From assembly GCF_016598595.1 (NCBI RefSeq), contig NZ_CP066786.1, forward strand, positions 3,433,501 through 3,497,500: 64,000 bases of DNA, written 5' to 3'. This DNA comes from Martelella lutilitoris (GTDB taxonomy: Bacteria > Pseudomonadota > Alphaproteobacteria > Rhizobiales > Rhizobiaceae). Under the pieces are notes generated by a model. It did not search any database and was not told the DNA's origin. It saw only the letters and a list, made by a program, of their open reading frames with translations. The position numbers and the translations under genes are program-made. This document shows, in pieces, positions 1 through 64,000 of the stretch; position 1 is the stretch's first letter; each line of letters opens with the position of its first letter.

Positions 1-96
1 ACTCGCGAGGGCGAGACGGCCTTCGCGCTCGGCCGCATCATTGCTCGCGGAGACGACATGGCCGGCACGGTCTACCAGGGCATGATCAACCTATGA
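1..96 (+). CDS. purM: Phosphoribosylformylglycinamidine cyclo-ligase, C-terminal end (partial)
   Basis: Only the last 31 codons and the stop are in the window; the gene begins to the left. The visible peptide contains GETAFALGRI and ends MAGTVYQGMINL, which matches the C-terminus usual for alphaproteobacterial PurM (AIR synthetase, step 5 of purine synthesis). The stop overlaps the purN start in an ATGA junction, so the two are translationally coupled. Identification relies on this tail plus the purM-purN order, which is typical. Confidence 0.85.
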   Translation, partial: TREGETAFALGRIIARGDDMAGTVYQGMINL

Positions 97-743
97 CGAA
101 GAAGCGCGTCGCCGTTTTCATCTCGGGAAGCGGCTCGAACATGGTGCGGCTCGCAGAGGCGGCGCAAGCGAATGACTTTCCCGCCGAGATCGTCGCCGTG
201 ATCTCCGACAAGCCGGACGCGAAAGGCCTGGAAAAGGCCCGCACGCTCGGCATTCCGGCCCATGCCCTCGCCCGCAAGGATTACGACAGCAAGGCCGCGC
301 ATGAGCGGGCCATGCTGGACCTGCTCGCCGAGGTGAAACCGGATTTCATCTGCCTTGCCGGATTCATGCGGTTGCTCTCGGCCGATTTCATCCGCGCCTA
401 TGAGGGCAGGATCATCAATATCCACCCCTCGCTGCTGCCGCTTTTTCCGGGCCTCAACACCCACCAGCGCGCCATCGAAGCCGGCATGCGGATCGCGGGT
501 TGCACGGTCCACTTCGTCACCGAAGGCATGGATGAAGGCCCGATCATCGGACAGGCCGCCGTCCCGGTCCTGCCGGGAGACGACGCGGAAAGCCTCGCCG
601 CCCGCATCCTGACCGTCGAGCATCGGCTTTATCCGGCGGCTCTGCGTCGGCTCGCCGAAGGCGGTGTGCGGATGGAGGCGGGCGAAGCCGTGTTTTCCGA
701 TGACGCCGGTTTCGAAACGGATCAGACGATCGTTGCAGGCTAG
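93..743 (+). CDS. purN: Phosphoribosylglycinamide formyltransferase (GAR transformylase)
   Basis: PurN transfers a formyl group from 10-formyl-THF to GAR in cytosolic purine synthesis. The 216-residue protein has the phosphate-binding loop SGSGSNM (residues 11-17), the catalytic stretch INIHPSLLPLFPG with Asn109 and His111, and Asp147 in VTEGMDEGP, the Asn/His/Asp triad of the family. Length is normal. The start overlaps the purM stop by four bases. The C-terminal tail after about residue 190 is longer than in the E. coli enzyme, as is common in rhizobia. It converges with the next gene, ten bases away. Confidence 0.96.
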   Translation: MTKKRVAVFISGSGSNMVRLAEAAQANDFPAEIVAVISDKPDAKGLEKARTLGIPAHALARKDYDSKAAHERAMLDLLAEVKPDFICLAGFMRLLSADFIRAYEGRIINIHPSLLPLFPGLNTHQRAIEAGMRIAGCTVHFVTEGMDEGPIIGQAAVPVLPGDDAESLAARILTVEHRLYPAALRRLAEGGVRMEAGEAVFSDDAGFETDQTIVAG

Positions 744-752
744 CAGGCCCTC

Positions 753-1400
753 TCAAAGCCCCTGAATGAACGGATTGGTGCGCCGTTCCTCGCCGATGCG
801 CCCGCCGGGGCCGTGGCCGCAGATGAAGCCGACATCGTCTCCGAGCGGCAGAAGCTTGGTGCGGATCGAATTCAGCAATGTCTGATGATCGCCGCCCGGC
901 AGGTCGGTCCGACCGATCGAGCCGTGAAACAGCACATCGCCCACATGGGCGAATTTCTGACGGCGATTGAAGAAGATCACATGCCCCGGCGAATGGCCGG
1001 GTGTGTGGAAGACCTCGAATTCATGCGCACCGAAACTGAGCACCTCCCCCTCCGTCAGAAACCGGTCGGGATAGGCATTGCGCACCATGCCGGCCATGCC
1101 GAAGCGCTCGGCGCTTTCCTCGATCGCCTCGAGGATCGGCTTGTCGTCCTCATGCGGGCCGATGATCTCCAGCCCAAGCTGTTCCTTCATGTCCATCGCG
1201 CCGCCGGCATGATCGAGATGGCCGTGGGTCAGCCAGATCGCCTGCAGCTTGATGCCGTTTTCCTCGATCGTCTGGATGATCACCTCGGCATCGCCGCCCG
1301 GATCGACCAGCACGCCTTCGCGGCTTTCCAGGTCGAACAGCACGGTGCAGTTCTGCTGCAAGGGTGTGACGGGAATGATCCCGGCCTGAAGCTGTGCCAT
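753..1400 (-). CDS. Metallo-beta-lactamase-fold hydrolase, glyoxalase II-like
   Basis: A 215-residue cytosolic protein with the metal-binding motif THGHLDHAGG (residues 58-67; HxHxDH), followed by HTPGHSPGHV and a C-terminal CGHGPGG, the order of ligands in the YcbL/GloB-like branch of the metallo-beta-lactamase superfamily. These enzymes usually hydrolyse thioesters such as S-lactoylglutathione, but the substrate cannot be read from sequence. The start at 1400 was chosen over the upstream one at 1445 because GGGAG lies about 11 bases before it and family members begin at this point. It diverges from the MarR gene. Confidence 0.85.
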   Translation of the reverse strand: MAQLQAGIIPVTPLQQNCTVLFDLESREGVLVDPGGDAEVIIQTIEENGIKLQAIWLTHGHLDHAGGAMDMKEQLGLEIIGPHEDDKPILEAIEESAERFGMAGMVRNAYPDRFLTEGEVLSFGAHEFEVFHTPGHSPGHVIFFNRRQKFAHVGDVLFHGSIGRTDLPGGDHQTLLNSIRTKLLPLGDDVGFICGHGPGGRIGEERRTNPFIQGL

Positions 1401-1525
1401 GGTCTGAATGTCTCCCATCTGCCGATCGTCCGCCGCGTCTTCCATTTCGCGGTGAACCGCACTAAACCTATTGCAACACCTATGTCAGACTTGATTTGAT
1501 TGCAAAACCCCGGGGCCGCCGGGAA

Positions 1526-2074
1526 ATGCAAAACGGCGAAAGGACGCAGGGCTCCGTGCCGAAGAGCGAAGCGATAAGAAACGAAGAACCGGCTGTCCGC
1601 GATGACGGCGAGGCCGCGTTCGAGATCGTAGAGCTTCTGTTTTTCGCCTACCGCGATTTCACGTCCGATCCGGACGCGATTCTGGGCGAAATCGGCTTCG
1701 GGCGGGCTCACCATCGCGTGGTCCATTTCGTCGGCAGCCGACCGGGCATGAGCGTCGCCGACCTTCTGGAGACGCTGAGCATTACCAAACAGAGCCTCGC
1801 GCGGGTTCTCAAGCAGCTGATCGATGCGGGCTATGTGCGCCAGACGACGGGGCCGGAAGACCGCCGCCAGCGCCGCCTGTTCCTTTCTGCAAGAGGCGAA
1901 AGCCTGCGTCAGGAACTGCTCGCGCCGCAGCTCGAACGCATCAGCAAAGCCTTCGGCGGACTCGATGCCTCCGAGCGGGATGCCGTGAAGACCTTCCTGT
2001 CGCGGATGTGCAATGACGATCCCGCGGCTTTGTGCGGCGCCTTGCTCTCCTCCAATGACGGAAAGCGACCATGA
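1526..2074 (+). CDS. MarR-family transcriptional regulator
   Basis: A winged-helix regulator of about 182 residues. The segment from VADLLETLSITKQSL through the wing TGPEDRRQRRLFLS shows the MarR recognition helix and beta-wing. It overlaps the response regulator by four bases (ATGA), so it is the first gene of a three-gene regulatory operon. The order MarR, OmpR-type regulator, kinase recalls the petP-petR pair described in Rhodobacter and found in rhizobia; that identification is inference. A TTG at 1496 in frame is an alternative start. Two ATTGCAA copies at 1470 and 1499 flank the likely promoter zone. Confidence 0.85.
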   Translation: MQNGERTQGSVPKSEAIRNEEPAVRDDGEAAFEIVELLFFAYRDFTSDPDAILGEIGFGRAHHRVVHFVGSRPGMSVADLLETLSITKQSLARVLKQLIDAGYVRQTTGPEDRRQRRLFLSARGESLRQELLAPQLERISKAFGGLDASERDAVKTFLSRMCNDDPAALCGALLSSNDGKRP

Positions 2075-2766
2075 CCAGGGACATCGCAGACGACGCCCCC
2101 CACCTATTGATCGTCGACGACGACACCCGTATCCGCACGCTTCTGAAACGCTATCTCGGCGAACAGGGCTACAGGGTTTCAACGGCCGGAGATGCGGCCG
2201 AGGCGCGGCGCAAGCTCGAGGGCCTCGATTTCGACCTTCTAGTGCTCGACGTGATGATGCCGGGCGAGGACGGCGTTTCGCTCACGCGCGACCTGAGCAG
2301 GCTCCGTCCGATCCCCGTGCTGCTCTTGACCGCCAGGGCCGAGGCCGATGCCAGGATCGAGGGGCTTGAGGCGGGCGCGGACGACTATCTCCCCAAGCCC
2401 TTCGAGCCGCGCGAGCTTCTGCTGAGGATCAGCAACATCCTGCGCCGGGCGCAGGCGCCGAAGACGCCGGCGATCGAGCAGATCATGTTCGGGCCCTACA
2501 CGTTTTCGCTCGGCCGCCGCGAATTGAAGAAGGGCGCGACGCCGATACGGCTTACCGAGCGGGAACAGGACATCATGTCGATGCTGGCGCAAAAGGCCGG
2601 CGAGACCGTCGCGCGCTATGATCTCGTCAGCTCGGACGCCGAGATCAACGAGCGCACGATCGACGTTCAGATCAACCGGCTGCGGCGCAAGATCGAGAGT
2701 GATCCGGCAAACCCGCGCTACCTGCAGACGGTGCGCGGCATCGGCTATCGTCTGAACCGGGAATAA
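2071..2766 (+). CDS. OmpR-family response regulator
   Basis: A 231-residue two-domain regulator. The receiver domain has the acidic pocket IVDDD (residues 14-18), phospho-acceptor Asp60 in LVLDVMMPGEDG, the switch Thr in LLLTARAEA and the conserved Lys in PKPFEPREL. The C-terminal half is a winged-helix DNA-binding domain ending in INRLRRKIESD and VRGIGYRL, the OmpR/PhoB signature. It is coupled to the MarR gene upstream and followed six bases later by its presumed partner kinase. Its regulon cannot be inferred here. Confidence 0.95.
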   Translation: MTRDIADDAPHLLIVDDDTRIRTLLKRYLGEQGYRVSTAGDAAEARRKLEGLDFDLLVLDVMMPGEDGVSLTRDLSRLRPIPVLLLTARAEADARIEGLEAGADDYLPKPFEPRELLLRISNILRRAQAPKTPAIEQIMFGPYTFSLGRRELKKGATPIRLTEREQDIMSMLAQKAGETVARYDLVSSDAEINERTIDVQINRLRRKIESDPANPRYLQTVRGIGYRLNRE

Positions 2767-2772
2767 CAGGTC

Positions 2773-4212
2773 TTGAGACAACTCAGCCAAAGCCTGAAGG
2801 ATGCGTGCGGGAAACTTGCCGACAGACTTCACACGGCCTATCGCGCCCTTGTCCGGCTGCCGGGCCTCCGGCATCTCTACTACGCCTACAAGACAGTGGC
2901 CCGCTGGACCCATCACCGCCTGCCGCGCGGCCTCTTTGCCCGTTCGCTGCTGATCATCATCATGCCGATGCTGCTGCTTCAGGCCGTCGTCGCCACCGTC
3001 TTTATGGAACGGCACTGGCAGATGGTCACCCACCGCCTCGCCGACGCGGTGACGGGCGATATCGCCGCCATCATCGATCTCATCGAAACCACCGATCCCG
3101 ACTATCAGGACGAGATTGTCGCGATCGCCGACAGCGACATGGGGCTGAGGGTCGCCATCGAACCAGACGGCAAGCTGCCCCCTCCCCTGCCGAAGCCCTT
3201 TTTCGGCCTGCTCGACCAGGTTTTGGCGGAATTGATCTCCGCCAAGATCGGCCGCCCCTTCTGGATCGATACGCTCGGCGATTCACGTTTCGTGGAGATC
3301 CGCATCAAGCTCGACGACGGCATACTGCGGATCTTCGCCCGTCGCTCGATGACCTATGCCTCGAACACGCATATTTTCATCCTGTGGATGGTCGGCACCT
3401 CGCTGGTGCTGATCGGGATCGCAACGCTGTTCCTGCGCGGCCAGATCCGCCCGATCCTCAGACTCACCCAGGCGGCGGAGGACTTCGGCAAGGGCCACCG
3501 CTCCTCGCGCCCTTTTACCCCGCGCGGGGCGATCGAGATCCGACGCGCCGGCCTTGCTTTCATCCTGATGCGCGAGCGCATCGAGCGGCAGATCGAGCAG
3601 CGCACCACCATGCTGAACGGCGTCAGCCACGACCTGCGCACCATTCTGACGCGGTTCAAGCTGCAGCTCGCCCTGATCGGCGACAGCCCCGAGGTCGAGG
3701 CCCTCAATCTCGATATCGAGGAAATGCAGAAAATGCTCGAGGGCTATATCGACTTTGCCCGCGGCGACGCCGAGGAGGTCACCGGAACGGCCAGCCTTTC
3801 TGCCCTCTTCAAGCGCCAGAAGGAGGATTTCGAACTGTCGGGAAAGTCGCTGGACTACGTCATCGTCGGCGATGATGCGGTGACGGTGCGGCCCAATGCC
3901 TTCGCGCGCCTCGTCGCAAACCTTGCCTCCAATGCCAAGCGCCATGCCAACCGGCTCGAAATCACCGCCGAGCACGGCGAGAAATGGCTGACGATCTCCT
4001 TTGACGATGACGGGCCGGGCATCGCCCCGGACATGAGGGAGGAAGTCTTCAAGCCGTTTCTGCGGCTCGACAATGCCCGCAACCTCGATTCCTCGGGCAC
4101 CGGCCTTGGCCTTGCCATTGCCCGCGACATCGCGCGCGGACACGGCGGCAATGTGGTGCTCTCGGAAAGCCCGCTCGGCGGGCTCAGGGCAACCATCCAT
4201 ATTCCGTGCTGA
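2773..4212 (+). CDS. Membrane sensor histidine kinase (EnvZ-like)
   Basis: Predicted partner of the preceding response regulator. About 55 cytosolic residues precede a first membrane helix (roughly 57-77, SLLIIIMPMLLLQAVV), then a periplasmic domain of about 115 residues, a second helix (about 197-218), HAMP, the dimerisation box NGVSHDLRTILTR with His286, the N-box LVANLASNAKRHAN, and the ATP-lid motifs DDGPGI and GTGLGLAIARDIARGHGG. The start codon is TTG, six bases after the regulator's stop; the long cytosolic N-terminus is typical of rhizobial homologues. The signal sensed is unknown. Confidence 0.93.
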   Translation: MRQLSQSLKDACGKLADRLHTAYRALVRLPGLRHLYYAYKTVARWTHHRLPRGLFARSLLIIIMPMLLLQAVVATVFMERHWQMVTHRLADAVTGDIAAIIDLIETTDPDYQDEIVAIADSDMGLRVAIEPDGKLPPPLPKPFFGLLDQVLAELISAKIGRPFWIDTLGDSRFVEIRIKLDDGILRIFARRSMTYASNTHIFILWMVGTSLVLIGIATLFLRGQIRPILRLTQAAEDFGKGHRSSRPFTPRGAIEIRRAGLAFILMRERIERQIEQRTTMLNGVSHDLRTILTRFKLQLALIGDSPEVEALNLDIEEMQKMLEGYIDFARGDAEEVTGTASLSALFKRQKEDFELSGKSLDYVIVGDDAVTVRPNAFARLVANLASNAKRHANRLEITAEHGEKWLTISFDDDGPGIAPDMREEVFKPFLRLDNARNLDSSGTGLGLAIARDIARGHGGNVVLSESPLGGLRATIHIPC

Positions 4213-4217
4213 ATTGT

Positions 4218-4559
4218 TCAGTGAAGCTTCGCGCCGTTTTCGACCGGCTTGTCGATTGCCGCCAGCACGATGTCGCCATTGGCATCGGCCATGCCCAGCG
4301 TCAGCACTTCCGAGCGGAAGGGCCCGATCTGGCGGGGCGGGAAATTGACCACCGCCATCACCTGCCGGCCGACAAGGGATTCGGGCGTATAATGCACGGT
4401 GATCTGCGCGGACGATTTCCTCACGCCGATATCGGGGCCGAAATCGATCTTCAGCTTGTAGGCCGGCTTGCGGGCCTCCGGAAAGACCTCCGCCTCGATG
4501 ATTGTGCCGGCGCGGATATCGACCTTCAGGAAATCGTCAAAGGTGATCTCGTCCGTCAT
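4218..4559 (-). CDS. csaA: tRNA-binding-domain protein, CsaA-like
   Basis: A 113-residue protein made of a single OB-fold tRNA-binding domain. The family signatures FLKVDIRAGTI near the N-terminus, KLKIDFG and VVNFPPRQIGPFRSEVLTLG match CsaA, a small cytosolic protein with reported chaperone and tRNA-binding activity. Its start abuts the proC stop, so the two are cotranscribed. It converges with the histidine kinase gene with only five bases between the stops. Confidence 0.9.
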   Translation of the reverse strand: MTDEITFDDFLKVDIRAGTIIEAEVFPEARKPAYKLKIDFGPDIGVRKSSAQITVHYTPESLVGRQVMAVVNFPPRQIGPFRSEVLTLGMADANGDIVLAAIDKPVENGAKLH

Positions 4560-5381
4560 TCAGCCCGCCAGTTCGCGCGATCGGTTGCAGGCGGCCTCCA
4601 GCGCCCGGTCAAAGACCGGCTGCAGGCCGTCCTCGGCCATCAGGTGCTCAAGCGCCGCCGCCGTCGTGCCGCCGGGCGAGGTGACATTCTTGCGCAGCGT
4701 TCCGGCGTCGTCTTTCGAGCCGTCCATCAGCGCGCCCGCGCCGATCACCGTGCCGCGCGCAAGCCGCATGGCAAGGTCCTCGTCAAGCCCGAGCTTGCGG
4801 CCGGCCTCGGCCATGCACTCGACCAGGTAGAAGGCATAGGCCGGGCCGCTGCCGGAAATCGCGGTGACGGCGTCGATATCGGCTTCCTTTTCCACCCACT
4901 CGACCTGGCCGACGGCGGCAAGAAGCGTATCCGCCTTTTCGCGTCCGGCCTCGGTGACGAGGCCATTGGCAAAGGCGCCGATGACGCCGCGACCGACCAT
5001 GGACGGCGTGTTGGGAATGGTGCGGATCATCGCCAGCTTTCCGAGCCGCTCCTCGAAATAGGAGAGCGTCTTTCCGGCGGCGACCGAGATGATCAGCGTA
5101 TTCTCGTCTATCACCGGGGCCAGCGTGTCGAGCACGGCGTACATGACCTGCGGCTTGACGGCGAGAACCAGGATCTTTGCCTTGATATTGTCCGGCGGCG
5201 CCACGTGGTGGCGGATGCCGCTGCGATCGAGCAGGCTCTTGATGCTGTTGGAAGGATTCGGATCGATCACCGTGATCGCCTCGCGACGCACCCCGCCCGC
5301 GACCCAGCCCGAAAGCAAAGCGCCACCCATATTGCCTGCGCCGACCAGCACCAGCCCTTCGATTTCGCCGAGGTCTGCCAT
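4560..5381 (-). CDS. proC: Pyrroline-5-carboxylate reductase
   Basis: ProC makes the last step of proline synthesis, reducing pyrroline-5-carboxylate with NAD(P)H. The Rossmann loop VLVGAGNMGGALLSGW lies at the N-terminus, and the C-terminal dimer and substrate region contains ISGSGPAYAF and VTSPGGTTAAAL, both diagnostic. About 273 residues, as usual. ATG at 5381 was preferred to the one at 5396 because homologues begin near MADLGE. The first codons sit within the 3' end of the upstream ybjN-like gene's neighbourhood, and csaA follows at once, suggesting one operon of three genes. Confidence 0.96.
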   Translation of the reverse strand: MADLGEIEGLVLVGAGNMGGALLSGWVAGGVRREAITVIDPNPSNSIKSLLDRSGIRHHVAPPDNIKAKILVLAVKPQVMYAVLDTLAPVIDENTLIISVAAGKTLSYFEERLGKLAMIRTIPNTPSMVGRGVIGAFANGLVTEAGREKADTLLAAVGQVEWVEKEADIDAVTAISGSGPAYAFYLVECMAEAGRKLGLDEDLAMRLARGTVIGAGALMDGSKDDAGTLRKNVTSPGGTTAAALEHLMAEDGLQPVFDRALEAACNRSRELAG

Positions 5382-5382
5382 A

Positions 5383-5883
5383 TCAGGCCTCTCCAACCGT
5401 TTCGAACATCACCGCCTTCATAGCGTCCTCGGCAGACATGCCGGACCAGACGACGAACTGGAAGGCCTGGAAGTAATTCTCGCACGCATCAAGCCCGTTG
5501 GAAAGCGTGCCCTCGACCTGCTGGTTGGTGGGTTCCGCGCCGCCCGCCAGAAGCAGCGAATGGCGGAAGACCACCACGTTCTCATGCGGCCAGAAATCGA
5601 AATGGCCCATCAGAACCTGGGAATTGACGCGCGAAAGCAGACGCACCAGTTCGGTTGCGCGATGATCGGGCACACGCAGGTCGAAGGCGCAGGCAAGGTG
5701 CAGCGCCTCATGCTGGCTCATCCACGAGAAAGAGACGTGATAATCGGCCCAGCGCCCGCCGACCGTCATCGCGATCTCATCCTCGCCCGAACGCTCGAAA
5801 CTCCAGTCATTCGTGGATGCCACGAACTCGATCATGTCGACCGGATTGTTCAAACGTTCAATTTCCAAAAGACCAAGACCCAT
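5383..5883 (-). CDS. YbjN-domain protein
   Basis: A 166-residue cytosolic protein of the YbjN family, recognised from the conserved start LLEIERLNNPVDMIE, the WADYHVSFSW strand and the LARSRVNSQ-type helix before GHFDFW. YbjN proteins resemble type III secretion chaperones in fold, but their role is not settled. The start at 5883 has a good AAGG-type ribosome site a few bases upstream, while the longer frame reading to 5955 does not. It is the first gene of the ybjN-proC-csaA unit on the minus strand; the AT-rich stretch 5960-6000 upstream probably holds its promoter. Confidence 0.82.
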   Translation of the reverse strand: MGLGLLEIERLNNPVDMIEFVASTNDWSFERSGEDEIAMTVGGRWADYHVSFSWMSQHEALHLACAFDLRVPDHRATELVRLLSRVNSQVLMGHFDFWPHENVVVFRHSLLLAGGAEPTNQQVEGTLSNGLDACENYFQAFQFVVWSGMSAEDAMKAVMFETVGEA

Positions 5884-6302
5884 GAACCACCTTTTCCGGT
5901 TGCCCGCTTCCGGCTCCGGCCAGTTTCCTGACCGGCCTCCCCGCGATGCGCCCACCGGCTTAATTTCGAATCATCTATTAAAATCAGTGTATAACGCGCA
6001 AACGCCAACACCAGCCCCCAGGCCGAGGCTTTGCCGTCATCCGCCACTTTCGCGTTCGGAAAATGATTCAGGGGCAGGGCCTAAATGATTCAGTGAATTG
6101 CCTTTTTTAACCATGTCCACAGGCCGGATTTTTTTTGGGGGAAGTCGCTGAAAGAATGCGCAAACACCGTTTCCGGGCTTGGGGACGCCCAGTTCCGATG
6201 ACAGCGCTGGCTTGCAGGCGTTGAAAAGAAGGCCTGCGCAGGGCCTGCCGAAACGGCCGATGCGCCCGCCTTCAATGCCGGCGCGTCCATGGAATGCGTG
6301 AA
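5884..6302. other. Long intergenic region with a tandem 11-base motif
   Basis: About 420 bases without a convincing gene, between the ybjN start and the clpB 3' side. The bases AAATGATTCAG occur at 6061-6071 and again at 6083-6093, exactly 22 bases apart. A poly-T run lies at 6127-6136. A 13-codon frame (6260-6301) ends two bases before the plus-strand terminator; its product is not recognised. AT-rich sequence near 5961-5995 includes TATAAC and could carry promoters in either direction. Nothing else could be assigned. Confidence 0.5.
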
Positions 6303-6328
6303 GGCCGCCCCTGGAGGCGGCCTTTTTT
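6303..6328 (+). terminator. Rho-independent terminator reading rightward
   Basis: Seven-base-pair GC stem GGCCGCC/GGCGGCC with a six-base loop, followed by six T residues on the plus strand. It faces the 3' end of clpB, so it does not end clpB; no protein gene upstream on the plus strand accounts for it. A non-coding RNA from the preceding intergenic region is the simplest explanation. Confidence 0.75.
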
Positions 6329-6352
6329 GCTGCTTTGTCCGGATTGCCGTAA

Positions 6353-8956
6353 TCAGGCGACGTCCTGCAAACGCCCGGAGAGCGTGAACAGCAACCGGTC
6401 GGAGCCCGCATCGACCTTGACGTGAGCGCCGTCGGCGATCTCGCCGGCAAGGATCTTCTCGGCCAGCGGATCCTGGACCGCGGTCTGGATCACGCGCTTC
6501 AAGGGGCGCGCGCCATAGGCCGGGTCATAGCCCTTCTCGGCGAGCCAGTCGCGGGCTTCCGGCGTCAGCTCGATCTCGATCTTGCGATCCGACAACAGCT
6601 TTTCGAGCCTGCCGAGCTGAATATCGACGATCGCGCCCATATCCTCGCGATGCAGCCTGTGGAACAGGATGATGTCGTCGACGCGGTTCAGGAACTCCGG
6701 CCGGAACGATCCCCGGACGACCTCCATCACCTGTTCGCGCGCGGCCGAACTGTCCTCATTTTCGCCGAGCTGGGTCAGGAACTCCGAGCCCAGATTGGAT
6801 GTCATGATGATGATCGTGTTGCGGAAGTCGACCGTGCGGCCCTGGCCGTCAGTCAACCGACCATCGTCAAGAACCTGCAGCAGCACGTTGAAGACATCCG
6901 GATGGGCCTTTTCGATCTCGTCGAACAGGACCACCTGGTACGGCCTGCGGCGCACCGCCTCGGTCAACATGCCACCCTCGTCGTAACCGACATAGCCGGG
7001 AGGGGCGCCGATCAGGCGGGCAACGGAGTGTTTCTCCATATATTCCGACATGTCCATGCGCACCATCGCCGTCTCGTCGTCGAAGAGGAAGCGGGCGAGC
7101 GATTTCGTCAGCTCCGTCTTGCCGACGCCGGTGGGGCCTAAGAACATGAACGAGCCGATCGGCCGGTTCGGATCCTGCAGGCCTGCGCGGGCACGGCGAA
7201 CGGAACGCGAGACCGCCTGCACGGCGTCGCCCTGACCGACAACCCAGCGGGCCAGTTCGTCCTCCATCCGGAGCAGCTTCTCGCGCTCGCCTTCCAGCAT
7301 CTTGTCGACCGGGATACCGGTCCAGCGGGAGACGACCTGCGCGATATTGTCCGGCGTGACGACTTCCTGAAGGATGGAATCGGTGACCGTATTGTCCTCG
7401 GATTCGGCCTCGGCCAGTTCCTTTTCCAGCTTCGGGATCGTGCCATAGGCAAGCTCGCCGGCCTTCTGGTACTCGCCGCCGCGCTGGGCGATCGCAAGCT
7501 CGTTGCGGGCCGCGTCAAGCTGCTTCTTCAGATCGGCAGCCTTGTTGAGCTTGTTCTTTTCCGACTGCCAGCGCGCCGTCAGCGTGTCGGCTTCCTCCTC
7601 CAGAGAGGCGAGTTCGCCCTCCAGCTTGGAAAGCCGGTCCTTCGACGCGGTGTCCGTTTCCTTCTTCAGCGCCTCGCGCTCGATCTTCAGCTGGATGATC
7701 CGGCGATCGAGTTCGTCGAGTTCTTCCGGCTTGGAATCCACCTGCATGCGCACGCGGCTTGATGCCTCGTCCATCAGGTCGATGGCCTTGTCCGGCAGGA
7801 AGCGATCGGTGATGTAGCGGTTCGAAAGCGTCGCGGCGGCCACAAGCGCACTGTCGGAGATGCGCACCTGATGGTGCTGCTCGTATTTCTCCTTCAGGCC
7901 GCGCAGGATCGAGATCGTGTCCTCGACCGTCGGCTCGGCAACCATCACCGGCTGGAACCGTCGGGCAAGAGCCGCGTCCTTTTCAACATGCTTGCGGTAT
8001 TCATCAAGCGTGGTCGCGCCGACGCAATGCAGCTCGCCGCGGGCAAGCGCGGGTTTCAGCAGGTTGGACGCATCCATGGCGCCATCGGCCTTCCCGGCGC
8101 CCACCAGGGTGTGCATCTCGTCGATGAAAAGGATGATCTTGCCAGCTTCGGCCTGAACCTCGTTCAAAACCGCCTTCAGCCGTTCCTCGAACTCGCCGCG
8201 ATATTTCGCGCCCGCAATCAGCGCGCCCATGTCGAGCGCCATCAGCTTCTTGTCCTTCAGGCTTTCCGGCACGTCGCCATCGACAATGCGCAAGGCAAGG
8301 CCTTCCGTGATCGCCGTCTTGCCGACGCCGGGCTCACCGATCAGAACCGGATTGTTCTTGGTTCGGCGCGAGAGCACCTGGATCGTGCGACGGATTTCGT
8401 CGTCGCGGCCAATCACCGGGTCGAGCTTTCCGTCGCGGGCGTCCGCCGTCAGGTCGCGCGCATATTTCTTCAGCGCGTCATAGCCTTCCTCGGCGCTGGC
8501 GCTGTCGGCGGTGCGGCCCTTGCGGATCTCGTTGATGGCGTCGTTCAGCCCGTTCGGCGTCACGCCGGCGCCCTCCAGCGTCTTCGCGGTCGAGGCGGAT
8601 TTCTCGATCGCAAGCGCCAGAAGCAACCGCTCGACGGTGACGAAACTGTCGCCGGCCTTCTTTGCCGCTTCTTCGGCGGTGTTGAAAACCTTCGCCAGCG
8701 GCTGGGAGAGATAAATCTGTCCGTTCCCGCCGGAAACCTTGGGGATCCGGGCGAGCGCCGCGTCATTGGCGAGGCGCGCCTTCTTGGCATCGCCCCCTGC
8801 CCGCTCGATCAGCGAGGCGGCCATGCCCTGTTCGTCGTCGAGCAGCACCTTCAAGAGGTGCTCGGCGCCGAACTGCTGATGGCCTTCGCCGAGAGCGAAT
8901 GTCTGCGCGGACTGCAGAAAGCCGCGCACGCGTTCGGAATATTTCTCGATATTCAT
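6353..8956 (-). CDS. clpB: ATP-dependent chaperone/disaggregase ClpB
   Basis: An 867-residue Hsp100 protein that rescues aggregated proteins together with DnaK. It has the N-terminal Clp repeat domain (about 1-145), first AAA+ module with GEPGVGKT near residue 205, the long coiled-coil middle domain rich in Glu and Lys (about 405-525) that separates ClpB from ClpA, and the second AAA+ module with GPTGVGKT near 606 and the sensor/arginine region [15 protein letters not shown]. The length is full. A heat-shock-type promoter lies about 90 bases upstream. Confidence 0.98.
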
Positions 8957-9037
8957 GTCCTTGCCTCCATTCCTCGCCCGGCCCTTTTGAAGCGACAGGA
9001 CGATGACCTAGAAAACCCCCTCAGAGAGGCGGGCCTG

Positions 9038-9063
9038 ATTATGCGGCGCAAACGCCGCTCAAG
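9038..9063 (-). promoter_or_regulatory. Candidate heat-shock (RpoH-type) promoter of clpB
   Basis: Read on the minus strand, CTTGAG is followed after 13 bases by GCATAA, close to the RpoH pattern CTTGAA then CCCATnT/CCTATAT with 13-16 bases between. It lies about 85-105 bases upstream of the clpB start. clpB is a classical RpoH target, so the context supports it. The -10 half is a weak match. Confidence 0.5.
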
Positions 9064-9145
9064 GTCTGATATGGGTGCAGGCCAGGAGGCTTTAAAGAGG
9101 ACCGGCGGAGAATTTGTTGCGGATATGCAACACCGGTTAACCTCT

Positions 9146-9772
9146 TCAGCTATGGGCGAAAATGTCGGTTTCCTCCCACCCCAGAAGGTCGAGCTTGGCC
9201 CTGGTCGGCAGGAAATCGAAGCAGGCGCCGGCAAGCGCCATGCGGTCCTCGCGCATCAGCCGTTCCATCAGCTTGTCGCGCAGGCGGTGGAGATAGAGAA
9301 CGTCGGAGGCGGCATAGGCGAGTTGCGCCTCGGAGAGCGTTTCCGCCGCCCAGTCGGAGGATTGCTGCGCCTTGGATACATCGACCTCGAGCATCTCCTT
9401 CAGATTGTCCTTCAGGCCATGCCGGTCCGTATAGGTCCGCGTCAGGCGCGAGGCGATCTTGGTGCAGAACACGTTCTCGGTCGTCACGCCGAATGTGTAA
9501 TAGAGGACGGCGATATCGAAACGACCGAAATGAAAGATCTTCTGGCGCGAGCCATCGGCGAGCATGGCGCAAAGGTTCGGCGCTTCCTTTTGGCCCGCGT
9601 CAATCTGGATAACGTCCGCCGTCCCGTCGCCCGGCGAGATCTGCACCACGCACAGCCGGTCACGACGCGGCACCAGCCCGAGCGTTTCCGTGTCGATGGC
9701 GATCGCCCCGTGGTAGCGGGCGGCATCCTCGGCCGGAATGTCGTTTCTGTGGACGCGGATCTCTTCGTTCAT
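9146..9772 (-). CDS. rnd: RNase D-type 3'-5' exonuclease, catalytic domain only
   Basis: A 208-residue DEDD exonuclease. The first acidic motif is IDTETLG (about residues 28-34), the second lies in KIFHFGRFDIAVL, and the third region DVLYLHRLRDKL carries the AYAASD motif. RNase D trims the 3' ends of tRNA precursors and other small RNAs. E. coli RNase D is about 375 residues with two C-terminal HRDC domains; this protein stops after the catalytic domain, a short form usual in rhizobia rather than a truncation, since the frame is clean and ends normally. Confidence 0.9.
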   Translation of the reverse strand: MNEEIRVHRNDIPAEDAARYHGAIAIDTETLGLVPRRDRLCVVQISPGDGTADVIQIDAGQKEAPNLCAMLADGSRQKIFHFGRFDIAVLYYTFGVTTENVFCTKIASRLTRTYTDRHGLKDNLKEMLEVDVSKAQQSSDWAAETLSEAQLAYAASDVLYLHRLRDKLMERLMREDRMALAGACFDFLPTRAKLDLLGWEETDIFAHS

Positions 9773-9943
9773 CCATTCTTCTCCGTGGGCTTTCGTGCTT
9801 CAACGTCATGGGGTCATAGCGGATCGCCGGACAAGACGATAGAAGAAAAGCCCGTATCGAGCGCAATCGGCGGCCGCCGGCGGGCGTTGTGCACGCGCCC
9901 CGGAATGGCTATCTGGGGACACTTCTGAGAAAAGCGAAAGGCA

Positions 9944-10330
9944 ATGACGATGACTGGCAGGAGGATGATAGCGCCACTCTCTGCGCTCTGGAGGCGTCAC
10001 CGGGGCCTCTGCGTCGCATTCGTCTTGACCGGCTTCATCACGCTCGTCTTTGCCCTGCAGTTCGTCCTTTCCGTCTTTTACTGGCGCAATCCCGAAAACC
10101 GGAACCTTGAACTCAAGGGCTGGATGACGCTTGGCCATGTCGCCATCGTCTATGACATCCCGGCGGAAGAACTTGCTGAAGAGCTGGACCTCGTCCCCGA
10201 CAGTCGCAGCCGGCGGATGATGCTCCGCCAGATCGCCCGCATCAAGGGCATCTCGCTTGAAGAACTGGAGGACGAGATCGCCCACGCCCTCGATGACTAT
10301 GAGGACGAAAAGGCCGAGCGCGATGAGTGA
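9944..10330 (+). CDS. Small single-pass membrane protein, unknown function
   Basis: A 128-residue protein I do not recognise. It has a basic N-terminus, one strongly hydrophobic helix at about 23-46 (CVAFVLTGFITLVFALQFV), and a charged C-terminal half rich in Glu and Arg, ending in a run of acidic residues. The second half (IPAEELAEELDLVP to GISLEELEDEIAHAL) looks helical and repetitive. Another ATG at 9950 has better spacing to AAAGG. The stop overlaps the DedA start, so the two are coupled and may act together at the membrane. Confidence 0.7.
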   Translation: MTMTGRRMIAPLSALWRRHRGLCVAFVLTGFITLVFALQFVLSVFYWRNPENRNLELKGWMTLGHVAIVYDIPAEELAEELDLVPDSRSRRMMLRQIARIKGISLEELEDEIAHALDDYEDEKAERDE

Positions 10331-10970
10331 GCAGCTTCTGGCGCTGCTGCCGGTCTACGGCGTGCCCGTGATCGGCTTTGCCGTGTTTCTGGCCTGTTGC
10401 GGCATTCCGCTGCCGACGGCCGTGATCATGCTGTTCGGCGGCTCGCTTGTTTCAACGGGCGACCTGACCTTCTGGGCGGTCTACGCGGTCTGCGTCGCGG
10501 CGGCCTGCAGCGGCGACCAGGTCGGTTACTGGGCCGGACGGATCGGCGGCACCGGCTATGTCGAGCGTTTTGCCGCGCGCGGGCCGAAGCGCCAGCGCCT
10601 CGTCGACCGCGCCCGCGACTATCTGGAACGCCGGGGCGTCATCGCGATCTTCATCACGCGCTGGCTTCTGGCGATGATCGGCCCCTACATGAACCCGGTC
10701 GCGGGAGCGGCGGGCATGCGCTGGAAACTGTTCATTGCCGCCGCCATTCCCGGGCAGATGCTCTATGTGCTGATCTACACGCTGCTCGGCCTGGTCTTCT
10801 CCCACAACATCATCGCCGTGGCCCAGATCGTCGGCAATGCCAGCGGCTTCCTGGCGGCGGGCGTGGTCACGCTCGCACTCTTCTGGTACATGACCCGCGT
10901 CCTGCATTTCTCCTGGAAACGGCGACGCCGGCGCTATCTGAAGCCGCGCGGCCGGCGCAACCGGCATTGA
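10323..10970 (+). CDS. DedA-family membrane protein
   Basis: A 215-residue inner-membrane protein of the DedA/SNARE-associated family. The motif FITRWLLAMIGPYMNPVAG follows the conserved pattern of this family (a basic residue, then Pro and Gly on a re-entrant segment), and GDQVGYWAGRIGG is the usual upstream loop. Several members flip undecaprenyl phosphate or phospholipids; whether this one does is inference. It overlaps the small membrane protein before it. The C-terminus is strongly basic. Confidence 0.88.
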   Translation: MSEQLLALLPVYGVPVIGFAVFLACCGIPLPTAVIMLFGGSLVSTGDLTFWAVYAVCVAAACSGDQVGYWAGRIGGTGYVERFAARGPKRQRLVDRARDYLERRGVIAIFITRWLLAMIGPYMNPVAGAAGMRWKLFIAAAIPGQMLYVLIYTLLGLVFSHNIIAVAQIVGNASGFLAAGVVTLALFWYMTRVLHFSWKRRRRRYLKPRGRRNRH

Positions 10971-11000
10971 GACCGAGGCGCCTTTCCGCAATGCTTCAGG

Positions 11001-11029
11001 GCGTCATCAAAACGCAGTCAAAACGTCAT
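11001..11029 (+). promoter_or_regulatory. Triple Pho-box-like array upstream of alkaline phosphatase
   Basis: Three 7-base units, GCGTCAT, ACGCAGT and ACGTCAT, are each separated by the same four bases CAAA, giving an exact 11-base period. The PhoB consensus is CTGTCAT repeated with 4-base spacers. The outer units match five of seven positions; the middle one is poorer. The array lies 71-99 bases before the phosphatase start, where PhoB-dependent promoters are expected. Confidence 0.7.
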
Positions 11030-11099
11030 CGAGATGTAATGCCGCGGGACTATCGCGGATGCGCAGCTATCTTCACACACTCTTTACCAAGAGGTTTCC

Positions 11100-12857
11100 A
11101 TGCGCGCACGTCTCGCACTTCTCGCAGCCGCGACCTGCCTTGCCGGCACGGCCCAGGCCGCCACGATCTATCCCCTCGACCGCGCCACCATCCTGGTCGG
11201 CTCGCCCTTCGATTTCAAGGTCGAACTCGATTCGGTCTATGACGCGGGCGACGTCGAAGTCACCGTCAACGGCGAAGCCTACGCGGACGTCTTCGGCGCT
11301 GACGCCGAATTCGTCTCCGACGAAAAGGGCAAGAACGACGAAAGCCTCGGCTCCGCCCTGATCCTGCGCGAGCTCACCCTCGGCGAGGCCGGCGACTACA
11401 CCGTTTCCGTCAAGGCCGGCGACGAGACGAAGGACGTCACCTGGACCGTCTATGATACGCCGGAAACGCCGAAGGCCAAGAACATCATCTTCTTCGTCGC
11501 CGACGGCATGTCCATGGGCCACCGTTCGGCTGCCCGAATCATGTCCAAGGGCATGACCGAGGGCAAGGCCGACGGCCGCCTCAGCATGGACGACCTCGAC
11601 CGCATGGCAACGATCGGCACGTCCTCGACCCATTCGGTCGCGACCGACAGCGCCAACACCATGTCGGCCTACATGACCGGCCACAAGACCCGCGTCAACG
11701 CGCTCGGCGTCTATGCCGACCGCACGCCCGACAGCCTGGACGACCCCAAGGTCGAGACCATTGCCGAGGCGCTGCGCCGCCAGACCGGCAAGTCGATCGG
11801 CGTTGTCTCCACCGCCGAAATCGAAGACGCGACGCCGGCCGCCGTCGTTGCCCACACCCGCCTTCGCGCCGACAAGGCCGATATCGTTGGCATGTTCTAT
11901 GACGTGAAGCCGGAAGTCGTCCTCGGCGGCGGTTCCGCCTACTTCCTGAAGTCGGACGTCCCCGGCTCCAAGCGCAAGGACGACAACGACTATGTCGCCA
12001 TGTTCCGGGATGCCGGCTACACGGTCGTCACCTCCGCCGACGAACTGGCTTCCGCCGAAAAGTCGGAAAACGGCAAGCTGCTCGGCCTGTTCCACACCGG
12101 CAACATGGATTCGACGCTTGACCGCAAGTTCCTGAAGACCGGCAGCGTCGACAAGTTCCCGAACCAGCCCGGCCTTGTGGACATGACCACGGCGGCGATC
12201 GACCAGCTTTCCAAGAACCCGGAAGGCTTCTTCCTGATGGTCGAGGCCGCCAATGTCGACAAGATGTCGCATCCGCTCGACTGGGACCGCGCCGTCATCG
12301 ACATGATCGAATTCGACCAGGCCGTCGGCGCCGCCATGGAGTGGATGAACGCCAATCCGGACACGCTGATCGTCGTCACCGGCGACCACACCCACGGCTT
12401 CTCGGTGATCGGCACCATTGACGATGAAGTCGAATCGGACGAGATGCGCAACAAGGTCATGACCTATGACGACGCCGGCTTCCCGAACTATACGGACGAA
12501 AACGGCGACGGCTATCCGGACAAGGTCGACGTCTCGCGTCGCCTCGCCATGTTCGCCAACAATTTCCCCGACTATTACGAGACCTTCCGCCCGAAAATGG
12601 ACGGTCCGTTCGAGCCGGCCGTGAAGGACGAGAACGGCCGCTACGTCGCCAACGAGGCCTACAAGGATATTCCCGGCGCGGTTCTGCGCACCGGCAACCT
12701 GCCCTACGACGCCTCGACCGGCGTTCACGCCGTCGATGACGTTCTCCTGCAGGCAACCGGCCCCGGCGCCGAAGGCTTCAAGGGCTATATGGAACAGTCC
12801 GACGTCTATGAAGTGCTGGCCGATGCCTTCGCGCTCGGCAACAGCCAGAAGCAGTAG
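11100..12857 (+). CDS. phoA: Periplasmic alkaline phosphatase with N-terminal Ig-like domain
   Basis: A 585-residue secreted phosphomonoesterase. A signal peptide (1-20, ending AGTAQAA) is followed by an extra domain of about 100 residues with beta-sandwich character (23-118), then the catalytic domain starting IIFFVADGMSMGH. The nucleophile Ser lies in TDSANTMSAYMTGHK, and metal ligands in FFLMVEAANVDKMSH and VTGDHTHGF match the PhoA family, which needs zinc and magnesium. E. coli PhoA is about 470 residues, so the N-terminal domain is additional. It is preceded by a Pho-box array, implying induction by phosphate starvation. Confidence 0.93.
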   Translation: MRARLALLAAATCLAGTAQAATIYPLDRATILVGSPFDFKVELDSVYDAGDVEVTVNGEAYADVFGADAEFVSDEKGKNDESLGSALILRELTLGEAGDYTVSVKAGDETKDVTWTVYDTPETPKAKNIIFFVADGMSMGHRSAARIMSKGMTEGKADGRLSMDDLDRMATIGTSSTHSVATDSANTMSAYMTGHKTRVNALGVYADRTPDSLDDPKVETIAEALRRQTGKSIGVVSTAEIEDATPAAVVAHTRLRADKADIVGMFYDVKPEVVLGGGSAYFLKSDVPGSKRKDDNDYVAMFRDAGYTVVTSADELASAEKSENGKLLGLFHTGNMDSTLDRKFLKTGSVDKFPNQPGLVDMTTAAIDQLSKNPEGFFLMVEAANVDKMSHPLDWDRAVIDMIEFDQAVGAAMEWMNANPDTLIVVTGDHTHGFSVIGTIDDEVESDEMRNKVMTYDDAGFPNYTDENGDGYPDKVDVSRRLAMFANNFPDYYETFRPKMDGPFEPAVKDENGRYVANEAYKDIPGAVLRTGNLPYDASTGVHAVDDVLLQATGPGAEGFKGYMEQSDVYEVLADAFALGNSQKQ

Positions 12858-12873
12858 ACGTCACGTTCGAGAC

Positions 12874-12900
12874 GGGACCGGGCGGACGACGCCCGGTCCT
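12874..12900. repeat. Hairpin repeat, copy 1
   Basis: A 27-base unit with the stem ACCGGGCG/CGCCCGGT just after phoA. An almost identical unit (25 of 27 bases) lies at 13118-13144, on the far side of the inverted-repeat element. It could act as the phoA transcription end, although no T run follows. Confidence 0.6.
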
Positions 12901-12930
12901 CAGACTACCGATGAACCTATTCTTTCTACG

Positions 12931-13086
12931 GGCGTCATCCTCGGGCTTGTTCCGAGGATCTAACCACGGTTCCGCACGGGCGGAGTAGCGTTTTGGAAGA
13001 AGTTGTATTTCAAATGACTTCTCGTCCGAGACGTCTGTCGAGTAGAGGCGTGCTTAGGTGCTCGGGACAAGCCCGAACATGACGGC
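12931..13086. repeat. Inverted-repeat intergenic element (RIME-like)
   Basis: A 156-base element bounded by inverted arms: the left arm 12931-12959 contains CCTCGGGCTTGTTCCGAGG and the right arm 13058-13086 contains CTCGGGACAAGCCCGA in reverse. Each arm also folds on itself. Arms of this sequence are widespread between genes in Rhizobiales. The interior holds no coding sequence. Confidence 0.75.
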
Positions 13087-13117
13087 AGAGATTGGAGCAG
13101 GCTTTGTCAACCAGCTG

Positions 13118-13144
13118 GGGTCCGGGCGGACGTCGCCCGGTCCT
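13118..13144. repeat. Hairpin repeat, copy 2
   Basis: Second copy of the 27-base hairpin unit, 244 bases after the first and in the same orientation, directly upstream of the exported-protein gene at 13168. The two differences are compensating positions on either side of the stem. Confidence 0.6.
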
Positions 13145-13167
13145 TTCCTGTCAGGAGAACTGATCCG

Positions 13168-13626
13168 ATGACCACTCTGCCCTTTTCCCGCCGCAGACTG
13201 CTTGCAACCCTCGGCGCGCTCGGCATCGGCCTGGCCTCCCGCCCCGGGCTTGCCGCCACGGCCGAGTTGAATTTCGACGAGCTCTACGGCTCCTTCAGCC
13301 CGCTCGGCCTCGAATTTTCCGACAAGGTCAAGGACCTCACCGGCGAAAAGGTCTCCATACGAGGCTTCATGGCGCCGCCGCTGAAGGCCGAGGCGCAATT
13401 CTTCGTGCTCTCCGAAATTCCGATGGCGCTCTGCCCCTTCTGCTCTTCGGATGCCGACTGGCCGGAAAACATCGTCGTCGTCTATCTCAACAGAAAACAG
13501 ACCTTCGTCCAGCCGAACCAGATGATCGAGGTGACCGGCACGCTTGATCGCGGCTCCTGGGTGGATCCCGAAACCGGCTTCGTCAGCCAGCTGCGCCTCA
13601 GGGACGCGCGCTACAAGACCGTCTGA
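13168..13626 (+). CDS. Exported protein, DUF3299/ZrgD-like
   Basis: A 152-residue protein with an N-terminal export signal that includes SRRRLLATLGALG, a twin-arginine-like pattern, and cleavage near PGLAAT. The mature part has GEKVSIRGFMAPP, then FFVLSEIPMALCPFCSS and a C-terminal beta-rich segment, the layout I associate with DUF3299 proteins such as ZrgD of the Vibrio zinc-regulated zrg locus. The CPFC motif could bind metal or be redox active. It is the first gene of a tight unit with an ABC ATPase and an FtsX-type permease. Function is inferred from this context only. Confidence 0.72.
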   Translation: MTTLPFSRRRLLATLGALGIGLASRPGLAATAELNFDELYGSFSPLGLEFSDKVKDLTGEKVSIRGFMAPPLKAEAQFFVLSEIPMALCPFCSSDADWPENIVVVYLNRKQTFVQPNQMIEVTGTLDRGSWVDPETGFVSQLRLRDARYKTV

Positions 13627-13659
13627 CCCTGCGCCCCGCAACTCCGAAAGCCGCCGCCC

Positions 13660-14337
13660 ATGTTGCCCCTTCGCCTCGAAGATGTCGCCGTTTCCTTTCC
13701 CGGTCTCTCCGCGCCGGTGCTCAGCATCCCCGTCCTCGAAATCGCCCCCGGCGAGCGCGTGGCCGTCACCGGCCCCTCGGGCTCCGGCAAGAGCACGTTC
13801 GTCAACATCATCACCGGGCTGGAAAAGCTGAAGACCGGCCATGCAAGCTGGGGCGACACCGATCTCGCCGCTCTTCCCGAAGGCAGGCGCGACCGCTGGC
13901 GCGGCGAGAATATCGGCATCGTGATGCAGGACTTTCATCTCTTTCCCGGCCTCTCCGCCTTTGACAACGTGCTTCTGCCCGCCCGCCTCGCCCATGCCGC
14001 CGGCCGGTCGCGTCTTGAGCGGGCGAAGGCGCTGCTTGAAACCGTCGGCATCGCCCGTCACGATCAGAAGATCGAGACCATGTCGCGCGGCGAGATGCAG
14101 CGCGTCGCCGTTGCCCGCGCTCTGCTGCGCGAGCCCGCCATCATCGTCGCCGACGAGCCGACCGCAAGCCTCGACAGCGAGGCTGGCGCGGTTGTCGGCG
14201 AACTGCTTCTGGAGCTTGCGAAGAGCCTTGGCAGCACGCTGATCATCGTCTCCCATGACGAGCGTCTGGTGGCGCCGATGGATCGCAGGATTTCGCTTCT
14301 CGCCGGCGTGATCGCCTCTGACGAACGGAAGGGCTGA
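13660..14337 (+). CDS. ABC transporter ATP-binding protein, LolD/MacB type
   Basis: A 225-residue ATPase with Walker A GPSGSGKSTFVN, Q-loop VMQDFHLFPGLSAFDNV, Walker B IIVADEPTASLD and the switch His in IIVSHDERL. This belongs to the LolD/MacB/FtsE group that drives mechanotransmission by FtsX-type permeases rather than substrate channels. The signature loop reads MSRGEMQRVAVARAL instead of the usual LSGGEQQR, a notable change. It is followed three bases later by its permease and preceded by the exported protein. Confidence 0.92.
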   Translation: MLPLRLEDVAVSFPGLSAPVLSIPVLEIAPGERVAVTGPSGSGKSTFVNIITGLEKLKTGHASWGDTDLAALPEGRRDRWRGENIGIVMQDFHLFPGLSAFDNVLLPARLAHAAGRSRLERAKALLETVGIARHDQKIETMSRGEMQRVAVARALLREPAIIVADEPTASLDSEAGAVVGELLLELAKSLGSTLIIVSHDERLVAPMDRRISLLAGVIASDERKG

Positions 14338-14340
14338 GCC

Positions 14341-15753
14341 ATGTTCCGCTTCATCTTCTCCGATCTGAAACGCCTGTGGGCCGGATCGATCGTCATCGTG
14401 CTTCTGATCGCCCTTGCCACCGCGCTCGGTGTCACCATCACGCTGCAGGAGCGGGCGCTGCGGCTTGGGTCTGCCCGGGCGTCGGAGAAATTCGACCTTG
14501 TCGTCGGCGCGCCCGGCAGCGAGACGCAACTGGTGCTCTCCTCCGTCTTCCTGCAGCCTTCCGACCTGCCGCTGATGGATGGCGACCTGCTGCCCGAACT
14601 CAATGACGATCCGCGCGTTGCCTGGGCGGCGCCGATCGGCTTCGGCGATTCCTATGCCGGATACCCGATCGTCGGCACCACCACGGCCCTCATCGAGGCA
14701 ACCGTGCCGGGCTTTGCCGAAGGCGGGATATTCGTCCACGAGGGCGACGCGGTGATCGGCTCGGCCGTTGATCTGGCCGTCGGGTCGGAAATCAAGCCGA
14801 TGCACGGCGCGGCGGAGACCGGCGGCCACACCCATACCGAGCTTGCCTATCACGTCACCGGCAGGGCAGAACCCACCGGCACGCCGTGGGATCGCGCGAT
14901 CCTGGTACCGATCCAGGCGGTCTGGCACATCCACGGCCTCGGGCATGAGCATGAAACCGAGGCGGACCATGACCACGACGATGATCATGATGCGGAAGCG
15001 GATCACGATGATGACCACCAGAACGCGGCCGCGATCGTCGCGGCCGCTGATCACCATGATGACGACCACGACGCGCATGCGGAGGACGACCCCCATGATG
15101 ACGACCATGGTCACGCCTCCGGCGAACACGACGCCGGGGACCACGACGAGAACGAACATCACCATGGCGCCGAGGCCGCAGCGCCCATCGACGAGCACTG
15201 GCACCGTGGCGAGACACCCGGCTTGCCCGCCATTCTGGTGAAACCGAAATCGATTGCCGACGCCTACCGGCTGCGCCAGGAATACCGCGAGGCCGACGGC
15301 ACCGTGGCGGTTTTCCCGGCCGAGGTGCTGACGCGCCTTTACGCCACGCTTGGCGATGCGCGGCAGGTGCTGACGGCGATCGCCATCGGCGCGCAGGTGC
15401 TGGTCGCTGCCGCGCTGATGCTGGTGACCGTCATCCACGTGTCCCAGCGCCGGCGCGAGATCGGCGCGCTCAGGGCCTTCGGCGCGCCCCGCAGCGCGGT
15501 GTTCTCCATCGTCTGGCTCGAACTCTTCTCGCTGATCGGCCTTGGCATCGCGATCGGCTACGGCGCCGGCTTCCTTGCGGCGCGAGCGATCTCGCGATCG
15601 ATCATGGCCGAGCGCGGGGTCGACATGCCCGTCGCCTTCGTCGGCTCTGACGCCGGCAACGCGCTGCTCCTTGTCGTCGCCGCCGCCATCCTTGCTGCGC
15701 TTCCGGCCCTGCTGGCCTACCGCCAGCCTCCGGCCGCCGCGCTGAAGGGCTGA
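14341..15753 (+). CDS. FtsX/MacB-type ABC permease with His/Asp-rich periplasmic loop
   Basis: A 470-residue permease. One N-terminal membrane helix (about 15-33) is followed by a periplasmic domain of about 310 residues and three C-terminal helices (about 348-370, 388-415, 435-462), the FtsX/LolC plan. Inside the periplasmic domain, residues about 196-285 form a low-complexity stretch with more than 20 His and many Asp and Glu, including HDHDDDHD and EHHHG. Such stretches bind zinc or related ions. The gene pairs with the ATPase before it. In the Vibrio Zrg system a separate His-rich protein is present; here the His-rich part is in the permease. Confidence 0.9.
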   Translation: MFRFIFSDLKRLWAGSIVIVLLIALATALGVTITLQERALRLGSARASEKFDLVVGAPGSETQLVLSSVFLQPSDLPLMDGDLLPELNDDPRVAWAAPIGFGDSYAGYPIVGTTTALIEATVPGFAEGGIFVHEGDAVIGSAVDLAVGSEIKPMHGAAETGGHTHTELAYHVTGRAEPTGTPWDRAILVPIQAVWHIHGLGHEHETEADHDHDDDHDAEADHDDDHQNAAAIVAAADHHDDDHDAHAEDDPHDDDHGHASGEHDAGDHDENEHHHGAEAAAPIDEHWHRGETPGLPAILVKPKSIADAYRLRQEYREADGTVAVFPAEVLTRLYATLGDARQVLTAIAIGAQVLVAAALMLVTVIHVSQRRREIGALRAFGAPRSAVFSIVWLELFSLIGLGIAIGYGAGFLAARAISRSIMAERGVDMPVAFVGSDAGNALLLVVAAAILAALPALLAYRQPPAAALKG

Positions 15754-15876
15754 GACGCCGGACCGACGCCGCGCGCGCCGCGCCAGGCTTGACACCCCCG
15801 CAGATGCGGAACATTTTCGCCGCAGCGGTTCTCCCTCGCGGTCTCCTTCCGAACGCTGCCGCTGCGAAAGCCCGTC

Positions 15877-16821
15877 ATGTATGAAATCTTCAACAATGTC
15901 GTCCCGATCTTCTCCCTTATCCTGATCGGCTGGGCGGCGGTCCGCCTGCGCTACATGAGCGCCGACAATGCCGGCGTGCTGACGGGCTTTGTCTTCAAGA
16001 TCGGCCTGCCGCTTCTGCTCCTGCGCACCATTGCCAGCGCCGATTTTCAGAATACCGGACCGGTGAAGATCTGGATCGCCTATTTCGGCGGCGTCGCCAT
16101 TGCCTGGGCGGCAGCGGCGCTGATCTCCCGCATTGTCTTCCATCGGGACCCGGCTTCCGCCGTAATCATCGGCCTTTCGGGGACCTTTTCCAATATCGCG
16201 CTTCTGGGCATCCCGCTTGTCAGCCATGTGGCCGGCGATGCGGCCCTTGTCGCGCTGTCACTGGTGCTTGCGATCCACATGCCGGTGATGATGGTGACGG
16301 CGACCGTGCTGGTCGAACGGGCAAAGGCCCACGAGGGGGGCGCGATCAGCAATCCGGCGAAGGTGTTCGCCACGATCGGCTACAACCTGATCACCAGCCC
16401 GATCGTCATTGGCCTTGCGGCAGGCGCGCTGATGCATCTCTTTGCCATCCCGGTCGCTGGCCCTGTCGGAACTGTGATCAACATGCTCGCCGGCATGGCG
16501 GCCCCCGTCGCGCTGGTTGCGATCGGCATGACGCTGACGCAGTACAAGGTCGCTGGCAATGTCGGCCTGTTTTCGACGATCACCTTCATCAAGCTGGTGC
16601 TGATGCCGGCAACCGTGTTCCTCATCGCCACGGCGCTGGGCCTGTCGCATTCGACGGTCGCCGGCATCGTCCTGACGGCCGCCGCCCCCTCGGGCGTCAA
16701 CGCCTTCGTGCTCGCCAACCAGTTCGGGACCGGCAAGAACATCGCCGCCTCAACGATCACGCTGACGACGGCGCTCGGGGTTCTGACGGTCAGTTTCTGG
16801 GTTTTGCTGCTCGGCTATTGA
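15877..16821 (+). CDS. AEC-family (auxin efflux carrier-like) transporter
   Basis: A 314-residue integral membrane protein with about ten helices in two repeated halves. The opening FNNVVPIFSLILIGWAAVR and the Pro-bearing helix LGIPLVSHVAG and APSGVNAFVLANQFG near the C-terminus are typical of the AEC/Mem_trans family, which exports or exchanges small organic acids. Substrate unknown. A 120-base gap separates it from the ABC permease, so it may be transcribed separately. Confidence 0.87.
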   Translation: MYEIFNNVVPIFSLILIGWAAVRLRYMSADNAGVLTGFVFKIGLPLLLLRTIASADFQNTGPVKIWIAYFGGVAIAWAAAALISRIVFHRDPASAVIIGLSGTFSNIALLGIPLVSHVAGDAALVALSLVLAIHMPVMMVTATVLVERAKAHEGGAISNPAKVFATIGYNLITSPIVIGLAAGALMHLFAIPVAGPVGTVINMLAGMAAPVALVAIGMTLTQYKVAGNVGLFSTITFIKLVLMPATVFLIATALGLSHSTVAGIVLTAAAPSGVNAFVLANQFGTGKNIAASTITLTTALGVLTVSFWVLLLGY

Positions 16822-16825
16822 GCGA

Positions 16826-16853
16826 GAAAAAGGCGGGACTGAAAGCCCCGCCT
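16826..16853 (-). terminator. Terminator of the cytochrome c gene
   Basis: Stem AGGCGGG/CCCGCCT with a bulged loop, followed on the minus strand by TTTTTCTC. It lies just beyond the cytochrome stop and between two convergent genes. Confidence 0.75.
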
Positions 16854-16864
16854 GCTGTTGCCGC

Positions 16865-17635
16865 TTACTGGCCGGAAGCCGGCTGTTCGCTCTCCGCCGA
16901 TCCGGGCGGCGTCGCCTCGGCGTCGGGCGCGGGCTCGGCGGTCGTGCTTTCGGCATTGGCGGGGCCTGCGTCGGCATCGCCGGAGGCGCCGTCCGTTGCA
17001 GCGGGTGCGGCTTCGCCGCCTTCGGCCGGTGCAGCGGCCTCGCCGGAACCATTGCCCGCCGCCGACCCCGCATCCGCCGTTTCATCCGACGGCGGCTCCG
17101 GGAACGGTACGGGGTCGTTCGACATCGTGCTGAGATAGGCGATCAGGTCGGCGCGGTCCTGGTCGTCGGACAGGCCCGCAAAGCCCATCGCCGTCCCGGG
17201 CACATCCTTCTTCGGCGCCTTGATGAAGACATCAAGATTCTCGTAGGTCCAGAGCTTCTCGCCGCCGTTGGAGAAGTCCTTCATCGCGGCGGAATAGGAG
17301 AAGCCCTCATGGGTGGCGATCGGACGGTTCACGATATCCCAGAGATTGGGGCCAACCTTGTTGGGCCCGCCCTCGGTGTCGGTGTGACAGGCCTGACAGC
17401 GTTTGAAAACGCGCTCTCCCGCATCCGGGGTGGCGCTTGCCAGAAGCACGGAGATCGGCGTTTCCTCGACCTTGGCCGGAGCGCCGCTCGCATCGGTCTC
17501 GGGCACTGCAATCACATAGCCCTCTTTTTCAGGCGGTCGCGGATCGAAAATCGCCTCGGACACGAAAGACACCGTCATCAGGACGAAGATCGTCCCCAAC
17601 AGGGCCGCCAGGACCATATTGAGATTGAATTTCAT
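16865..17635 (-). CDS. cycM: Membrane-anchored cytochrome c (CycM/c552 type)
   Basis: A 256-residue class I cytochrome c tethered to the inner membrane. An N-terminal anchor helix (about residues 5-25, [16 protein letters not shown]) leads to the periplasmic heme domain with CQACH and, further on, GTAMGFAGL carrying the Met axial ligand. CycM proteins carry electrons to cytochrome oxidase. Odd: the last 90 residues are an Ala/Glu/Pro/Gly-rich low-complexity tail, longer than in the usual CycM of about 180 residues. The start at 17635 follows GGGAG by about ten bases and fits the anchor helix. Confidence 0.92.
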
Positions 17636-17793
17636 TGCGTTGCAGCTCCCCTTCACCCGGCCTCTCTACCGGATCACCTTGCAATCTGGAAGAACCTATG
17701 TCTTTTGGTGCCGCGATGCAACGCTGCATCGGCACGTGAATCCCGCTCCTCCGGTTTGTGAGTGGCAAATAAACGAAGAGCTTGCAAGTGGCG

Positions 17794-18549
17794 ATGAACA
17801 AAACCGACGAAACGATCGTCCTTATCCCGGCTCGCATGGCCTCAACCCGCCTGCCCGGCAAGCCGCTGGCCGAAATCGACGGCAAGCCGATGATCATCCA
17901 TGTCGCCGACCGCGCCCGCGAATCGGGCATGGGACGCGTTGTCATCGCCGTTGACGACCCGGGCGTTTACGAAGCGGTGGAGCAGGCCGGCTACGAGGTG
18001 GTCATGACCGGCCGCCAGCACCAGTCGGGTTCCGACCGGATTTTCGAAGCGCTGAAGAAGGTCGATCCGGACAAGAGGGCAAAGACCGTCATCAACGTCC
18101 AGGGCGACCTGCCGACGCTGAACCCGGCAACCATCCAGGCTTCGCTCCGGCCGCTTGAGAACCCCGATGTCGATATCGCAACGCTTGCGGTGGAAATCAC
18201 CGATGACTACGAAAAAACTGCCCCGCAGGTGGTCAAGGTCGTCGGCGCGCCGATCGGCGCCTACCGGCTGCGCGCCCTTTATTTCACCCGCGCCACCGCC
18301 CCCTGGGGCGAAGGCCCGCTCTATCACCATATCGGGCTCTATACCTATCGCCGCTCGGCCCTCGAACGGTTCGTCTCGCTGCCGCGCTCCTTCCTGGAAG
18401 AACGCGAAAAGCTCGAACAGCTCCGCGCGCTCGAACACGGCATGCGCATCGATGTCGAGATCGTGAAGACCGTGCCGCTCGGCGTCGACACGCCCGAAGA
18501 CCTCGAAAAGGCGCGCAGGATCCTCGAAGGCAAGGGAGGCGCATCATGA
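17794..18549 (+). CDS. kdsB: 3-deoxy-manno-octulosonate cytidylyltransferase
   Basis: KdsB activates KDO as CMP-KDO for lipid A core assembly. The 251-residue protein begins [17 protein letters not shown], the nucleotide-binding signature, followed by [24 protein letters not shown] and [10 protein letters not shown], all characteristic. The start at 17794 was chosen over 17782 from family length. It overlaps pheA by four bases, an order common in rhizobia, so the two are coupled. The divergent cytochrome gene lies 158 bases upstream. Confidence 0.95.
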
Positions 18550-19418
18550 TCATGAAGACCAACCGCATCTCGTTCCAGGGCGAGTTCGGCGCCAATTCCG
18601 ACATGGCCTGCCGCGACATGTATCCCGATATGGAGCCGCTGCCCTGCAAGACCTTCGAGGACGCCTTTCTCGCGGTCGAAAACGGCGATGCCGACCTGGC
18701 GATGATCCCCATCGAGAACACGCTTGCCGGTCGCGTCGCCGATATTCATTACCAGTTGCCCGATTCCAGGCTGTCGATCGTCGGCGAATACTTCATGCCG
18801 ATCCGCTTTCAGCTGATGGCTTTGCCGGGTGTTTCTCTGGACGAGATAAAGACCGTCCACAGCCATATCCACGCGCTCGGCCAGTGCCGCAAGATCATCC
18901 GCCGCAACACCTGGAACCCGGTGATCGCCGGCGACACGGCAGGCGCGGCAATGCTGGTAAAGGAGAAGGGCGACCGCACGATGGCGGCGCTCGCGCCGCG
19001 CCTTGCCGCCTCGCTCTACGGCCTCGACATCCTCGCCGAGAATGTCGAGGATTCCGACAGCAACATCACCCGCTTCGTCATCCTCTCCGACAAGGAAACC
19101 CGAGCGAAGCGCAACGGGCCGGACAGGACGATCGTCACCACCTTCGTCTTCAATGTCCGCAATATTCCGGCCGCCCTCTACAAGGCCATGGGCGGTTTCG
19201 CCACCAATGGCATCAATATGACCAAGCTGGAGAGCTATCAGATCGGCGGCAAGTTCATCGCCACGCAGTTCTACGCCGATATCGAGGGGCATCCCGACGA
19301 TCCGGCCGTGGCGCGCGCGCTGGAGGAACTGGAATTCTTCTCCGAGAAGGTCCGCATTCTGGGCGTCTATGAAGGCCACCCCATGCGCCGGCATCTCCAG
19401 GCGCTTGGGGACGAATAG
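18546..19418 (+). CDS. pheA: Prephenate dehydratase
   Basis: Converts prephenate to phenylpyruvate in phenylalanine synthesis. The 290-residue monofunctional form (no chorismate mutase domain) shows [14 protein letters not shown] at the start, the periplasmic-binding-like fold with [11 protein letters not shown], the catalytic region [11 protein letters not shown], and a C-terminal ACT domain with [16 protein letters not shown], which binds phenylalanine for feedback control. It starts within the last codons of kdsB. A hairpin follows the stop. Confidence 0.95.
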
Positions 19419-19425
19419 ACCACAA

Positions 19426-19449
19426 AGGGCGACGCCGGAGCGCCGCCCT
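19426..19449. terminator. Hairpin between convergent pheA and VOC genes
   Basis: Inverted repeat with AGGGCG at 19426 and CGCCCT-type complement at 19444-19449, in the 44-base gap between two stop codons. There is no strong T run, so its use as a terminator is tentative. Confidence 0.4.
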
Positions 19450-19462
19450 GCATCTTCTCCGG

Positions 19463-19831
19463 TCAGCTATCCGGCTCGCACACGCGGATGCGATGGCCGT
19501 CGGGATCGGCGATCACGAAGGTCGGGCCGAAATCGGCGGTGACCAGCTGCTGCAGGATCGTGTGGCCCTCGGCTTTCGCGCGCTCGAAGAAGGCCGCGAC
19601 GCCGCCGGGCTCCGACGTCATGATCCCGACTTCCATCATCCCCGGGCCGCCCTCCGCCTCGGGCTTGGCCGTGGATTTGCGCCACAGCCCGAGCATCAGG
19701 CCGTTCGGCATGTGAAAGGCCGTAAAGCCCGGCGAAAGCGCATTCGCCTTTTGCCCGAGAAGGCGTTCGTAGAAGGCGCCGCTTTTTCCAGTGTCTTCGA
19801 CATAAAGCACGACAAGATTGATGGCCGACAT
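19463..19831 (-). CDS. VOC-superfamily (glyoxalase/bleomycin resistance-like) protein
   Basis: A 122-residue protein with one vicinal-oxygen-chelate module pair. The opening INLVVLYVEDTGKSGAFYE and the closing FVIADPDGHRIRVCEP are standard for the family. Members bind a divalent metal and act on small electrophiles or simply bind drugs; the substrate here is unknown. The start at 19831 was chosen because the first nine residues of the longer frame are not family-like. The WYL regulator sits upstream on the same strand and may control it. Confidence 0.85.
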   Translation of the reverse strand: MSAINLVVLYVEDTGKSGAFYERLLGQKANALSPGFTAFHMPNGLMLGLWRKSTAKPEAEGGPGMMEVGIMTSEPGGVAAFFERAKAEGHTILQQLVTADFGPTFVIADPDGHRIRVCEPDS

Positions 19832-19898
19832 GATGGTCTCCGTTTCGTGTTTCGACAAGAGAGACCCTAAGCGTCGACGCTGACAGTTTCCGTCAGCA

Positions 19899-20585
19899 TC
19901 ATGCGCCCGGCAACTGCCTGCGCCATTCGGAAAGAAGCACGGTCCGTCGCCGCGGATAGCGCCGCCCGGTCTCGTTCAGAGCCGCGATCCGGTCGGTGCG
20001 GAAATGGCGGAAGTCCTGACGCATCTCGCACCAGGCGACGACGATGCGCACACGTTCGAAATAGGCGAGGCCGATCGGCCAGATGACGCGCGTGGTCACC
20101 TGATCCCGCTCATCACGGTAGTCGATCTCCAGCACCTTCTCGGCGCGAATCGCGCTTCTGAGCACGGCGATATCGGCCGTTTCCGCGGCCACGGCGCGCG
20201 GGCCGACAATCAGCGCCGTCTCGTCGATCGTCTCGGAAAGCGACTGCGGAAGAACGGCTGCGATCTTTGCGAGCGCCTGGCTGGCGGCAGAAGACAGTTT
20301 CGGATCGCTGACCTTTTCCACCCAGCGGCTGCCGAGCACCAGCGCCTCGATCTCCTCCTGCGAGAACATCATCGGCGGCAGCAAAAAGCCGGGCCGCAGC
20401 ACATAGCCGACGCCCGCCTCGCCCTCGATCGCCGCGCCCTGCGCCCTCAGGCTGGCGATATCGCGGTAAAGCGTCCGGAGGCTGACGCCGAGTTCGCGCG
20501 CCAGTTCATCGCCTGTTACCGGGTAGCGCCTGGAGCGCAATGCCTGCAGCAACGCCAGCAGCCGTTCCGAGCGCGAACCGGCCAC
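19899..20585 (-). CDS. YafY-type HTH-WYL transcriptional regulator
   Basis: A 228-residue regulator. The N-terminal helix-turn-helix (about 5-60) contains VTGDELARELGVSLRTLYRDIASL, and the C-terminal half is a WYL domain with VLEIDYRDERDQVTTRVIWPIGL. WYL domains sense nucleotides or other ligands. It begins three bases after nudC ends on the minus strand, so it is likely cotranscribed with HIT and nudC. The next gene downstream is the VOC protein, a common pairing for YafY-type regulators. Confidence 0.88.
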   Translation of the reverse strand: MAGSRSERLLALLQALRSRRYPVTGDELARELGVSLRTLYRDIASLRAQGAAIEGEAGVGYVLRPGFLLPPMMFSQEEIEALVLGSRWVEKVSDPKLSSAASQALAKIAAVLPQSLSETIDETALIVGPRAVAAETADIAVLRSAIRAEKVLEIDYRDERDQVTTRVIWPIGLAYFERVRIVVAWCEMRQDFRHFRTDRIAALNETGRRYPRRRTVLLSEWRRQLPGA

Positions 20586-20588
20586 CGG

Positions 20589-21542
20589 TCAGACCCAGTC
20601 GAGGAAATCACGCATCAACCGGAAGGCGATTGCGCCTTCCGGCGGCGCGTTGATGCCGCCTTCGTGCCGGCCTTCGACGATCGCTTCGAGTTCCTCGCGG
20701 CAAAACCATCGGCAGTCCTCGAGTTCCGCGTCATCGCGGCGGATCTCGAAGCTCTCGGCCTTCGCATAGCAGGCGAGCATCAGCGAATAGGGCATCGGCC
20801 AGGGCTGGGACGCGTGGTAGCGCACGGCCCCGACGCGGATGGCCGATTCCTCCAGCGTCTCGCGGCGGACGGCATCCTCGACGGTCTCGCCCGGTTCGAG
20901 AAATCCGGCAAGACACGAATAGCGGCCTTGCGGAAAATTCGGATTGCGCCCGAGAAGCACACGGTCGCCCTCCTCGTCGACGATCAGCATGATCACCACC
21001 GGATCGGTGCGGGGAAACATCATATGGCCGCAGGCCGTGCACTGACGGCGGAAGCCGCCGGCGGCCCCTTCCGCCTTGGCGCCGCAGCGCCCGCAGAAGC
21101 GATGGTTGCGGGCCCAGACATTGAGGCTGGAGGCCAGCGCGACTGCACCTTGCGTCTCCTCGTCGAAAAGCCCTTCGGAATAGATCGCCCTTACACTGCT
21201 CGCCTTCAGGTGCGCCGGCAAGGCTTCCGGATCCAGCCCGACTTCGATCGACAGCAGCGGCACGCCATTGAGGTCATGGCCGAGAAGAACGGCGCTTTCC
21301 CGGTCCGGCGAGAGGTCGAGGATCTCGTAGCGGGCGAAATAGGGATCGAGCACGTGGCGCTCGTGCTTGACGATCGGCCTGCCGCCGGCAAAGGCGATGA
21401 AGCGGGCGCCCGGCGTGCGGGCCGCGGTGATGAGGCTGTCATCGGCCCGATGCTCGGAATCGCGGATGATCCGGCAACCGGCGAAGGCCGTCAGCGCGCT
21501 CGGATCGTCATGCGGACCCGCCTTTTCGAAAATCGACCTCAT
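20589..21542 (-). CDS. nudC: NAD(H) pyrophosphatase/deNADding Nudix enzyme
   Basis: NudC cleaves NADH to NMNH and AMP and can remove NAD caps from RNA. The 317-residue protein has an N-terminal domain, a zinc ribbon FCGRCGAKAEG then CTACGHMMFPRTDPV, and a Nudix box GFLEPGETVEDAVRRETLEE with the following SQPWPMPYSLM of the NudC subgroup. The start overlaps the HIT gene's stop by four bases, indicating an operon of two nucleotide-handling enzymes. Confidence 0.95.
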   Translation of the reverse strand: MRSIFEKAGPHDDPSALTAFAGCRIIRDSEHRADDSLITAARTPGARFIAFAGGRPIVKHERHVLDPYFARYEILDLSPDRESAVLLGHDLNGVPLLSIEVGLDPEALPAHLKASSVRAIYSEGLFDEETQGAVALASSLNVWARNHRFCGRCGAKAEGAAGGFRRQCTACGHMMFPRTDPVVIMLIVDEEGDRVLLGRNPNFPQGRYSCLAGFLEPGETVEDAVRRETLEESAIRVGAVRYHASQPWPMPYSLMLACYAKAESFEIRRDDAELEDCRWFCREELEAIVEGRHEGGINAPPEGAIAFRLMRDFLDWV

Positions 21543-21967
21543 GACCGGGCCATCGCCTCCGTGATCCTGTGGGCCAATGCCGTCATCTCGTCCTCATCCA
21601 GAGGCTCAGCCGTGCCATGGCCCCAGATCGGGCCGGGCCAGTTCGCATCGCCCTCGAACCTGGCGACGACATGGACGTGGAGCTGGCGCACCATATTGCC
21701 GATGGCGGCAATGTTGATCTTGTCGGCGCCGGTTGCCTCCTTCAGCGCCCTGGCCACCTCGTTGATCTCGAAGGTCAGCATGGTCTGGTCAAGCGGTGCC
21801 AGCTCGAACATTTCGCTGACATCAGGGCGCTGCGGCACCAGCAGGAGCCAGGGCCAGCGCCCGTCCCGCATCAGCCGCAGTTCGGAGAGCCCCAGCGCGG
21901 TAATCAGCGCGCTGTCCCGCCGCAAACGTTCATCGAGCGTGAATTCCTGCATGTCGTCCCTGTTCAT
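21539..21967 (-). CDS. HIT-domain protein
   Basis: A 142-residue histidine-triad protein. The C-terminal region reads MVRQLHVHVVARF: the triad HxHxHxx has Gln in place of the first His, while the catalytic His is kept, as is usual in this bacterial subgroup. HIT proteins hydrolyse nucleoside phosphoramidates or dinucleotides. It is the first gene of the minus-strand unit with nudC. The second Met at 21952 is another possible start. Confidence 0.88.
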   Translation of the reverse strand: MNRDDMQEFTLDERLRRDSALITALGLSELRLMRDGRWPWLLLVPQRPDVSEMFELAPLDQTMLTFEINEVARALKEATGADKINIAAIGNMVRQLHVHVVARFEGDANWPGPIWGHGTAEPLDEDEMTALAHRITEAMARS

Positions 21968-22097
21968 TCCTGCCCCGGACCGGTTCCGGTTCTCAATTTC
22001 GCCCTATCCAGACATGTCTATCAAACGGACGCAAGGCAACAACCGCAAAACAGCGCGGGGCAAGCAAGGCTTCGGCAAAGTTTTTTCCGCGCGCTGC

Positions 22098-22126
22098 TTG
22101 CATTCAAACTGCAAATTGACGATATG
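22098..22126 (+). promoter_or_regulatory. Promoter of the SRP RNA gene
   Basis: TTGCAT (22098-22103), 17 bases, then GATATG (22121-22126), a sigma-70-type pair. Transcription would begin near 22133, at the predicted 5' end of the RNA. Confidence 0.6.
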
Positions 22127-22132
22127 TGCGGC

Positions 22133-22231
22133 CGGGAGGCTGGTGGTGGACGTGCCACTCGCCAACCGGGTCAGGTCCGGAAGGAAGCAGCCCCAACGAG
22201 TTGCGCGCGGGTCATCGTGCCGGTCTCCCAC
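22133..22231 (+). ncRNA. ffs: Signal recognition particle RNA (4.5S type)
   Basis: The stretch GGTCAGGTCCGGAAGGAAGC (22168-22187), followed by AGCC, is the near-invariant SRP RNA apical loop that binds Ffh. Flanking sequences pair as the long hairpin, with GGGAG at 22134 against CTCCC at 22224. About 100 nt, the small bacterial form. Position upstream of dnaX is conserved in Alphaproteobacteria. The RNA guides ribosomes making membrane proteins to FtsY. Ends are estimated to a few bases. Confidence 0.95.
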
Positions 22232-22260
22232 CCTCTCCTTTGCCCGATGGAGACGTCCCC

Positions 22261-22731
22261 ATGAGCATCGACAGCGTTCGCGCTCATCTGAGCGAAGCTG
22301 CCCCCGATATTGCGATCATCGAGACGGAAGAAAGCAGCGCCACGGTGGAAGAGGCTGCAACCGCCCACGCGGTTGCCCCCGCGCAGATTGCCAAGACGCT
22401 TTCCTTTTCGGTCAAGGACGAACGCTTCCTGCTGGTTGCCCGCGGCGATGCCCGCATTGACAACAGGAAGGCCAAGGTGGCCTTCGGCGGCAAGGTGCGC
22501 ATGTTGCCGTTTGAAGAGGTCGAGGCGATTACCGGTCACCCCGTCGGCGGCGTCTGCCCCTTCGGCCTGGCAGAGCCGATCGCCGTTTACTGCGATGTCA
22601 GCCTCAAGGCCTTCGATGTGGTCTATCCCGCTGCCGGCGCCCGCAACGCCGCCGTGCGCATCGCGCCTGAGCGGATCGCCGAGATTACCGGCGCCGAGTG
22701 GGTCGATGTCTGCCAGGAGCCCGCTCCTTGA
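22261..22731 (+). CDS. YbaK/prolyl-tRNA deacylase family protein
   Basis: A 156-residue single-domain editing enzyme. AHAVAPAQIAKTLSFSV, FLLVARGDARIDNRK and GHPVGGVCPFGL are the conserved blocks of YbaK/ProX proteins, which deacylate mischarged tRNA (Ala-tRNA-Pro or Cys-tRNA-Pro). Lys in IAKTL is the key catalytic residue of the family. It begins about 30 bases after the SRP RNA and may be read from the same promoter. Exact tRNA specificity is not visible. Confidence 0.9.
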   Translation: MSIDSVRAHLSEAAPDIAIIETEESSATVEEAATAHAVAPAQIAKTLSFSVKDERFLLVARGDARIDNRKAKVAFGGKVRMLPFEEVEAITGHPVGGVCPFGLAEPIAVYCDVSLKAFDVVYPAAGARNAAVRIAPERIAEITGAEWVDVCQEPAP

Positions 22732-22885
22732 GGCGAACCTGCCGCCGGCATCCAAAATTCCTGTGCATTTTCCTTTCGGCTCTGCCAAACTGCCGCGGCT
22801 TTCGTGACTCCCGCGCCGGGTCTCGACTATGCTTGCCGCCTGCCGGCCGTTGAAGCCGGCCGGACAACAACCGATATGAGTGGCA

Positions 22886-24808
22886 ATGGCCGACGACGCA
22901 TCCGACATTGAACCGAACAAACCCGCTTCCGACGGCAGCGGCTACCGCGTTCTGGCGCGCAAATATCGCCCGAAGGACTTCTCCGACCTGATGGTCGGCC
23001 AGGAGCCGATGGTGCGCACGCTGACCAATGCGTTCGAGACCGGACGGATCGCGCAGGCTTACATGCTGACCGGCGTGCGCGGCGTGGGCAAGACCACGAC
23101 GGCGCGCATTCTGGCGCGCGGCCTCAACTACAAGACCGATACGGTCGACAAGCCGACGATCGACCTGAAGGAACTCGGCGAGCACTGCCAGGCGATCATG
23201 GACGGCCGCCATGTCGACGTGATCGAGATGGACGCCGCCTCCCATACCGGCATTGATGATATCCGCGAGATCATCGACCAGGTGCGCTACCGGCCCTCGA
23301 CGGCGCGCTACAAGGTCTACATCATCGACGAAGTGCACATGCTCTCCACCCAGGCCTTCAACGGGTTGCTGAAGACGCTGGAAGAGCCGCCGGAGCATGT
23401 GAAATTCATCTTCGCCACCACCGAAATTCGGAAGGTTCCGATCACGGTGCTGTCGCGCTGCCAGCGCTTCGACCTGCGCCGCATTCCCGCTGCCGACCTG
23501 GTGCGGCTCTATTCCACGATTGCCGCCAAGGAAGGCGTGACGATCGAGGATGAGGCGCTGTCGATGATCGCGCGCGCGGCCGAAGGCTCTGCCCGTGACG
23601 GCATGTCGCTGCTCGACCAGGCGATCTCCCACGGCAATGGCCACGTGGAGGCATCCGCCGTGCGCGGCATGCTCGGCCTTGCCGACCGCGCCCGTATCGT
23701 TGACCTTTTCGGCCATGTGGTGCGCGGCGACGTGAAGGCAGCGCTCGAAGAATTTCTGGCGCAGTACGAATCGGGCGCCAATCCGGTGGTCGTCCTCAAT
23801 GATCTGGCCGATTTCACCCATCTGGTGACGCGGCTCAAATATGTGCCGGAAGGCGCTGATGACGTTTCGCTGAGCGAGATCGAACGGACCAAGGGTCGCG
23901 AATTCGCCGAAAGCGTTGCCGTTTCCGCCCTGTCGCGCATCTGGCAGATGCTCCTGAAGGGTATTCCCGAGACGGAGAACGCTGCCCGCCCCTATGGCGC
24001 GGCCGAGATGGTGCTGATCCGCCTGACGCATGCTGCCCACCTGCCCTCTCCCGAGGATGCCGCGCGCCGGCTGCTGGCGCTCGAGAGCGGCGAGGCGCAA
24101 ACCCCGCCGCCGCGCCCGTCCGCGCCGACGCCCCAGAACGGAGGGAACGGCGGAGGAACGAGCGCCCGGGCGGTCTCTGCCTCCGCGACAGGCGAACAGG
24201 CTTCACGGCCGTCCGCGACGGTCACCATGCTGCGGCCGCAGACCTCCGAGACGCCGCAGCCGGAGCCCGGCGAGGCCGCATCGGTGGAGGAGGAGCCGCA
24301 GCCGACGCCCGAGCCGGCAGCGGCCAGCGCGCCGGAACCGCCGAAGACGTCCGCCATCAAATCGCTGCAGGACATTACCGACCTTTGCTCGAAACACCGC
24401 GCGCCGCTGATCCGCGCGCAGATCCGCAATTTCGTCCGCCTCGTGCGCCTTGAGCCCGGACGGCTCGAGGTCAATCTGGAAGACGGCGCGTCGCAGACCT
24501 TTCTGAATGAACTCGGCACGAAGCTGCGCGAATGGACCGGCGAAAGCTGGTTCGTCAGCCTCAGCCGCGAGAAGGGCGAGGCAACGCTGGTCGAGGCGGA
24601 AACGGCGGCACGGGACAAGCTGTTCCGCGACGCCCGCGAGGATCCGGAAGTGGCCTCGATCCTGAAATTCTTTCCCGGCGCCAGGATCACCGATGTGCGC
24701 GTGCGGGCGGAAGAGACGGAGACTGCGGAAGGCGGCGCCGACGGCCTGCCCGACGCCGCCGTCAACGAGGATGGCGACGTCCTTCCCGAAGACGATCTCG
24801 ACGATTGA
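22886..24808 (+). CDS. dnaX: DNA polymerase III subunit gamma/tau
   Basis: The clamp-loader ATPase of about 640 residues. YRVLARKYRPKDFSDLMVGQ opens the AAA+ module, with Walker A TGVRGVGKTTTARI, the DEVHMLS Walker B, and the sensor region FIFATTEIRKVPITVLSRC. The zinc module is degenerate: E. coli has four Cys there, this protein keeps one Cys in GEHCQAIMDG, as usual in rhizobia. The C-terminal third is an Ala/Pro/Glu-rich linker then the polymerase-binding tau domain. No slippery A-run for gamma frameshifting was seen. ATG at 22886 was preferred to GTG at 22880. Confidence 0.97.
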   Translation: MADDASDIEPNKPASDGSGYRVLARKYRPKDFSDLMVGQEPMVRTLTNAFETGRIAQAYMLTGVRGVGKTTTARILARGLNYKTDTVDKPTIDLKELGEHCQAIMDGRHVDVIEMDAASHTGIDDIREIIDQVRYRPSTARYKVYIIDEVHMLSTQAFNGLLKTLEEPPEHVKFIFATTEIRKVPITVLSRCQRFDLRRIPAADLVRLYSTIAAKEGVTIEDEALSMIARAAEGSARDGMSLLDQAISHGNGHVEASAVRGMLGLADRARIVDLFGHVVRGDVKAALEEFLAQYESGANPVVVLNDLADFTHLVTRLKYVPEGADDVSLSEIERTKGREFAESVAVSALSRIWQMLLKGIPETENAARPYGAAEMVLIRLTHAAHLPSPEDAARRLLALESGEAQTPPPRPSAPTPQNGGNGGGTSARAVSASATGEQASRPSATVTMLRPQTSETPQPEPGEAASVEEEPQPTPEPAAASAPEPPKTSAIKSLQDITDLCSKHRAPLIRAQIRNFVRLVRLEPGRLEVNLEDGASQTFLNELGTKLREWTGESWFVSLSREKGEATLVEAETAARDKLFRDAREDPEVASILKFFPGARITDVRVRAEETETAEGGADGLPDAAVNEDGDVLPEDDLDD

Positions 24809-24850
24809 CACACAACCTTTTGAATTTGAACAGAAAATGAGGAGAATTCC

Positions 24851-25174
24851 ATGCGCGACCTGATGGGCATGATGGGCAAGATGAAGGAAATGCAGGCCAA
24901 GATGGAGCAGTTGCAGGAGGACATTGCAGCCGTGGAAGTCGATGGCGTTTCCGGCGGCGGCATGGTCAATGTGAAGATGACCGGCAAGGGCGAGATGATC
25001 TCCATCAAGATCGATCCGACGCTGCTCTCCGAAGACGACGCCGAAATGCTCGAGGACCTGATCGTCGCCGCCCATCGCGACGCGAAGGACCGAGCAGAGC
25101 AGAAGGCCGAGGAAATGACCAAGGAACTGACCGCCGGCCTGCCGATCCCGCCCGGCATGAAGCTGCCTTTCTAG
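24851..25174 (+). CDS. YbaB/EbfC-family nucleoid-associated protein
   Basis: A 107-residue DNA-binding protein. The Met-rich start MRDLMGMMGKMKEMQAKMEQ forms the first helix, followed by the beta-sheet block VSGGGMVNVKMTGKGEM and the C-terminal helix with AAHRDAKDRAEQKAEE, ending in PPGMKLPF, all typical of YbaB. It follows dnaX by 42 bases with a GGAG site, part of the conserved dnaX-ybaB-recR order, here interrupted before recR. Confidence 0.94.
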   Translation: MRDLMGMMGKMKEMQAKMEQLQEDIAAVEVDGVSGGGMVNVKMTGKGEMISIKIDPTLLSEDDAEMLEDLIVAAHRDAKDRAEQKAEEMTKELTAGLPIPPGMKLPF

Positions 25175-25184
25175 GATCTCGACC

Positions 25185-25796
25185 ATGACCATCGGCGCGC
25201 TCGCCCTTTTCGCCATCACGCTTTTTGTTGCCGCCGGCTCCCCGGGGCCGAGCGTGGCAGCCCTTGTCGCCCGCGTGCTGTCGCGCGGACACCGCGACGT
25301 GCTGCCTTTCATGGCGGCGATGTGGCTGGGCGAGGCGCTGTGGCTGACGCTGGCCGTCTTCGGACTGGTCGCCGTGGCGTCTGCCTTCCACGAAGTCTTC
25401 ATCGCCATCAAATGGGCGGGCGTCGCCTATCTCGCCTGGCTGGCATGGAAGATGTGGACCGCCGATCCGGCGGCGGACGGCGAGGAACTGCCGAGCGCTT
25501 CATCCGGCTGGAAGATGTTTTTGACCGGCATGAGCGTCACGCTCGGCAATCCGAAGATCATGATGTTCTACGTGGCGCTGCTGCCGACCATCATCGATCT
25601 CGGCAGCGTCACGCTTCTCGGCTGGGTCGAGTTGACGGCAACGCTCCTGATCGTGCTCGCAATTGTCGATCTCTCCTGGGTGTTCATGGCCGCCAAGGCG
25701 CGGCGTTTCCTGAAAAGCCCGCGCGCCATGAAGATCGCCAACCGCATCTCCGCCGGCATGATCGGCGGCGCGGCTGCGGCGATTGCGACGCGATAG
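25185..25796 (+). CDS. LysE-family amino acid exporter
   Basis: A 203-residue inner-membrane protein with about six helices. AGSPGPSVAALVARVLSRG near the N-terminus and GMSVTLGNPKIMMFYVALLP in the middle are the two hallmark motifs of LysE/RhtB exporters. Substrate unknown; homologues export lysine, threonine or homoserine lactones. It sits between ybaB and recR, which are usually adjacent, so it looks like an insertion into a conserved cluster. Confidence 0.88.
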   Translation: MTIGALALFAITLFVAAGSPGPSVAALVARVLSRGHRDVLPFMAAMWLGEALWLTLAVFGLVAVASAFHEVFIAIKWAGVAYLAWLAWKMWTADPAADGEELPSASSGWKMFLTGMSVTLGNPKIMMFYVALLPTIIDLGSVTLLGWVELTATLLIVLAIVDLSWVFMAAKARRFLKSPRAMKIANRISAGMIGGAAAAIATR

Positions 25797-25828
25797 GACG
25801 GAAACGGCTTGGGTCTTTGCGGTCTGCG

Positions 25829-25975
25829 TGAGCCCTCCCTCATCCGGCCTTCGGCCACCTTCTCCCCTCAGGGGAGAAGGTGCGGCGCTTCGCGTTTAAT
25901 AACAGTGCTCGTTGGGTATTCAGAAGTGCCACAATCTCCCCCTCTCCCCGTGGGGAGAGGGTGGCGCGAACGCGC
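25829..25975. repeat. Palindromic intergenic repeats, two blocks
   Basis: Two near-perfect hairpins: ACCTTCTCCCC/GGGGAGAAGGT at 25857-25881 and CCCTCTCCCC/GGGGAGAGGG at 25940-25961, each preceded or followed by the Rhizobiales repeat context (CTCATCCGGCCTTCGGCCA before the first, GGCGCGAACGCGCC after the second). The gap 25797-26152 holds no credible gene apart from these; they lie between lysE and recR. Confidence 0.75.
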
Positions 25976-26152
25976 CGGGCGAGGGAGCAGCGCCTGCAAG
26001 TTACTCCCGATCTTAGCCTTGCCCTCAGAGTTTGCGTGGGTGAGGCCCTAGGCACGGCGAGAACCACCAAACAATGTGGAAGTTGCGAGCAGGGCTTGCT
26101 CCCGCGCCGGATAATGTTTCCATTGACCGCTGCAATCAGCTAAAGCGCCCTT

Positions 26153-26758
26153 ATGGCAAAACGAGTCACCGGTCCCGAAATCGAGAAACTGATCCAGCTT
26201 CTGGCGAAGGTGCCGGGGCTTGGGCCGCGTTCGGCGCGGCGCGCGGCGTTGCATCTGATCAAGAAGCGCGACCAGTTAATGGGCCCGCTGTCGGGCGCGA
26301 TGCAGGATGCCTATGACAAGGTGAAGATCTGCTCGACCTGCGGCAATGTCGATACCGCCGATCCCTGCACCATCTGCACCGATCCGACGCGCGACCAGAG
26401 CCTGGTCATCGTCGTGGAAGACGTCGGCGATCTCTGGGCGCTGGAACGCGCGGCGGCGCTGAATGCCGCCTATCACGTGCTCGGCGGCACGCTTTCGCCG
26501 CTCGACGGCATCGGGCCGGACGACCTGACGATTGCAGCCCTCGTTGACCGGGTGAAGGCGGGCGAGGTCAAGGAACTGATCATCGCCGTCAACGCCACCG
26601 TCGAAGGCCAGGCAACCGCCCACTACATCACCGACCAACTCGAAGGCATGGATATCAAGGTAACCCGGCTTGCCCACGGCGTGCCGGTCGGCGGCGAACT
26701 CGATTATCTGGACGAGGGCACGCTGGTGGCTGCGCTCAGGTCGCGTACGAGCCTTTGA
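26153..26758 (+). CDS. recR: Recombination protein RecR
   Basis: A 201-residue recombination mediator that works with RecO and RecF to load RecA at gaps. [18 protein letters not shown] is the helix-hairpin-helix, followed by the four-Cys zinc finger [16 protein letters not shown], and the Toprim segment with [14 protein letters not shown] and the late motif THYIT-like AHYITDQL and [15 protein letters not shown]. Full length. It stands 356 bases from its usual partner ybaB. Confidence 0.97.
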
Positions 26759-26768
26759 GGTTTGCCCC

Positions 26769-27383
26769 TCAGGCGACGAGATCGATCAGCCGGTCAGCGC
26801 CGCTCCAGTGGCAGGCCGTCCAGCCTCGAACACGCGCCGCGTCGACATTGGCTTTCGCATCATCAACGAACACGATTTCATGCGCGCTGAAACCCGTTCT
26901 TGCCTCTGCCTGCGCGAAGAAAGCGGCAGACGGTTTTTTGACGCCGAGCGCCGCTGAATAGACGATGCCGTCCACATGGGCGGCGAAACCCATCGCATCC
27001 ATCAGATAGCGGGCGCGCTGGTGCTCCTGATTGGTCGCAAGATAGACTTTCAGGCCGTTTTGCTTCAGTGCCCGCAGATCCTCCAGAACCGCGACGTCCA
27101 CCGCCGAATCCCGCTCGAACCAGTAGGTCATGAAGGTTTCGGCCGAGACCTCATCGGACAGTGCCGGAAGACAGGTCTCCAGTGCATCCTGCAGCGGTTT
27201 CCGGCCAAGAATGACATCCGGCCAATGGGCATTGAAGAAATCGGTCGCGAGCCGATCGGGATCGATGCCGAGATCCCGCTTCATGTCTTCGGCCCACGAC
27301 CTGCCGTTCTGCGGGTGAACGAGGACGCCATCCACGTCCAGCATCAGACATTGTTTCAAAAGGCTTCTCCCGACTGAGCGCAT
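26769..27383 (-). CDS. HAD-superfamily hydrolase
   Basis: A 204-residue phosphatase-like protein. Motif I is LDVDGVLVHP (the two Asp), motif II YLATNQEHQRAR with the conserved Thr, motif III Lys in GVKKPSAAFF and motif IV VFVDDAKANVDAA. A helical cap of about 90 residues follows motif I. Substrate unknown. Starts at 27419 or 27467 are also possible, but the shorter frame keeps the catalytic motif near the N-terminus. The gene diverges from arsR. Confidence 0.82.
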   Translation of the reverse strand: MRSVGRSLLKQCLMLDVDGVLVHPQNGRSWAEDMKRDLGIDPDRLATDFFNAHWPDVILGRKPLQDALETCLPALSDEVSAETFMTYWFERDSAVDVAVLEDLRALKQNGLKVYLATNQEHQRARYLMDAMGFAAHVDGIVYSAALGVKKPSAAFFAQAEARTGFSAHEIVFVDDAKANVDAARVRGWTACHWSGADRLIDLVA

Positions 27384-27466
27384 GACGAGCGCCTTGTCCC
27401 GGCAGACCATAATGTTCATCCTCCCGGCCTGGCAACCCCGCCTAAAATCCGAACGGTCGAAGATCA

Positions 27467-27502
27467 TTGACTTTCATAATATATCCATTATTCTGGATAT
27501 AT
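27467..27502 (+). promoter_or_regulatory. arsR promoter with overlapping palindromic operator
   Basis: TTGACT (27467-27472) and TATTCT (27489-27494) are separated by 16 bases. A perfect inverted repeat ATATATCC/GGATATAT (27479-27486 and 27495-27502) straddles the -10 box and runs into the ATG. Repressor bound here would block polymerase. The predicted start of transcription is within one or two bases of the ATG at 27501. Confidence 0.72.
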
Positions 27503-27854
27503 GGATAACACAGAAACAATCGCGGTGCTTGCCGCCCTCGCCCAGCCGACCAGGCTACAGGCCTTCCGCCTGCTCGTTGAAGCAGAGCCGGTGGGCATTG
27601 CCGCAGGCGAGCTCGCGCGCCGGCTGGAGATACCGCAGAACACCATGTCGGCCCATCTCAACACGCTGACCCAGGCAGGCATTGTCACGGGGCTGAGACA
27701 GGGACGGTCCATCATCTACCGCGCCAACCTCGAACGGCTGCGCGCGGCCATGCTTTTTCTGCTGCGCGATTGCTGCGGCGGCAATCCGGATCTCTGCACG
27801 CCGCTGATCGAGGATCTTGCGCCCTGCTGCGAAACACACCCCACGGAGACGTGA
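27501..27854 (+). CDS. arsR: ArsR-family arsenic-responsive repressor
   Basis: A 117-residue winged-helix repressor. The DNA-binding part contains IPQNTMSAHLNTLTQAGIV and RQGRSIIYRANLERL. It has no N-terminal CxCxxC; instead the C-terminus carries RDCCGGNPDLC and PCCETH, a Cys cluster like that used for As(III) binding in the Acidithiobacillus-type ArsR. It heads arsR-arsC-acr3 and probably represses its own promoter through the palindrome at its start. The message is predicted to be leaderless. Confidence 0.92.
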   Translation: MDNTETIAVLAALAQPTRLQAFRLLVEAEPVGIAAGELARRLEIPQNTMSAHLNTLTQAGIVTGLRQGRSIIYRANLERLRAAMLFLLRDCCGGNPDLCTPLIEDLAPCCETHPTET

Positions 27855-27858
27855 TGCC

Positions 27859-28386
27859 ATGACCGAGAAGACCCTGAACGTGCTTTTTCTGTGCACCGGC
27901 AATTCCGCCCGGTCCATTCTGGCCGAATCGATCCTCAACGGCGAAGGCAATGGCCGGTTCCGCGCCTTTTCCGCCGGAAGCCATCCGAAGGACGCGCCAA
28001 ACCCGCTGGCGCTGGAAACGCTCAAGGCCATGGGCTACCGTTCCGAGGGGTTCCGCTCGAAGAGCTGGGACGAGTTCACCGAAGCCGGCGCGCCGGAAAT
28101 CGATTTCATCATCACCGTCTGCGACAGCGCGGCTGGCGAGGCATGCCCGATCATGCGCGGCCCCGGCCGGCGCGCCCATTGGGGCGTCGAGGATCCGAGC
28201 CATGTCGAGGGTACGCACGAGGAGAAGCTGCGGGCCTTTGCCCAGACCGCGACCTATCTCAAAAGCCGGATCATGGCCTTCATCAACCTCTACAAGGATG
28301 GGGGCGGACCGGAAGACCCAGGCGGCAAGCTGAAGGAAATCGGCGCTATGGAAGGCGCCACCGAGAAAGCCCGGAAGGCCGACTGA
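27859..28386 (+). CDS. arsC: Arsenate reductase, low-molecular-weight phosphatase fold
   Basis: A 175-residue cytosolic enzyme that reduces arsenate to arsenite before export. The P-loop FLCTGNSARS carries the CX5R active site at the N-terminus, and ITVCDSAAGEACP carries the second Cys pair used in the thioredoxin-linked mechanism. SAGSHPK is a further LMW-PTPase block. It begins four bases after arsR's stop (ATG at 27859) and ends one base before acr3. The C-terminal 40 residues are longer than in the staphylococcal enzyme. Confidence 0.93.
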   Translation: MTEKTLNVLFLCTGNSARSILAESILNGEGNGRFRAFSAGSHPKDAPNPLALETLKAMGYRSEGFRSKSWDEFTEAGAPEIDFIITVCDSAAGEACPIMRGPGRRAHWGVEDPSHVEGTHEEKLRAFAQTATYLKSRIMAFINLYKDGGGPEDPGGKLKEIGAMEGATEKARKAD

Positions 28387-28387
28387 C

Positions 28388-29464
28388 ATGTCCACATTCG
28401 AACGTTACCTGACCCTCTGGGTCGCGCTTTGCATCGTCGTCGGCATCGCGCTCGGCCATTTCTTCCCCTCCGTCTTCGTGGCGATCGGCGCGCTCGAAAT
28501 CGCCCGCGTCAACCTGCCCGTTGCCGTGCTCATCTGGCTGATGATCATCCCGATGCTGCTGAAGATCGACTTCTCGGCGCTTGCGGAGGTTGGTCGCCAC
28601 TGGCGCGGCATCTCGGTCACGCTCTTCGTCAACTGGGCGGTGAAGCCGTTTTCCATGGCCCTGCTCGGCTGGCTGTTCATCGGCTGGCTGTTCCGGCCGC
28701 TACTGCCGGCAGACCAGATCGACAGCTATATCGCCGGGCTGATCATTCTGGCCGCAGCCCCCTGCACCGCCATGGTATTCGTCTGGTCGAACCTGACGAA
28801 GGGCGAGCCGCATTTTACGCTTTCTCAGGTGGCGCTCAACGACGCGATCATGATCGTCGCCTTCGCCCCGATCGTCGCGCTGCTGCTCGGGCTTTCGGCC
28901 ATCACCGTGCCGTGGTCGACGCTGGTGCTGTCGGTGGCGCTCTACATCGTCATTCCGGTGATCATCTCGCAGATCATCCGCAAGAGCCTGATCAAGGACG
29001 GCTCGACGGCAAGGCTCGATGCCCTGCTGGCGAAGATCCAGCCCGCCTCGCTGGTGGCGTTGCTGGCGACGCTGGTTCTGCTGTTCTCCTTCCAGGGCGA
29101 ACAGATCCTGGCCCAGCCGATGATCATCGCGCTTCTGGCGGTCCCGATCCTGATCCAGGTCTATTTCAACTCGGGCCTTGCCTATTTCCTCAACCGCGCA
29201 TCCGGTGAGGAACATTGCGTGGCTGGCCCCTCGGCGCTTATCGGCGCGTCGAACTTCTTCGAGCTTGCCGTCGCCGCCGCGATCAGTCTTTTCGGCTTCA
29301 ATTCGGGGGCGGCGCTGGCAACGGTCGTCGGCGTCCTGATCGAGGTGCCGGTCATGCTCTCCGTCGTCGCCATCGTCAACCGGACGAAGGGCTGGTACGA
29401 GGCAGGACCGGCCGTTTCCCGCAATGCCGCTCAGCGGCCGAGGAGCGAATCCAGCGCCTCGTAG
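28388..29464 (+). CDS. acr3: Arsenite efflux permease, ACR3 family
   Basis: A 358-residue inner-membrane transporter with ten helices. WVALCIVVGIALGHFFP opens helix 1, AAAPCTAMVFVWSNL holds the conserved Cys of ACR3 permeases on helix 4, and LIGASNFFELAVAAAISLFG is the late conserved block with Glu. It pumps As(III) out of the cell, following reduction by ArsC. It is the last gene of the ars operon. Its 3' end overlaps the convergent DsbB-like gene by 34 bases. Confidence 0.95.
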   Translation: MSTFERYLTLWVALCIVVGIALGHFFPSVFVAIGALEIARVNLPVAVLIWLMIIPMLLKIDFSALAEVGRHWRGISVTLFVNWAVKPFSMALLGWLFIGWLFRPLLPADQIDSYIAGLIILAAAPCTAMVFVWSNLTKGEPHFTLSQVALNDAIMIVAFAPIVALLLGLSAITVPWSTLVLSVALYIVIPVIISQIIRKSLIKDGSTARLDALLAKIQPASLVALLATLVLLFSFQGEQILAQPMIIALLAVPILIQVYFNSGLAYFLNRASGEEHCVAGPSALIGASNFFELAVAAAISLFGFNSGAALATVVGVLIEVPVMLSVVAIVNRTKGWYEAGPAVSRNAAQRPRSESSAS

Positions 29465-29982
29465 CTTGTCGGATTGTCCGGGCAGAGCCCGACGCCGCAT
29501 TCGGCAAGCGTGGAAACGCCATTGCCCAGCGTCATCACCGCGAACAGGGCGACGGCGAGAAGGCCGAGCCCGCCGCGCTGCACCCGCTCGGAAGCCCGAG
29601 ACGGGCCGAGCACCAGCATGACGCCCGTGCCGAGGACGACGACGGCAAACAGCACGAAGGCCCAGCTATAAAAATGCATGCCAAGAAAGGGCGCGCCATA
29701 GCCGCCCGTTCCCGGCACGACATGCAGCGCCACCTGCCGCAGCGCCGCCGCGCCGCCGGCAGCCGCCCCCAGAAGCATCAGCCCGTAGTGGCGGGCATCG
29801 ACGCCCAACAACACATTGAGTGCCAGACCCGTGCCGACGATGACGAAACCGGCGCGCTGCAGCAGGCACAACGGGCAAGGCAGGTCGCCGTTTGCGAACT
29901 GATCATAAAAGGCGAACAGAAGAACGAAGGAAATGGCGAGAAGCGCCAGCACATTCAGAAGATGGGCAATACGGACAGGCAT
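29431..29982 (-). CDS. DsbB-family disulfide bond formation protein
   Basis: A 183-residue inner-membrane protein with four helices. The first periplasmic motif DLPCPLCLLQR has the CxxC pair of DsbB, and a second Cys pair appears in STLAECGVGLCPDNP near the C-terminus, where the oxidant DsbA is usually engaged. DsbB passes electrons from DsbA to quinone. It follows the DUF5993 gene by eight bases and shares its operon. The stop lies inside the acr3 3' end. Confidence 0.88.
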   Translation of the reverse strand: MPVRIAHLLNVLALLAISFVLLFAFYDQFANGDLPCPLCLLQRAGFVIVGTGLALNVLLGVDARHYGLMLLGAAAGGAAALRQVALHVVPGTGGYGAPFLGMHFYSWAFVLFAVVVLGTGVMLVLGPSRASERVQRGGLGLLAVALFAVMTLGNGVSTLAECGVGLCPDNPTSYEALDSLLGR

Positions 29983-29990
29983 GGATCACC

Positions 29991-30146
29991 TCAAAGGTCG
30001 ATGTCGAGCACGTCTGTCGCGTGCAATCTGAAAAGGACGAAGAGCACCAGAACCGCAATCACCGTCAAGAGCGCAGCAATGCCGCGGTGCCCGCGCCAGG
30101 CGCTGAAAAGCGCGCCGGCGCAAATGAAAAAGGGCAGTGTCATCAT
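29991..30146 (-). CDS. DUF5993-type small membrane protein
   Basis: A 51-residue protein beginning MMTLPFFICAGALFSAWRGH and ending in HATDVLDIDL. It has two hydrophobic segments (about 2-15 and 23-40) separated by a short basic loop. This pattern, including the RLHAT-type motif, matches DUF5993 proteins, which I know as neighbours of DsbB-like genes. A strong GGAGG site lies eight bases before the ATG at 30146. Translation with the DsbB gene is implied by the eight-base gap. Function unknown; a small accessory subunit is possible. Confidence 0.78.
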   Translation of the reverse strand: MMTLPFFICAGALFSAWRGHRGIAALLTVIAVLVLFVLFRLHATDVLDIDL

Positions 30147-30169
30147 GAGAAGCTTCCTCCGCCTCATTG

Positions 30170-30202
30170 AAAACAAACGCGGCGGCATTGCGCCGCCGCG
30201 TT
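30170..30202 (-). terminator. Terminator of the amino-acid symporter gene
   Basis: Eleven-base stem AACGCGGCGGC-type inverted repeat (30176-30202) followed on the minus strand by TTTGTTTT. It lies just beyond the symporter stop, and between it and the DUF5993 ribosome site there are only a few bases. Confidence 0.75.
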
Positions 30203-30226
30203 CTGAAGATCGGGCTTTGCCCGTTG

Positions 30227-31648
30227 TTATTTCGCGTCCGGCCAGGCCGTTTCGTCGGTGTCGAGATCCGGGAACTTCTTCGGGTCGAAGATCGGACGCC
30301 TGATCCCGGCGGCGAGTTGCGCGCGGAAATCGTTGATCAGCCTGAGCGCGATCGGGAACAGCATCATCATCGCCAGCAGGTTGACCACTGCCAGAATGCC
30401 CATCATCGGATCGGAGAAGTTGAAAACCGCCGTAGCGCCGGGGGCGACCGCGCCGACAAACACGATCGCGACGATCACGATCCTGAGGACATGCACCGCG
30501 CTCGGCTTTTCCGTCATGAAGGCCAGTGCATTCTCGCCGAGATAGTAGTTGTAGATGATCGATGAGAAGGAAAACAGGAAAATGGCGACCGTCAGGTAAT
30601 ACTGCGCCCAGTTGCCGACATGGTCGACCATGCTCTGCTGGGTGAGGATGACGCCGTCCACATCCGCCTGGCCCGGCTGGTAGACATCGCCGAGCAGGAT
30701 GACGAAAGCCGTGCACGAGCAGATGATCATCGTGTCGATGAACACGGAAAAGCTCTGGGTGATGCCCTGGCTGACCGGATGGCGCACATAGGCGGTGGCG
30801 GCGACGTTCGGCGCGGAACCGAGCCCGGCCTCGTTGGAGAACAGGCCGCGCCTCAGGCCGTTGGCGACCGCCGCGCCGACGCCGCCGGCGACCGCTTCGC
30901 GCAAGCCGACGGCGTTGGCGACGATATCCCAGATCACGCCCGGAAGCGCGGTGATGTTCATCAGGATGATCACAACGGCCATGGCGATATAGCCAAAGGC
31001 CATGATCGGGATGATGATGTCGGAGGCCTTGGCGATGCGGTGGATGCCGCCATAGACGATGAAGCCGGTGGCGGCGGCCAGCAGGATGCCCGTCGCATAA
31101 CGCGGAACCCCCATACTGTCGGCAGCGGCGCCGGCAACGGTGTTTCCCTGAAAGGCATTGAAGCCGATGGCGAAGGAGGCGATCAGGCAGATGGCATAGA
31201 TGATCGCCAGCCAGCGGTAGTTTTCGCCCAGCCCGTGAATGATGGCGCGCGCCGGGCCGCCACGATAGTCCCCTTCCGCGGTTGTCCGCTTGAATGCCTG
31301 CGCCAGCGTCGCCTCGACCAGGCCGGAACACATGCCGACGAGCGCGATGGCCCACATCCAGAACACCGCGCCCGGACCGCCGGCCGTGATCGCCACTGCG
31401 ACGCCGGCAATGTTTCCGCCGCCGACGCGCCCACCGACGGAAACAAAAAGCGCCTCGCGGGCGCTGATCTTGCTCGGATCGCCGTCCTCATCGCCCCAGA
31501 GGACGCCGAACATGCGCTTGAAGAAACGGAACTGCACGAAGCCGCTGGCGATGGTGAAAAACACGCCGAGCACGACGAGGAATGGCACGAGCGCCCAGCC
31601 CCATGTCAAATCATTGATGTAATTGAACAGCGAATCGAAGAACTGCAA
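30227..31648 (-). CDS. Sodium:alanine/glycine symporter, AGCS family
   Basis: A 473-residue inner-membrane transporter with about eleven helices. The family signature around GGRVGGGNIAGVAVAITAGG and GPGAVFWMWAIALVGM, and the later GLFSNEAGLGSAPNVAATA, identify AGCS (AlsT/DagA) sodium symporters for alanine or glycine. I place the start at a TTG (31648) preceded by AAGGGG seven bases away, because the upstream 26 codons of the same frame are not protein-like. Downstream lies its terminator. Confidence 0.92.
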   Translation of the reverse strand: MQFFDSLFNYINDLTWGWALVPFLVVLGVFFTIASGFVQFRFFKRMFGVLWGDEDGDPSKISAREALFVSVGGRVGGGNIAGVAVAITAGGPGAVFWMWAIALVGMCSGLVEATLAQAFKRTTAEGDYRGGPARAIIHGLGENYRWLAIIYAICLIASFAIGFNAFQGNTVAGAAADSMGVPRYATGILLAAATGFIVYGGIHRIAKASDIIIPIMAFGYIAMAVVIILMNITALPGVIWDIVANAVGLREAVAGGVGAAVANGLRRGLFSNEAGLGSAPNVAATAYVRHPVSQGITQSFSVFIDTMIICSCTAFVILLGDVYQPGQADVDGVILTQQSMVDHVGNWAQYYLTVAIFLFSFSSIIYNYYLGENALAFMTEKPSAVHVLRIVIVAIVFVGAVAPGATAVFNFSDPMMGILAVVNLLAMMMLFPIALRLINDFRAQLAAGIRRPIFDPKKFPDLDTDETAWPDAK

Positions 31649-31828
31649 CTCATGACCCCTTTTTTCCGCAATGCACGAAGTGACGCATGCCGCGTCCTCC
31701 CCGAGCCCCCACCCGGAAACAGGCAAAATTCTCGTGTCATTTTACCTTTGTTTACAAGAGCGTAGATTCGAACACGCTTTTCAGCAAGCACTGATAAGTT
31801 CGCAAACGGCATTTTGTGTCTTCACACC

Positions 31829-31865
31829 AAAAAAGGCGCGCCGCGCTTTCGAACGCGGCGCGCCT
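31829..31865 (-). terminator. Strong terminator of the luciferase-like gene
   Basis: Stem GGCGCGCCGCG/CGCGGCGCGCC (eleven base pairs) with an eight-base loop, followed on the minus strand by six T. It ends the gene whose stop is at 31894. Confidence 0.9.
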
Positions 31866-31893
31866 CGACAGGCGACGGGATCAGGCCTTGCCG

Positions 31894-32916
31894 TCAACGC
31901 CAGCCGAGACCCGGCGCGACATGTTTCAGGATTGCCTCGATCACATGGGCGTTATAGGCGACGCCCAGCTGGTTCGGCACCGTCAGAAGCAGCGTGTCGG
32001 CCTCGGCGATCGCCTCGTCGCCCTTGAGCTGTTCGATCAACCGGTCGGGTTCGGCCGCATAGGAGCGGCCAAAGACGGCGCGCGTCTTCTCGTCAAGATA
32101 GCCGATCGTGTCCTGCTCGTTGCCGCCGCGGCCGAAATAGGCGCGGTCCATGTCGCTGACAAGCGCGAAGATCGAACGGCTGACGGAAACGCGCGGGCTC
32201 CAGTCGTGGCCGGCCTCCTTCCAGGCAGCGCGGAAGGCGCGAATCTGGTCGGCCTGCTGCCTGTGCAACGGCTCACCCGTCTCGTCGAACTTCAGCGTCG
32301 AACTTTGCAGGTTCATGCCAAGCCGCGCCGCCCACTCGGCCGTCGCATTGGTGGCCGACCCCCACCAGATGCGCCTGCGCAGGCCTTCGGAATGCGGCTC
32401 GATGCGCAACAGGCCGGGCGGATTGGGAAACATCGGACGCGGATTGGGTTCGGCAAAACCCTTCCCTTCGAGACGGTCCAGGAAAAGCTCGGTGTGACGG
32501 CGCGCCATCGCCGCATCATCCTCGCCCTCTTGCGGGATATGGCCGAAATGCCGCCAGCCGTCGATCACCTGCTCGGGAGAGCCACGCGAGATGCCGAGTT
32601 GCAGGCGTCCGCCGGCAATCAGATCGGCGGCGCCGGCGTCTTCGACCATATAGGCCGGGTTCTCGTAGCGCATGTCGATCACGCCCGTGCCGATTTCGAT
32701 CTGACTGGTCTTCGCGCCGATCGCGGCGAGCAGCGGAAAGGGCGAGGCAAGCTGGCGGGCGAAATGATGGACGCGGAAATAGGCGCCATCGGCGCCGAGT
32801 TCCTCGGCGGCCACGGCCAGATCGATCGACTGGAGCAGCGCGTCTTCCGCCGAACGCGTGCCGGACTGCGGCGATGGCGTCCAGTGCCCGAAAGACAGAA
32901 ATCCGATTTTCTTCAT
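31894..32916 (-). CDS. LLM-class flavin-dependent oxidoreductase
   Basis: A 340-residue luciferase-like monooxygenase fold protein. It opens KKIGFLSFGHWTP, then shows AVAAEELGADGAYFRVHHFA, IEIGTGVIDMRYENP and AGGRLQLGISRGSPEQVIDG, the TIM-barrel blocks of the subfamily that uses FMNH2 supplied by a separate reductase. The substrate is unknown. The start at 32916 was preferred to 32934 on family length. It stands alone, ended by a strong terminator. Confidence 0.88.
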   Translation of the reverse strand: MKKIGFLSFGHWTPSPQSGTRSAEDALLQSIDLAVAAEELGADGAYFRVHHFARQLASPFPLLAAIGAKTSQIEIGTGVIDMRYENPAYMVEDAGAADLIAGGRLQLGISRGSPEQVIDGWRHFGHIPQEGEDDAAMARRHTELFLDRLEGKGFAEPNPRPMFPNPPGLLRIEPHSEGLRRRIWWGSATNATAEWAARLGMNLQSSTLKFDETGEPLHRQQADQIRAFRAAWKEAGHDWSPRVSVSRSIFALVSDMDRAYFGRGGNEQDTIGYLDEKTRAVFGRSYAAEPDRLIEQLKGDEAIAEADTLLLTVPNQLGVAYNAHVIEAILKHVAPGLGWR

Positions 32917-33073
32917 GGTAGGCAAACCTTTCATCTACGGGCGAACCCCGCAAGGGATGACACGCCTGTTGCGGCGCCTGTTGTCCCGTTATGTGCACAC
33001 CGCGGCGGCCGTCTTCAATTCTCCGGGTGATGAACACTGTGTCTTCGACGGTATTGTCCGCCGCAAACGAGAA

Positions 33074-33105
33074 ACGGCCCGCCGGAAGGCAGGCCGTTTA
33101 GGCAA
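33074..33105 (-). terminator. Terminator of the small basic protein gene
   Basis: Inverted repeat AAACGGCC...GGCCGTTT with a GC-rich loop, followed on the minus strand by CTCGTTT. It lies 20-50 bases beyond the stop of the 68-residue gene. Confidence 0.6.
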
Positions 33106-33123
33106 TGAAAGGATGCGCACACC

Positions 33124-33330
33124 TTAGGCGGAGCGCTTTGCCTTTTTCTTTGCGGGCGCCGGTTCGGCCGCCTCGCGCTCCAGCCGCAAACGCCTGAGGC
33201 GCTCGGTCTTGGACTGCAATTGCGTTGCCTCTTCCGCGATGATCGCTTTTGCCGTGCGGTCGGTAATCGATGCCTTGTCGGAGGCCGACATCCGTCCGGG
33301 CTTGAAGAATTCATCTTTGGTTGCGGTCAT
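33124..33330 (-). CDS. Small basic protein, unknown function
   Basis: A 68-residue protein of unrecognised function. It is rich in Lys, Arg and Ala; residues about 20-52 form a probable amphipathic helix (AIIAEEATQLQSKTERLRRL), and the end is AKKKAKRSA. It has a good AAGGAG site five bases before the ATG at 33330 and a hairpin behind, so it is a real transcription unit. Genes like this beside rpsU occur in rhizobia as far as I recall. DNA or RNA binding is plausible but not shown. Confidence 0.7.
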   Translation of the reverse strand: MTATKDEFFKPGRMSASDKASITDRTAKAIIAEEATQLQSKTERLRRLRLEREAAEPAPAKKKAKRSA

Positions 33331-33359
33331 GCACGGGTCTCCTTAAATCTGGAGAAATA

Positions 33360-33387
33360 GCGGGCCGGCAGCCTGGGCGGCTGCCCG
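33360..33387 (-). terminator. Hairpin after rpsU
   Basis: Inverted repeat GGGCAGCC/GGCTGCC between the rpsU stop and the next ribosome site. The T run after it is weak (TATTT), so it may only slow read-through. Confidence 0.4.
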
Positions 33388-33397
33388 TTTCAAGCCC

Positions 33398-33622
33398 TTA
33401 CCGCTTTTTGCGCGACGGGATCAGTCCTTCGCGCTGCAGCTGCTTGCGCTTCAGTTTGCGCAGGCGGCGCACGGCCTCGCCTGCCTCGCGGTTGCGTTTT
33501 TCCGAAGGCTTCTCGTAAGAACGACGCGCACGCATCTCCCGAAAGATGCCTTCGCGCTGCATTTTCTTCTTCAGGACGCGAAGCGCCTGATCGACATTGT
33601 TATCTCTTACCAGTACCTGCAA
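33398..33622 (-). CDS. rpsU: 30S ribosomal protein S21
   Basis: A 74-residue basic ribosomal protein. [20 protein letters not shown] and [18 protein letters not shown] match S21, which helps mRNA recognition near the 3' end of 16S rRNA. The start codon is TTG at 33622: AAGGAGG stands five bases before it, and MQVLVRDNN is the N-terminus of rhizobial S21. An upstream ATG in frame would add twelve unrelated residues. It follows the cold-shock gene on the same strand, with a terminator between them. Confidence 0.95.
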
Positions 33623-33708
33623 GAAAACCTCCTTGTTCCAGTTTCCGTTTCTCCGCATCCGCCCGCCGCGCAGGTCCGGAACCGGACGCGCAGGAGCGGC
33701 GCGAAAAC

Positions 33709-33732
33709 AAAAAGGCCGGGACTAACCCGACC
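33709..33732 (-). terminator. Terminator between cspA and rpsU
   Basis: Stem GGTCGGG/CCCGGCC (with one G-T pair) and a short loop, followed by TTTTTG on the minus strand. It would end cspA-region transcripts about 140 bases after the cspA stop and make rpsU depend on its own promoter or on read-through. Confidence 0.75.
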
Positions 33733-33745
33733 TCCTCTGTTGTCA

Positions 33746-33852
33746 CTGCCAGTACATCCGTGGTCAGCGACAGCGATGACAAATTACGTCGGGCTTGAAT
33801 AGACGAAGAATTTCCGTCTTGCACGATCCGGCTGCCAGTACATCCGTGGTCA
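33746..33852. repeat. Tandem 21-base repeat downstream of cspA
   Basis: The 21 bases CTGCCAGTACATCCGTGGTCA occur identically at 33746-33766 and 33832-33852, 86 bases apart and in the same orientation. Both lie in the cspA 3' region before the terminator. On the minus strand both can be read in frame as LTTDVLA, in two different open frames, but neither frame looks like a protein. Confidence 0.8.
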
Positions 33853-33869
33853 ACCGGGAAAGCAAAAAA

Positions 33870-34079
33870 TCAAGCCGCCTGAAGGTTGTCGGCCGCGCTC
33901 TTTCCAGAGCGATTATCGCGGACAATGTCGTAGCGAAGTTTCTGTCCGTCATTCAGCGACTGCATACCAGCGCGCTCCACGGCAGAGATATGCACAAACA
34001 CGTCCGTGCTGCCATCATCGGGCTGGATGAAGCCGAAGCCCTTGGTGGCGTTGAACCATTTGACGGTGCCATTATTCAT
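33870..34079 (-). CDS. cspA: Cold-shock-domain protein
   Basis: A 69-residue single OB-fold RNA/DNA-binding protein. [19 protein letters not shown] contains the RNP1 motif and [13 protein letters not shown] the RNP2 motif, both intact. It melts RNA structures during cold or growth changes. The ATG at 34079 has AAAGGAAA just upstream. The leader is probably long (the sequence to about 34230 on the minus strand holds a small hairpin), typical of cold-shock messages. Confidence 0.96.
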
Positions 34080-34482
34080 AACGATTTCCTTTCAATCGTC
34101 GTGATTTCCGCAATACCTCGCGGAATTAGATCGATTTTGAGAGGAAATCAGACGGAGCCATACGGCCCTCGGACAACGTCGCAAGCAATGGTCGATGACG
34201 GTGATATAGGCCACTGCCCGGCAGAATGCAATGGCTGACGGCGAATTAACTCGAAACGGACCGGTCCGCGCGGGCGAAGGCGGAGCCTTTCCCCGGATGC
34301 GGGATCGGCAGAAAACATCTTTTGATTGCCGTACGCATCCGCTGCACGCTATCCTTCCCGCCCGTGCTGATATTCGGCCAGACCGCAGCCGTCTTCCGCC
34401 TGCCCTTAGCCTTGGCGATTGTGTCTTCTCCGATTTTCCGCTATCGCCCCACAATGTTCTCAGCAACCGAAGACCCGCCCCG
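34080..34482. other. Divergent region between cspA and the AsmA gene
   Basis: About 400 bases with no credible gene. On the cspA side it carries CCGCGAGGTATTGCGG, a short hairpin in the probable cspA leader. On the AsmA side an open frame continues upstream of the chosen start to 34231, but the residues encoded are not AsmA-like, and the region more likely holds promoters. Nothing else was recognised. Confidence 0.4.
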
Positions 34483-36297
34483 ATGAGAAATCCCAAGAAA
34501 TCCAAGCGATCGGAAAGGCGCATGGGGCGCCCGGCGCGTATCCTGCTCGCCATCGTCCTTCTCGCCGGCGTTGCGGTCTATTATCTGGTCCCCGTCATCA
34601 TCACGCCGCAAGCCATGGCCGATAACCTGGAAGACGAACTGTCCGGCTGGCTCGGCGCGCCAGCAACCATCAGCGGCGATCTCGACATCAGCTACTGGCC
34701 GCGACCGAGAATTACGGCGACAGCCGTTTCCGTAGCCCGGCCGGACGGCACCGGACCGCTGATCTACGGCAACAGTGCCCGGCTCGTCGCCGATTTCGGC
34801 TTTATCGGCGCCCTTTCCGGCAGGCCGTCCTTCTCCGATCTGAAGCTCGACGGAGCGGTTATCATACTCGAGCAGCCGGACGAAGCGATCGGGCCGCCGG
34901 CAAACGCGCTGGGACAGACGATCGCAGATCTGCGCGGAGGCAACGAAACGCCCGGACGCTCGGCCGGCCCCGGCCCGCTCTCGGTGACTAACAGCACGCT
35001 CGGTTTTACCGAGAAGGGGGAAACGCGCGTCATCAAGGGAGTCAATGCCGAACTGGACTGGCCGACCCTTTCCGGAAGAGCCAGCCTCTCCGGATCGGCG
35101 ATCCTCGCCGAGCGCGACACGACGTTGTCGCTGGAGGCCGGCAAGGCGGCGGACCTGATCGCCGGAAACGCCTCGCCGATCAATCTCTCCATCACCAGCC
35201 AGACCGCCGATATCCGCTTCGACGGCACGGCCTCCAGCAGCCGCCCCTACCTGCTGAACGGCACCTTCTCGCTTTCCACAAGCGCGCTGCAAGAGATGAT
35301 GGCAAGGATGGGCGTTGAATCGAGCCTGTTGCGCAATGTCGACAATGCGTCCCTGAACGGCAAGGTCTCGCGCAGCGGCGGCTCGCTGCGTTTCTCCCCG
35401 GTGGACCTGACGATCGGCGCGGCCAAGGGCAACGGCGTTCTCGACATCGTTCCGTCTTCGCCGGAAGGGCCGGTCGGGATTTCCGCGACCATGGCGCTGC
35501 AGGACATCTCTCTGCGCGACGCGCAATCCTCGCTCGCGGCCTGGATCGACGCGGTTGCCCCGGTCGATGAAGGGAGCGATGGCGACAACCTGCCGCTGCC
35601 GGAACTCGACCTGCGCGTCTCGGCAGGAAGTGTCAGGCTGTCGGACCTGACGCTTCGGGACGTTGCCGCCAGCATTATCCGCACCGGCACGCAGACGAGC
35701 TTCGACATTGCCGACAGCCTGCTGGATGACGGCTCCCTCTATGCGCATCTCGCCGTGCGCACCGATGGCTTCGCCACGATCCGCATGAATGCGGAGAATG
35801 TGCGTTCGGCCCCTCTTTTCAGGCAGATGGGGTTCAGCGTTCCGCTTGAAAGCAATCATTTCGACCTGGAAATGTCCTACGAAGCGCGGTTGCCGCTGAG
35901 CGCGGGCGCAAATGACGACGTGAGCGGCCGGTTCAGGTTTTCCGGGCGTGAGGGCAACCTGATCTGGCTCGATCTCGGCGACATTCTGCAATCCGCCGCG
36001 ACAAGCAACAATTTCGCATTCTCTCCGCTGAAGCGCGAAGCCTTCGCGTTCACCTCGGTTTCGGGCCGGGGCAGCGTTTCCGGCACCAATATCCATCTGG
36101 ACGAAATGGTCATGAAAACGACGGACGGCCGGGTACGGCTCGCGGGCGATGTCGATATCGGCTCCGGACAGATCGAGGCCATGCTGACGCGCTGGAACCG
36201 GAACGCCGAGGAGGAACCGGTCTCCGTCAGGATCAGCGGCAATGCCCTTGCCGCGCTGGCCCGCCGGATCGAGACGCCCGCCGACCTGCTGGAATAA
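34483..36297 (+). CDS. AsmA-family envelope protein
   Basis: A 604-residue protein anchored by one N-terminal helix (about residues 15-40, ARILLAIVLLAGVAVYYLVP) with the remainder in the periplasm. The start of the periplasmic part, LSGWLGAPATISGDLDISYWPRPRITATAV, is the AsmA signature; the long beta-rich body is typical of the bridge-like AsmA/TamB/YhdP group that moves lipids between membranes. Such function here is inference. The start at 34483 was chosen because the upstream 84 codons of the frame lack family character and MRNPKKSKRSERR is a normal basic lead. Confidence 0.85.
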   Translation: MRNPKKSKRSERRMGRPARILLAIVLLAGVAVYYLVPVIITPQAMADNLEDELSGWLGAPATISGDLDISYWPRPRITATAVSVARPDGTGPLIYGNSARLVADFGFIGALSGRPSFSDLKLDGAVIILEQPDEAIGPPANALGQTIADLRGGNETPGRSAGPGPLSVTNSTLGFTEKGETRVIKGVNAELDWPTLSGRASLSGSAILAERDTTLSLEAGKAADLIAGNASPINLSITSQTADIRFDGTASSSRPYLLNGTFSLSTSALQEMMARMGVESSLLRNVDNASLNGKVSRSGGSLRFSPVDLTIGAAKGNGVLDIVPSSPEGPVGISATMALQDISLRDAQSSLAAWIDAVAPVDEGSDGDNLPLPELDLRVSAGSVRLSDLTLRDVAASIIRTGTQTSFDIADSLLDDGSLYAHLAVRTDGFATIRMNAENVRSAPLFRQMGFSVPLESNHFDLEMSYEARLPLSAGANDDVSGRFRFSGREGNLIWLDLGDILQSAATSNNFAFSPLKREAFAFTSVSGRGSVSGTNIHLDEMVMKTTDGRVRLAGDVDIGSGQIEAMLTRWNRNAEEEPVSVRISGNALAALARRIETPADLLE

Positions 36298-36376
36298 CAA
36301 TCCCCTGCGCTTTGATGCTATCGGAAAGGGCGCAGCCGATCCGCACCCATTACGGGGACTTCAGAGCATGTCCGAG

Positions 36377-37018
36377 TCAGAAACGGTAGCGGAGGCCGAC
36401 CTGGGCAACCGGGTAGAACTTGTAGTCCTTGGCTGCATTGCGGAAATCGTCGATGCTGTCCTGCAGCGGCTGGTAGACCGTGCCAGACCAGCTTTCCTGA
36501 ACATCGGGCGTGCCCATGTAGTAGGCGCCCAATGAGAAGTCCAGCGATATCCGGTCATTGAGATCGGCGTTGTAGCCAATGCCGAAATAGGGCTGGAAGT
36601 CGTATTCCGGCGTCAGCTTGACCTCGGCGGTTTCCACAACGTCAAGATAGGGATTGTACATTGAGAACGTGCCCTTGGCATTGTCGTCCGTGTAGCGCGC
36701 CCCGACCGAGATACGGAAATCAGACTGGTTGACGTAATAGTCGAGCGTGGCGCCGACCGTCAGCACCTTGAACGTGCCCTCGTAATCAGCGCCCTCATAG
36801 GTGCCCGAAGGCTCGTAGCTGAAACCGGCGACAGTTCCGCTGAGCCCGAAGCTCTCGTTGAGCTTGTAGATGCCCGTCAACCCGATGCCCAGCGTACCGG
36901 CCGATGGCTCAATGGCGAGTTCCTGGGCATTCGCCGAGGCTGCCACAGCGGATAATGCCGCAGCCGAGACCATGACGGAAAGAAGATTTCTGCGCACGCC
37001 GTTTCTTTTATGAAGCAT
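36377..37018 (-). CDS. Outer-membrane beta-barrel protein
   Basis: A 213-residue secreted protein. A signal peptide ends near ASANAQ, and the mature part consists of alternating strands (for example FDFRIS-like NQSDFRISVGARY and YFGIGYNADLNDRISLDFSLG), closing with the terminal Phe in VGLRYRF, the mark for insertion by BamA. It resembles small eight-stranded barrels such as OmpW or OmpX types, but a precise family was not recognised. It is monocistronic; AsmA converges on it. Confidence 0.78.
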   Translation of the reverse strand: MLHKRNGVRRNLLSVMVSAAALSAVAASANAQELAIEPSAGTLGIGLTGIYKLNESFGLSGTVAGFSYEPSGTYEGADYEGTFKVLTVGATLDYYVNQSDFRISVGARYTDDNAKGTFSMYNPYLDVVETAEVKLTPEYDFQPYFGIGYNADLNDRISLDFSLGAYYMGTPDVQESWSGTVYQPLQDSIDDFRNAAKDYKFYPVAQVGLRYRF

Positions 37019-37222
37019 TCCGAATTCCCTGCTTTGACCCGTTTATTGCCCAAACCTAGGGCGATTTTATTAAGTATTTCTAAGTCATAATTTTTAATTG
37101 ATCGAGTTTGCCGCGTTCAACCCGTGACAACGCTGCCATTGCGGATAAACCGGAGAATACCGGCTTTCGCTGTGGCTGTGACATTTTAACAACGTGGATG
37201 ATCGAATTCCGCTCTTGCTCTT

Positions 37223-38098
37223 TCAGCCGTCGGTCTCCGCCCTTTTGCCCGCATAAAGCGCCGCCCGCGCCTTCATGAACCTCGCCAGCCGGTCGGCCAC
37301 GCGCCGCACCTCGCGCCGATGCCGATCGTCATCATGGAGCACGAGCCACTGAAGATGCTCCAGTTCCTCGATGACCGGCCCCGCCCGCACCAGGCGCTGA
37401 TTGGTATCGCCGATGAAGCAGGGCAGGACGGCAACGCCGGCGCCTGCCTCGACGAGGTCGAGCATCGTCCGCGGACGGCTTACCAACAGGGCAATGGCCG
37501 CCGGCCGGGCCTGGTGCGGCCATCTGAGGTAGTCGGAGATCGCTTCCTCCCGGGTGACGGCGATCCAGCGTTCCCGCGCCAAGGGCGGCGCGTTCCTGGA
37601 CCTGAACGGCGCATAGGCGACACAGCCGAGTCTCTGCGCCGCCAGATTGCTCTCTTCGGGTTCGAAGGATCGGATGCCGATGTCATTTTCCCTGTGAGCG
37701 AGGCTCGCGCGCGCTTCGCCGACAAGCAATTGCAGGCGGAACGGGTCGTCCTCGCGACAGATCTCGCCGATATGCGCGGAAATCAGAAACGCGTTCCACG
37801 TGCCAAGCGCCAGGCGGACCAGTTGCGGCGCCGCCGCCTCGCCGCGCCAGTCATCAATCCTGCGAAAGCTGCCGTCCGCCCCCGTCAGCAACGCGTTCAG
37901 GGTTTCGCCCTCGGGCGTGAGACCGTAGCCGCGCTGGCTGCGCACGAACAGCGCGCGCCCGAGGCGGCGTTCGAGATCCAGCATGTGCCGGCCGGCCGTG
38001 GCGGGACTGACGCCGTGCTCCGCCGCAGCGCCGCTCAATCCGCCGTGGCGGATCACGGCGAGGAAAAGCTGATAGTAGGACCAGGGTATGCTTTTCAT
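37223..38098 (-). CDS. LysR-family transcriptional regulator
   Basis: A 291-residue regulator. The N-terminal helix-turn-helix is clear: YYQLFLAVIRHGGLSGAAAEHGVSPATAGRHMLDLERRLG, followed by the linker LFVRSQRGYGLTPEG; the C-terminal part is a periplasmic-binding-like effector domain. The start at 38098 fits the family. Upstream and divergent is the small gene at 38276; this regulator may control it, but that is inference. Confidence 0.9.
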   Translation of the reverse strand: MKSIPWSYYQLFLAVIRHGGLSGAAAEHGVSPATAGRHMLDLERRLGRALFVRSQRGYGLTPEGETLNALLTGADGSFRRIDDWRGEAAAPQLVRLALGTWNAFLISAHIGEICREDDPFRLQLLVGEARASLAHRENDIGIRSFEPEESNLAAQRLGCVAYAPFRSRNAPPLARERWIAVTREEAISDYLRWPHQARPAAIALLVSRPRTMLDLVEAGAGVAVLPCFIGDTNQRLVRAGPVIEELEHLQWLVLHDDDRHRREVRRVADRLARFMKARAALYAGKRAETDG

Positions 38099-38275
38099 CA
38101 GTGAAAAATAACCTGCATTCCAGAGCGTTTCAAACGACAATTTTCGCTGGTATTTTTCAGGCAGTCCACAGGGAGCGCACGGCGAGAGCGCGAAGCCTCC
38201 CGCCCTCCCCGACAGGAAAGCCCGATCACCGATCGGTCCACGAAGACCGTCGAATGACCGACAGGAGTGATAGCC

Positions 38276-38518
38276 ATGACACGCAGAACCGGAGCCAGAC
38301 GGCTGCTGAACCTTTACTATTCCCAGGAGTATCGGCCTCTATCCGAAGACGATTACTATGACCGGTTCTCCGAAACCCTGCCTGCATTCCTTAGGAAATC
38401 AGGGCAGGTCGTCGGCACGCTCATTCTGTCGGCGGCAGGACTTCTCACAGCGCATCGCCGGCAGCGACGCCGGAGGCCCAGGCCCACTGGAAATTGTAGC
38501 CGCCCAGCCATCCGGTGA
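38276..38518 (+). CDS. Small protein, unknown function
   Basis: An 80-residue open frame with AGGAG eight bases before its ATG, divergent from the LysR gene. Residues 1-58 (with LLNLYYSQEYRPLSEDDYYD and a hydrophobic segment SGQVVGTLILSAAGLLTA) look like a real protein; the last 22 are Arg/Pro-rich and are antisense to the end of the BaiN gene, so the original stop may have been lost. I do not recognise the family. Confidence 0.42.
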   Translation: MTRRTGARRLLNLYYSQEYRPLSEDDYYDRFSETLPAFLRKSGQVVGTLILSAAGLLTAHRRQRRRRPRPTGNCSRPAIR

Positions 38519-39623
38519 CGTCGACGCATTCGCCGATGAAATAGAGGCCCGGTACCGCCCGGGCCTCCATCGTCCTTGACGACAGCGCCTTGGTATCGAT
38601 GCCGCCGAGCGTCACTTCGGCCGTGCGGTAGCCCTCGGTTCCGGCGGGCTTGAACTGCCAGTCCTGGATCGAAGCCGCAAGGTGGGCGAGCGCCTTGTCG
38701 GAAAGATCGGCAAGATGGCCCGCCGCGCCGGCACGCTCGGTGAAATAGTGCGCGAGGCGTTTCGGCAACCAGGTCGCGAGCGCGCTCGCGGCGCCCTGCC
38801 TTCCGTTTTCGCGCTTTGCCGCCGTGAGCATGTCAGCGAGGGCGATATCCGGGCTGATCCTGACGTTCACCGCGTCGCCGGGCGACCAGTAGGAGGAAAC
38901 CTGCAGGATTGCAGGACCGGAAAGGCCGCGATGAGTAAAAAGCATGGCCTCGCAAAACCGCCCGGTTCGGCATGCGACCTCGACCGGAACGCCGATACCC
39001 GCGAGCGGCTGCAATTCCGCCTGCAGGCCCGGTTCGAGCGTGAAGGGCACAAGGCCAGGCCGCGGCTCGACGACGCGGATGCCGAAGCGCCCGGCGACCT
39101 CGTAGGCAAAGCCCGTCGCGCCCATCTTGGGGATGGACTTGCCGCCGGTGGCAATCACCATCGCCCGTGCGGCGGCCCGCTTCCCCTCAACCGACAGCAT
39201 GAAACGATCGCCGGAATGTTCAAGAGCGGCGACGGCCGTCTCCAGCCTGATCTCGACATTGCCGGCCCGACATTCGGCCAGCAGCATGGCGATGATCTCC
39301 TTCGCCGAGCCGTCGCAGAAGAGCTGCCCGAGTGTCTTCTCGTGCCAGGCGATGTTGTGGCGGTCCACCATCGCGATGAAATCCGCCGGCGTGAAGCGCG
39401 CGAGCGCCGATTTGGCGAAATGCGGATTCTCGCTCAGGAAGTTTTGCGGGCCGGCGCCGATATTGGTGAAGTTGCAGCGGCCGCCGCCGGAAATGCGGAT
39501 TTTCTCGCCCGGTTTCTTCGCGTGATCAACGAGAAGAACCCTGCGTCCCCGTTTTCCCGCGCGCGCGGCGCACATCAGCCCCGCAGCGCCTGCGCCGACA
39601 ATGATCACATCGAATTCGTCCAT
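38445..39623 (-). CDS. BaiN/HI0933-type FAD-dependent oxidoreductase
   Basis: A 392-residue flavoprotein. The dinucleotide-binding loop DVIIVGAGAAGLMCAARAGKRG is at the N-terminus, followed by the family signature KIRISGGGRCNFTN and the C-terminal GECVDVTGWLGGYNFQWAWASG. This group (PF03486) includes the bile-acid BaiN enzyme and cofactor-binding proteins of unsure role. The start at 39623 was chosen by the position of the Rossmann loop. The small gene 38276-38518 overlaps its 3' end. Confidence 0.92.
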   Translation of the reverse strand: MDEFDVIIVGAGAAGLMCAARAGKRGRRVLLVDHAKKPGEKIRISGGGRCNFTNIGAGPQNFLSENPHFAKSALARFTPADFIAMVDRHNIAWHEKTLGQLFCDGSAKEIIAMLLAECRAGNVEIRLETAVAALEHSGDRFMLSVEGKRAAARAMVIATGGKSIPKMGATGFAYEVAGRFGIRVVEPRPGLVPFTLEPGLQAELQPLAGIGVPVEVACRTGRFCEAMLFTHRGLSGPAILQVSSYWSPGDAVNVRISPDIALADMLTAAKRENGRQGAASALATWLPKRLAHYFTERAGAAGHLADLSDKALAHLAASIQDWQFKPAGTEGYRTAEVTLGGIDTKALSSRTMEARAVPGLYFIGECVDVTGWLGGYNFQWAWASGVAAGDAL

Positions 39624-39747
39624 GATTTTCCGCCTGTTCCCGTGCGGCCCTGGTTGCATCGGCGCAGAGAAAGTCAACATGCCCCCTCGCCAAGACGCGC
39701 GCCGTGGTTATGATACGCCCACGCGCAATGACAAACCGGCGAGTGAA

Positions 39748-41205
39748 ATGCCAGTAAAAAAGACGACGATCAAAGCCGCAAGCAGAACGCACACAAGCAA
39801 GGTCAAGCGGGCGAAGAAACCCGCAAAGCCCGCAGCCCCCTCGCCGCCGCGCGGCGTGGAGGACTGGAAGGCCGCAGCCCGCTGGCTGAAGCTGCGCGGC
39901 ATCGAGGACATCGAGTGCATCACGCCGGATCTTGCCGGCGTGCCGCGCGGCAAGATGATGCCGTCCTCGAAATTCACCTCCAACACCTCGCTTGCCCTCC
40001 CCTCCGCGCTCTATCGCCACACGATCTCCGGCGAATATCCCGACGAGAGCGGCAGCTTCCGTTACGAACCGCGCGACAGCGATCTCAAACTGGTGCCCGA
40101 CCTCTCGACGCTGACGGCGGTGCCCTGGGAGACCGATCCGACCGCGCAGGTGATCTGCGATGTCGTCGGCGCCGACGGGGAAGAGGTGCCCTATACGCCG
40201 CGCAACGTGCTCAAGCGCGTAGTCGAGCTTTACGAGAAGCGCGGCTGGCGGCCGGTGGTGGCGCCGGAAATCGAGTTCTACCTCGTTGCCAAGAATGACG
40301 ATCCTGACCTGCCGCTAACCCCGCCGGTCGGCCGCTCGGGCCGTCCGATCGTCGCCGGACAGGCCTATTCGATCGCCGGCATCAACGAGTTTGACGAACT
40401 GATCGACGACATTTACCATTTCTGCGAGGCTCAGGGGCTGGAAATCGACACGCTGATCCACGAGGAAGGCCCCGCCCAGCTCGAGATCAACCTGCGCCAT
40501 GGCGATCCCCTGGAGCTTGCCGACCAGGTGTTCTATTTCAAGCGCACCATTCGCGAGGCGGCGACCAAGCACGGCACCTTCGCCACCTTCATGGCAAAGC
40601 CCATGCAGGGCCAGCCGGGCTCGGCCATGCATATCCACCAGTCGGTCGTGGACATAGAGACGGGCCGCAACGTGTTCTCGCTCGAAAACGGCGAGCCCTC
40701 GCCGGAGTTCTTCCATTTCATCGGCGGCATGCAGAAATATGTTCCGTCCACGCTGGTGATGATGGCGCCCTATGTGAATTCCTACCGGCGGCTGACGCCG
40801 GACATGGCCTGTCCGGTCAACACCGCCTGGGGCTATGACAACCGCACCACGGCCTTCCGTATTCCGGTTTCCGACCCGGCGGCGCGGCGGGTGGAAAACC
40901 GGCTGCCGAGTTCGGACGCCAATCCCTATCTGGCGCTTGCCGCGTCGCTTGCCTGCGGCTATCTCGGCATCGAGAACCTGGTCGATCCGTCGGCCCCGAC
41001 GGCCGATACCGCCAATGAGGGCGTCATCGACCTGCCGCGCGGCCTTCTGGAGGCGCTGGCGCTGATGGAGGGCGAACTGGCGCTCGGTCCCGTGCTGTCG
41101 CGCGAGTTCATCGATCTTTATGCCGGCATAAAGCGCGGCGAATTCGAGACCTTCATGCAGGTGATCAGCCCCTGGGAGAGGGAATTCCTGCTGCTGCATG
41201 TATGA
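39748..41205 (+). CDS. Glutamine-synthetase-like ligase (GlnA/PuuA type)
   Basis: A 485-residue member of the glutamine synthetase fold, class I-like but of the gamma-glutamylamine synthetase branch. APEIEFYLV is the ATP-side Glu motif, INLRHGDPLELADQVFYFKRTI and GSAMHIHQS the substrate side, and NRLPSSDANPYLALA the C-terminal catalytic block. Residues 1-45 are a Lys-rich lead not found in most members. The following FAD oxidase suggests a PuuA/PuuB-like route in which an amine is first gamma-glutamylated and then oxidised. The start at 39679 is an alternative. Confidence 0.85.
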   Translation: MPVKKTTIKAASRTHTSKVKRAKKPAKPAAPSPPRGVEDWKAAARWLKLRGIEDIECITPDLAGVPRGKMMPSSKFTSNTSLALPSALYRHTISGEYPDESGSFRYEPRDSDLKLVPDLSTLTAVPWETDPTAQVICDVVGADGEEVPYTPRNVLKRVVELYEKRGWRPVVAPEIEFYLVAKNDDPDLPLTPPVGRSGRPIVAGQAYSIAGINEFDELIDDIYHFCEAQGLEIDTLIHEEGPAQLEINLRHGDPLELADQVFYFKRTIREAATKHGTFATFMAKPMQGQPGSAMHIHQSVVDIETGRNVFSLENGEPSPEFFHFIGGMQKYVPSTLVMMAPYVNSYRRLTPDMACPVNTAWGYDNRTTAFRIPVSDPAARRVENRLPSSDANPYLALAASLACGYLGIENLVDPSAPTADTANEGVIDLPRGLLEALALMEGELALGPVLSREFIDLYAGIKRGEFETFMQVISPWEREFLLLHV

Positions 41206-41251
41206 TATGGAGGCCGGCGAGGGTTTGACGAGAGAATGGAGCGACGGAGAC

Positions 41252-42541
41252 ATGGTTTGGCAAAGCCCGATTGCCCCGGGAATTTCATGGTACCAGGCGA
41301 CGCTTCCCGAACGCCCGACCTACCCGACGCTTGACGGTTCGACAACGGCGGATGTGGCCGTCATCGGCGGCGGCTTCACCGGGCTGCAGGCCGCCTGCCA
41401 GCTGGCCGAGGACGGCGTCGACGTGGTGCTGATCGATGCCGCCCGTTTCGGCGATGGCGCCTCGGGCCGCAACGGCGGACAGCTTGGCACCGGGCAGCAC
41501 TGGTGGCCGGAGGAACTCGAGACGAAGCTCGGCGCGGAACGGTCGCAGGCTTTCTTCCGCATAGCGGAGGAAGCGAAGTCTCACCTTCTCGACTTCGCCC
41601 GCAAGCACAAGGTCAATATCGATTTCAAGCCGGGCCAGCTCAGCGTCGCCCACAAGCGCGGCATGGAATATACCTACCGACGCCATGTCGAGACGCTGGC
41701 CGAGCGCTACGATTATCCGCATCTCTCCTTCATGAGCAAGGCCGAGACGGCAGAGCGGCTCGGATCGGATCGCTTCTTCTGCGGTATCCGCGATATCGGC
41801 ACGGGCCATATCCATCCGCTGAAACTCCTCGTTGGTATCGCCGGGGCCGCCGCCGCCGCCGGCGCTCGCCTTCATGAAATGACCAAGGCGGAGAATATCG
41901 ATCACGTCGACGGCAAGAACGTGATCGAGACCGCCCGCGGCTCGATCACGGCGGAGCGTGTGCTGATTGCCTGCAACGGCTATATCGAGGATCATCTCGA
42001 GCCGAAGACGGCCTCGAAAATCATGCCGATCCGCTCCTTCATCGCCGCCACGACCCCCGTGAAGAAGGACCGCAAGATCCTGCCCGGCGGCGAATCCGTC
42101 GACGACAGCCGTTTCGTGGTGCGCTATTTCCGCAAGACGCCGACGGGCGAGATGCTGTTCGGCGGCCGCGAGGTTTATTCCGCCGACAATCCGAAGAATA
42201 TTTCCAGGCATCTCAGGCGGCAGATCGCCGAGATCTATCCGCAGCTGAAGGACGTCGAGATCACCCATGCCTGGGGCGGTTCCGTCGGCATCACCATGCC
42301 GCGCCGCCCGCTGGTGCACGATATCATGCCCGGCGTCACCTCGATCGGCGGTTTTTCCGGCCATGGCGTGATGCTGTCAAACTATTGCGGCAAACTCTAT
42401 GCGGACGAGATTGCGGGGCGCTCGCTTGATCTGGAACTTTACCGGGATTTGGATATACCATCCTTTCCGGGCGGCGGTCCGCTTCGCAAACCCTTGCTGT
42501 TTCTCGCCCTGACATGGTTCGCGCTTCGCGACCGGTTCTAG
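41252..42541 (+). CDS. FAD-dependent oxidoreductase (PuuB/DadA-like)
   Basis: A 429-residue flavoprotein of the DAO family. VAVIGGGFTGLQAACQLAEDGV is the FAD loop at the N-terminus, ASGRNGGQLGTGQHWWP a conserved second block, and IGGFSGHGVMLSNYCG the C-terminal closing motif, a pattern seen in gamma-glutamylputrescine oxidase. It follows the glutamine-synthetase-like gene and, if started at 41198, would overlap it by eight bases; ATG 41252 has GGAG closely upstream. A two-gene amine-degradation unit is likely. Confidence 0.88.
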   Translation: MVWQSPIAPGISWYQATLPERPTYPTLDGSTTADVAVIGGGFTGLQAACQLAEDGVDVVLIDAARFGDGASGRNGGQLGTGQHWWPEELETKLGAERSQAFFRIAEEAKSHLLDFARKHKVNIDFKPGQLSVAHKRGMEYTYRRHVETLAERYDYPHLSFMSKAETAERLGSDRFFCGIRDIGTGHIHPLKLLVGIAGAAAAAGARLHEMTKAENIDHVDGKNVIETARGSITAERVLIACNGYIEDHLEPKTASKIMPIRSFIAATTPVKKDRKILPGGESVDDSRFVVRYFRKTPTGEMLFGGREVYSADNPKNISRHLRRQIAEIYPQLKDVEITHAWGGSVGITMPRRPLVHDIMPGVTSIGGFSGHGVMLSNYCGKLYADEIAGRSLDLELYRDLDIPSFPGGGPLRKPLLFLALTWFALRDRF

Positions 42542-42663
42542 CCGGATGCGGCGCGACCGACAGGCCGGAAAGACAAAAACCCGATTTTTCGGAATGGGAC
42601 TGGCATTTTTAAATCGATTTGATAAAACGACACCAACCCTGTTGACGATTGAGAGGACTGACC
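42542..42663 (+). promoter_or_regulatory. zwf upstream region with palindrome
   Basis: The 122 bases before zwf contain the perfect palindrome AAATCGATTT at 42611-42620, inside an AT-rich stretch in otherwise GC-rich DNA, where a promoter or operator is expected. No textbook -35/-10 pair was found, so the call is tentative. Confidence 0.35.
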
Positions 42664-44136
42664 ATGAGCAGTCAAATGATCCCCGTTGAACCCTTTGACT
42701 ATGTCGTCTTCGGCGCCACCGGCGACCTGACGGAGCGCAAGCTTCTACCCGCGCTCTACCACAGGCAGATTGCCGGCCAGTTCACCGAGCCGACGCGCAT
42801 CATCGGCGCGTCCCGCTCGGAGCTTTCGTCCGAGGATTTCCGCAAGCACGCACAGCAGGCGCTGAAGGAGCACCTGAAGCGCGGCGAATATGATGACGAG
42901 CAGGTAAGGAAGTTCCTGGCCCGCATCGAATATGTGCCGGTCGATGCGACGACCAACAAGGGCTGGGACGCGCTGAAGAAGATGCTGGAAGACGGCAAGG
43001 ACCGGGTCCGCGCCTTCTACATGGCCGTGGCGCCGAGCATTTTCGGCCCGATCTGCGACGGCATCCGCGACCACAAGCTGATCACCAAGCAAACCCGCAT
43101 CGTCGTGGAAAAGCCGCTCGGGCGCGACCTCGATTCGGCGCTCAAGCTCAACGATATGATCGGCAAGGTGTTCAGGGAAGAACAGGTCTTCCGCATCGAC
43201 CACTATCTCGGCAAGGAAACGGTGCAGAACCTGATGGCGCTGCGCTTTGCCAATGCGCTCTACGAGCCGCTGTGGAACGCCAATCACATCGACCATGTGC
43301 AGATCACGGTTGCCGAGGAAGTCGGCCTTGAAGGCCGCGCCGGTTATTACGACAAGTCCGGCGCCCTGCGCGACATGGTGCAGAACCACATCCTCAACGT
43401 GCTCTGCATGGTGGCGATGGAAACGCCGCATTCCATGGAAGCCGAGGCCGTGCGCGACGAAAAGCTCAAGGTGCTGCGCTCGCTCAAACCCATTACCGAC
43501 GAGAATGCCGGCTATCTGACCGTGCGCGGCCAGTACCGCGCCGGCGCATCCAAGGGCGGGCCGGTCAAGGGCTATCTGGAAGAACTGGAAGGCGAGTCCA
43601 ACACCGAGACCTTCGTCGCCATCAAGGCGGAGATCGACAACTGGCGCTGGGCGGGCGTGCCCTTCTACCTGCGCACCGGCAAGCGACTGGCGAGCCGGCT
43701 TTCGGAAATCGTCATCACCTTCAAACAGATCCCGCATTCGATCTTCGGGCCGAATGCCGGGCGCATCGCGTCCAACCAGTTGGTGCTGCGCCTGCAGCCC
43801 GATGAGGGCGTGAAACAGTGGCTGATGATCAAGGATCCGGGCCCGGGCGGCATGCGCCTGCGCCAGGTGGCGCTCGACATGAGCTTCGCGCAAGCCTTCG
43901 ACGTGCGCAACCCGGACGCCTATGAGCGACTGCTGCTCGATGTCATCCGCGCCAACCAGACGCTGTTCATGCGCCGGGACGAGGTCGAGGTCGCCTGGCG
44001 CTGGGTCGATCCGATCCTGAAGGCCTGGGAAGAGACCAACCAACCGGTGCAAGGCTATACCGCCGGCACCTGGGGCCCTTCGAAGTCGATCGCGCTGATC
44101 GAACGGGACGGCCGCACCTGGCACGAGCCCATGTGA
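42664..44136 (+). CDS. zwf: Glucose-6-phosphate 1-dehydrogenase
   Basis: A 490-residue cytosolic enzyme that oxidises glucose-6-phosphate to the lactone, entry to the Entner-Doudoroff and pentose-phosphate routes. VVFGATGDLTERKLLPALY is the NADP loop, VVEKPLGRDL and RIDHYLGKETVQNLMALRF the active site with the conserved His. Full length. The start at 42664 is preceded by GAGGAC. It leads zwf-pgl-edd; pgl follows after 27 bases. Confidence 0.97.
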   Translation: MSSQMIPVEPFDYVVFGATGDLTERKLLPALYHRQIAGQFTEPTRIIGASRSELSSEDFRKHAQQALKEHLKRGEYDDEQVRKFLARIEYVPVDATTNKGWDALKKMLEDGKDRVRAFYMAVAPSIFGPICDGIRDHKLITKQTRIVVEKPLGRDLDSALKLNDMIGKVFREEQVFRIDHYLGKETVQNLMALRFANALYEPLWNANHIDHVQITVAEEVGLEGRAGYYDKSGALRDMVQNHILNVLCMVAMETPHSMEAEAVRDEKLKVLRSLKPITDENAGYLTVRGQYRAGASKGGPVKGYLEELEGESNTETFVAIKAEIDNWRWAGVPFYLRTGKRLASRLSEIVITFKQIPHSIFGPNAGRIASNQLVLRLQPDEGVKQWLMIKDPGPGGMRLRQVALDMSFAQAFDVRNPDAYERLLLDVIRANQTLFMRRDEVEVAWRWVDPILKAWEETNQPVQGYTAGTWGPSKSIALIERDGRTWHEPM

Positions 44137-44163
44137 GGCGACGAAACACCAGCCGAGAGCATC

Positions 44164-44862
44164 ATGACCAAGAACATGCACACATTTGACGATGGCGCCC
44201 GGCTTGCGGCCCGTCTTGCCGGCGATGTCGCCGACAAGCTGGCCGAAGCCGTCGCCGAAAAGGGAGCGGCCTCCATCGCCGTTTCCGGCGGTTCGACGCC
44301 GAAGGCGTTCTTCAGGGCACTCTCCCAAGCCGGGATCGACTGGGAAAAGGTCACGATCACCCTCGTCGATGAACGGTTCGTCCCGGAAGACAGCCCCCGT
44401 TCGAACCACAAGCTGGTGAAGGAAAACCTGCTTCTGGGCCCGGCCGCCGCGGCGCGCTTCATTCCGCTTTACCAGAACGTCGAAACGGCAGAGGAAGCCG
44501 CCGAGATCGTTACCAACAAGGTTTCGGCGACAAGCCTGCCCTTCGATGTCGTCGTGCTCGGCATGGGAACCGATGGCCACACGGCCTCGTTCTTCCCAGG
44601 AGGCGATACGCTTGGCCGCGCGCTCGACATGAAGACGCCGGCCGGCGTGATGTCCATGCATGCCGAAGGCGCCGGCGAGGCCCGCCTCACCTTCACCTTC
44701 TCGAGCCTCGAAAATGCCGGCCTTCTGGTGTTGCACATCGAAGGCCGGGAAAAGATGGATGTTCTGGAAAAGGCCCTTGCCGGCGACGACGAAACGGAAA
44801 TGCCCATCCGCGCCGTCCTTTCGAGAGCCACCTCCCCCGTGAATATCTACTGGGCGCCCTGA
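44164..44862 (+). CDS. pgl: 6-phosphogluconolactonase
   Basis: A 232-residue enzyme of the DevB type that opens the lactone made by Zwf. [38 protein letters not shown] and [17 protein letters not shown] are the conserved blocks. It is the second gene of the zwf-pgl-edd operon, with edd 49 bases later. Confidence 0.96.
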
Positions 44863-44911
44863 CAATTCTGCCGGGCGCCTTCCGCGTTTCTTTAGAAAAC
44901 AGGAAAAGCCC

Positions 44912-46735
44912 ATGACCGCCGATCCCCGCATTGCAGAGATCACCGCCCGCATCGTCGAGCGATCCAAACCCACGCGCGAAGCCTATCTCGATCGCGTCAG
45001 CCAGGCCATTTCCAAGGGCGTGCACCGCTCGGTTCTGTCCTGCGGCAACCTTGCCCATGGCTTTGCCGTCTGTTCCCCCGCCGAGAAGGAGGCGCTGTCC
45101 GGCGACAGCGTGCCCAATCTCGGCATTATCACCGCCTATAACGACATGCTCTCGGCGCATCAGCCGTTCGAGACCTTTCCGCAGACCATCCGCGAGGCCG
45201 CGCGCGAGGCCGGCGGCGTCGCCCAGGTCGCCGGCGGGGTGCCGGCCATGTGCGACGGCGTCACCCAGGGCCAGCCGGGCATGGAACTGTCGCTCTTCTC
45301 CCGCGACCTGATCGCCATGGCGGCTGCCGTCGGGCTTTCCCACAACATGTTCGATGCCGCCGTCTATCTCGGCGTCTGCGACAAGATCGTGCCCGGCCTC
45401 GCCATGGCGGCGCTGACCTTCGGCCACCTGCCGACGATCTTCATTCCCGCAGGTCCGATGACCACCGGCCAGGGCAATGACGAGAAGTCGCAGATCCGCC
45501 AGCTCTATGCGGAAGGCAAGGTCGGCCGCAAGGAACTGCTGGAATCGGAATCGAAATCCTATCACGGGCCCGGCACCTGCACCTTCTACGGCACGGCCAA
45601 TTCCAACCAGATGCTGATGGAGATGATGGGCCTGCACATGCCGGGCGCCTCCTTCATCAATCCAAACACGCCGCTGCGCGAGGCGCTGACGAAAGAGGCG
45701 GTCAAGCGCGCCTTCGCCATCACCGTCAACGGCAACGAGTTCACGCCGGTCGGCCAGATGGTCGATGAACGCTCGATCGTCAACGGCGTCGTCGGCCTTC
45801 ACGCCACGGGCGGCTCGACCAATCACACCATGCACCTGATCGCCATGGCCAGGGCCGGCGGCATCCAGCTCACCTGGCAGGATATCTCCGACCTTTCCGA
45901 CATCGTGCCGCTTCTGGCGCGCGTCTATCCGAACGGACTTGCCGATGTGAACCATTTCCACGCCGCGGGCGGCATGGGCTACCTCATCCGCCAGTTGCTG
46001 AACGCCGGCTTCCTGCACGACGATGTCCGCACCGTCTTCGGCGAGGGCATGGAGGCCTACGCGATCGACGTCAAGCTCGGCGAAAACGGCACCGTCAGCC
46101 GCGAGCCGATCGGCAACGGCCCGAGCGCCGACCCGAAGGTCCTGACCACCCATGACAAGCCGTTCCAGCCCAATGGCGGGCTGAAGATGCTGAAGGGCAA
46201 TATCGGCAAGGGCGTGATCAAGATTTCCGCCGTGAAGCCCGAACGCCGCGTCATCGAGGCGCCTGCCATCGTCTTCCAGGATCAGCAGGAACTGCAGACG
46301 GCCTTCAAGGCCGGCGAGCTCAACCGCGACTTCATTGCCGTTGTGCGCTTCCAGGGGCCGAAGTCGAACGGCATGCCCGAACTCCACCGGCTGACCCCGC
46401 CGCTCGGTGTGCTGCAGGACCGCGGCTACAAGGTGGCGCTCGTCACCGACGGCCGCATGTCCGGCGCCTCCGGCAAGGTTCCGGCTGCTATCCACGTCAC
46501 CCCCGAAGCCAAGGATGGCGGACCGATCGCCAAGATCCGCGACGGCGACATGCTGCGGCTCGATGCCGAGAACGGAACGCTTGAGGCGCTCGTTCCGGCG
46601 GATGAGTTCGACGCCCGCGAGGTCGCGACCGCTGATCTCTCCGGCAATGAATTCGGCATGGGCCGTGAACTCTTCGCCCCCTTCCGCCACCATGTCGGCA
46701 CCGCCGACGAAGGCGCAAGTGTCGTCTTCGGCTGA
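44912..46735 (+). CDS. edd: 6-phosphogluconate dehydratase
   Basis: A 607-residue iron-sulfur dehydratase that makes KDPG, the defining Entner-Doudoroff step. The Cys motifs [31 protein letters not shown] and the later [13 protein letters not shown] match Edd, with the third Cys segment in the middle of the protein. KDPG aldolase is not in this window. The gene closes the operon, and a hairpin follows. Confidence 0.97.
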
Positions 46736-46745
46736 AAACCGGCTA

Positions 46746-46772
46746 GCCCGGCGCATCACTGCTGCGCCGGGC
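46746..46772 (+). terminator. Hairpin ending the zwf-pgl-edd operon
   Basis: Stem GCCCGGCGC/GCGCCGGGC with a nine-base loop, ten bases after the edd stop. No long T run follows, so it may be rho-assisted. Confidence 0.55.
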
Positions 46773-47189
46773 ACAAGTTACCAACCCCGCCCGATACCCC
46801 GGCCATCCTCATGCCTGACACCAGGCCCCACACCGCATCGCACCTGACTGGCGCGACGAAGGGGCGTGGTGTGTTCTCGCACGCATCCGGGCGCCATTTG
46901 ACGCCCACGCTCTCGAGATCGTTAACACGCTGATTCAATCCGTGATCGGCTGCCTCAATCCCTGCGCTTTGCTGCCACTAAATCACCATACCCGATCTCT
47001 AATCGGGGGCCACGGGAAACAATTTCCCGACCCTTTTCGTTTGGGAGGCATGGAATCAATCGCGCGACCGACAAAGTGTAGCATTCCGGCAACAGAGACA
47101 GCCGATCTGATGCATTTTCGGGGAATTTAATTGAACGATTGATCACATGAACCATTTCTCCCTCATCGAAGGACAAGATGGAGACTGTA
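46773..47189. other. Intergenic region between edd and the Omp25/31-like gene
   Basis: About 415 bases with no credible gene. AT content rises towards 47090-47160, the probable promoter zone of the porin-like gene (several ATTGA and GATTGATCACATG stretches). Nothing else was recognised. Confidence 0.4.
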
Positions 47190-47864
47190 ATGAAGAAAAT
47201 TCTTCTCGCTTCCGCCGCGATCGTCGCAATGGCCGCCTCCGCCGAAGCGGCCGATGTCGTCGCCACGCCGGCGCCCGCCGAACCCTATGTCGCCCCGCAG
47301 GTCATCCCGCAGACCTTCAACTGGTCGGGCTTCTACCTCGGCGGCACCGGCGGCTACGACTGGGCAACGGCCAACATGCACTACAATGGCGCCCAGGTCG
47401 GCAGCGACGACTTTGACGGCGGCAAGCTCGGCGGTTTCGCCGGCTACAACTATCAGTTCGACAACAACATCGTCGTCGGTGTCGAAGGCGAGCTGGACTA
47501 CAACTGGAATGAGCAGACCTACAATGTCGGCCTGCCTTACAGCGTGAAGGCCGGTTCGGACTGGGAAGGCTCGGTCCGCGGCCGCGTCGGCTACGCGTTC
47601 GACAACGCCCTGCTCTACGCAACGGGCGGCTGGGCGATCGCCAACGGTTATGTTGACGGCAACGGTCTCAACCAGGACCAGGCCTTCAACGGCTGGACTG
47701 TCGGCGCCGGTCTGGATTACGCCCTTTCCAACAACGTCTTTGCCGGTCTGGAATATCGCTATACCGACTTCGGCAAGAAGGACTTCGACGGCGCGCTCTC
47801 CGGCTTTGAGGCGAAGGACTACACGTCCAACCGCGTCATGGCCCGTGTCGGTTACAAGTTCTGA
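47190..47864 (+). CDS. Omp25/Omp31-type outer-membrane protein
   Basis: A 224-residue surface barrel. A signal peptide ending SAEAAD precedes the family hallmark FNWSGFYLGGTGGYDWA, with later strands GYNYQFDNNIVVGVEGELDYNW and GLEYRYTDFG and a C-terminal Phe in RVGYKF for BamA recognition. Omp25/31-like proteins are abundant in Brucella and rhizobia and stabilise the envelope. The start at 47190 has GGAGAC at good spacing. It is monocistronic with a strong terminator. Confidence 0.92.
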   Translation: MKKILLASAAIVAMAASAEAADVVATPAPAEPYVAPQVIPQTFNWSGFYLGGTGGYDWATANMHYNGAQVGSDDFDGGKLGGFAGYNYQFDNNIVVGVEGELDYNWNEQTYNVGLPYSVKAGSDWEGSVRGRVGYAFDNALLYATGGWAIANGYVDGNGLNQDQAFNGWTVGAGLDYALSNNVFAGLEYRYTDFGKKDFDGALSGFEAKDYTSNRVMARVGYKF

Positions 47865-47938
47865 TCCCTGCGGCGGGGCGCATTGCCCCGCCACTCTTTA
47901 CCGTCGCACTCCTCCCCTCCCTGCGTCGGAAAGAAGAA

Positions 47939-47968
47939 GCCCCGCCGGTTATGCCGGCGGGGCTTTTT
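47939..47968 (+). terminator. Terminator of the Omp25/31-like gene
   Basis: Ten-base stem GCCCCGCCGG/CCGGCGGGGC with a five-base loop and five T, 75 bases after the stop. Confidence 0.92.
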
Positions 47969-48068
47969 AGAGCGCCGTGCATCCATTCGGATGCACAAAG
48001 GACGCTCTAACCTATTGAATCTACGCATCGTGCTTTCCGAAGATCGATTCCGATTTTCGGGCCGATGC
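47967..48068. repeat. Nested palindromic repeat of the rhizobial intergenic type
   Basis: TTAGAGCG (47967-47974) pairs with CGCTCTAA (48003-48010) around an inner hairpin GTGCATCC/GGATGCAC; a second unit GCATCG...CGATGC (48025-48068) carries an inner CCGAAGATCG and CGATTTTCGG. These sequences are typical of repeated intergenic elements in Rhizobium and Agrobacterium. It separates the porin-like gene from aglK. Confidence 0.75.
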
Positions 48069-48094
48069 TGTAGTCGGGCCATTCGTTTTCGGGT

Positions 48095-49192
48095 TCAGCG
48101 GTAGAGGTAGCTGTGGCCCTTCTCGTCGAAGAGATGGCGCTTTTCCGGATCGGCGGCAAACCGCATCGTATCGCCGGGCCTGCCCTCGTGGATGCCGGGC
48201 AGCTTGACGATGATCGGGTCCTCGTCGATCAGTTCGCCCTCGATATAGATGAGCGTGACCTCGCCCAGCGCCTCGATGATCGAGACCTTGCCCTCGAACA
48301 GAAAGTCCTCGCCGTCCTCCGCCTCGCGCACATCTTCCGGACGCACGCCGAAGCTGGCGCTCTTGCCCATATCCCCTTCCGGCGTCTTGACCGGAATTTC
48401 GAGGCGCTTGCCGTCCTTGAGCTCGATCTCGGTGGTCTCGCCCGTGCGGGTGATCTTGGCGGGCATGATGTTCATGGCCGGCGAGCCGATGAACTGGGCC
48501 ACGAACAGGTTCGCCGGGCGCTCGTAGAGCTCCAGCGGCGGGCCGACCTGCTCTATATAGCCGCCAGAAAGCACCACGATCCGGTCGGCAAGCGTCATCG
48601 CCTCCACCTGGTCGTGGGTCACGTAGATCATCGTCGTCTCGGACATCTTGCTGTTGAGCTTGGCGATCTCGATACGGGTCGCGACACGCAGCGCCGCGTC
48701 GAGGTTCGACAGCGGCTCGTCGAACAGGAACACCTTCGGATCGCGGCAGATCGCCCGGCCGATCGCCACGCGCTGCCGCTGGCCGCCGGAAAGCGCCTTG
48801 GGCAGGCGATCGAGATAGGGCGTGATCTGCAGCATCTCCGCGGCAGCCCTGACGCGCCGGTCGATCTCTTCCTTGCTTTCCTTGGCGATCCGCATGCCAA
48901 AGGCCATGTTGTCATAGACCGACATGTGCGGATAAAGCGCGTAGGTCTGGAACACCATGGCAATGCCGCGCTTGGAGGGCGGAATCTGGTTGACGACCTG
49001 CCCGTCGATCGCAATCTCGCCGCCGGAGATTTCCTCCAGGCCCGCGATCATCCGCAGAAGCGTCGACTTGCCGCAACCCGACGGACCGACAAAGACGACG
49101 AACTCGCCGGGATTGATGTCGAGGTCGACGCCGTGAAGCACCTCGACATTGCCATAGGATTTCTTGACCTTCTTGAGGGTAACACCAGTCAT
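48095..49192 (-). CDS. aglK: Alpha-glucoside ABC transporter ATPase
   Basis: A 365-residue sugar ABC ATPase of the MalK/UgpC type. Walker A is GPSGCGKSTLLRM, the signature LSGGQRQRVAIGRA, Walker B VFLFDEPLSNLD, and the C-terminal regulatory TOBE domains extend from about 240. The start at 49192 has AGGGGCG upstream. It closes the agl operon after aglA, consistent with aglEFGAK of Sinorhizobium, where it powers uptake of sucrose, maltose and trehalose. Confidence 0.94.
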   Translation of the reverse strand: MTGVTLKKVKKSYGNVEVLHGVDLDINPGEFVVFVGPSGCGKSTLLRMIAGLEEISGGEIAIDGQVVNQIPPSKRGIAMVFQTYALYPHMSVYDNMAFGMRIAKESKEEIDRRVRAAAEMLQITPYLDRLPKALSGGQRQRVAIGRAICRDPKVFLFDEPLSNLDAALRVATRIEIAKLNSKMSETTMIYVTHDQVEAMTLADRIVVLSGGYIEQVGPPLELYERPANLFVAQFIGSPAMNIMPAKITRTGETTEIELKDGKRLEIPVKTPEGDMGKSASFGVRPEDVREAEDGEDFLFEGKVSIIEALGEVTLIYIEGELIDEDPIIVKLPGIHEGRPGDTMRFAADPEKRHLFDEKGHSYLYR

Positions 49193-49209
49193 CTTTCGCC
49201 CCTTTTCCC

Positions 49210-50871
49210 CTATGCGCTCTGGCGGGCGAAATAGCCGCCCCAGGCAGGAAGTTGTACCATGGTCCCGTCCTCCTCGGCAGAGAAACCGTGGTCGCCGGTT
49301 GAAAACGCGGTCCATGCGCCTTCGGGCAGCCGGACCTTTGCCGGCTCGGCCGACATGTTGAACACGCAAAGAACCGTTTCGCCTGCCCCTTCACGCGTGA
49401 ACACCAGCACGGCGTCATCGCCCGATGAAAGGAAACGGATCACGCCCTTGGCAAGCGCCGGGTGCGCCTTGCGGAAGGCGATGAAGCGGCGATACTGCTC
49501 AAGCACGGAGGAAGGATTGCCGGCCTGCACGTCAACGGCCTTCATCACGTGATCGGCCGAAACCGGCAGCCAGGTTTTCTCCGCAGTCGAAAATCCGGCA
49601 TTGGCCGCGCCCGCCTGCCACGCCATCGGCGTGCGGCAGCCATCGCGCCCCTTGAACTCCGGCCAGAACTCGATGCCATAAGGGTCCTGCAGGTCCTCAA
49701 AGGCGATATCGGCTTCGGTCAGACCGAGTTCCTCGCCCTCGTAGAGGCAGATCGAACCTTTCAACGTCATCAAAAGGGCGCCGAGCATCTTGGCATATGC
49801 CGTCTGGTCGGCGACATCCGCGCCCCAACGCGTGAGGTGCCGCACCACATCATGGTTGGAGAACGCCCAGCAGGCCCAGCCTTCCGGAGCGGCCGCGTCG
49901 AAGGCATTGATCGACTCGATCACGCGCTTCGGCGTCACCTGTTGTGGAGCCAGGAATTCGAAGGCGTAGCACATCTGCATCTTGTCGTCGCCGGAAGTAT
50001 ATTCACCGACGATCTCGAGACCGCGCTGACTGTCCCCCACCTCGCCGACAGCGGCGATCGCCGGATACTCCTCCATCAGCGCGCGCAGGCGCTTCAGGAA
50101 TTCGAGGTTCTCCGGCCGGCTCTTGTCGTAGAGATGTTCCTGGTAGTTGTAGGGGTTGACGGCGGGCGCCGTGCTGTCGTTCCTGAGTTCGGGCGCCAGC
50201 GCCGGATTGTCGCGCAATTCCTTGTCGCAGAAATAGAAGTTGATCGTATCGAGCCGGAAACCGTCGACGCCGCGCTCCAGCCAGAAGCGGGCCGCGTCGA
50301 GCAATGCATCCTGAACGTCCGGATTGTGGAAGTTCAGATCCGGCTGCGAGACCAGGAAATTGTGCATGTAATATTGCAGCCGGCGCGAGTCCCACTGCCA
50401 GGCCGAGCCGCCGAAGATCGACAGCCAGTTGTTGGGCGGCGAGCCATCGGGCTTCGCATCCGCCCAGACATACCAGTCGGCCTTCGGATTGTCGCGGTTC
50501 GCACGGCTTTCCATGAACCAGGGATGCTGGTCTGACGTGTGGGAGAGCACGAGGTCGATCATGATCTTGAGGCCAAGATCATGAGCCTTCTCGATCATCT
50601 GATCGAAATCGGAAAGCGTGCCGAACATCGGATCGATGTCCTTGTAGTTCGACACGTCATAGCCGAAATCCTTCATCGGCGAGGTGAAGAAGGGCGAGAT
50701 CCAGATGGCATCGGCGCCGAGCCCGGCGATATAATCGAGCCGGTCGGCAATGCCGCGGATGTCGCCGACGCCGTCGCCGTCGGAATCCTGGAAGGAACGC
50801 GGATAAATCTGATAGATGACGGCGCCGCGCCACCAGTCCTTGTCCGCTTGGTTGATATTGGGTTCGGTCAT
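49210..50871 (-). CDS. aglA: Alpha-glucosidase, glycoside hydrolase family 13
   Basis: A 553-residue cytoplasmic enzyme. DADAIWISPFFTSPMKDFGYD and the catalytic nucleophile motif DGFRLDTINFYF (Asp), the acid/base AVGEVGD (Glu) and AFSNHDVVRH (Asp) are those of the oligo-1,6-/alpha-glucosidase group. No signal peptide, so it acts on sugars after import by AglEFGK, releasing glucose for the Entner-Doudoroff genes nearby. aglG lies 51 bases upstream on the same strand. Confidence 0.96.
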   Translation of the reverse strand: MTEPNINQADKDWWRGAVIYQIYPRSFQDSDGDGVGDIRGIADRLDYIAGLGADAIWISPFFTSPMKDFGYDVSNYKDIDPMFGTLSDFDQMIEKAHDLGLKIMIDLVLSHTSDQHPWFMESRANRDNPKADWYVWADAKPDGSPPNNWLSIFGGSAWQWDSRRLQYYMHNFLVSQPDLNFHNPDVQDALLDAARFWLERGVDGFRLDTINFYFCDKELRDNPALAPELRNDSTAPAVNPYNYQEHLYDKSRPENLEFLKRLRALMEEYPAIAAVGEVGDSQRGLEIVGEYTSGDDKMQMCYAFEFLAPQQVTPKRVIESINAFDAAAPEGWACWAFSNHDVVRHLTRWGADVADQTAYAKMLGALLMTLKGSICLYEGEELGLTEADIAFEDLQDPYGIEFWPEFKGRDGCRTPMAWQAGAANAGFSTAEKTWLPVSADHVMKAVDVQAGNPSSVLEQYRRFIAFRKAHPALAKGVIRFLSSGDDAVLVFTREGAGETVLCVFNMSAEPAKVRLPEGAWTAFSTGDHGFSAEEDGTMVQLPAWGGYFARQSA

Positions 50872-50922
50872 TGTCTTTCTTTTCTGTATCCTGATGTCAC
50901 GGTTTTCGCTCGAGGGCGGCCA

Positions 50923-52065
50923 TCAGCCGCCCTTGACCGAACCGGCCAGAAGGCCGCGCACGAGATAGCGCTGCAGGGCAAAGAACACGATCAGGGGCAC
51001 GATGATCGACACGAAGGCCGATGCCGTCAGGATCTCCCAGTTCCCGCCCCTGGAACCCAGCAACTCTCTCAACCGCGCCGTCAGCACGATCGTCTGCTCG
51101 GAATTGCCGAGGAACACGGTCGCCACCAGAAGGTCGTTCCAGGTCCACAGGAACTGGAAGATCGCGAAGGAAGCGAGCGCCGGATAGGAGAGCGGCAGAA
51201 TGATCTTGTTGAAGATGGTGAAGTCGTTCGCGCCGTCGACGCGCGCCGATTCCATCAGTTCCCGCGGCAGGCCGGCGATGTAGTTGCGCAACAGATAGAT
51301 CGCCAGCGGCAGGCCGAAGCCCATATGCGCGAGCCATATGCCGACATAGGTCTTGGCCGGAACATCGAATGTCTGCCCGATGTAATTATACATCTTCAGA
51401 AGCGGGATCAGCGACATCTGCAGCGGCACGACGAGCAGGCCGACGACGATGGCCAGAAGCAGGTTGCGGAAGGGAAACTTCATCCACGAGAGCGCATAGG
51501 CGGCATAGGCCGCCACCAGCACCGGAATGATGGTCGAGGGGATGGCAACCGTCAGCGAGTTCAGGAAGGACTGGCCGATACCTTCCGCCGTCAGCACGTT
51601 GCGGTAGTTTTCCAGCGTGAAGCGTGGCGGAATCTCGGCGGTAACGAAAATCCGCTCGCCGCGCCTGCCGAAGGGTTCCGGCGAGGTCAGGCGATAATCC
51701 CCGTTCTCCTCGACGGTCAGCTGCATGCCGTCATCGAGATCGACGGTCTGGCCGACCTCGTATTCCTCTGGACTGAGCGAGGAGGTGCCGAAGCGCGAAA
51801 CCTTGCCGGCGCCGTCTTCCAGAGCATTGCCGGTATTGATGTAGAGGCCGCCCTCTTCCGTCTGCCCGGCCTCGCCCGGCGTGCGGTAGATCAGGTTCTG
51901 CGTCGAGGTTGCAAGCGAGGTCCACCAGCCGGAGGCGACGATCTGGTCCTTGTCGCGCAGCGACGTGACCAGCAGCCCGAAGGTCGGGATGGTCCACAGC
52001 ACCACGAGAACAAGGACGGTGATATGCGAGAACCAGACAAGCGGTGATTTCTTGTGCGAATACAT
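50923..52065 (-). CDS. aglG: Alpha-glucoside ABC transporter permease AglG
   Basis: A 380-residue MalG-type permease. One helix near the N-terminus is followed by an unusually long periplasmic loop (about residues 38-150) and then five helices, with the EAA-loop SARVDGANDFTIFNKIILPL that docks on the ATPase. The long loop distinguishes AglG from other sugar permeases of about 280 residues. It starts directly at the aglF stop with no gap, so the two are coupled. Confidence 0.93.
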   Translation of the reverse strand: MYSHKKSPLVWFSHITVLVLVVLWTIPTFGLLVTSLRDKDQIVASGWWTSLATSTQNLIYRTPGEAGQTEEGGLYINTGNALEDGAGKVSRFGTSSLSPEEYEVGQTVDLDDGMQLTVEENGDYRLTSPEPFGRRGERIFVTAEIPPRFTLENYRNVLTAEGIGQSFLNSLTVAIPSTIIPVLVAAYAAYALSWMKFPFRNLLLAIVVGLLVVPLQMSLIPLLKMYNYIGQTFDVPAKTYVGIWLAHMGFGLPLAIYLLRNYIAGLPRELMESARVDGANDFTIFNKIILPLSYPALASFAIFQFLWTWNDLLVATVFLGNSEQTIVLTARLRELLGSRGGNWEILTASAFVSIIVPLIVFFALQRYLVRGLLAGSVKGG

Positions 52066-53076
52066 TTACCGGCCCTCCATCTCTTTGCGCGCGTTGCGGA
52101 TGTTCCAGACCATGATCGGAATGACCAGAACCATGATGACGATGGCGATCGTGGCGCCACGGCCGAAATCGCCGCCGCCGCGGAACATCCAGTCGAACAT
52201 GAGATTGGCGAGCACTTGCGTATCCCACTGCCCGTTGGTCATCGCGAGAACGATATCGAAGATCTTCAGGACAATGATGGTGATCGTGGTCCAGACGACC
52301 GCGATGGTGTTGTAGATCTGCGGGATCATGATCTTGAAGAATATCTGCACCCCGTTGGCGCCGTCGATGACGGCGGCTTCGATGGTTTCTTCCGGAATGC
52401 CGCGCAGCGCCGCCGACAGCAGCACCATGGCAAAGCCGGTCTGGATCCACAAAAGGATGACCATCAGGAAGAAATTATTCCAGAAGGGCATGGCGATCCA
52501 CACATGCGGTTCGCCGCCCATGGCCACGACGATCGCGTTCAGAATGCCGATCTGCTCGCTGCCCTCGCCGCGATAGTCATAGACGAATTTCCAGATGACC
52601 GAGGCGCCGACGAAGGAGATCGCCATCGGCATGAAGATCATCATCTTGGCGAAGGAGCCCCACCAGATGCGGTCCGTCAGCCAGGCGATGATCAGGCCGA
52701 AGAAGGTCGACAGCGCCGGCACGAAGATCAGCCACAGCATGTTGTTGAACATCGACTGGCGGAATTCGGAATCCCCGAACATCCAGCGGTAATTGGCAAG
52801 CCCGACATAGGTGTCGCCGGAGGCGCCGTGAAGCGAATACCAGACGGATGCAACGACCGGATAGACGAGGTAAACGCCAAGCGACAGAAGCGCCGGACCG
52901 AGGAACAGCCAGGGACGTATCATCCCCGAGACGCGCAGATTGCGCGCACCATCTGCGGGGTCTTTGGTCTGTGACGGAAAAATCAGGTCGAGTAACTTGT
53001 TGGAGCCGTAGAAATAGGCCACTGCAGCGGCAACGCCGATGACCACAGCCAACAAGGCTTTTAAAATCTGTTCCAC
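52066..53076 (-). CDS. aglF: Alpha-glucoside ABC transporter permease AglF
   Basis: A 336-residue MalF-type permease. An N-terminal helix (about 7-28) precedes a short cytosolic linker, then six helices with the EAA-loop AAVIDGANGVQIFFKIMIPQI. It pairs with AglG. The 238-base gap from aglE holds a strong hairpin but no promoter that could be recognised. Confidence 0.93.
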   Translation of the reverse strand: MEQILKALLAVVIGVAAAVAYFYGSNKLLDLIFPSQTKDPADGARNLRVSGMIRPWLFLGPALLSLGVYLVYPVVASVWYSLHGASGDTYVGLANYRWMFGDSEFRQSMFNNMLWLIFVPALSTFFGLIIAWLTDRIWWGSFAKMMIFMPMAISFVGASVIWKFVYDYRGEGSEQIGILNAIVVAMGGEPHVWIAMPFWNNFFLMVILLWIQTGFAMVLLSAALRGIPEETIEAAVIDGANGVQIFFKIMIPQIYNTIAVVWTTITIIVLKIFDIVLAMTNGQWDTQVLANLMFDWMFRGGGDFGRGATIAIVIMVLVIPIMVWNIRNARKEMEGR

Positions 53077-53256
53077 GCCGTTTGTCTCCCTAGAACGGAT
53101 ATGAAACTGAGTTCGCCGGACCGTTCTGTTCTTGCCTTTTCAGCTTTTCGACGCTCGCCCGAGGCGAACCGAACCCAGCCGCAAGGCGCGCAGGTTTTGC
53201 CCATGCGTGCCTTCGGAACAGTGCGCTACCGCGCTATCTCATTTTCGAGGAGTGGC

Positions 53257-53284
53257 GCACCGGGCCGAAGACGGCCCGGTGCAT
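53257..53284 (-). terminator. Intercistronic hairpin between aglE and aglF
   Basis: Twelve-base stem TGCACCGGGCC/GGCCCGGTGC with a short loop and no T run, 30 bases after the aglE stop. Such hairpins protect the upstream message for the abundant binding protein and reduce read-through to the permeases. Confidence 0.6.
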
Positions 53285-53314
53285 TATGACAAAACGCAAC
53301 CGGTTTGACGACCG

Positions 53315-54670
53315 TTACTTGAGGGTATCCCAGGAGTTCTGGATCTCGGTCGCCGCTTCTTCTGCCGACTGGCCGCCGACATAATCGATCATGCCGGTCC
53401 AGAACGCGCCTGCGCCGATCTTGCCGGGCATCAGGTCGGAACCGTCAAAGCGGAAGGTCGTGGCTTCGGTCAGAATCTCGCCTTCGCCGCGCAGCGTGTC
53501 GTTGGCGTAAGCCTCCGGATTGACGTCCTTGAAGGGCGTCAAGAAGCCGGACTGCGCCATCCAGACTTCATGCGCGATCGGCGTTTCGAGGAATTCGATA
53601 AAGGCCTGAGCCGCAGGGCTGTCTTCGGTGATGCCGAACAGCGTGCCGGCGCCGAGAACGGGCCTGCCGAGGTCTTCGCCCTCGTAAGCCGGGAAGTAGA
53701 AGAAGTCCGCGTCAAGACCGAGCTCGACGCCTTCCGGGAAGAAGGACGGGATGAACGAGGCCATCTTGTGCATGTAGCACTTCGGCGGGCTGTCGAAGAG
53801 ACCCTTCGGGCTGTCGCGGAAGTCGGTGGAGGCGACTGCGGCCGCGCCGCCGTCAACGAACGTGTCGTTCTTGGCGAACCAGCCGAATTCGTCGATCGCG
53901 TTGACGACGCGCGGATCGTTGAACGGAATTTCGTTGGTGACCCACTGGTCATAGACTTCCGGCGGCTGGGTGCGCAGCATCATGTCCTCGACCCAGTCGG
54001 TCGCCGGCCAGCCGGTGGCGCCGCCGGAACCGAGACCGATGCACCAGGGCGTGCCGCCGTCGGCGACGATCTGCTCGGTGAGCGCCTTCAGCTCTTCCAT
54101 GGTTTCCGGAACGTCATAGCCGGCATCGTCGAAATTGTCCGGAACGTACCAGACGAGCGACTTCAGGTCGGCCTTGTAGGGAAAGACGTAGAGGCCGGGC
54201 TCGCCATCGGGTCCCTCATAGGTCGAAAGATCGACCCAGGACTGACCGGCGGCATATTTTTCCGACAGGAACTCGCCTGCGGAAGCCGGGAGCTCGGTCA
54301 GGAAGCCCTTGGCCGCGAGGTCGGCGGCAAGGCCGGGTTGCGGGAACACGGCAATGTTTGCCGGGCTGCCGGCCTGGGTGTCGATGACGATCTGCTGTTC
54401 GAAGGAGTCCGAACCGGAATATTCGACATTGGCGCCGGTCGCCTCTTCGAAATAGGCCAGAACGCTCTCGATCAGATCCTTGTCGGGGCCGAGCCAGGGG
54501 CCGAAGATCGTCAGCGTCTGACCGCTCAGGTCATGGGAATCGGAAAACTGGGTAAAGCTGTCCCAGTTGAAGCGGGAATCCTCGCCCGGGGCGAACTTCA
54601 GATCGGCAGCCTGGGCCGCACCGGCAACGAGGGCGAGCGAGGCTACGCCCGTCAACAGAACTTTATGCAT
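53315..54670 (-). CDS. aglE: Alpha-glucoside ABC transporter substrate-binding protein
   Basis: A 451-residue periplasmic binding protein. A signal peptide (1-21, ALVAGAAQAA) leads to a family 1 sugar-binding fold (ATGANVEYSGSDSFEQQIVI, PGLAADLAAKGFLTELP). AglE binds sucrose, maltose and trehalose in Sinorhizobium and delivers them to AglFG. First gene of the operon, with its own sigma-70 promoter and AglR operator upstream. Confidence 0.95.
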   Translation of the reverse strand: MHKVLLTGVASLALVAGAAQAADLKFAPGEDSRFNWDSFTQFSDSHDLSGQTLTIFGPWLGPDKDLIESVLAYFEEATGANVEYSGSDSFEQQIVIDTQAGSPANIAVFPQPGLAADLAAKGFLTELPASAGEFLSEKYAAGQSWVDLSTYEGPDGEPGLYVFPYKADLKSLVWYVPDNFDDAGYDVPETMEELKALTEQIVADGGTPWCIGLGSGGATGWPATDWVEDMMLRTQPPEVYDQWVTNEIPFNDPRVVNAIDEFGWFAKNDTFVDGGAAAVASTDFRDSPKGLFDSPPKCYMHKMASFIPSFFPEGVELGLDADFFYFPAYEGEDLGRPVLGAGTLFGITEDSPAAQAFIEFLETPIAHEVWMAQSGFLTPFKDVNPEAYANDTLRGEGEILTEATTFRFDGSDLMPGKIGAGAFWTGMIDYVGGQSAEEAATEIQNSWDTLK

Positions 54671-54733
54671 GTGATTTACCTCCCATCACATTCAACCCTC
54701 TCGAGGGCTTAGGTTGTCAGACAGCACTTTATC

Positions 54734-54745
54734 CAAAGCGCTTTG
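54734..54745. promoter_or_regulatory. AglR operator O1
   Basis: Perfect palindrome CAAAGCGCTTTG, the form bound by LacI-family repressors. It lies about 12-22 bases downstream of the predicted aglE start of transcription, a classic roadblock position. Confidence 0.75.
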
Positions 54746-54755
54746 ACATCTCCAG

Positions 54756-54784
54756 AGAATTCTCGTGTGACGGGTCTGAGTCAA
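54756..54784 (-). promoter_or_regulatory. aglE promoter
   Basis: On the minus strand TTGACT (54784-54779) and AATTCT (54761-54756) stand 17 bases apart, a good sigma-70 pair, directly upstream of operator O1. Confidence 0.7.
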
Positions 54785-54899
54785 CCCCTTTCCGCAAATC
54801 ATGTCCGATTTTTGCCGTTTTTTCGCGTTTAGCGACGTTTTCTTGACAATCTATCCGGAAAGGGTCTTCCCTTCCCCCGGCAAGGCTTGATAAAAAAGC

Positions 54900-54912
54900 C
54901 AAACCGCTTTGG
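54900..54912. promoter_or_regulatory. AglR operator O2
   Basis: Imperfect palindrome CAAACCGCTTTGG, matching O1 at most positions, 160 bases away and nearer the aglR gene. It could allow looping or autoregulation. Confidence 0.6.
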
Positions 54913-55066
54913 AAAACGCCAAAGAAGTCCACACACGCTCTCTTGCGCGAGCGCGCAAGCGAGGCGAACGGATTTCTGCGGAACCATCCTTGCCGGTGAA
55001 CGATTTGGAGCGCACTAGGTTTCACACCTTATTTTTGTGTTACGTGCCTCCGGGGAGGAAACGGGA

Positions 55067-56089
55067 GTGAACCTGAAACAATTGTCGGCGCGGCTCGGCC
55101 TTTCGCCGACGACTGTCAGCCGGGCCCTGAACGGATATCCCGAGGTCAATGCCGCAACCCGCGAGCGGGTGCTCAAGGCCGCGCGCGAGACCGGCTACCG
55201 GCCGAACCGCACGGCGCAGCGCCTGGCCACCGGCAAGGCCGGTTCGATCGGCCTGTTGATGCCGATCGGCGACCAGGTGATTTCGGACCTGCATTTCGGC
55301 GAGTTCCTGAGCGGGCTGGGCGAAAAGGCCCAGGCGGAGGACTTTCACCTCGTGGTCATGCCGTCTGACCCCGCTGACGAGGTCTCCGCGCTGCGAAGCC
55401 TGGCAACCAGCGGCTATGTCGACGGGCTTTGCCTGGCCTATATCCGCGAGCAGGACAGCCGGATCGATCTGATGGAATCCTTCGGCCTGCCCTTTGTGGT
55501 CCACGGCCGCTTCTTCGATCCGCCGCACCCCTATCCCTCGCTCGACGTCGACAATGAGGCAGCCTTTTACGACGCCACGCGTCTCCTCCTCCAGCTTGGC
55601 CATCGCCGTATCGGCCTCATCAACGGCGACGAGAAATTCGGCTTTGCCATCCGCCGGCGCGACGGCGTCATCAAGGCGCTCTCGGAGGCGGGCCTCCGCC
55701 TTGATGAACGCTTCCATGTCTCCGCCCAGATGACCGAGGCCGACGGACAGCGCGCGGCCGAACGGTTTCTTTCCGGCGACGAGACGCCGACTGCCATGCT
55801 GTGCTCCAGCATGGTGCAGGCGCTCGGCATCGTGCGCGCCGTCACGCAATCGGGCCTTCAGCTCGGCAGGGATATCTCGCTGATCTCCTATGACGACGTG
55901 CTGCCGCTCCTGCGCCCCGAGCTGTTCTCCGTGCCGCTGACCACGACACGCTCGTCGCTGCGCACGGCGGGCAAACGGGTCGCCGAACGGCTGATCCACC
56001 GCATCAACGGCCTGGAGAAGGACGATGTCCAGGAATTGTGGCGACCGGAACTGGTCGTGCGCGCCTCCACCGGACGGGCTCCGGGCTGA
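55067..56089 (+). CDS. aglR: LacI-family repressor of the agl operon
   Basis: A 340-residue repressor. The N-terminal helix-turn-helix and hinge, LKQLSARLGLSPTTVSRALNG then RETGYRPNRTAQRLATGK, are standard for LacI proteins; the rest is a periplasmic-binding-like sugar domain. It is divergent from aglE, and two operators of the LacI type lie between them. The start is GTG at 55067 after GGGAGG; a 10-residue longer frame lacks a ribosome site. Confidence 0.93.
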   Translation: MNLKQLSARLGLSPTTVSRALNGYPEVNAATRERVLKAARETGYRPNRTAQRLATGKAGSIGLLMPIGDQVISDLHFGEFLSGLGEKAQAEDFHLVVMPSDPADEVSALRSLATSGYVDGLCLAYIREQDSRIDLMESFGLPFVVHGRFFDPPHPYPSLDVDNEAAFYDATRLLLQLGHRRIGLINGDEKFGFAIRRRDGVIKALSEAGLRLDERFHVSAQMTEADGQRAAERFLSGDETPTAMLCSSMVQALGIVRAVTQSGLQLGRDISLISYDDVLPLLRPELFSVPLTTTRSSLRTAGKRVAERLIHRINGLEKDDVQELWRPELVVRASTGRAPG

Positions 56090-56168
56090 ATGCGCGCCTT
56101 GCAGGCAAGCGAGCCTTCCGCGCCTTCGAGCGGTTTCCGTTGCATCGCACATGGCGATTTGCCGGCGC

Positions 56169-56693
56169 TTACGCCCCGCTCGCGCAAAGCGGTCGAAGCC
56201 TCTTCAAGATGCGCTCTGCCGCCCGGTCGGCCGAAAGCGCGCTTGTGTCCAGCGCAAGCGCGGCTTCGGGCCATGGCGCATAGTCACGGTCAAGCACATC
56301 CTGCCAGCCCGGCTCGACATGCCCTTCGCCAATATCCCTCGTCCGGCTTTCCAGCCGGGCGCGATGGAGCGCCGCATCCGCGCAGATGACTTCGACGCCG
56401 AGGAAACCGGCTCCGCCCTCTGAAGCCGCCTTTTCGAACATGGCGCGGGTCAACGGCCAGGGATTGACGCAATCGATGATAACGTCCTGTCCGGTCTTCA
56501 GGTTCGAGACGGCGAGCGCCGCGGCGATTTCATAGCCCAGCGGACCGATCTCGCGCGCCGGGTCGTCCTTCCTGAGCACGGCCTCGATCTCGTCGACGCG
56601 CAGGAAGACCGCCGGACGTTCCTGCGCGAAACGCCGGGCAATCGTGGTCTTGCCGACGCCCGGCAGGCCGGCAAAGGAAATGAGCGTCGGCAC
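56169..56693 (-). CDS. P-loop kinase-like ATPase
   Basis: A 174-residue protein with Walker A SFAGLPGVGKTTIARRFA at the N-terminus, then LRVDEIEAVLRKDD and DVIIDCVNPWPLTRAMFEKAA, the outline of the AAA_33/zeta-toxin-like small-molecule kinases. The substrate is unknown. It follows the DUF2093 gene by 24 bases on the minus strand. Confidence 0.8.
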   Translation of the reverse strand: MPTLISFAGLPGVGKTTIARRFAQERPAVFLRVDEIEAVLRKDDPAREIGPLGYEIAAALAVSNLKTGQDVIIDCVNPWPLTRAMFEKAASEGGAGFLGVEVICADAALHRARLESRTRDIGEGHVEPGWQDVLDRDYAPWPEAALALDTSALSADRAAERILKRLRPLCASGA

Positions 56694-56717
56694 GCGGTGT
56701 CCCTCGTGGATCGCCGG

Positions 56718-56948
56718 TCAGGCCCTGCCGGTCGGCAGCGCTCCGGCCCTCTTCTCCGCCTTAAAGGCGGCAGGCGCATCAACATAGGCTTCCTGTCGCG
56801 CAACGCTCCAGTAGCGCAGTTCGTCCAGCGGAATCCGCTTGCCAGTCACCGCGCAGGTCACATGGGTACCGGGTATGACCACTTCGAAATCGGCGTCCAG
56901 ATACCGGATTTTCGCCTCGCCGCGGCCATTGCCTTCAAGGATATTCAA
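56718..56948 (-). CDS. DUF2093-domain protein
   Basis: A 76-residue protein. KIRYLDADFEVVIPGTHVTCAVTGKRIPLDELRYWSVARQEAY is the DUF2093 core, found only in Alphaproteobacteria as far as I know. The single conserved Cys in THVTCAVTG and the Asp/Glu surface suggest a small folded domain, but no function is known. It is placed just after mutL on the same strand, 31 bases away. Confidence 0.85.
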   Translation of the reverse strand: MNILEGNGRGEAKIRYLDADFEVVIPGTHVTCAVTGKRIPLDELRYWSVARQEAYVDAPAAFKAEKRAGALPTGRA

Positions 56949-56979
56949 CAGTTCATCTCCAGAAATTCGCCCGCCGGTG

Positions 56980-58854
56980 CTAGCGCCCGAACAGACGTTC
57001 GATATCGGAAAGCTTCAGCTCTATATAGGTCGGGCGACCGTGATTGCACTGGCCTGAGCCCGGCGTCGCCTCCATCTGCCGGAGAAGAGCATTCATTTCC
57101 TCCACGCGCAAGCGCCGGCCGGAACGCACCGAGCCGTGACAGGCCATGGTGGCGGCAACGCTCTCGAGCTTCGCCCGCAGTCCCTCGGCCGTTTCCCATT
57201 CGCCAGCCTCGTCGGCAAGCTGGCGGATCAGCGCCGGGGCGTTGACCTCGCCCAGCATGGCCGGCGTCTCGCGCACCGCGATCGCGCCGGGCCCGAAGCG
57301 CTCATAGACGAGGCCGAGGCGGCTCATCTCCTCGGCGAACGGCATCAGCCGGTCGCAGTCTTCTTCCGGCATATCGACGATCTCCGGGATCAACAGGCCC
57401 TGCGAGGGCAGCCGGCGATCGGCGAGCGCCTTGCGCAGCGCCTCGTAAACAAGGCGTTCATGGGCGGCATGCTGATCGACGATCACCAATCCGGTCTCCG
57501 ACTGGGCGACGATATAGTTTTCATGCAGCTGCGCGCGGGCGGCCCCCAGAGGATGGCTGAGCGTGGCCTCCTCGCCGCGCGACGGCTCGAAGGCCTCCGA
57601 CCGCGCCGAGGGCGCATCGAAACCGGCAAGCATGCGAGCGGCCTCTTGCGGTCTTTCGGCCTCCGCAGTTCCGGCAAAGGCGGGCGCGGCCCCTTCGGCA
57701 AAGCCTTCCGGCCGATAAGGCGAGCGCTCGGGCGACCAGTTCACGTTCGACGGGCGAATATCGCGACGGCCAAAGCCGCTGCCGAAACCGCCTGTCTGTT
57801 CGCCTTGCGGCGCGAGGCCCGGCCTGAAGGCCCTCAGCATCGCATCCGCCCCGGTGGACGACGCGCGGTCGCCGCTCCTCGTCAGCGCCTCGCGGATCGC
57901 TCCGACGACCAGCCCGCGGACCAATCCGGGGTCACGAAAGCGGACATCGGCCTTGGCCGGATGGACATTGACGTCGACCAGAGCCGGATCGAGCGAGAAC
58001 CAGAGGACGGCCATCGGATAGCGTCCCTTCGGCACGGTCTCGGCATAGGCCGCGCGGATGGCCCCCATCAACAGCTTGTCCTGCACCGGGCGGCCGTTGA
58101 CGAAGGCGTAGAGATGGCCGGAATTGCCGCGATTGAAGGTCGGCACGCCGACAAAGCCGGAGAGGCCGACGTCTTCTCGCACGGCATCGATCTCGATCGC
58201 GTTCGGCCGGAAATCCTTGCCCAGCACCTGGGCGATGCGGGCAAGCCGGTCATCGCCGGTTGCCGGCAGTTCCAGCGTCGAGCGGTCGGAGCCGGAAAGC
58301 ACGAAGCGGACGGCCGGAAAGGCGAGCGCCATGCGCTTGACCACCTCGGTGATCGCGCCGGTTTCCGCCCGTTCACTCTTGAGAAACTTCAGCCGGGCGG
58401 GCGTGGCGAAGAACAGGTCGCGCACTTCGACAATCGTGCCCGGATTGACGGGCGCGGGCTGCGGCTCGGCAAGCTTTCCGCCGTGAAGCTCGATCCGGTA
58501 GCCCTCCGCAGCGCCCTTCGTGCGGCTTGCAACGGAAAGCCGCGCCACCGAACCGATCGACGGCAGCGCCTCGCCGCGAAAGCCGAGCGTGCGGATATCG
58601 GTGAGATCGGCGGAAATCTTCGAGGTGCAGTGACGCCTGACGGCCAGCGACAGATCGTCCGGGCTCATGCCGGAGCCGTTATCCGTGACGCGCAGCAATG
58701 CCTTGCCGCCGCCGGCGGTCGCAATCTCGATGCGGGTCGCCCCGGCATCAAGCGCGTTTTCCACCAGTTCCTTGGCAGCGCTTGCCGGCCGCTCGATGAC
58801 CTCGCCGGCGGCAATCTGGTTGATGACGGTTTCCGAAAGCTGTCTGATGCTCAT
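56980..58854 (-). CDS. mutL: DNA mismatch repair protein MutL
   Basis: A 624-residue ATPase that links MutS to downstream repair. The N-terminal GHKL fold shows [38 protein letters not shown] and [18 protein letters not shown]; the C-terminal dimerisation domain holds the [17 protein letters not shown] motif [15 protein letters not shown] and the late GHGSVRSG-type [12 protein letters not shown]. No DQHA..E endonuclease change was looked for beyond this. Divergent from the oxidoreductase at 59008. Confidence 0.97.
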
Positions 58855-59007
58855 GACGCATACTTAAAGGGATTCGCGCCGTTTTGAAACGCTCGCGGAT
58901 TATGCCGTCCCCCGCTTTTGGCGCGCACGGGACAGCGCCCGGCGCTTTTGCCAGGGCATGAACCTCATTTCCGTGTAGCATGGACGAAGAGAACGCCGGA
59001 GACCGCC

Positions 59008-61050
59008 ATGCAGAATGATCCCTTGCTCCAGCCCTTCCAACTGAAACATCTCAGGCTGAAGAACCGGCTGATGTCCACCGCTCATGAACCGGCCTATGGC
59101 GAGGGCGGACTGCCGACGGAGCGCTACCGGCTCTATCACCGGGAAAAGGCAAAGGGCGGCATCGCACTCACCATGACGGCCGGATCGGCGGTCGTCGCGC
59201 CGGATTCGCCGGCGGCCTTCGGCAATCTCCATGCCTGGCGCGACGAGATCGTGCCGCTGATGGCGCGCCTTGCCGAAGACTGTCACGAGCACGATTGTGC
59301 GGTCATGATCCAGCTCACGCATCTCGGCCGGCGCACCAGCGGCTGGAACATGGGCGACTGGCTGCCGGTCCTTTCCGCCTCGCCGACGCGGGAGGCAGCC
59401 CACCGCACCTTCCCCAAGGCGATGGAGGATTTCGACTTCGCCCGCATCGTCGAGGACTACGCCGCCGCTGCCGAACGGATGATGGCAGCCGGCCTCGACG
59501 GCATCGAGATCGAGGCCTATGGCCACCTCCTCGACAGCTTCTGGTCGCCGGTTACCAACCAGCGCGACGATGACCATAACGGCCCGCTTGAAAACCGGCT
59601 GCGTTTCACCTTTCAGGTGCTCGAGGCCATCCGCAAGCGCTGTGGTCCGGATTTCATCGTCGGTCTGCGCCTCGTTGCCGACGAGAACCGGGCGGGCGGC
59701 CTTTCCCGCGCGGAAGGGCTTTCGATCTGTCAGATGCTCGTCGACAGCGGCACGGTCGATTTTCTCAACGTCATTCGCGGCCATATCGACCATGACGCGC
59801 CGCTCACCGAGGTGATCCCGATCCAGGGCATGGCGTCCGCCCCGCATCTCGATCTTGCCGGCGACGTCCGTCAGAAAACACGCTTTCCCGTCTTCCACGC
59901 CGCCCGCATCGCCGATGTCGCAACCGCCCGCCATGCGGTCGCCGAAGGCCGTCTTGACATGGTCGGGATGACGCGCGCCCATATCGCCGATCCGCATATC
60001 GTCGCGAAGATCGAAGCCGGGGTCGAGGACCGGATCCGCCCCTGCGTCGGCGCGACCTATTGCCTTGACCGGATCTATGAAGGCGGCGAGGCGCTCTGCA
60101 TCCACAACGCGGCGACCGGGCGCGAGGCGACCATGCCGCATGTGATTGCGAAGGCGGAAACACCGCGCAAGGCTGTCGTGGTCGGAGCCGGGCCGGCAGG
60201 GCTTGAGGCCGCGCGGGTGCTGGCCGAGCGCGGTCATGATGTCGCGGTGTTCGAAGCCGCCGGGGAAGCGGGCGGGCAGATCAGGCTTCTCACCCGCAAT
60301 CCACGCCGGCGCGAGCTCATCGGCATCATCGACTGGCGGCTCGCCGAGCTGGAACGCCTGAATGTCCCGATCCGCTACAATGTCTATGCGGAGGAAGACG
60401 ATGTTCTGGCGGAAGAGCCGGATCTGGTTTTGGTCGCCACCGGCGGCATTGCCCAGTCGCCGCCGCTTGATGAGGGCGAAGCGCTTGCCGTTTCAAGCTG
60501 GGATATCCTGGCCGGCACGGTGAAACCCGCCGACACGGTGCTGCTTTATGATGATCACGGCGGTCACCCGGGCCTGACGACGGCCGAGATGATCGCCAAA
60601 AGCGGCGCAGCGCTTCGGATCGTCACGCCCGAGCGCTTCTTCGCGCCCGATGTCGGCGGCATGAACCATGTGCCCTATGCGAGATGCTTTGCGGAAAATG
60701 GCGTCGAAATCACCATCAACAAGCGTCTTTCGGCGATAAGGCGCGACGGCAACGGGCTGAGGGCGGTGCTTGCCTCCGACTACGCGCCGGGCATCTTCGA
60801 GGAAGTCGCGGCGGCACAGGTCGTGGTCGAATACGGCACCATGGCGATGGACGATCTCTATTGCGCGCTGAAGCCCTTTTCCCGCAATGGCGGCGCGGTT
60901 GACTACCAAGCACTGATCGCGCGCGAACCGCCGCTTCCACAAACCAATGCCGAGGGCCGGTTCGATCTCATCCGCATCGGCGATGCGATCCATGCCCGCA
61001 ACATTCACGCCGCCATCTATGACGCGTTGCGATACTGCTCGCTGATGTGA
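59008..61050 (+). CDS. FMN/Fe-S/FAD oxidoreductase (dienoyl-CoA reductase/TMADH type)
   Basis: A 680-residue multidomain enzyme. Residues 1-340 are an old-yellow-enzyme barrel (RLKNRLMSTAHEPAYGEGG, VMIQLTHLGRR, GLDGIEIEAYGHLLDSF), followed by an iron-sulfur Cys motif RPCVGATYCLDR and GGEALCIHN, then an FAD/NAD module with VVVGAGPAGLEAARVLAERGH. This plan is shared by 2,4-dienoyl-CoA reductase, trimethylamine dehydrogenase and N-methylproline demethylase; substrate cannot be told. It is alone, between mutL and an SMP-30 gene. Confidence 0.88.
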   Translation: MQNDPLLQPFQLKHLRLKNRLMSTAHEPAYGEGGLPTERYRLYHREKAKGGIALTMTAGSAVVAPDSPAAFGNLHAWRDEIVPLMARLAEDCHEHDCAVMIQLTHLGRRTSGWNMGDWLPVLSASPTREAAHRTFPKAMEDFDFARIVEDYAAAAERMMAAGLDGIEIEAYGHLLDSFWSPVTNQRDDDHNGPLENRLRFTFQVLEAIRKRCGPDFIVGLRLVADENRAGGLSRAEGLSICQMLVDSGTVDFLNVIRGHIDHDAPLTEVIPIQGMASAPHLDLAGDVRQKTRFPVFHAARIADVATARHAVAEGRLDMVGMTRAHIADPHIVAKIEAGVEDRIRPCVGATYCLDRIYEGGEALCIHNAATGREATMPHVIAKAETPRKAVVVGAGPAGLEAARVLAERGHDVAVFEAAGEAGGQIRLLTRNPRRRELIGIIDWRLAELERLNVPIRYNVYAEEDDVLAEEPDLVLVATGGIAQSPPLDEGEALAVSSWDILAGTVKPADTVLLYDDHGGHPGLTTAEMIAKSGAALRIVTPERFFAPDVGGMNHVPYARCFAENGVEITINKRLSAIRRDGNGLRAVLASDYAPGIFEEVAAAQVVVEYGTMAMDDLYCALKPFSRNGGAVDYQALIAREPPLPQTNAEGRFDLIRIGDAIHARNIHAAIYDALRYCSLM

Positions 61051-61054
61051 GGGC

Positions 61055-61936
61055 TCAAAACGCCCGGTAGGCCGGATCGAAGCGCGGATTTGCGCCTGTC
61101 ACCAGGGCGAAGGTGAAGCCGGCATTCGGTTCCTCGATGATATCGGCATCGCGGGAAGCAGACGTCACCATCATCCAGCCGCCGTCGCGGCCGATGAAGG
61201 CTGGGCAGGTCGGCTGGCGGGCGGGCAGCTGGAAACGGGCGACGAGCTTTCCGGAAGTGTCATAGTGGTCGAGAACTCCGGCGCCGAAACGGGCGTTCCA
61301 GATGTGCCCGTCACCGTCGCAGATCGCCCCGTCCATGGCGCCGGGCATTTTCGACGTATCGATGAACACTTCTTCCGGCCCTTCGGGCAGTCCGGTCTCG
61401 GCATCGACGGGCACGCGCATCAGCTTGTTGATGCGGCTGTCGACAAAGTAGCCGGTTGCGCCGTCGGGCGAAAAGCAGATGGCATTGGGGATCGACACCT
61501 TGTCGAAGATCTTCGTCACCTTGCCGGCGAGCACATGGTAGATCGCTCCTGCCTGGTCTTCGGCCTCCTTGCCCATGGTGCTGACCCAGAAGGCGCCGGA
61601 TTGATGCACCCGTGCATCATTGGAGCGGGTGACGGCATTGTCCGGCTCGATGGCCGCATGCAGGCTGAGCGCACCGGTCGAGACATCGTGAAAATAGAGC
61701 CCGGTCTCCATGGCGATGACATGGCGTCGCTCGTCGACCACGGCCATGGCGCTCGCCATTTCCGGCAGCGACACGATCCGGCGGTCCCGTGAAGAGGCAT
61801 TGAGCAGGTGAAGCTTGCTGTTGAGAATGTCGAACCACCAGATCTGGTCAGAGTTCGGGTCATAGCCCGGCCCCTCGCCGAGCGTCGTCCGGTCATTCAC
61901 CAGAATACGGCCTTCGAATACGGTCTCTGCAGTCAT
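61055..61936 (-). CDS. SMP-30/gluconolactonase-family protein
   Basis: A 293-residue six-bladed beta-propeller. The metal-binding Glu is in TLGEGPGYDPNSDQIWWFDI, the Asn in SNDARVHQSGAFWVSTMG (with Asp further on in AMDGAICDGDGHIWNARF) and the catalytic Asp in the last quarter. Family members hydrolyse sugar lactones such as gluconolactone and need calcium or zinc. The start at 61936 was chosen over 61963 from family length. It converges on the oxidoreductase. Confidence 0.85.
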   Translation of the reverse strand: MTAETVFEGRILVNDRTTLGEGPGYDPNSDQIWWFDILNSKLHLLNASSRDRRIVSLPEMASAMAVVDERRHVIAMETGLYFHDVSTGALSLHAAIEPDNAVTRSNDARVHQSGAFWVSTMGKEAEDQAGAIYHVLAGKVTKIFDKVSIPNAICFSPDGATGYFVDSRINKLMRVPVDAETGLPEGPEEVFIDTSKMPGAMDGAICDGDGHIWNARFGAGVLDHYDTSGKLVARFQLPARQPTCPAFIGRDGGWMMVTSASRDADIIEEPNAGFTFALVTGANPRFDPAYRAF

Positions 61937-62532
61937 TGTCGCTACCGGCGCTCCTCTTGTCATGTGGTGGCGGTCTTTTGCATTCGCGAGAGCCCCCCGC
62001 GCGAGAATCGCAGACTTTCCCGGTCGTGCAAATGAGGAAAGCCAACGAAAGCCGAGAAATCAAGCGATCTTGCTCTGCCCATGCCGTCAGGCGGGACAAA
62101 AGCTCCGAAAAAGCCCCCGGGACTGTCATTGGAAGAAAAAAATCCGGATTTCTGAACGCCCCCCGGCTACGCTGCTGCGGGCCCAAAAAATAAGCTGAGT
62201 CAATAATTTGTGCATCGCAACACAGACGCTCTGGCCGTCATTGACGGGCGATCAAGTCTAAATCCCTGTTCTTCCCGCAAAAAAGCCGCTTGCATTGGTT
62301 CAGGTATTCGTTCATCTTCTCTCCAGTTCCAGAGGGGATGAAAACAAACACGCGCCCAAGAGCGCGACTTGAAAACGATAGAAACGCCGGCGCGACGGGC
62401 TTTGAAAGTCTATGTTTTCGCCCCGGCGTTTCTATTTTTTTCTCCCCCACCCTTCCTCGCCCCACGAGAGACATGCTTTTCGACTGACTGCCTTTCGGAC
62501 AAGGCGTCGAGTCGAGCGGGGCGGCTTGGCCA
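61937..62532. other. Intergenic region with a long hairpin and a possible 25-codon gene
   Basis: About 600 bases without a clear gene. A stem pairing AGAAACGCCGG (62379-62390) with CCGGCGTTTCT (62423-62433), followed by seven T, would end a rightward transcript near 62442. On the minus strand a 25-codon frame (62238-62315) follows a GGAGAGAAG site at its ATG; its product (MNEYLNQCKRLF...) is not recognised. A second hairpin, CGCGCCC/GAGCGCG, lies at 62350-62366. Confidence 0.4.
62379..62442 (+). terminator. Long hairpin with T run upstream of apbC
   Basis: Eleven-base stem, AGAAACGCCGG with CCGGCGTTTCT, closing a loop of about 30 bases, then TTTTTTT on the plus strand. It does not end any gene recognised on the plus strand. 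Confidence 0.6.
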
Positions 62533-62561
62533 TTGGCGTTTCGCGCAATCTCCACTATCTA
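62533..62561 (+). promoter_or_regulatory. apbC/mrp promoter
   Basis: TTGGCG (62533-62538) and TATCTA (62556-62561), 17 bases apart; transcription would start near 62568, about 20 bases before the ATG. Confidence 0.6.
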
Positions 62562-62589
62562 GGCACTGAGTGAGAACAGGAAGGCAGCC

Positions 62590-63720
62590 ATGAACGCGAT
62601 CAGCAAGGAACAGGTTCTGAAGAGCCTAGAAACCGTCACGCTTGCCGACGGCAAGCCCCTGTCTTTCAGCGGCCTCGTCTCCGACATCTTCATCGCTGAC
62701 GGCAAGATCTATTTCTCGCTGAACGTTCCCGCCGACAAGGTTGAGGCCTACGAGCCGGTGCGTCTTGCCGCGCAAAAGGCCGCCGAAGCGCTGCCCGGCG
62801 CGCGCCAGGCGCTGGTGACGCTGACGGCCGAAAAGCCTGCCGGACAGAAAGGCGAGCGCCCCGATGCCAGACAGAAACCCGATGCGCCGAAAGAGGGCGC
62901 CGGCGGAAAGGGCCAGTCCAAGCCCGAAATTCCCGGCATCGGCTCCATCATCGCCGTCGCCTCCGGCAAGGGCGGCGTCGGCAAGTCCACCACCTCGGTC
63001 AACCTTGCGCTCGGCCTTGCGGCGGAAGGCCTCAGGGTCGGACTTCTGGATGCCGACATCTACGGCCCGTCCATTCCCCGGTTGATGGGCCTTTCCGGGC
63101 GGCCGATGCAGGGGCCCGGCCGCACCATCATGCCGATGGAGAAATACGGCCTCAAGGTGATGTCGATCGGCTTTCTGGTCGACGAGGGCACCGCCGTCAT
63201 CTGGCGCGGGCCGATGGTGCAATCGGCGCTGATGCAGATGCTGCGCGAGGTTGCCTGGGGCGAACTCGACGTGCTCGTCGTCGACATGCCGCCCGGCACC
63301 GGCGACGCGCAACTGACCATGGCCCAGCAGGTGCCGCTTGCCGGGAGCGTGGTCGTCTCCACGCCGCAGGACCTGGCACTCATTGACGCGCGCAAGGCGA
63401 TCGCCATGTTCAACAAGGTCTCCGTGCCGGTGCTCGGCATCGTCGAAAACATGAGCGCCTTCATCTGCCCGAATTGCGGCGAAACACACCATATCTTCGG
63501 CCATGGGGGCGCGAAGGCGGAAGCCGAGAAGATCGGCGTCCCCTTCCTGGGTGAAGTGCCGCTGGCGATGGACATCCGCGCCACCTCGGATGCCGGAACA
63601 CCGGTGGTTGCCGGCGAACCGGACGGCCCGCACGCAAAAGCCTATCGCGCCATCGCCGCGGGGACCAAGGCCGGCCTTGCGGCCAAAACCAGCAAGGGTC
63701 CGTCGATCGTGTTCGATTGA
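62590..63720 (+). CDS. apbC: Iron-sulfur cluster carrier ATPase Mrp/ApbC
   Basis: A 376-residue protein. The N-terminal FSCA/MIP18-type domain (1-90) and a Lys/Ala-rich linker precede the ParA/MinD-type ATPase with the deviant Walker A ASGKGGVGKSTTSVNLA near 126, GLLDADIYGPSIPRLMG and VDMPPGTGDAQL. The pair of Cys in FICPNCGETH, near residue 295, binds the transient cluster. ApbC delivers Fe-S clusters to target proteins. It begins 22 bases after its predicted mRNA start. Confidence 0.96.
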   Translation: MNAISKEQVLKSLETVTLADGKPLSFSGLVSDIFIADGKIYFSLNVPADKVEAYEPVRLAAQKAAEALPGARQALVTLTAEKPAGQKGERPDARQKPDAPKEGAGGKGQSKPEIPGIGSIIAVASGKGGVGKSTTSVNLALGLAAEGLRVGLLDADIYGPSIPRLMGLSGRPMQGPGRTIMPMEKYGLKVMSIGFLVDEGTAVIWRGPMVQSALMQMLREVAWGELDVLVVDMPPGTGDAQLTMAQQVPLAGSVVVSTPQDLALIDARKAIAMFNKVSVPVLGIVENMSAFICPNCGETHHIFGHGGAKAEAEKIGVPFLGEVPLAMDIRATSDAGTPVVAGEPDGPHAKAYRAIAAGTKAGLAAKTSKGPSIVFD

Positions 63721-63727
63721 GGCGTCA

Positions 63728-64000
63728 TCAACCGGCGGCGAAAACGCATGCGCCGCCGACATAGGTGGCTTTCAGCGAAAGGTCTTCGCCAAGCAGCACG
63801 AAATCGGCATCGGCACCATCGGCAAGCCGGCCCTTGCGGCCCGCGCCCACGGCATCGGCCGGGTAAAGCGAGGCCATGCGCAAGGCCTCCTCCAGGGGCA
63901 CGCCAAGCATCCTGTGGCAATTGCGCACGCAGGTCAGCATGTCGGTATCCGCCCCGGCCAGCGTGCCGTCTTCCAGCGTGAGCCGGCCGTCGCGACGGTA
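63728..64000 (-). CDS. nagA: N-acetylglucosamine-6-phosphate deacetylase, C-terminal part (partial)
   Basis: The last 90 codons and the stop of a minus-strand gene running off the right edge. The readable peptide contains TLEDGTLAGADTDM, MLGVPLEEALRMASLYPADAVG and GRLADGADADFVLL, the C-terminal blocks of NagA amidohydrolases that deacetylate GlcNAc-6-phosphate. The stop is seven bases from the apbC stop. The catalytic metal motifs lie outside the window. Confidence 0.88.
   Translation of the reverse strand, partial: YRRDGRLTLEDGTLAGADTDMLTCVRNCHRMLGVPLEEALRMASLYPADAVGAGRKGRLADGADADFVLLGEDLSLKATYVGGACVFAAG

Follow-up and report, generated by a model that had tools for sequence, protein, structure and literature searches.

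The window, a stretch of 64,000 nucleotides, contains three closely packed genes and, 310 bases upstream on the same strand, a gene for an alkaline phosphatase (AP) that was absent from the earlier note on this DNA (Table 1). That note had described an exported CPFC protein, a LolD-type ATPase and an FtsX-type permease with gaps of 33 bases (genes 1 and 2) and 3 bases (genes 2 and 3), and our reading frames and domains bear this out with one adjustment. The gene 2 product matches Pfam ABC_tran, and its best NCBIfam model is LolD, at 153 bits against a curated cut-off of 308; because it scores below the cut-off, we call it LolD-like only. The N-terminus of the gene 1 protein is signal-like as read by eye. 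The gene 3 product has a Pfam match to the FtsX C-terminal domain (60.8 bits, cut-off 25.5) and is predicted to fold like LolC/LolE, MacB, HrtB and FtsX; this domain and the predicted overall fold place the trio among the type VII ABC systems. The more than 20 His residues claimed for permease residues 196-285 were there on counting: the stretch has 21 His, 24 Asp and 10 Glu, and the other 380 residues have 8 His (binomial tail 3e-16). Residues 212-268 are mostly predicted to be disordered (pLDDT below 50 at 212-215, 217-262 and 265-268). In every one of the 120 best homologues listed, which include the window permease, the most His-rich 90 residues contain 10 to 23 His, and the closest named homologue among the matches listed is from M. 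lutilitoris (86% identical). Weak Pfam or NCBIfam matches to SspB, TIGR03943 (E 0.08) and DUF1980_C (1 of 26 gene 1 relatives, 0.025) were set aside. Antisense to the trio runs an open frame of 1057 aa (13054-16227, minus strand), which looks like a GC-rich mirror frame and no gene.

Table 1. Features of the AP-trio locus, in positions of the window.
Feature	Position	Strand	Remark
Pho-box-like array, four TGTCAT-like units spaced 11 bases, upstream of AP	11002..11040	+	
AP, 585 aa, PF00245	11100..12857	+	Pfam 230.6 bits, cut-off 24.4
GC-rich hairpin after AP gene	12874..12899	+	sequence
Imperfect palindromic element between AP and trio	12933..13084	.	self-complementary match 68% over 161 columns
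Second hairpin copy directly before gene 1	13119..13143	+	sequence
Gene 1	13168..13626	+	exported OB-fold protein; invariant CPFC, RR-type signal
CPFC motif (gene 1 residues 89-92)	13432..13443	+	invariant in 26/26 aligned relatives
Gene 2, LolD-like ABC ATPase	13660..14337	+	Walker A residue 38, signature 142, Walker B 161
Gene 3, FtsX/MacB/LolC-type permease, 470 aa	14341..15753	+	
Permease stretch with invariant periplasmic H155, H165, D184, H198 (D103 lies before it)	14803..14934	+	61/61 permeases, three clades
His/Asp-rich stretch, permease residues 196-285	14926..15195	+	21 His per 90 residues

The AP carries a Sec-type signal, as judged by eye, and a complete metal and nucleophile set, with both zinc sites, the magnesium site and the serine nucleophile conserved. 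The nine active-site residues, whose metal-ligand and nucleophile roles we presume to be those of E. coli PhoA, are conserved in all 37 relatives of an alignment that left out short pieces and the decayed locus L108. The closest solved structure is 7tm9. Between the AP gene and gene 1, two near-identical hairpins flank the palindromic element. In M. lutilitoris (L001) the corresponding gap is 73 bases long, with a single such hairpin and no palindromic element. In the window strain, the inserted element and its hairpins may cut the trio off from the AP promoter.

Upstream of the AP gene, the array of Pho-box-like units agrees with 17 of 24 consensus positions, which 0 of 500 shuffles reach, for a motif that was picked after inspecting the sequence. 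The best two-unit site in the window is weak (10/14, shuffle p 0.07) when scanned with CTGTCAT-N4-CTGTCAT, which we take to be the Pho-box consensus. Across linked APs, sites of at least 11/14 occur in 14 of 28 (shuffle expectation 2.1%) and sites of at least 12/14 in 5 of 28 (0.2%). Two loci that a separate scan scores at 12/14 (L005) and 13/14 (L045) are missed by this one. Unlinked APs have sites of at least 11/14 in 4 of 9 cases, and none were found at 23 zrg-type operons with ZrgA or at 17 third-clade loci (see below). The best Zur-like palindrome scores 6/10 in the window and 5 to 7 of 10 across 14 loci, scores that stand without a shuffled control.

Among 121 genomes of the same family, counted at E<=1e-30 for both permease and AP, 22 have both, none has the permease alone, one has the AP alone and 98 have neither (Fisher p 3e-23, a value inflated by relatedness as the genomes are not independent). 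All 22 carry the AP upstream of the permease on the same contig and strand. In-frame stops interrupt the lone AP (G256), which lies beside a decayed permease remnant (L108), and a genome of the same genus (G320) has neither gene. More widely, an AP adjoins 51 of 55 examined trios of the AP-type permease clade, the 55 not being independent of one another. Of these linked loci, 33 were examined as DNA (the window, L001-L005, L008, L044-L050, L056-L058, L062, L103-L107, L109-L113 and L123-L127) and 18 from coordinates alone (16 family genomes, G450 and G592). They extend to Deinococcus (L049), Allomeiothermus (L050) and Paenibacillus (L008), the last with a different gene order. A permease match was present in 118 plasmid records, and 12 of the 16 plasmid regions examined have the AP upstream of gene 1, ATPase and permease (L044-L050, L123-L127). 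The other four are L128, in which a Peptidase_M20 gene (3187-4575) occupies the AP position before the trio, and the zrg-type regions L051-L053, the first of which has no ZrgA in its annotation table.

Besides L128, three of the 55 trios have no AP beside them. In L059, a DUF885 fragment (2389-3093, minus strand) with an HExxH-like HEGIPGHH lies at the AP position at a contig end. L054 has a trio of the AP clade in a genome with no AP, and the contig of L055 stops short of the AP position, that genome also having no AP. After the permease of L055 we noticed a His-rich exported ORF (5937-6494, minus strand) that by eye resembles a PCuAC copper chaperone and has no Pfam match. Genomes G078, G036 and G099 have the permease and no PF00245 gene; two of these genomes are 84% complete. 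In the phylum sample of 398 genomes, 19 have the same AP subfamily (E<=1e-60), 10 of them beside a permease, and the remaining nine (L094-L102) have no permease match at all. In the class sample of 240 genomes, more divergent APs were found in 11 (E<=1e-15), 5 linked and 6 unlinked. Since unlinked APs occur in both samples, AP can be produced without the machine, and the nine phylum-sample genomes rule out that it strictly needs it. The machine is thus nearly always accompanied by an AP, and an AP can occur without the machine.

Trees of the two partners suggest that the AP has been exchanged while the permease lineage was kept, in line with one machine having been paired repeatedly with different APs. 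In an AP tree of 43 rows, for which the program warned of long branches, well-supported branches force five or more changes of the linked state, and linked APs do not form one clade. The AP of L062 is sister to an unlinked AP (support 97/95); L048, L056 and L109 have APs that are placed among unlinked ones. In a permease tree of 56 rows, the permeases of these same four loci belong to the AP-linked clade, which has 29 rows and includes 3 that lack an AP, and only the Paenibacillus AP-linked permease (L008) lies outside it. M20 and DUF885 are hydrolase families with zinc-dependent members, and the common factor in the AP slot may be a secreted metal-dependent hydrolase. That the genes merely share a common locus or a phosphate promoter, with no functional tie, would agree with the existence of unlinked APs. 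We consider this very unlikely, given that the genes adjoin in different phyla and in two gene orders, that they decayed jointly and that different AP lineages were repeatedly paired with the trio.

Within the periplasmic domain of the permease, H155, H165, H198, D103 and D184 do not vary in any of 61 permeases drawn from all three clades (the H198 column is doubtful for L007). His-rich insertions adjoin these residues, following H198 in the window and others or, by eye, lying between H155 and H165 in L008, L048 and L062. The earlier note held that the function of a separate His-rich protein had merged into the permease. The counts support this statistically, a loop with at least 5 His being found in 0 of 16 ZrgA-linked permeases versus 19 of 45 others; however, both the His-rich permease loop and ZrgA are missing from Deinococcus, Allomeiothermus and some others. 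Because several AP-linked units are without the loop, it was ruled out as the functional core.

The 40 best-scoring class-sample loci comprise 4 with AP, 12 with ZrgA, 3 of the AP-type permease clade without AP and 21 with neither AP nor ZrgA match. Third-clade loci are found among those 21 and four named relatives, the loci for Pfam being picked by eye. Neighbors of the third-clade trios include ZnuA, ABC-3 and FUR (L068), ZnuA (L072), FUR (L060), cation efflux (L009), CobW (L074) and carbonic anhydrase (L065) genes, and this clade (L068, L072, L060, L009, L074) may represent one more zinc system, so far little described. Of additional note, a multicopper oxidase gene lies directly before the third-clade trio of L006 (5770-7170); from this neighbor, copper may be a further metal served by such a trio.

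These relatives bear on whether the trio serves zinc uptake, moving periplasmic zinc toward the cytoplasm or ZnuA as proposed for zrg and being co-induced because the AP drains zinc. Vibrio zrg is described as Zur-regulated, strongly induced in zinc shortage and helpful there (PMC9817125). The third-clade relatives in znu/zur loci and the invariant His common to all clades point the same way. Nevertheless, the unit includes no substrate-binding protein or importer-type permease (no ZnuA-type binding protein or ABC-3 permease was found among its proteins), and the genome has three ZnuA-family genes at other sites. The Zur-like palindromes peak at 7/10, a score read without a control, and the near-fixed AP neighbor would be left unexplained, so that we regard salvage or uptake as unlikely. 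The three ZnuA-family genes (G000:C1:167259, 1546551 and 4220311) indicate that ordinary zinc/manganese importers exist too.

The resemblance to the Vibrio zrg trio proposed in the earlier note stands for the ATPase and permease types and for the DUF3299 fold, and fails elsewhere. The gene 1 protein has the PA4066 fold, a likeness to DUF3299 at the level of fold and remote homology. The suggestion that it belongs to Pfam DUF3299 itself did not survive: 0 of 26 gene 1 relatives match it and 14 of 14 zrg-type proteins do, and none is found in the whole genome in a search positive for 4 of 4 controls. The claim that a separate ZrgA-like gene (DUF2796, PF10986) is missing did hold, for the genome has none and 4 of 4 control genomes have one. 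The 10 Zrg permease rows form their own clade (support 100/100), with the window permease outside. Without ZrgA and Pfam DUF3299 and with its permease in a separate clade, the window unit cannot be assigned to the zrg/PA4063-PA4066 group; the kinship is kept, and it is a distant relative outside that group.

A second proposal for this kin is that the machine is a MacB-like metallophore exporter. PA4064-PA4065 is modelled as a MacB-type exporter, genetics point to pyochelin-cobalt export, and the roles of PA4063 and PA4066 are called unclear (PMC11481552; PMC8561739). The fold predicted for the window permease is likewise MacB-like. We nevertheless find export of a metallophore extremely unlikely here: no MacB_PCD match at E<=1 was obtained among the unit's proteins, and no metallophore genes lie beside AP-linked units in the annotated records examined. 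The invariant His and Asp of PA4065-like permeases (L053, L052, L011) suggest, from sequence, that metal is handled by the permease itself, beside the published export model. Caulobacter znuGHI was dropped as a known relative, being described as an ABC-2 system (PMC4176598). The accessible parts of the accounts of PA4063-PA4066 and zrg and of a Zur review do not mention an AP-linked branch (PMC11481552, PMC8561739, PMC9817125, PMC6103462), and we found no paper on an AP-linked FtsX-type machine in the open-licence PMC literature.

Based on gene linkage, joint loss, exchange of AP lineages, invariant residues and folds, all of which we observe, we propose that the four genes form a unit that makes and metallates a secreted AP by means of an ATP-driven device induced by phosphate starvation, a reading to which we give a probability of roughly 45%. 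The linkage with AP in many bacteria suggests that the machine supplies the AP's metal; we infer zinc as this metal, the direction of its transfer and the AP as its receiver. The Pho-box-like sites of linked APs and the metal-gene neighbors of the third clade speak for this reading; against it stand the APs found without the machine, the three permease genomes with no PF00245 gene, the weak two-unit Pho site of the window, the insertion and hairpins before gene 1, and linked units that lack the His-rich loop. Phosphate starvation would induce the AP gene and a periplasmic zinc machine, in one gene run in most relatives. The ATPase pair and permease pair would not carry zinc through the membrane; instead, ATP cycles would be converted into motion of the periplasmic domain (mechanotransmission). 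Where present, the His/Asp-rich loop could gather and buffer loosely bound zinc, and the invariant His3/Asp2 set, which may form one metal site, would hold it. The OB-fold protein of gene 1, with its CPFC pair, may then take part in handing zinc over to apo-AP, which would receive the two zinc ions needed per subunit.

The same anatomy would equally suit removal, and the earlier note had offered stripping as an option: upon a shift in phosphate or zinc status, the machine could recover zinc from the AP or from the periplasm. We attach hardly any weight to it, because a stripper co-induced with AP synthesis makes little sense. The trio could also act on the AP by contact, as FtsEX does, through activation, membrane release or surface export, with its metal features secondary. 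This fits what its fold kin do: FtsEX, LolCDE and MacAB have hydrolases of the periplasm, lipoproteins or exported molecules as their targets. Such action appears rather improbable, however, in view of the invariant His set, the CPFC pair, the His-rich loop, the metal-gene neighbors of the relatives and the AP's own signal peptide, recognised by eye; exchange for distant AP lineages also fits a shared metal need better than a specific surface contact.

Taken more broadly, the AP-metallation reading may extend to a machine of bacteria, powered by ATP and dedicated to metallating the zinc enzymes that they secrete: its AP branch would be induced by phosphate starvation, its zrg and znu-adjacent sisters would put the same His3/Asp2 set to other zinc-related uses, and M20 and DUF885 enzymes could take the place of the AP. 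We offer this extension tentatively, as quite possible. If the machine is inherited, lost and regulated with AP, zinc acquisition by extracytoplasmic enzymes becomes testable in rhizobia, Paracoccus and Deinococcus, and phosphate starvation would be linked to envelope zinc supply. The invariant His common to PA4065 and ZrgB-type permeases would also give a handle on the role of those poorly understood Zur-regulated systems.

Among known systems, zrgABCDE of Vibrio and PA4063-PA4066 share with the window unit a LolD-like ATPase, an FtsX/MacB-type permease with the same invariant His and Asp, and an OB-fold periplasmic protein of DUF3299 fold; zrg differs in having ZrgA, Pfam DUF3299 and a permease of its own clade without the His-rich loop, whereas the window unit comes with an AP and shows Pho-box-like signs in place of Zur ones. 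The third-clade znu/zur-adjacent trios (L068, L072 and others) likewise combine ATPase, an often His-rich permease and an OB-fold protein, but they stand beside ZnuA, FUR, CobW or cation-efflux genes, without AP and in a separate permease clade. MacB, LolCDE, FtsEX and HrtBA, all type VII ABC systems, have in common with the window unit the predicted overall permease fold; they lack its AP and OB-fold partners and, to our knowledge, have no metallation role. E. coli PhoA-type APs have PF00245 and all nine active-site residues, as the window AP does, whereas most linked APs belong to a subfamily of their own that carries an additional N-terminal region. PhoA itself is not known to have such an ABC neighbor and presumably acquires zinc unaided. 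NosDFY-NosL loads copper into nitrous oxide reductase and ZnT5-ZnT6/ZnT7 load alkaline phosphatase in animal cells; although their transporters are of types unrelated to the window unit, both could be functional analogues of the unit we propose, as cases of dedicated metallation outside the cytoplasm.
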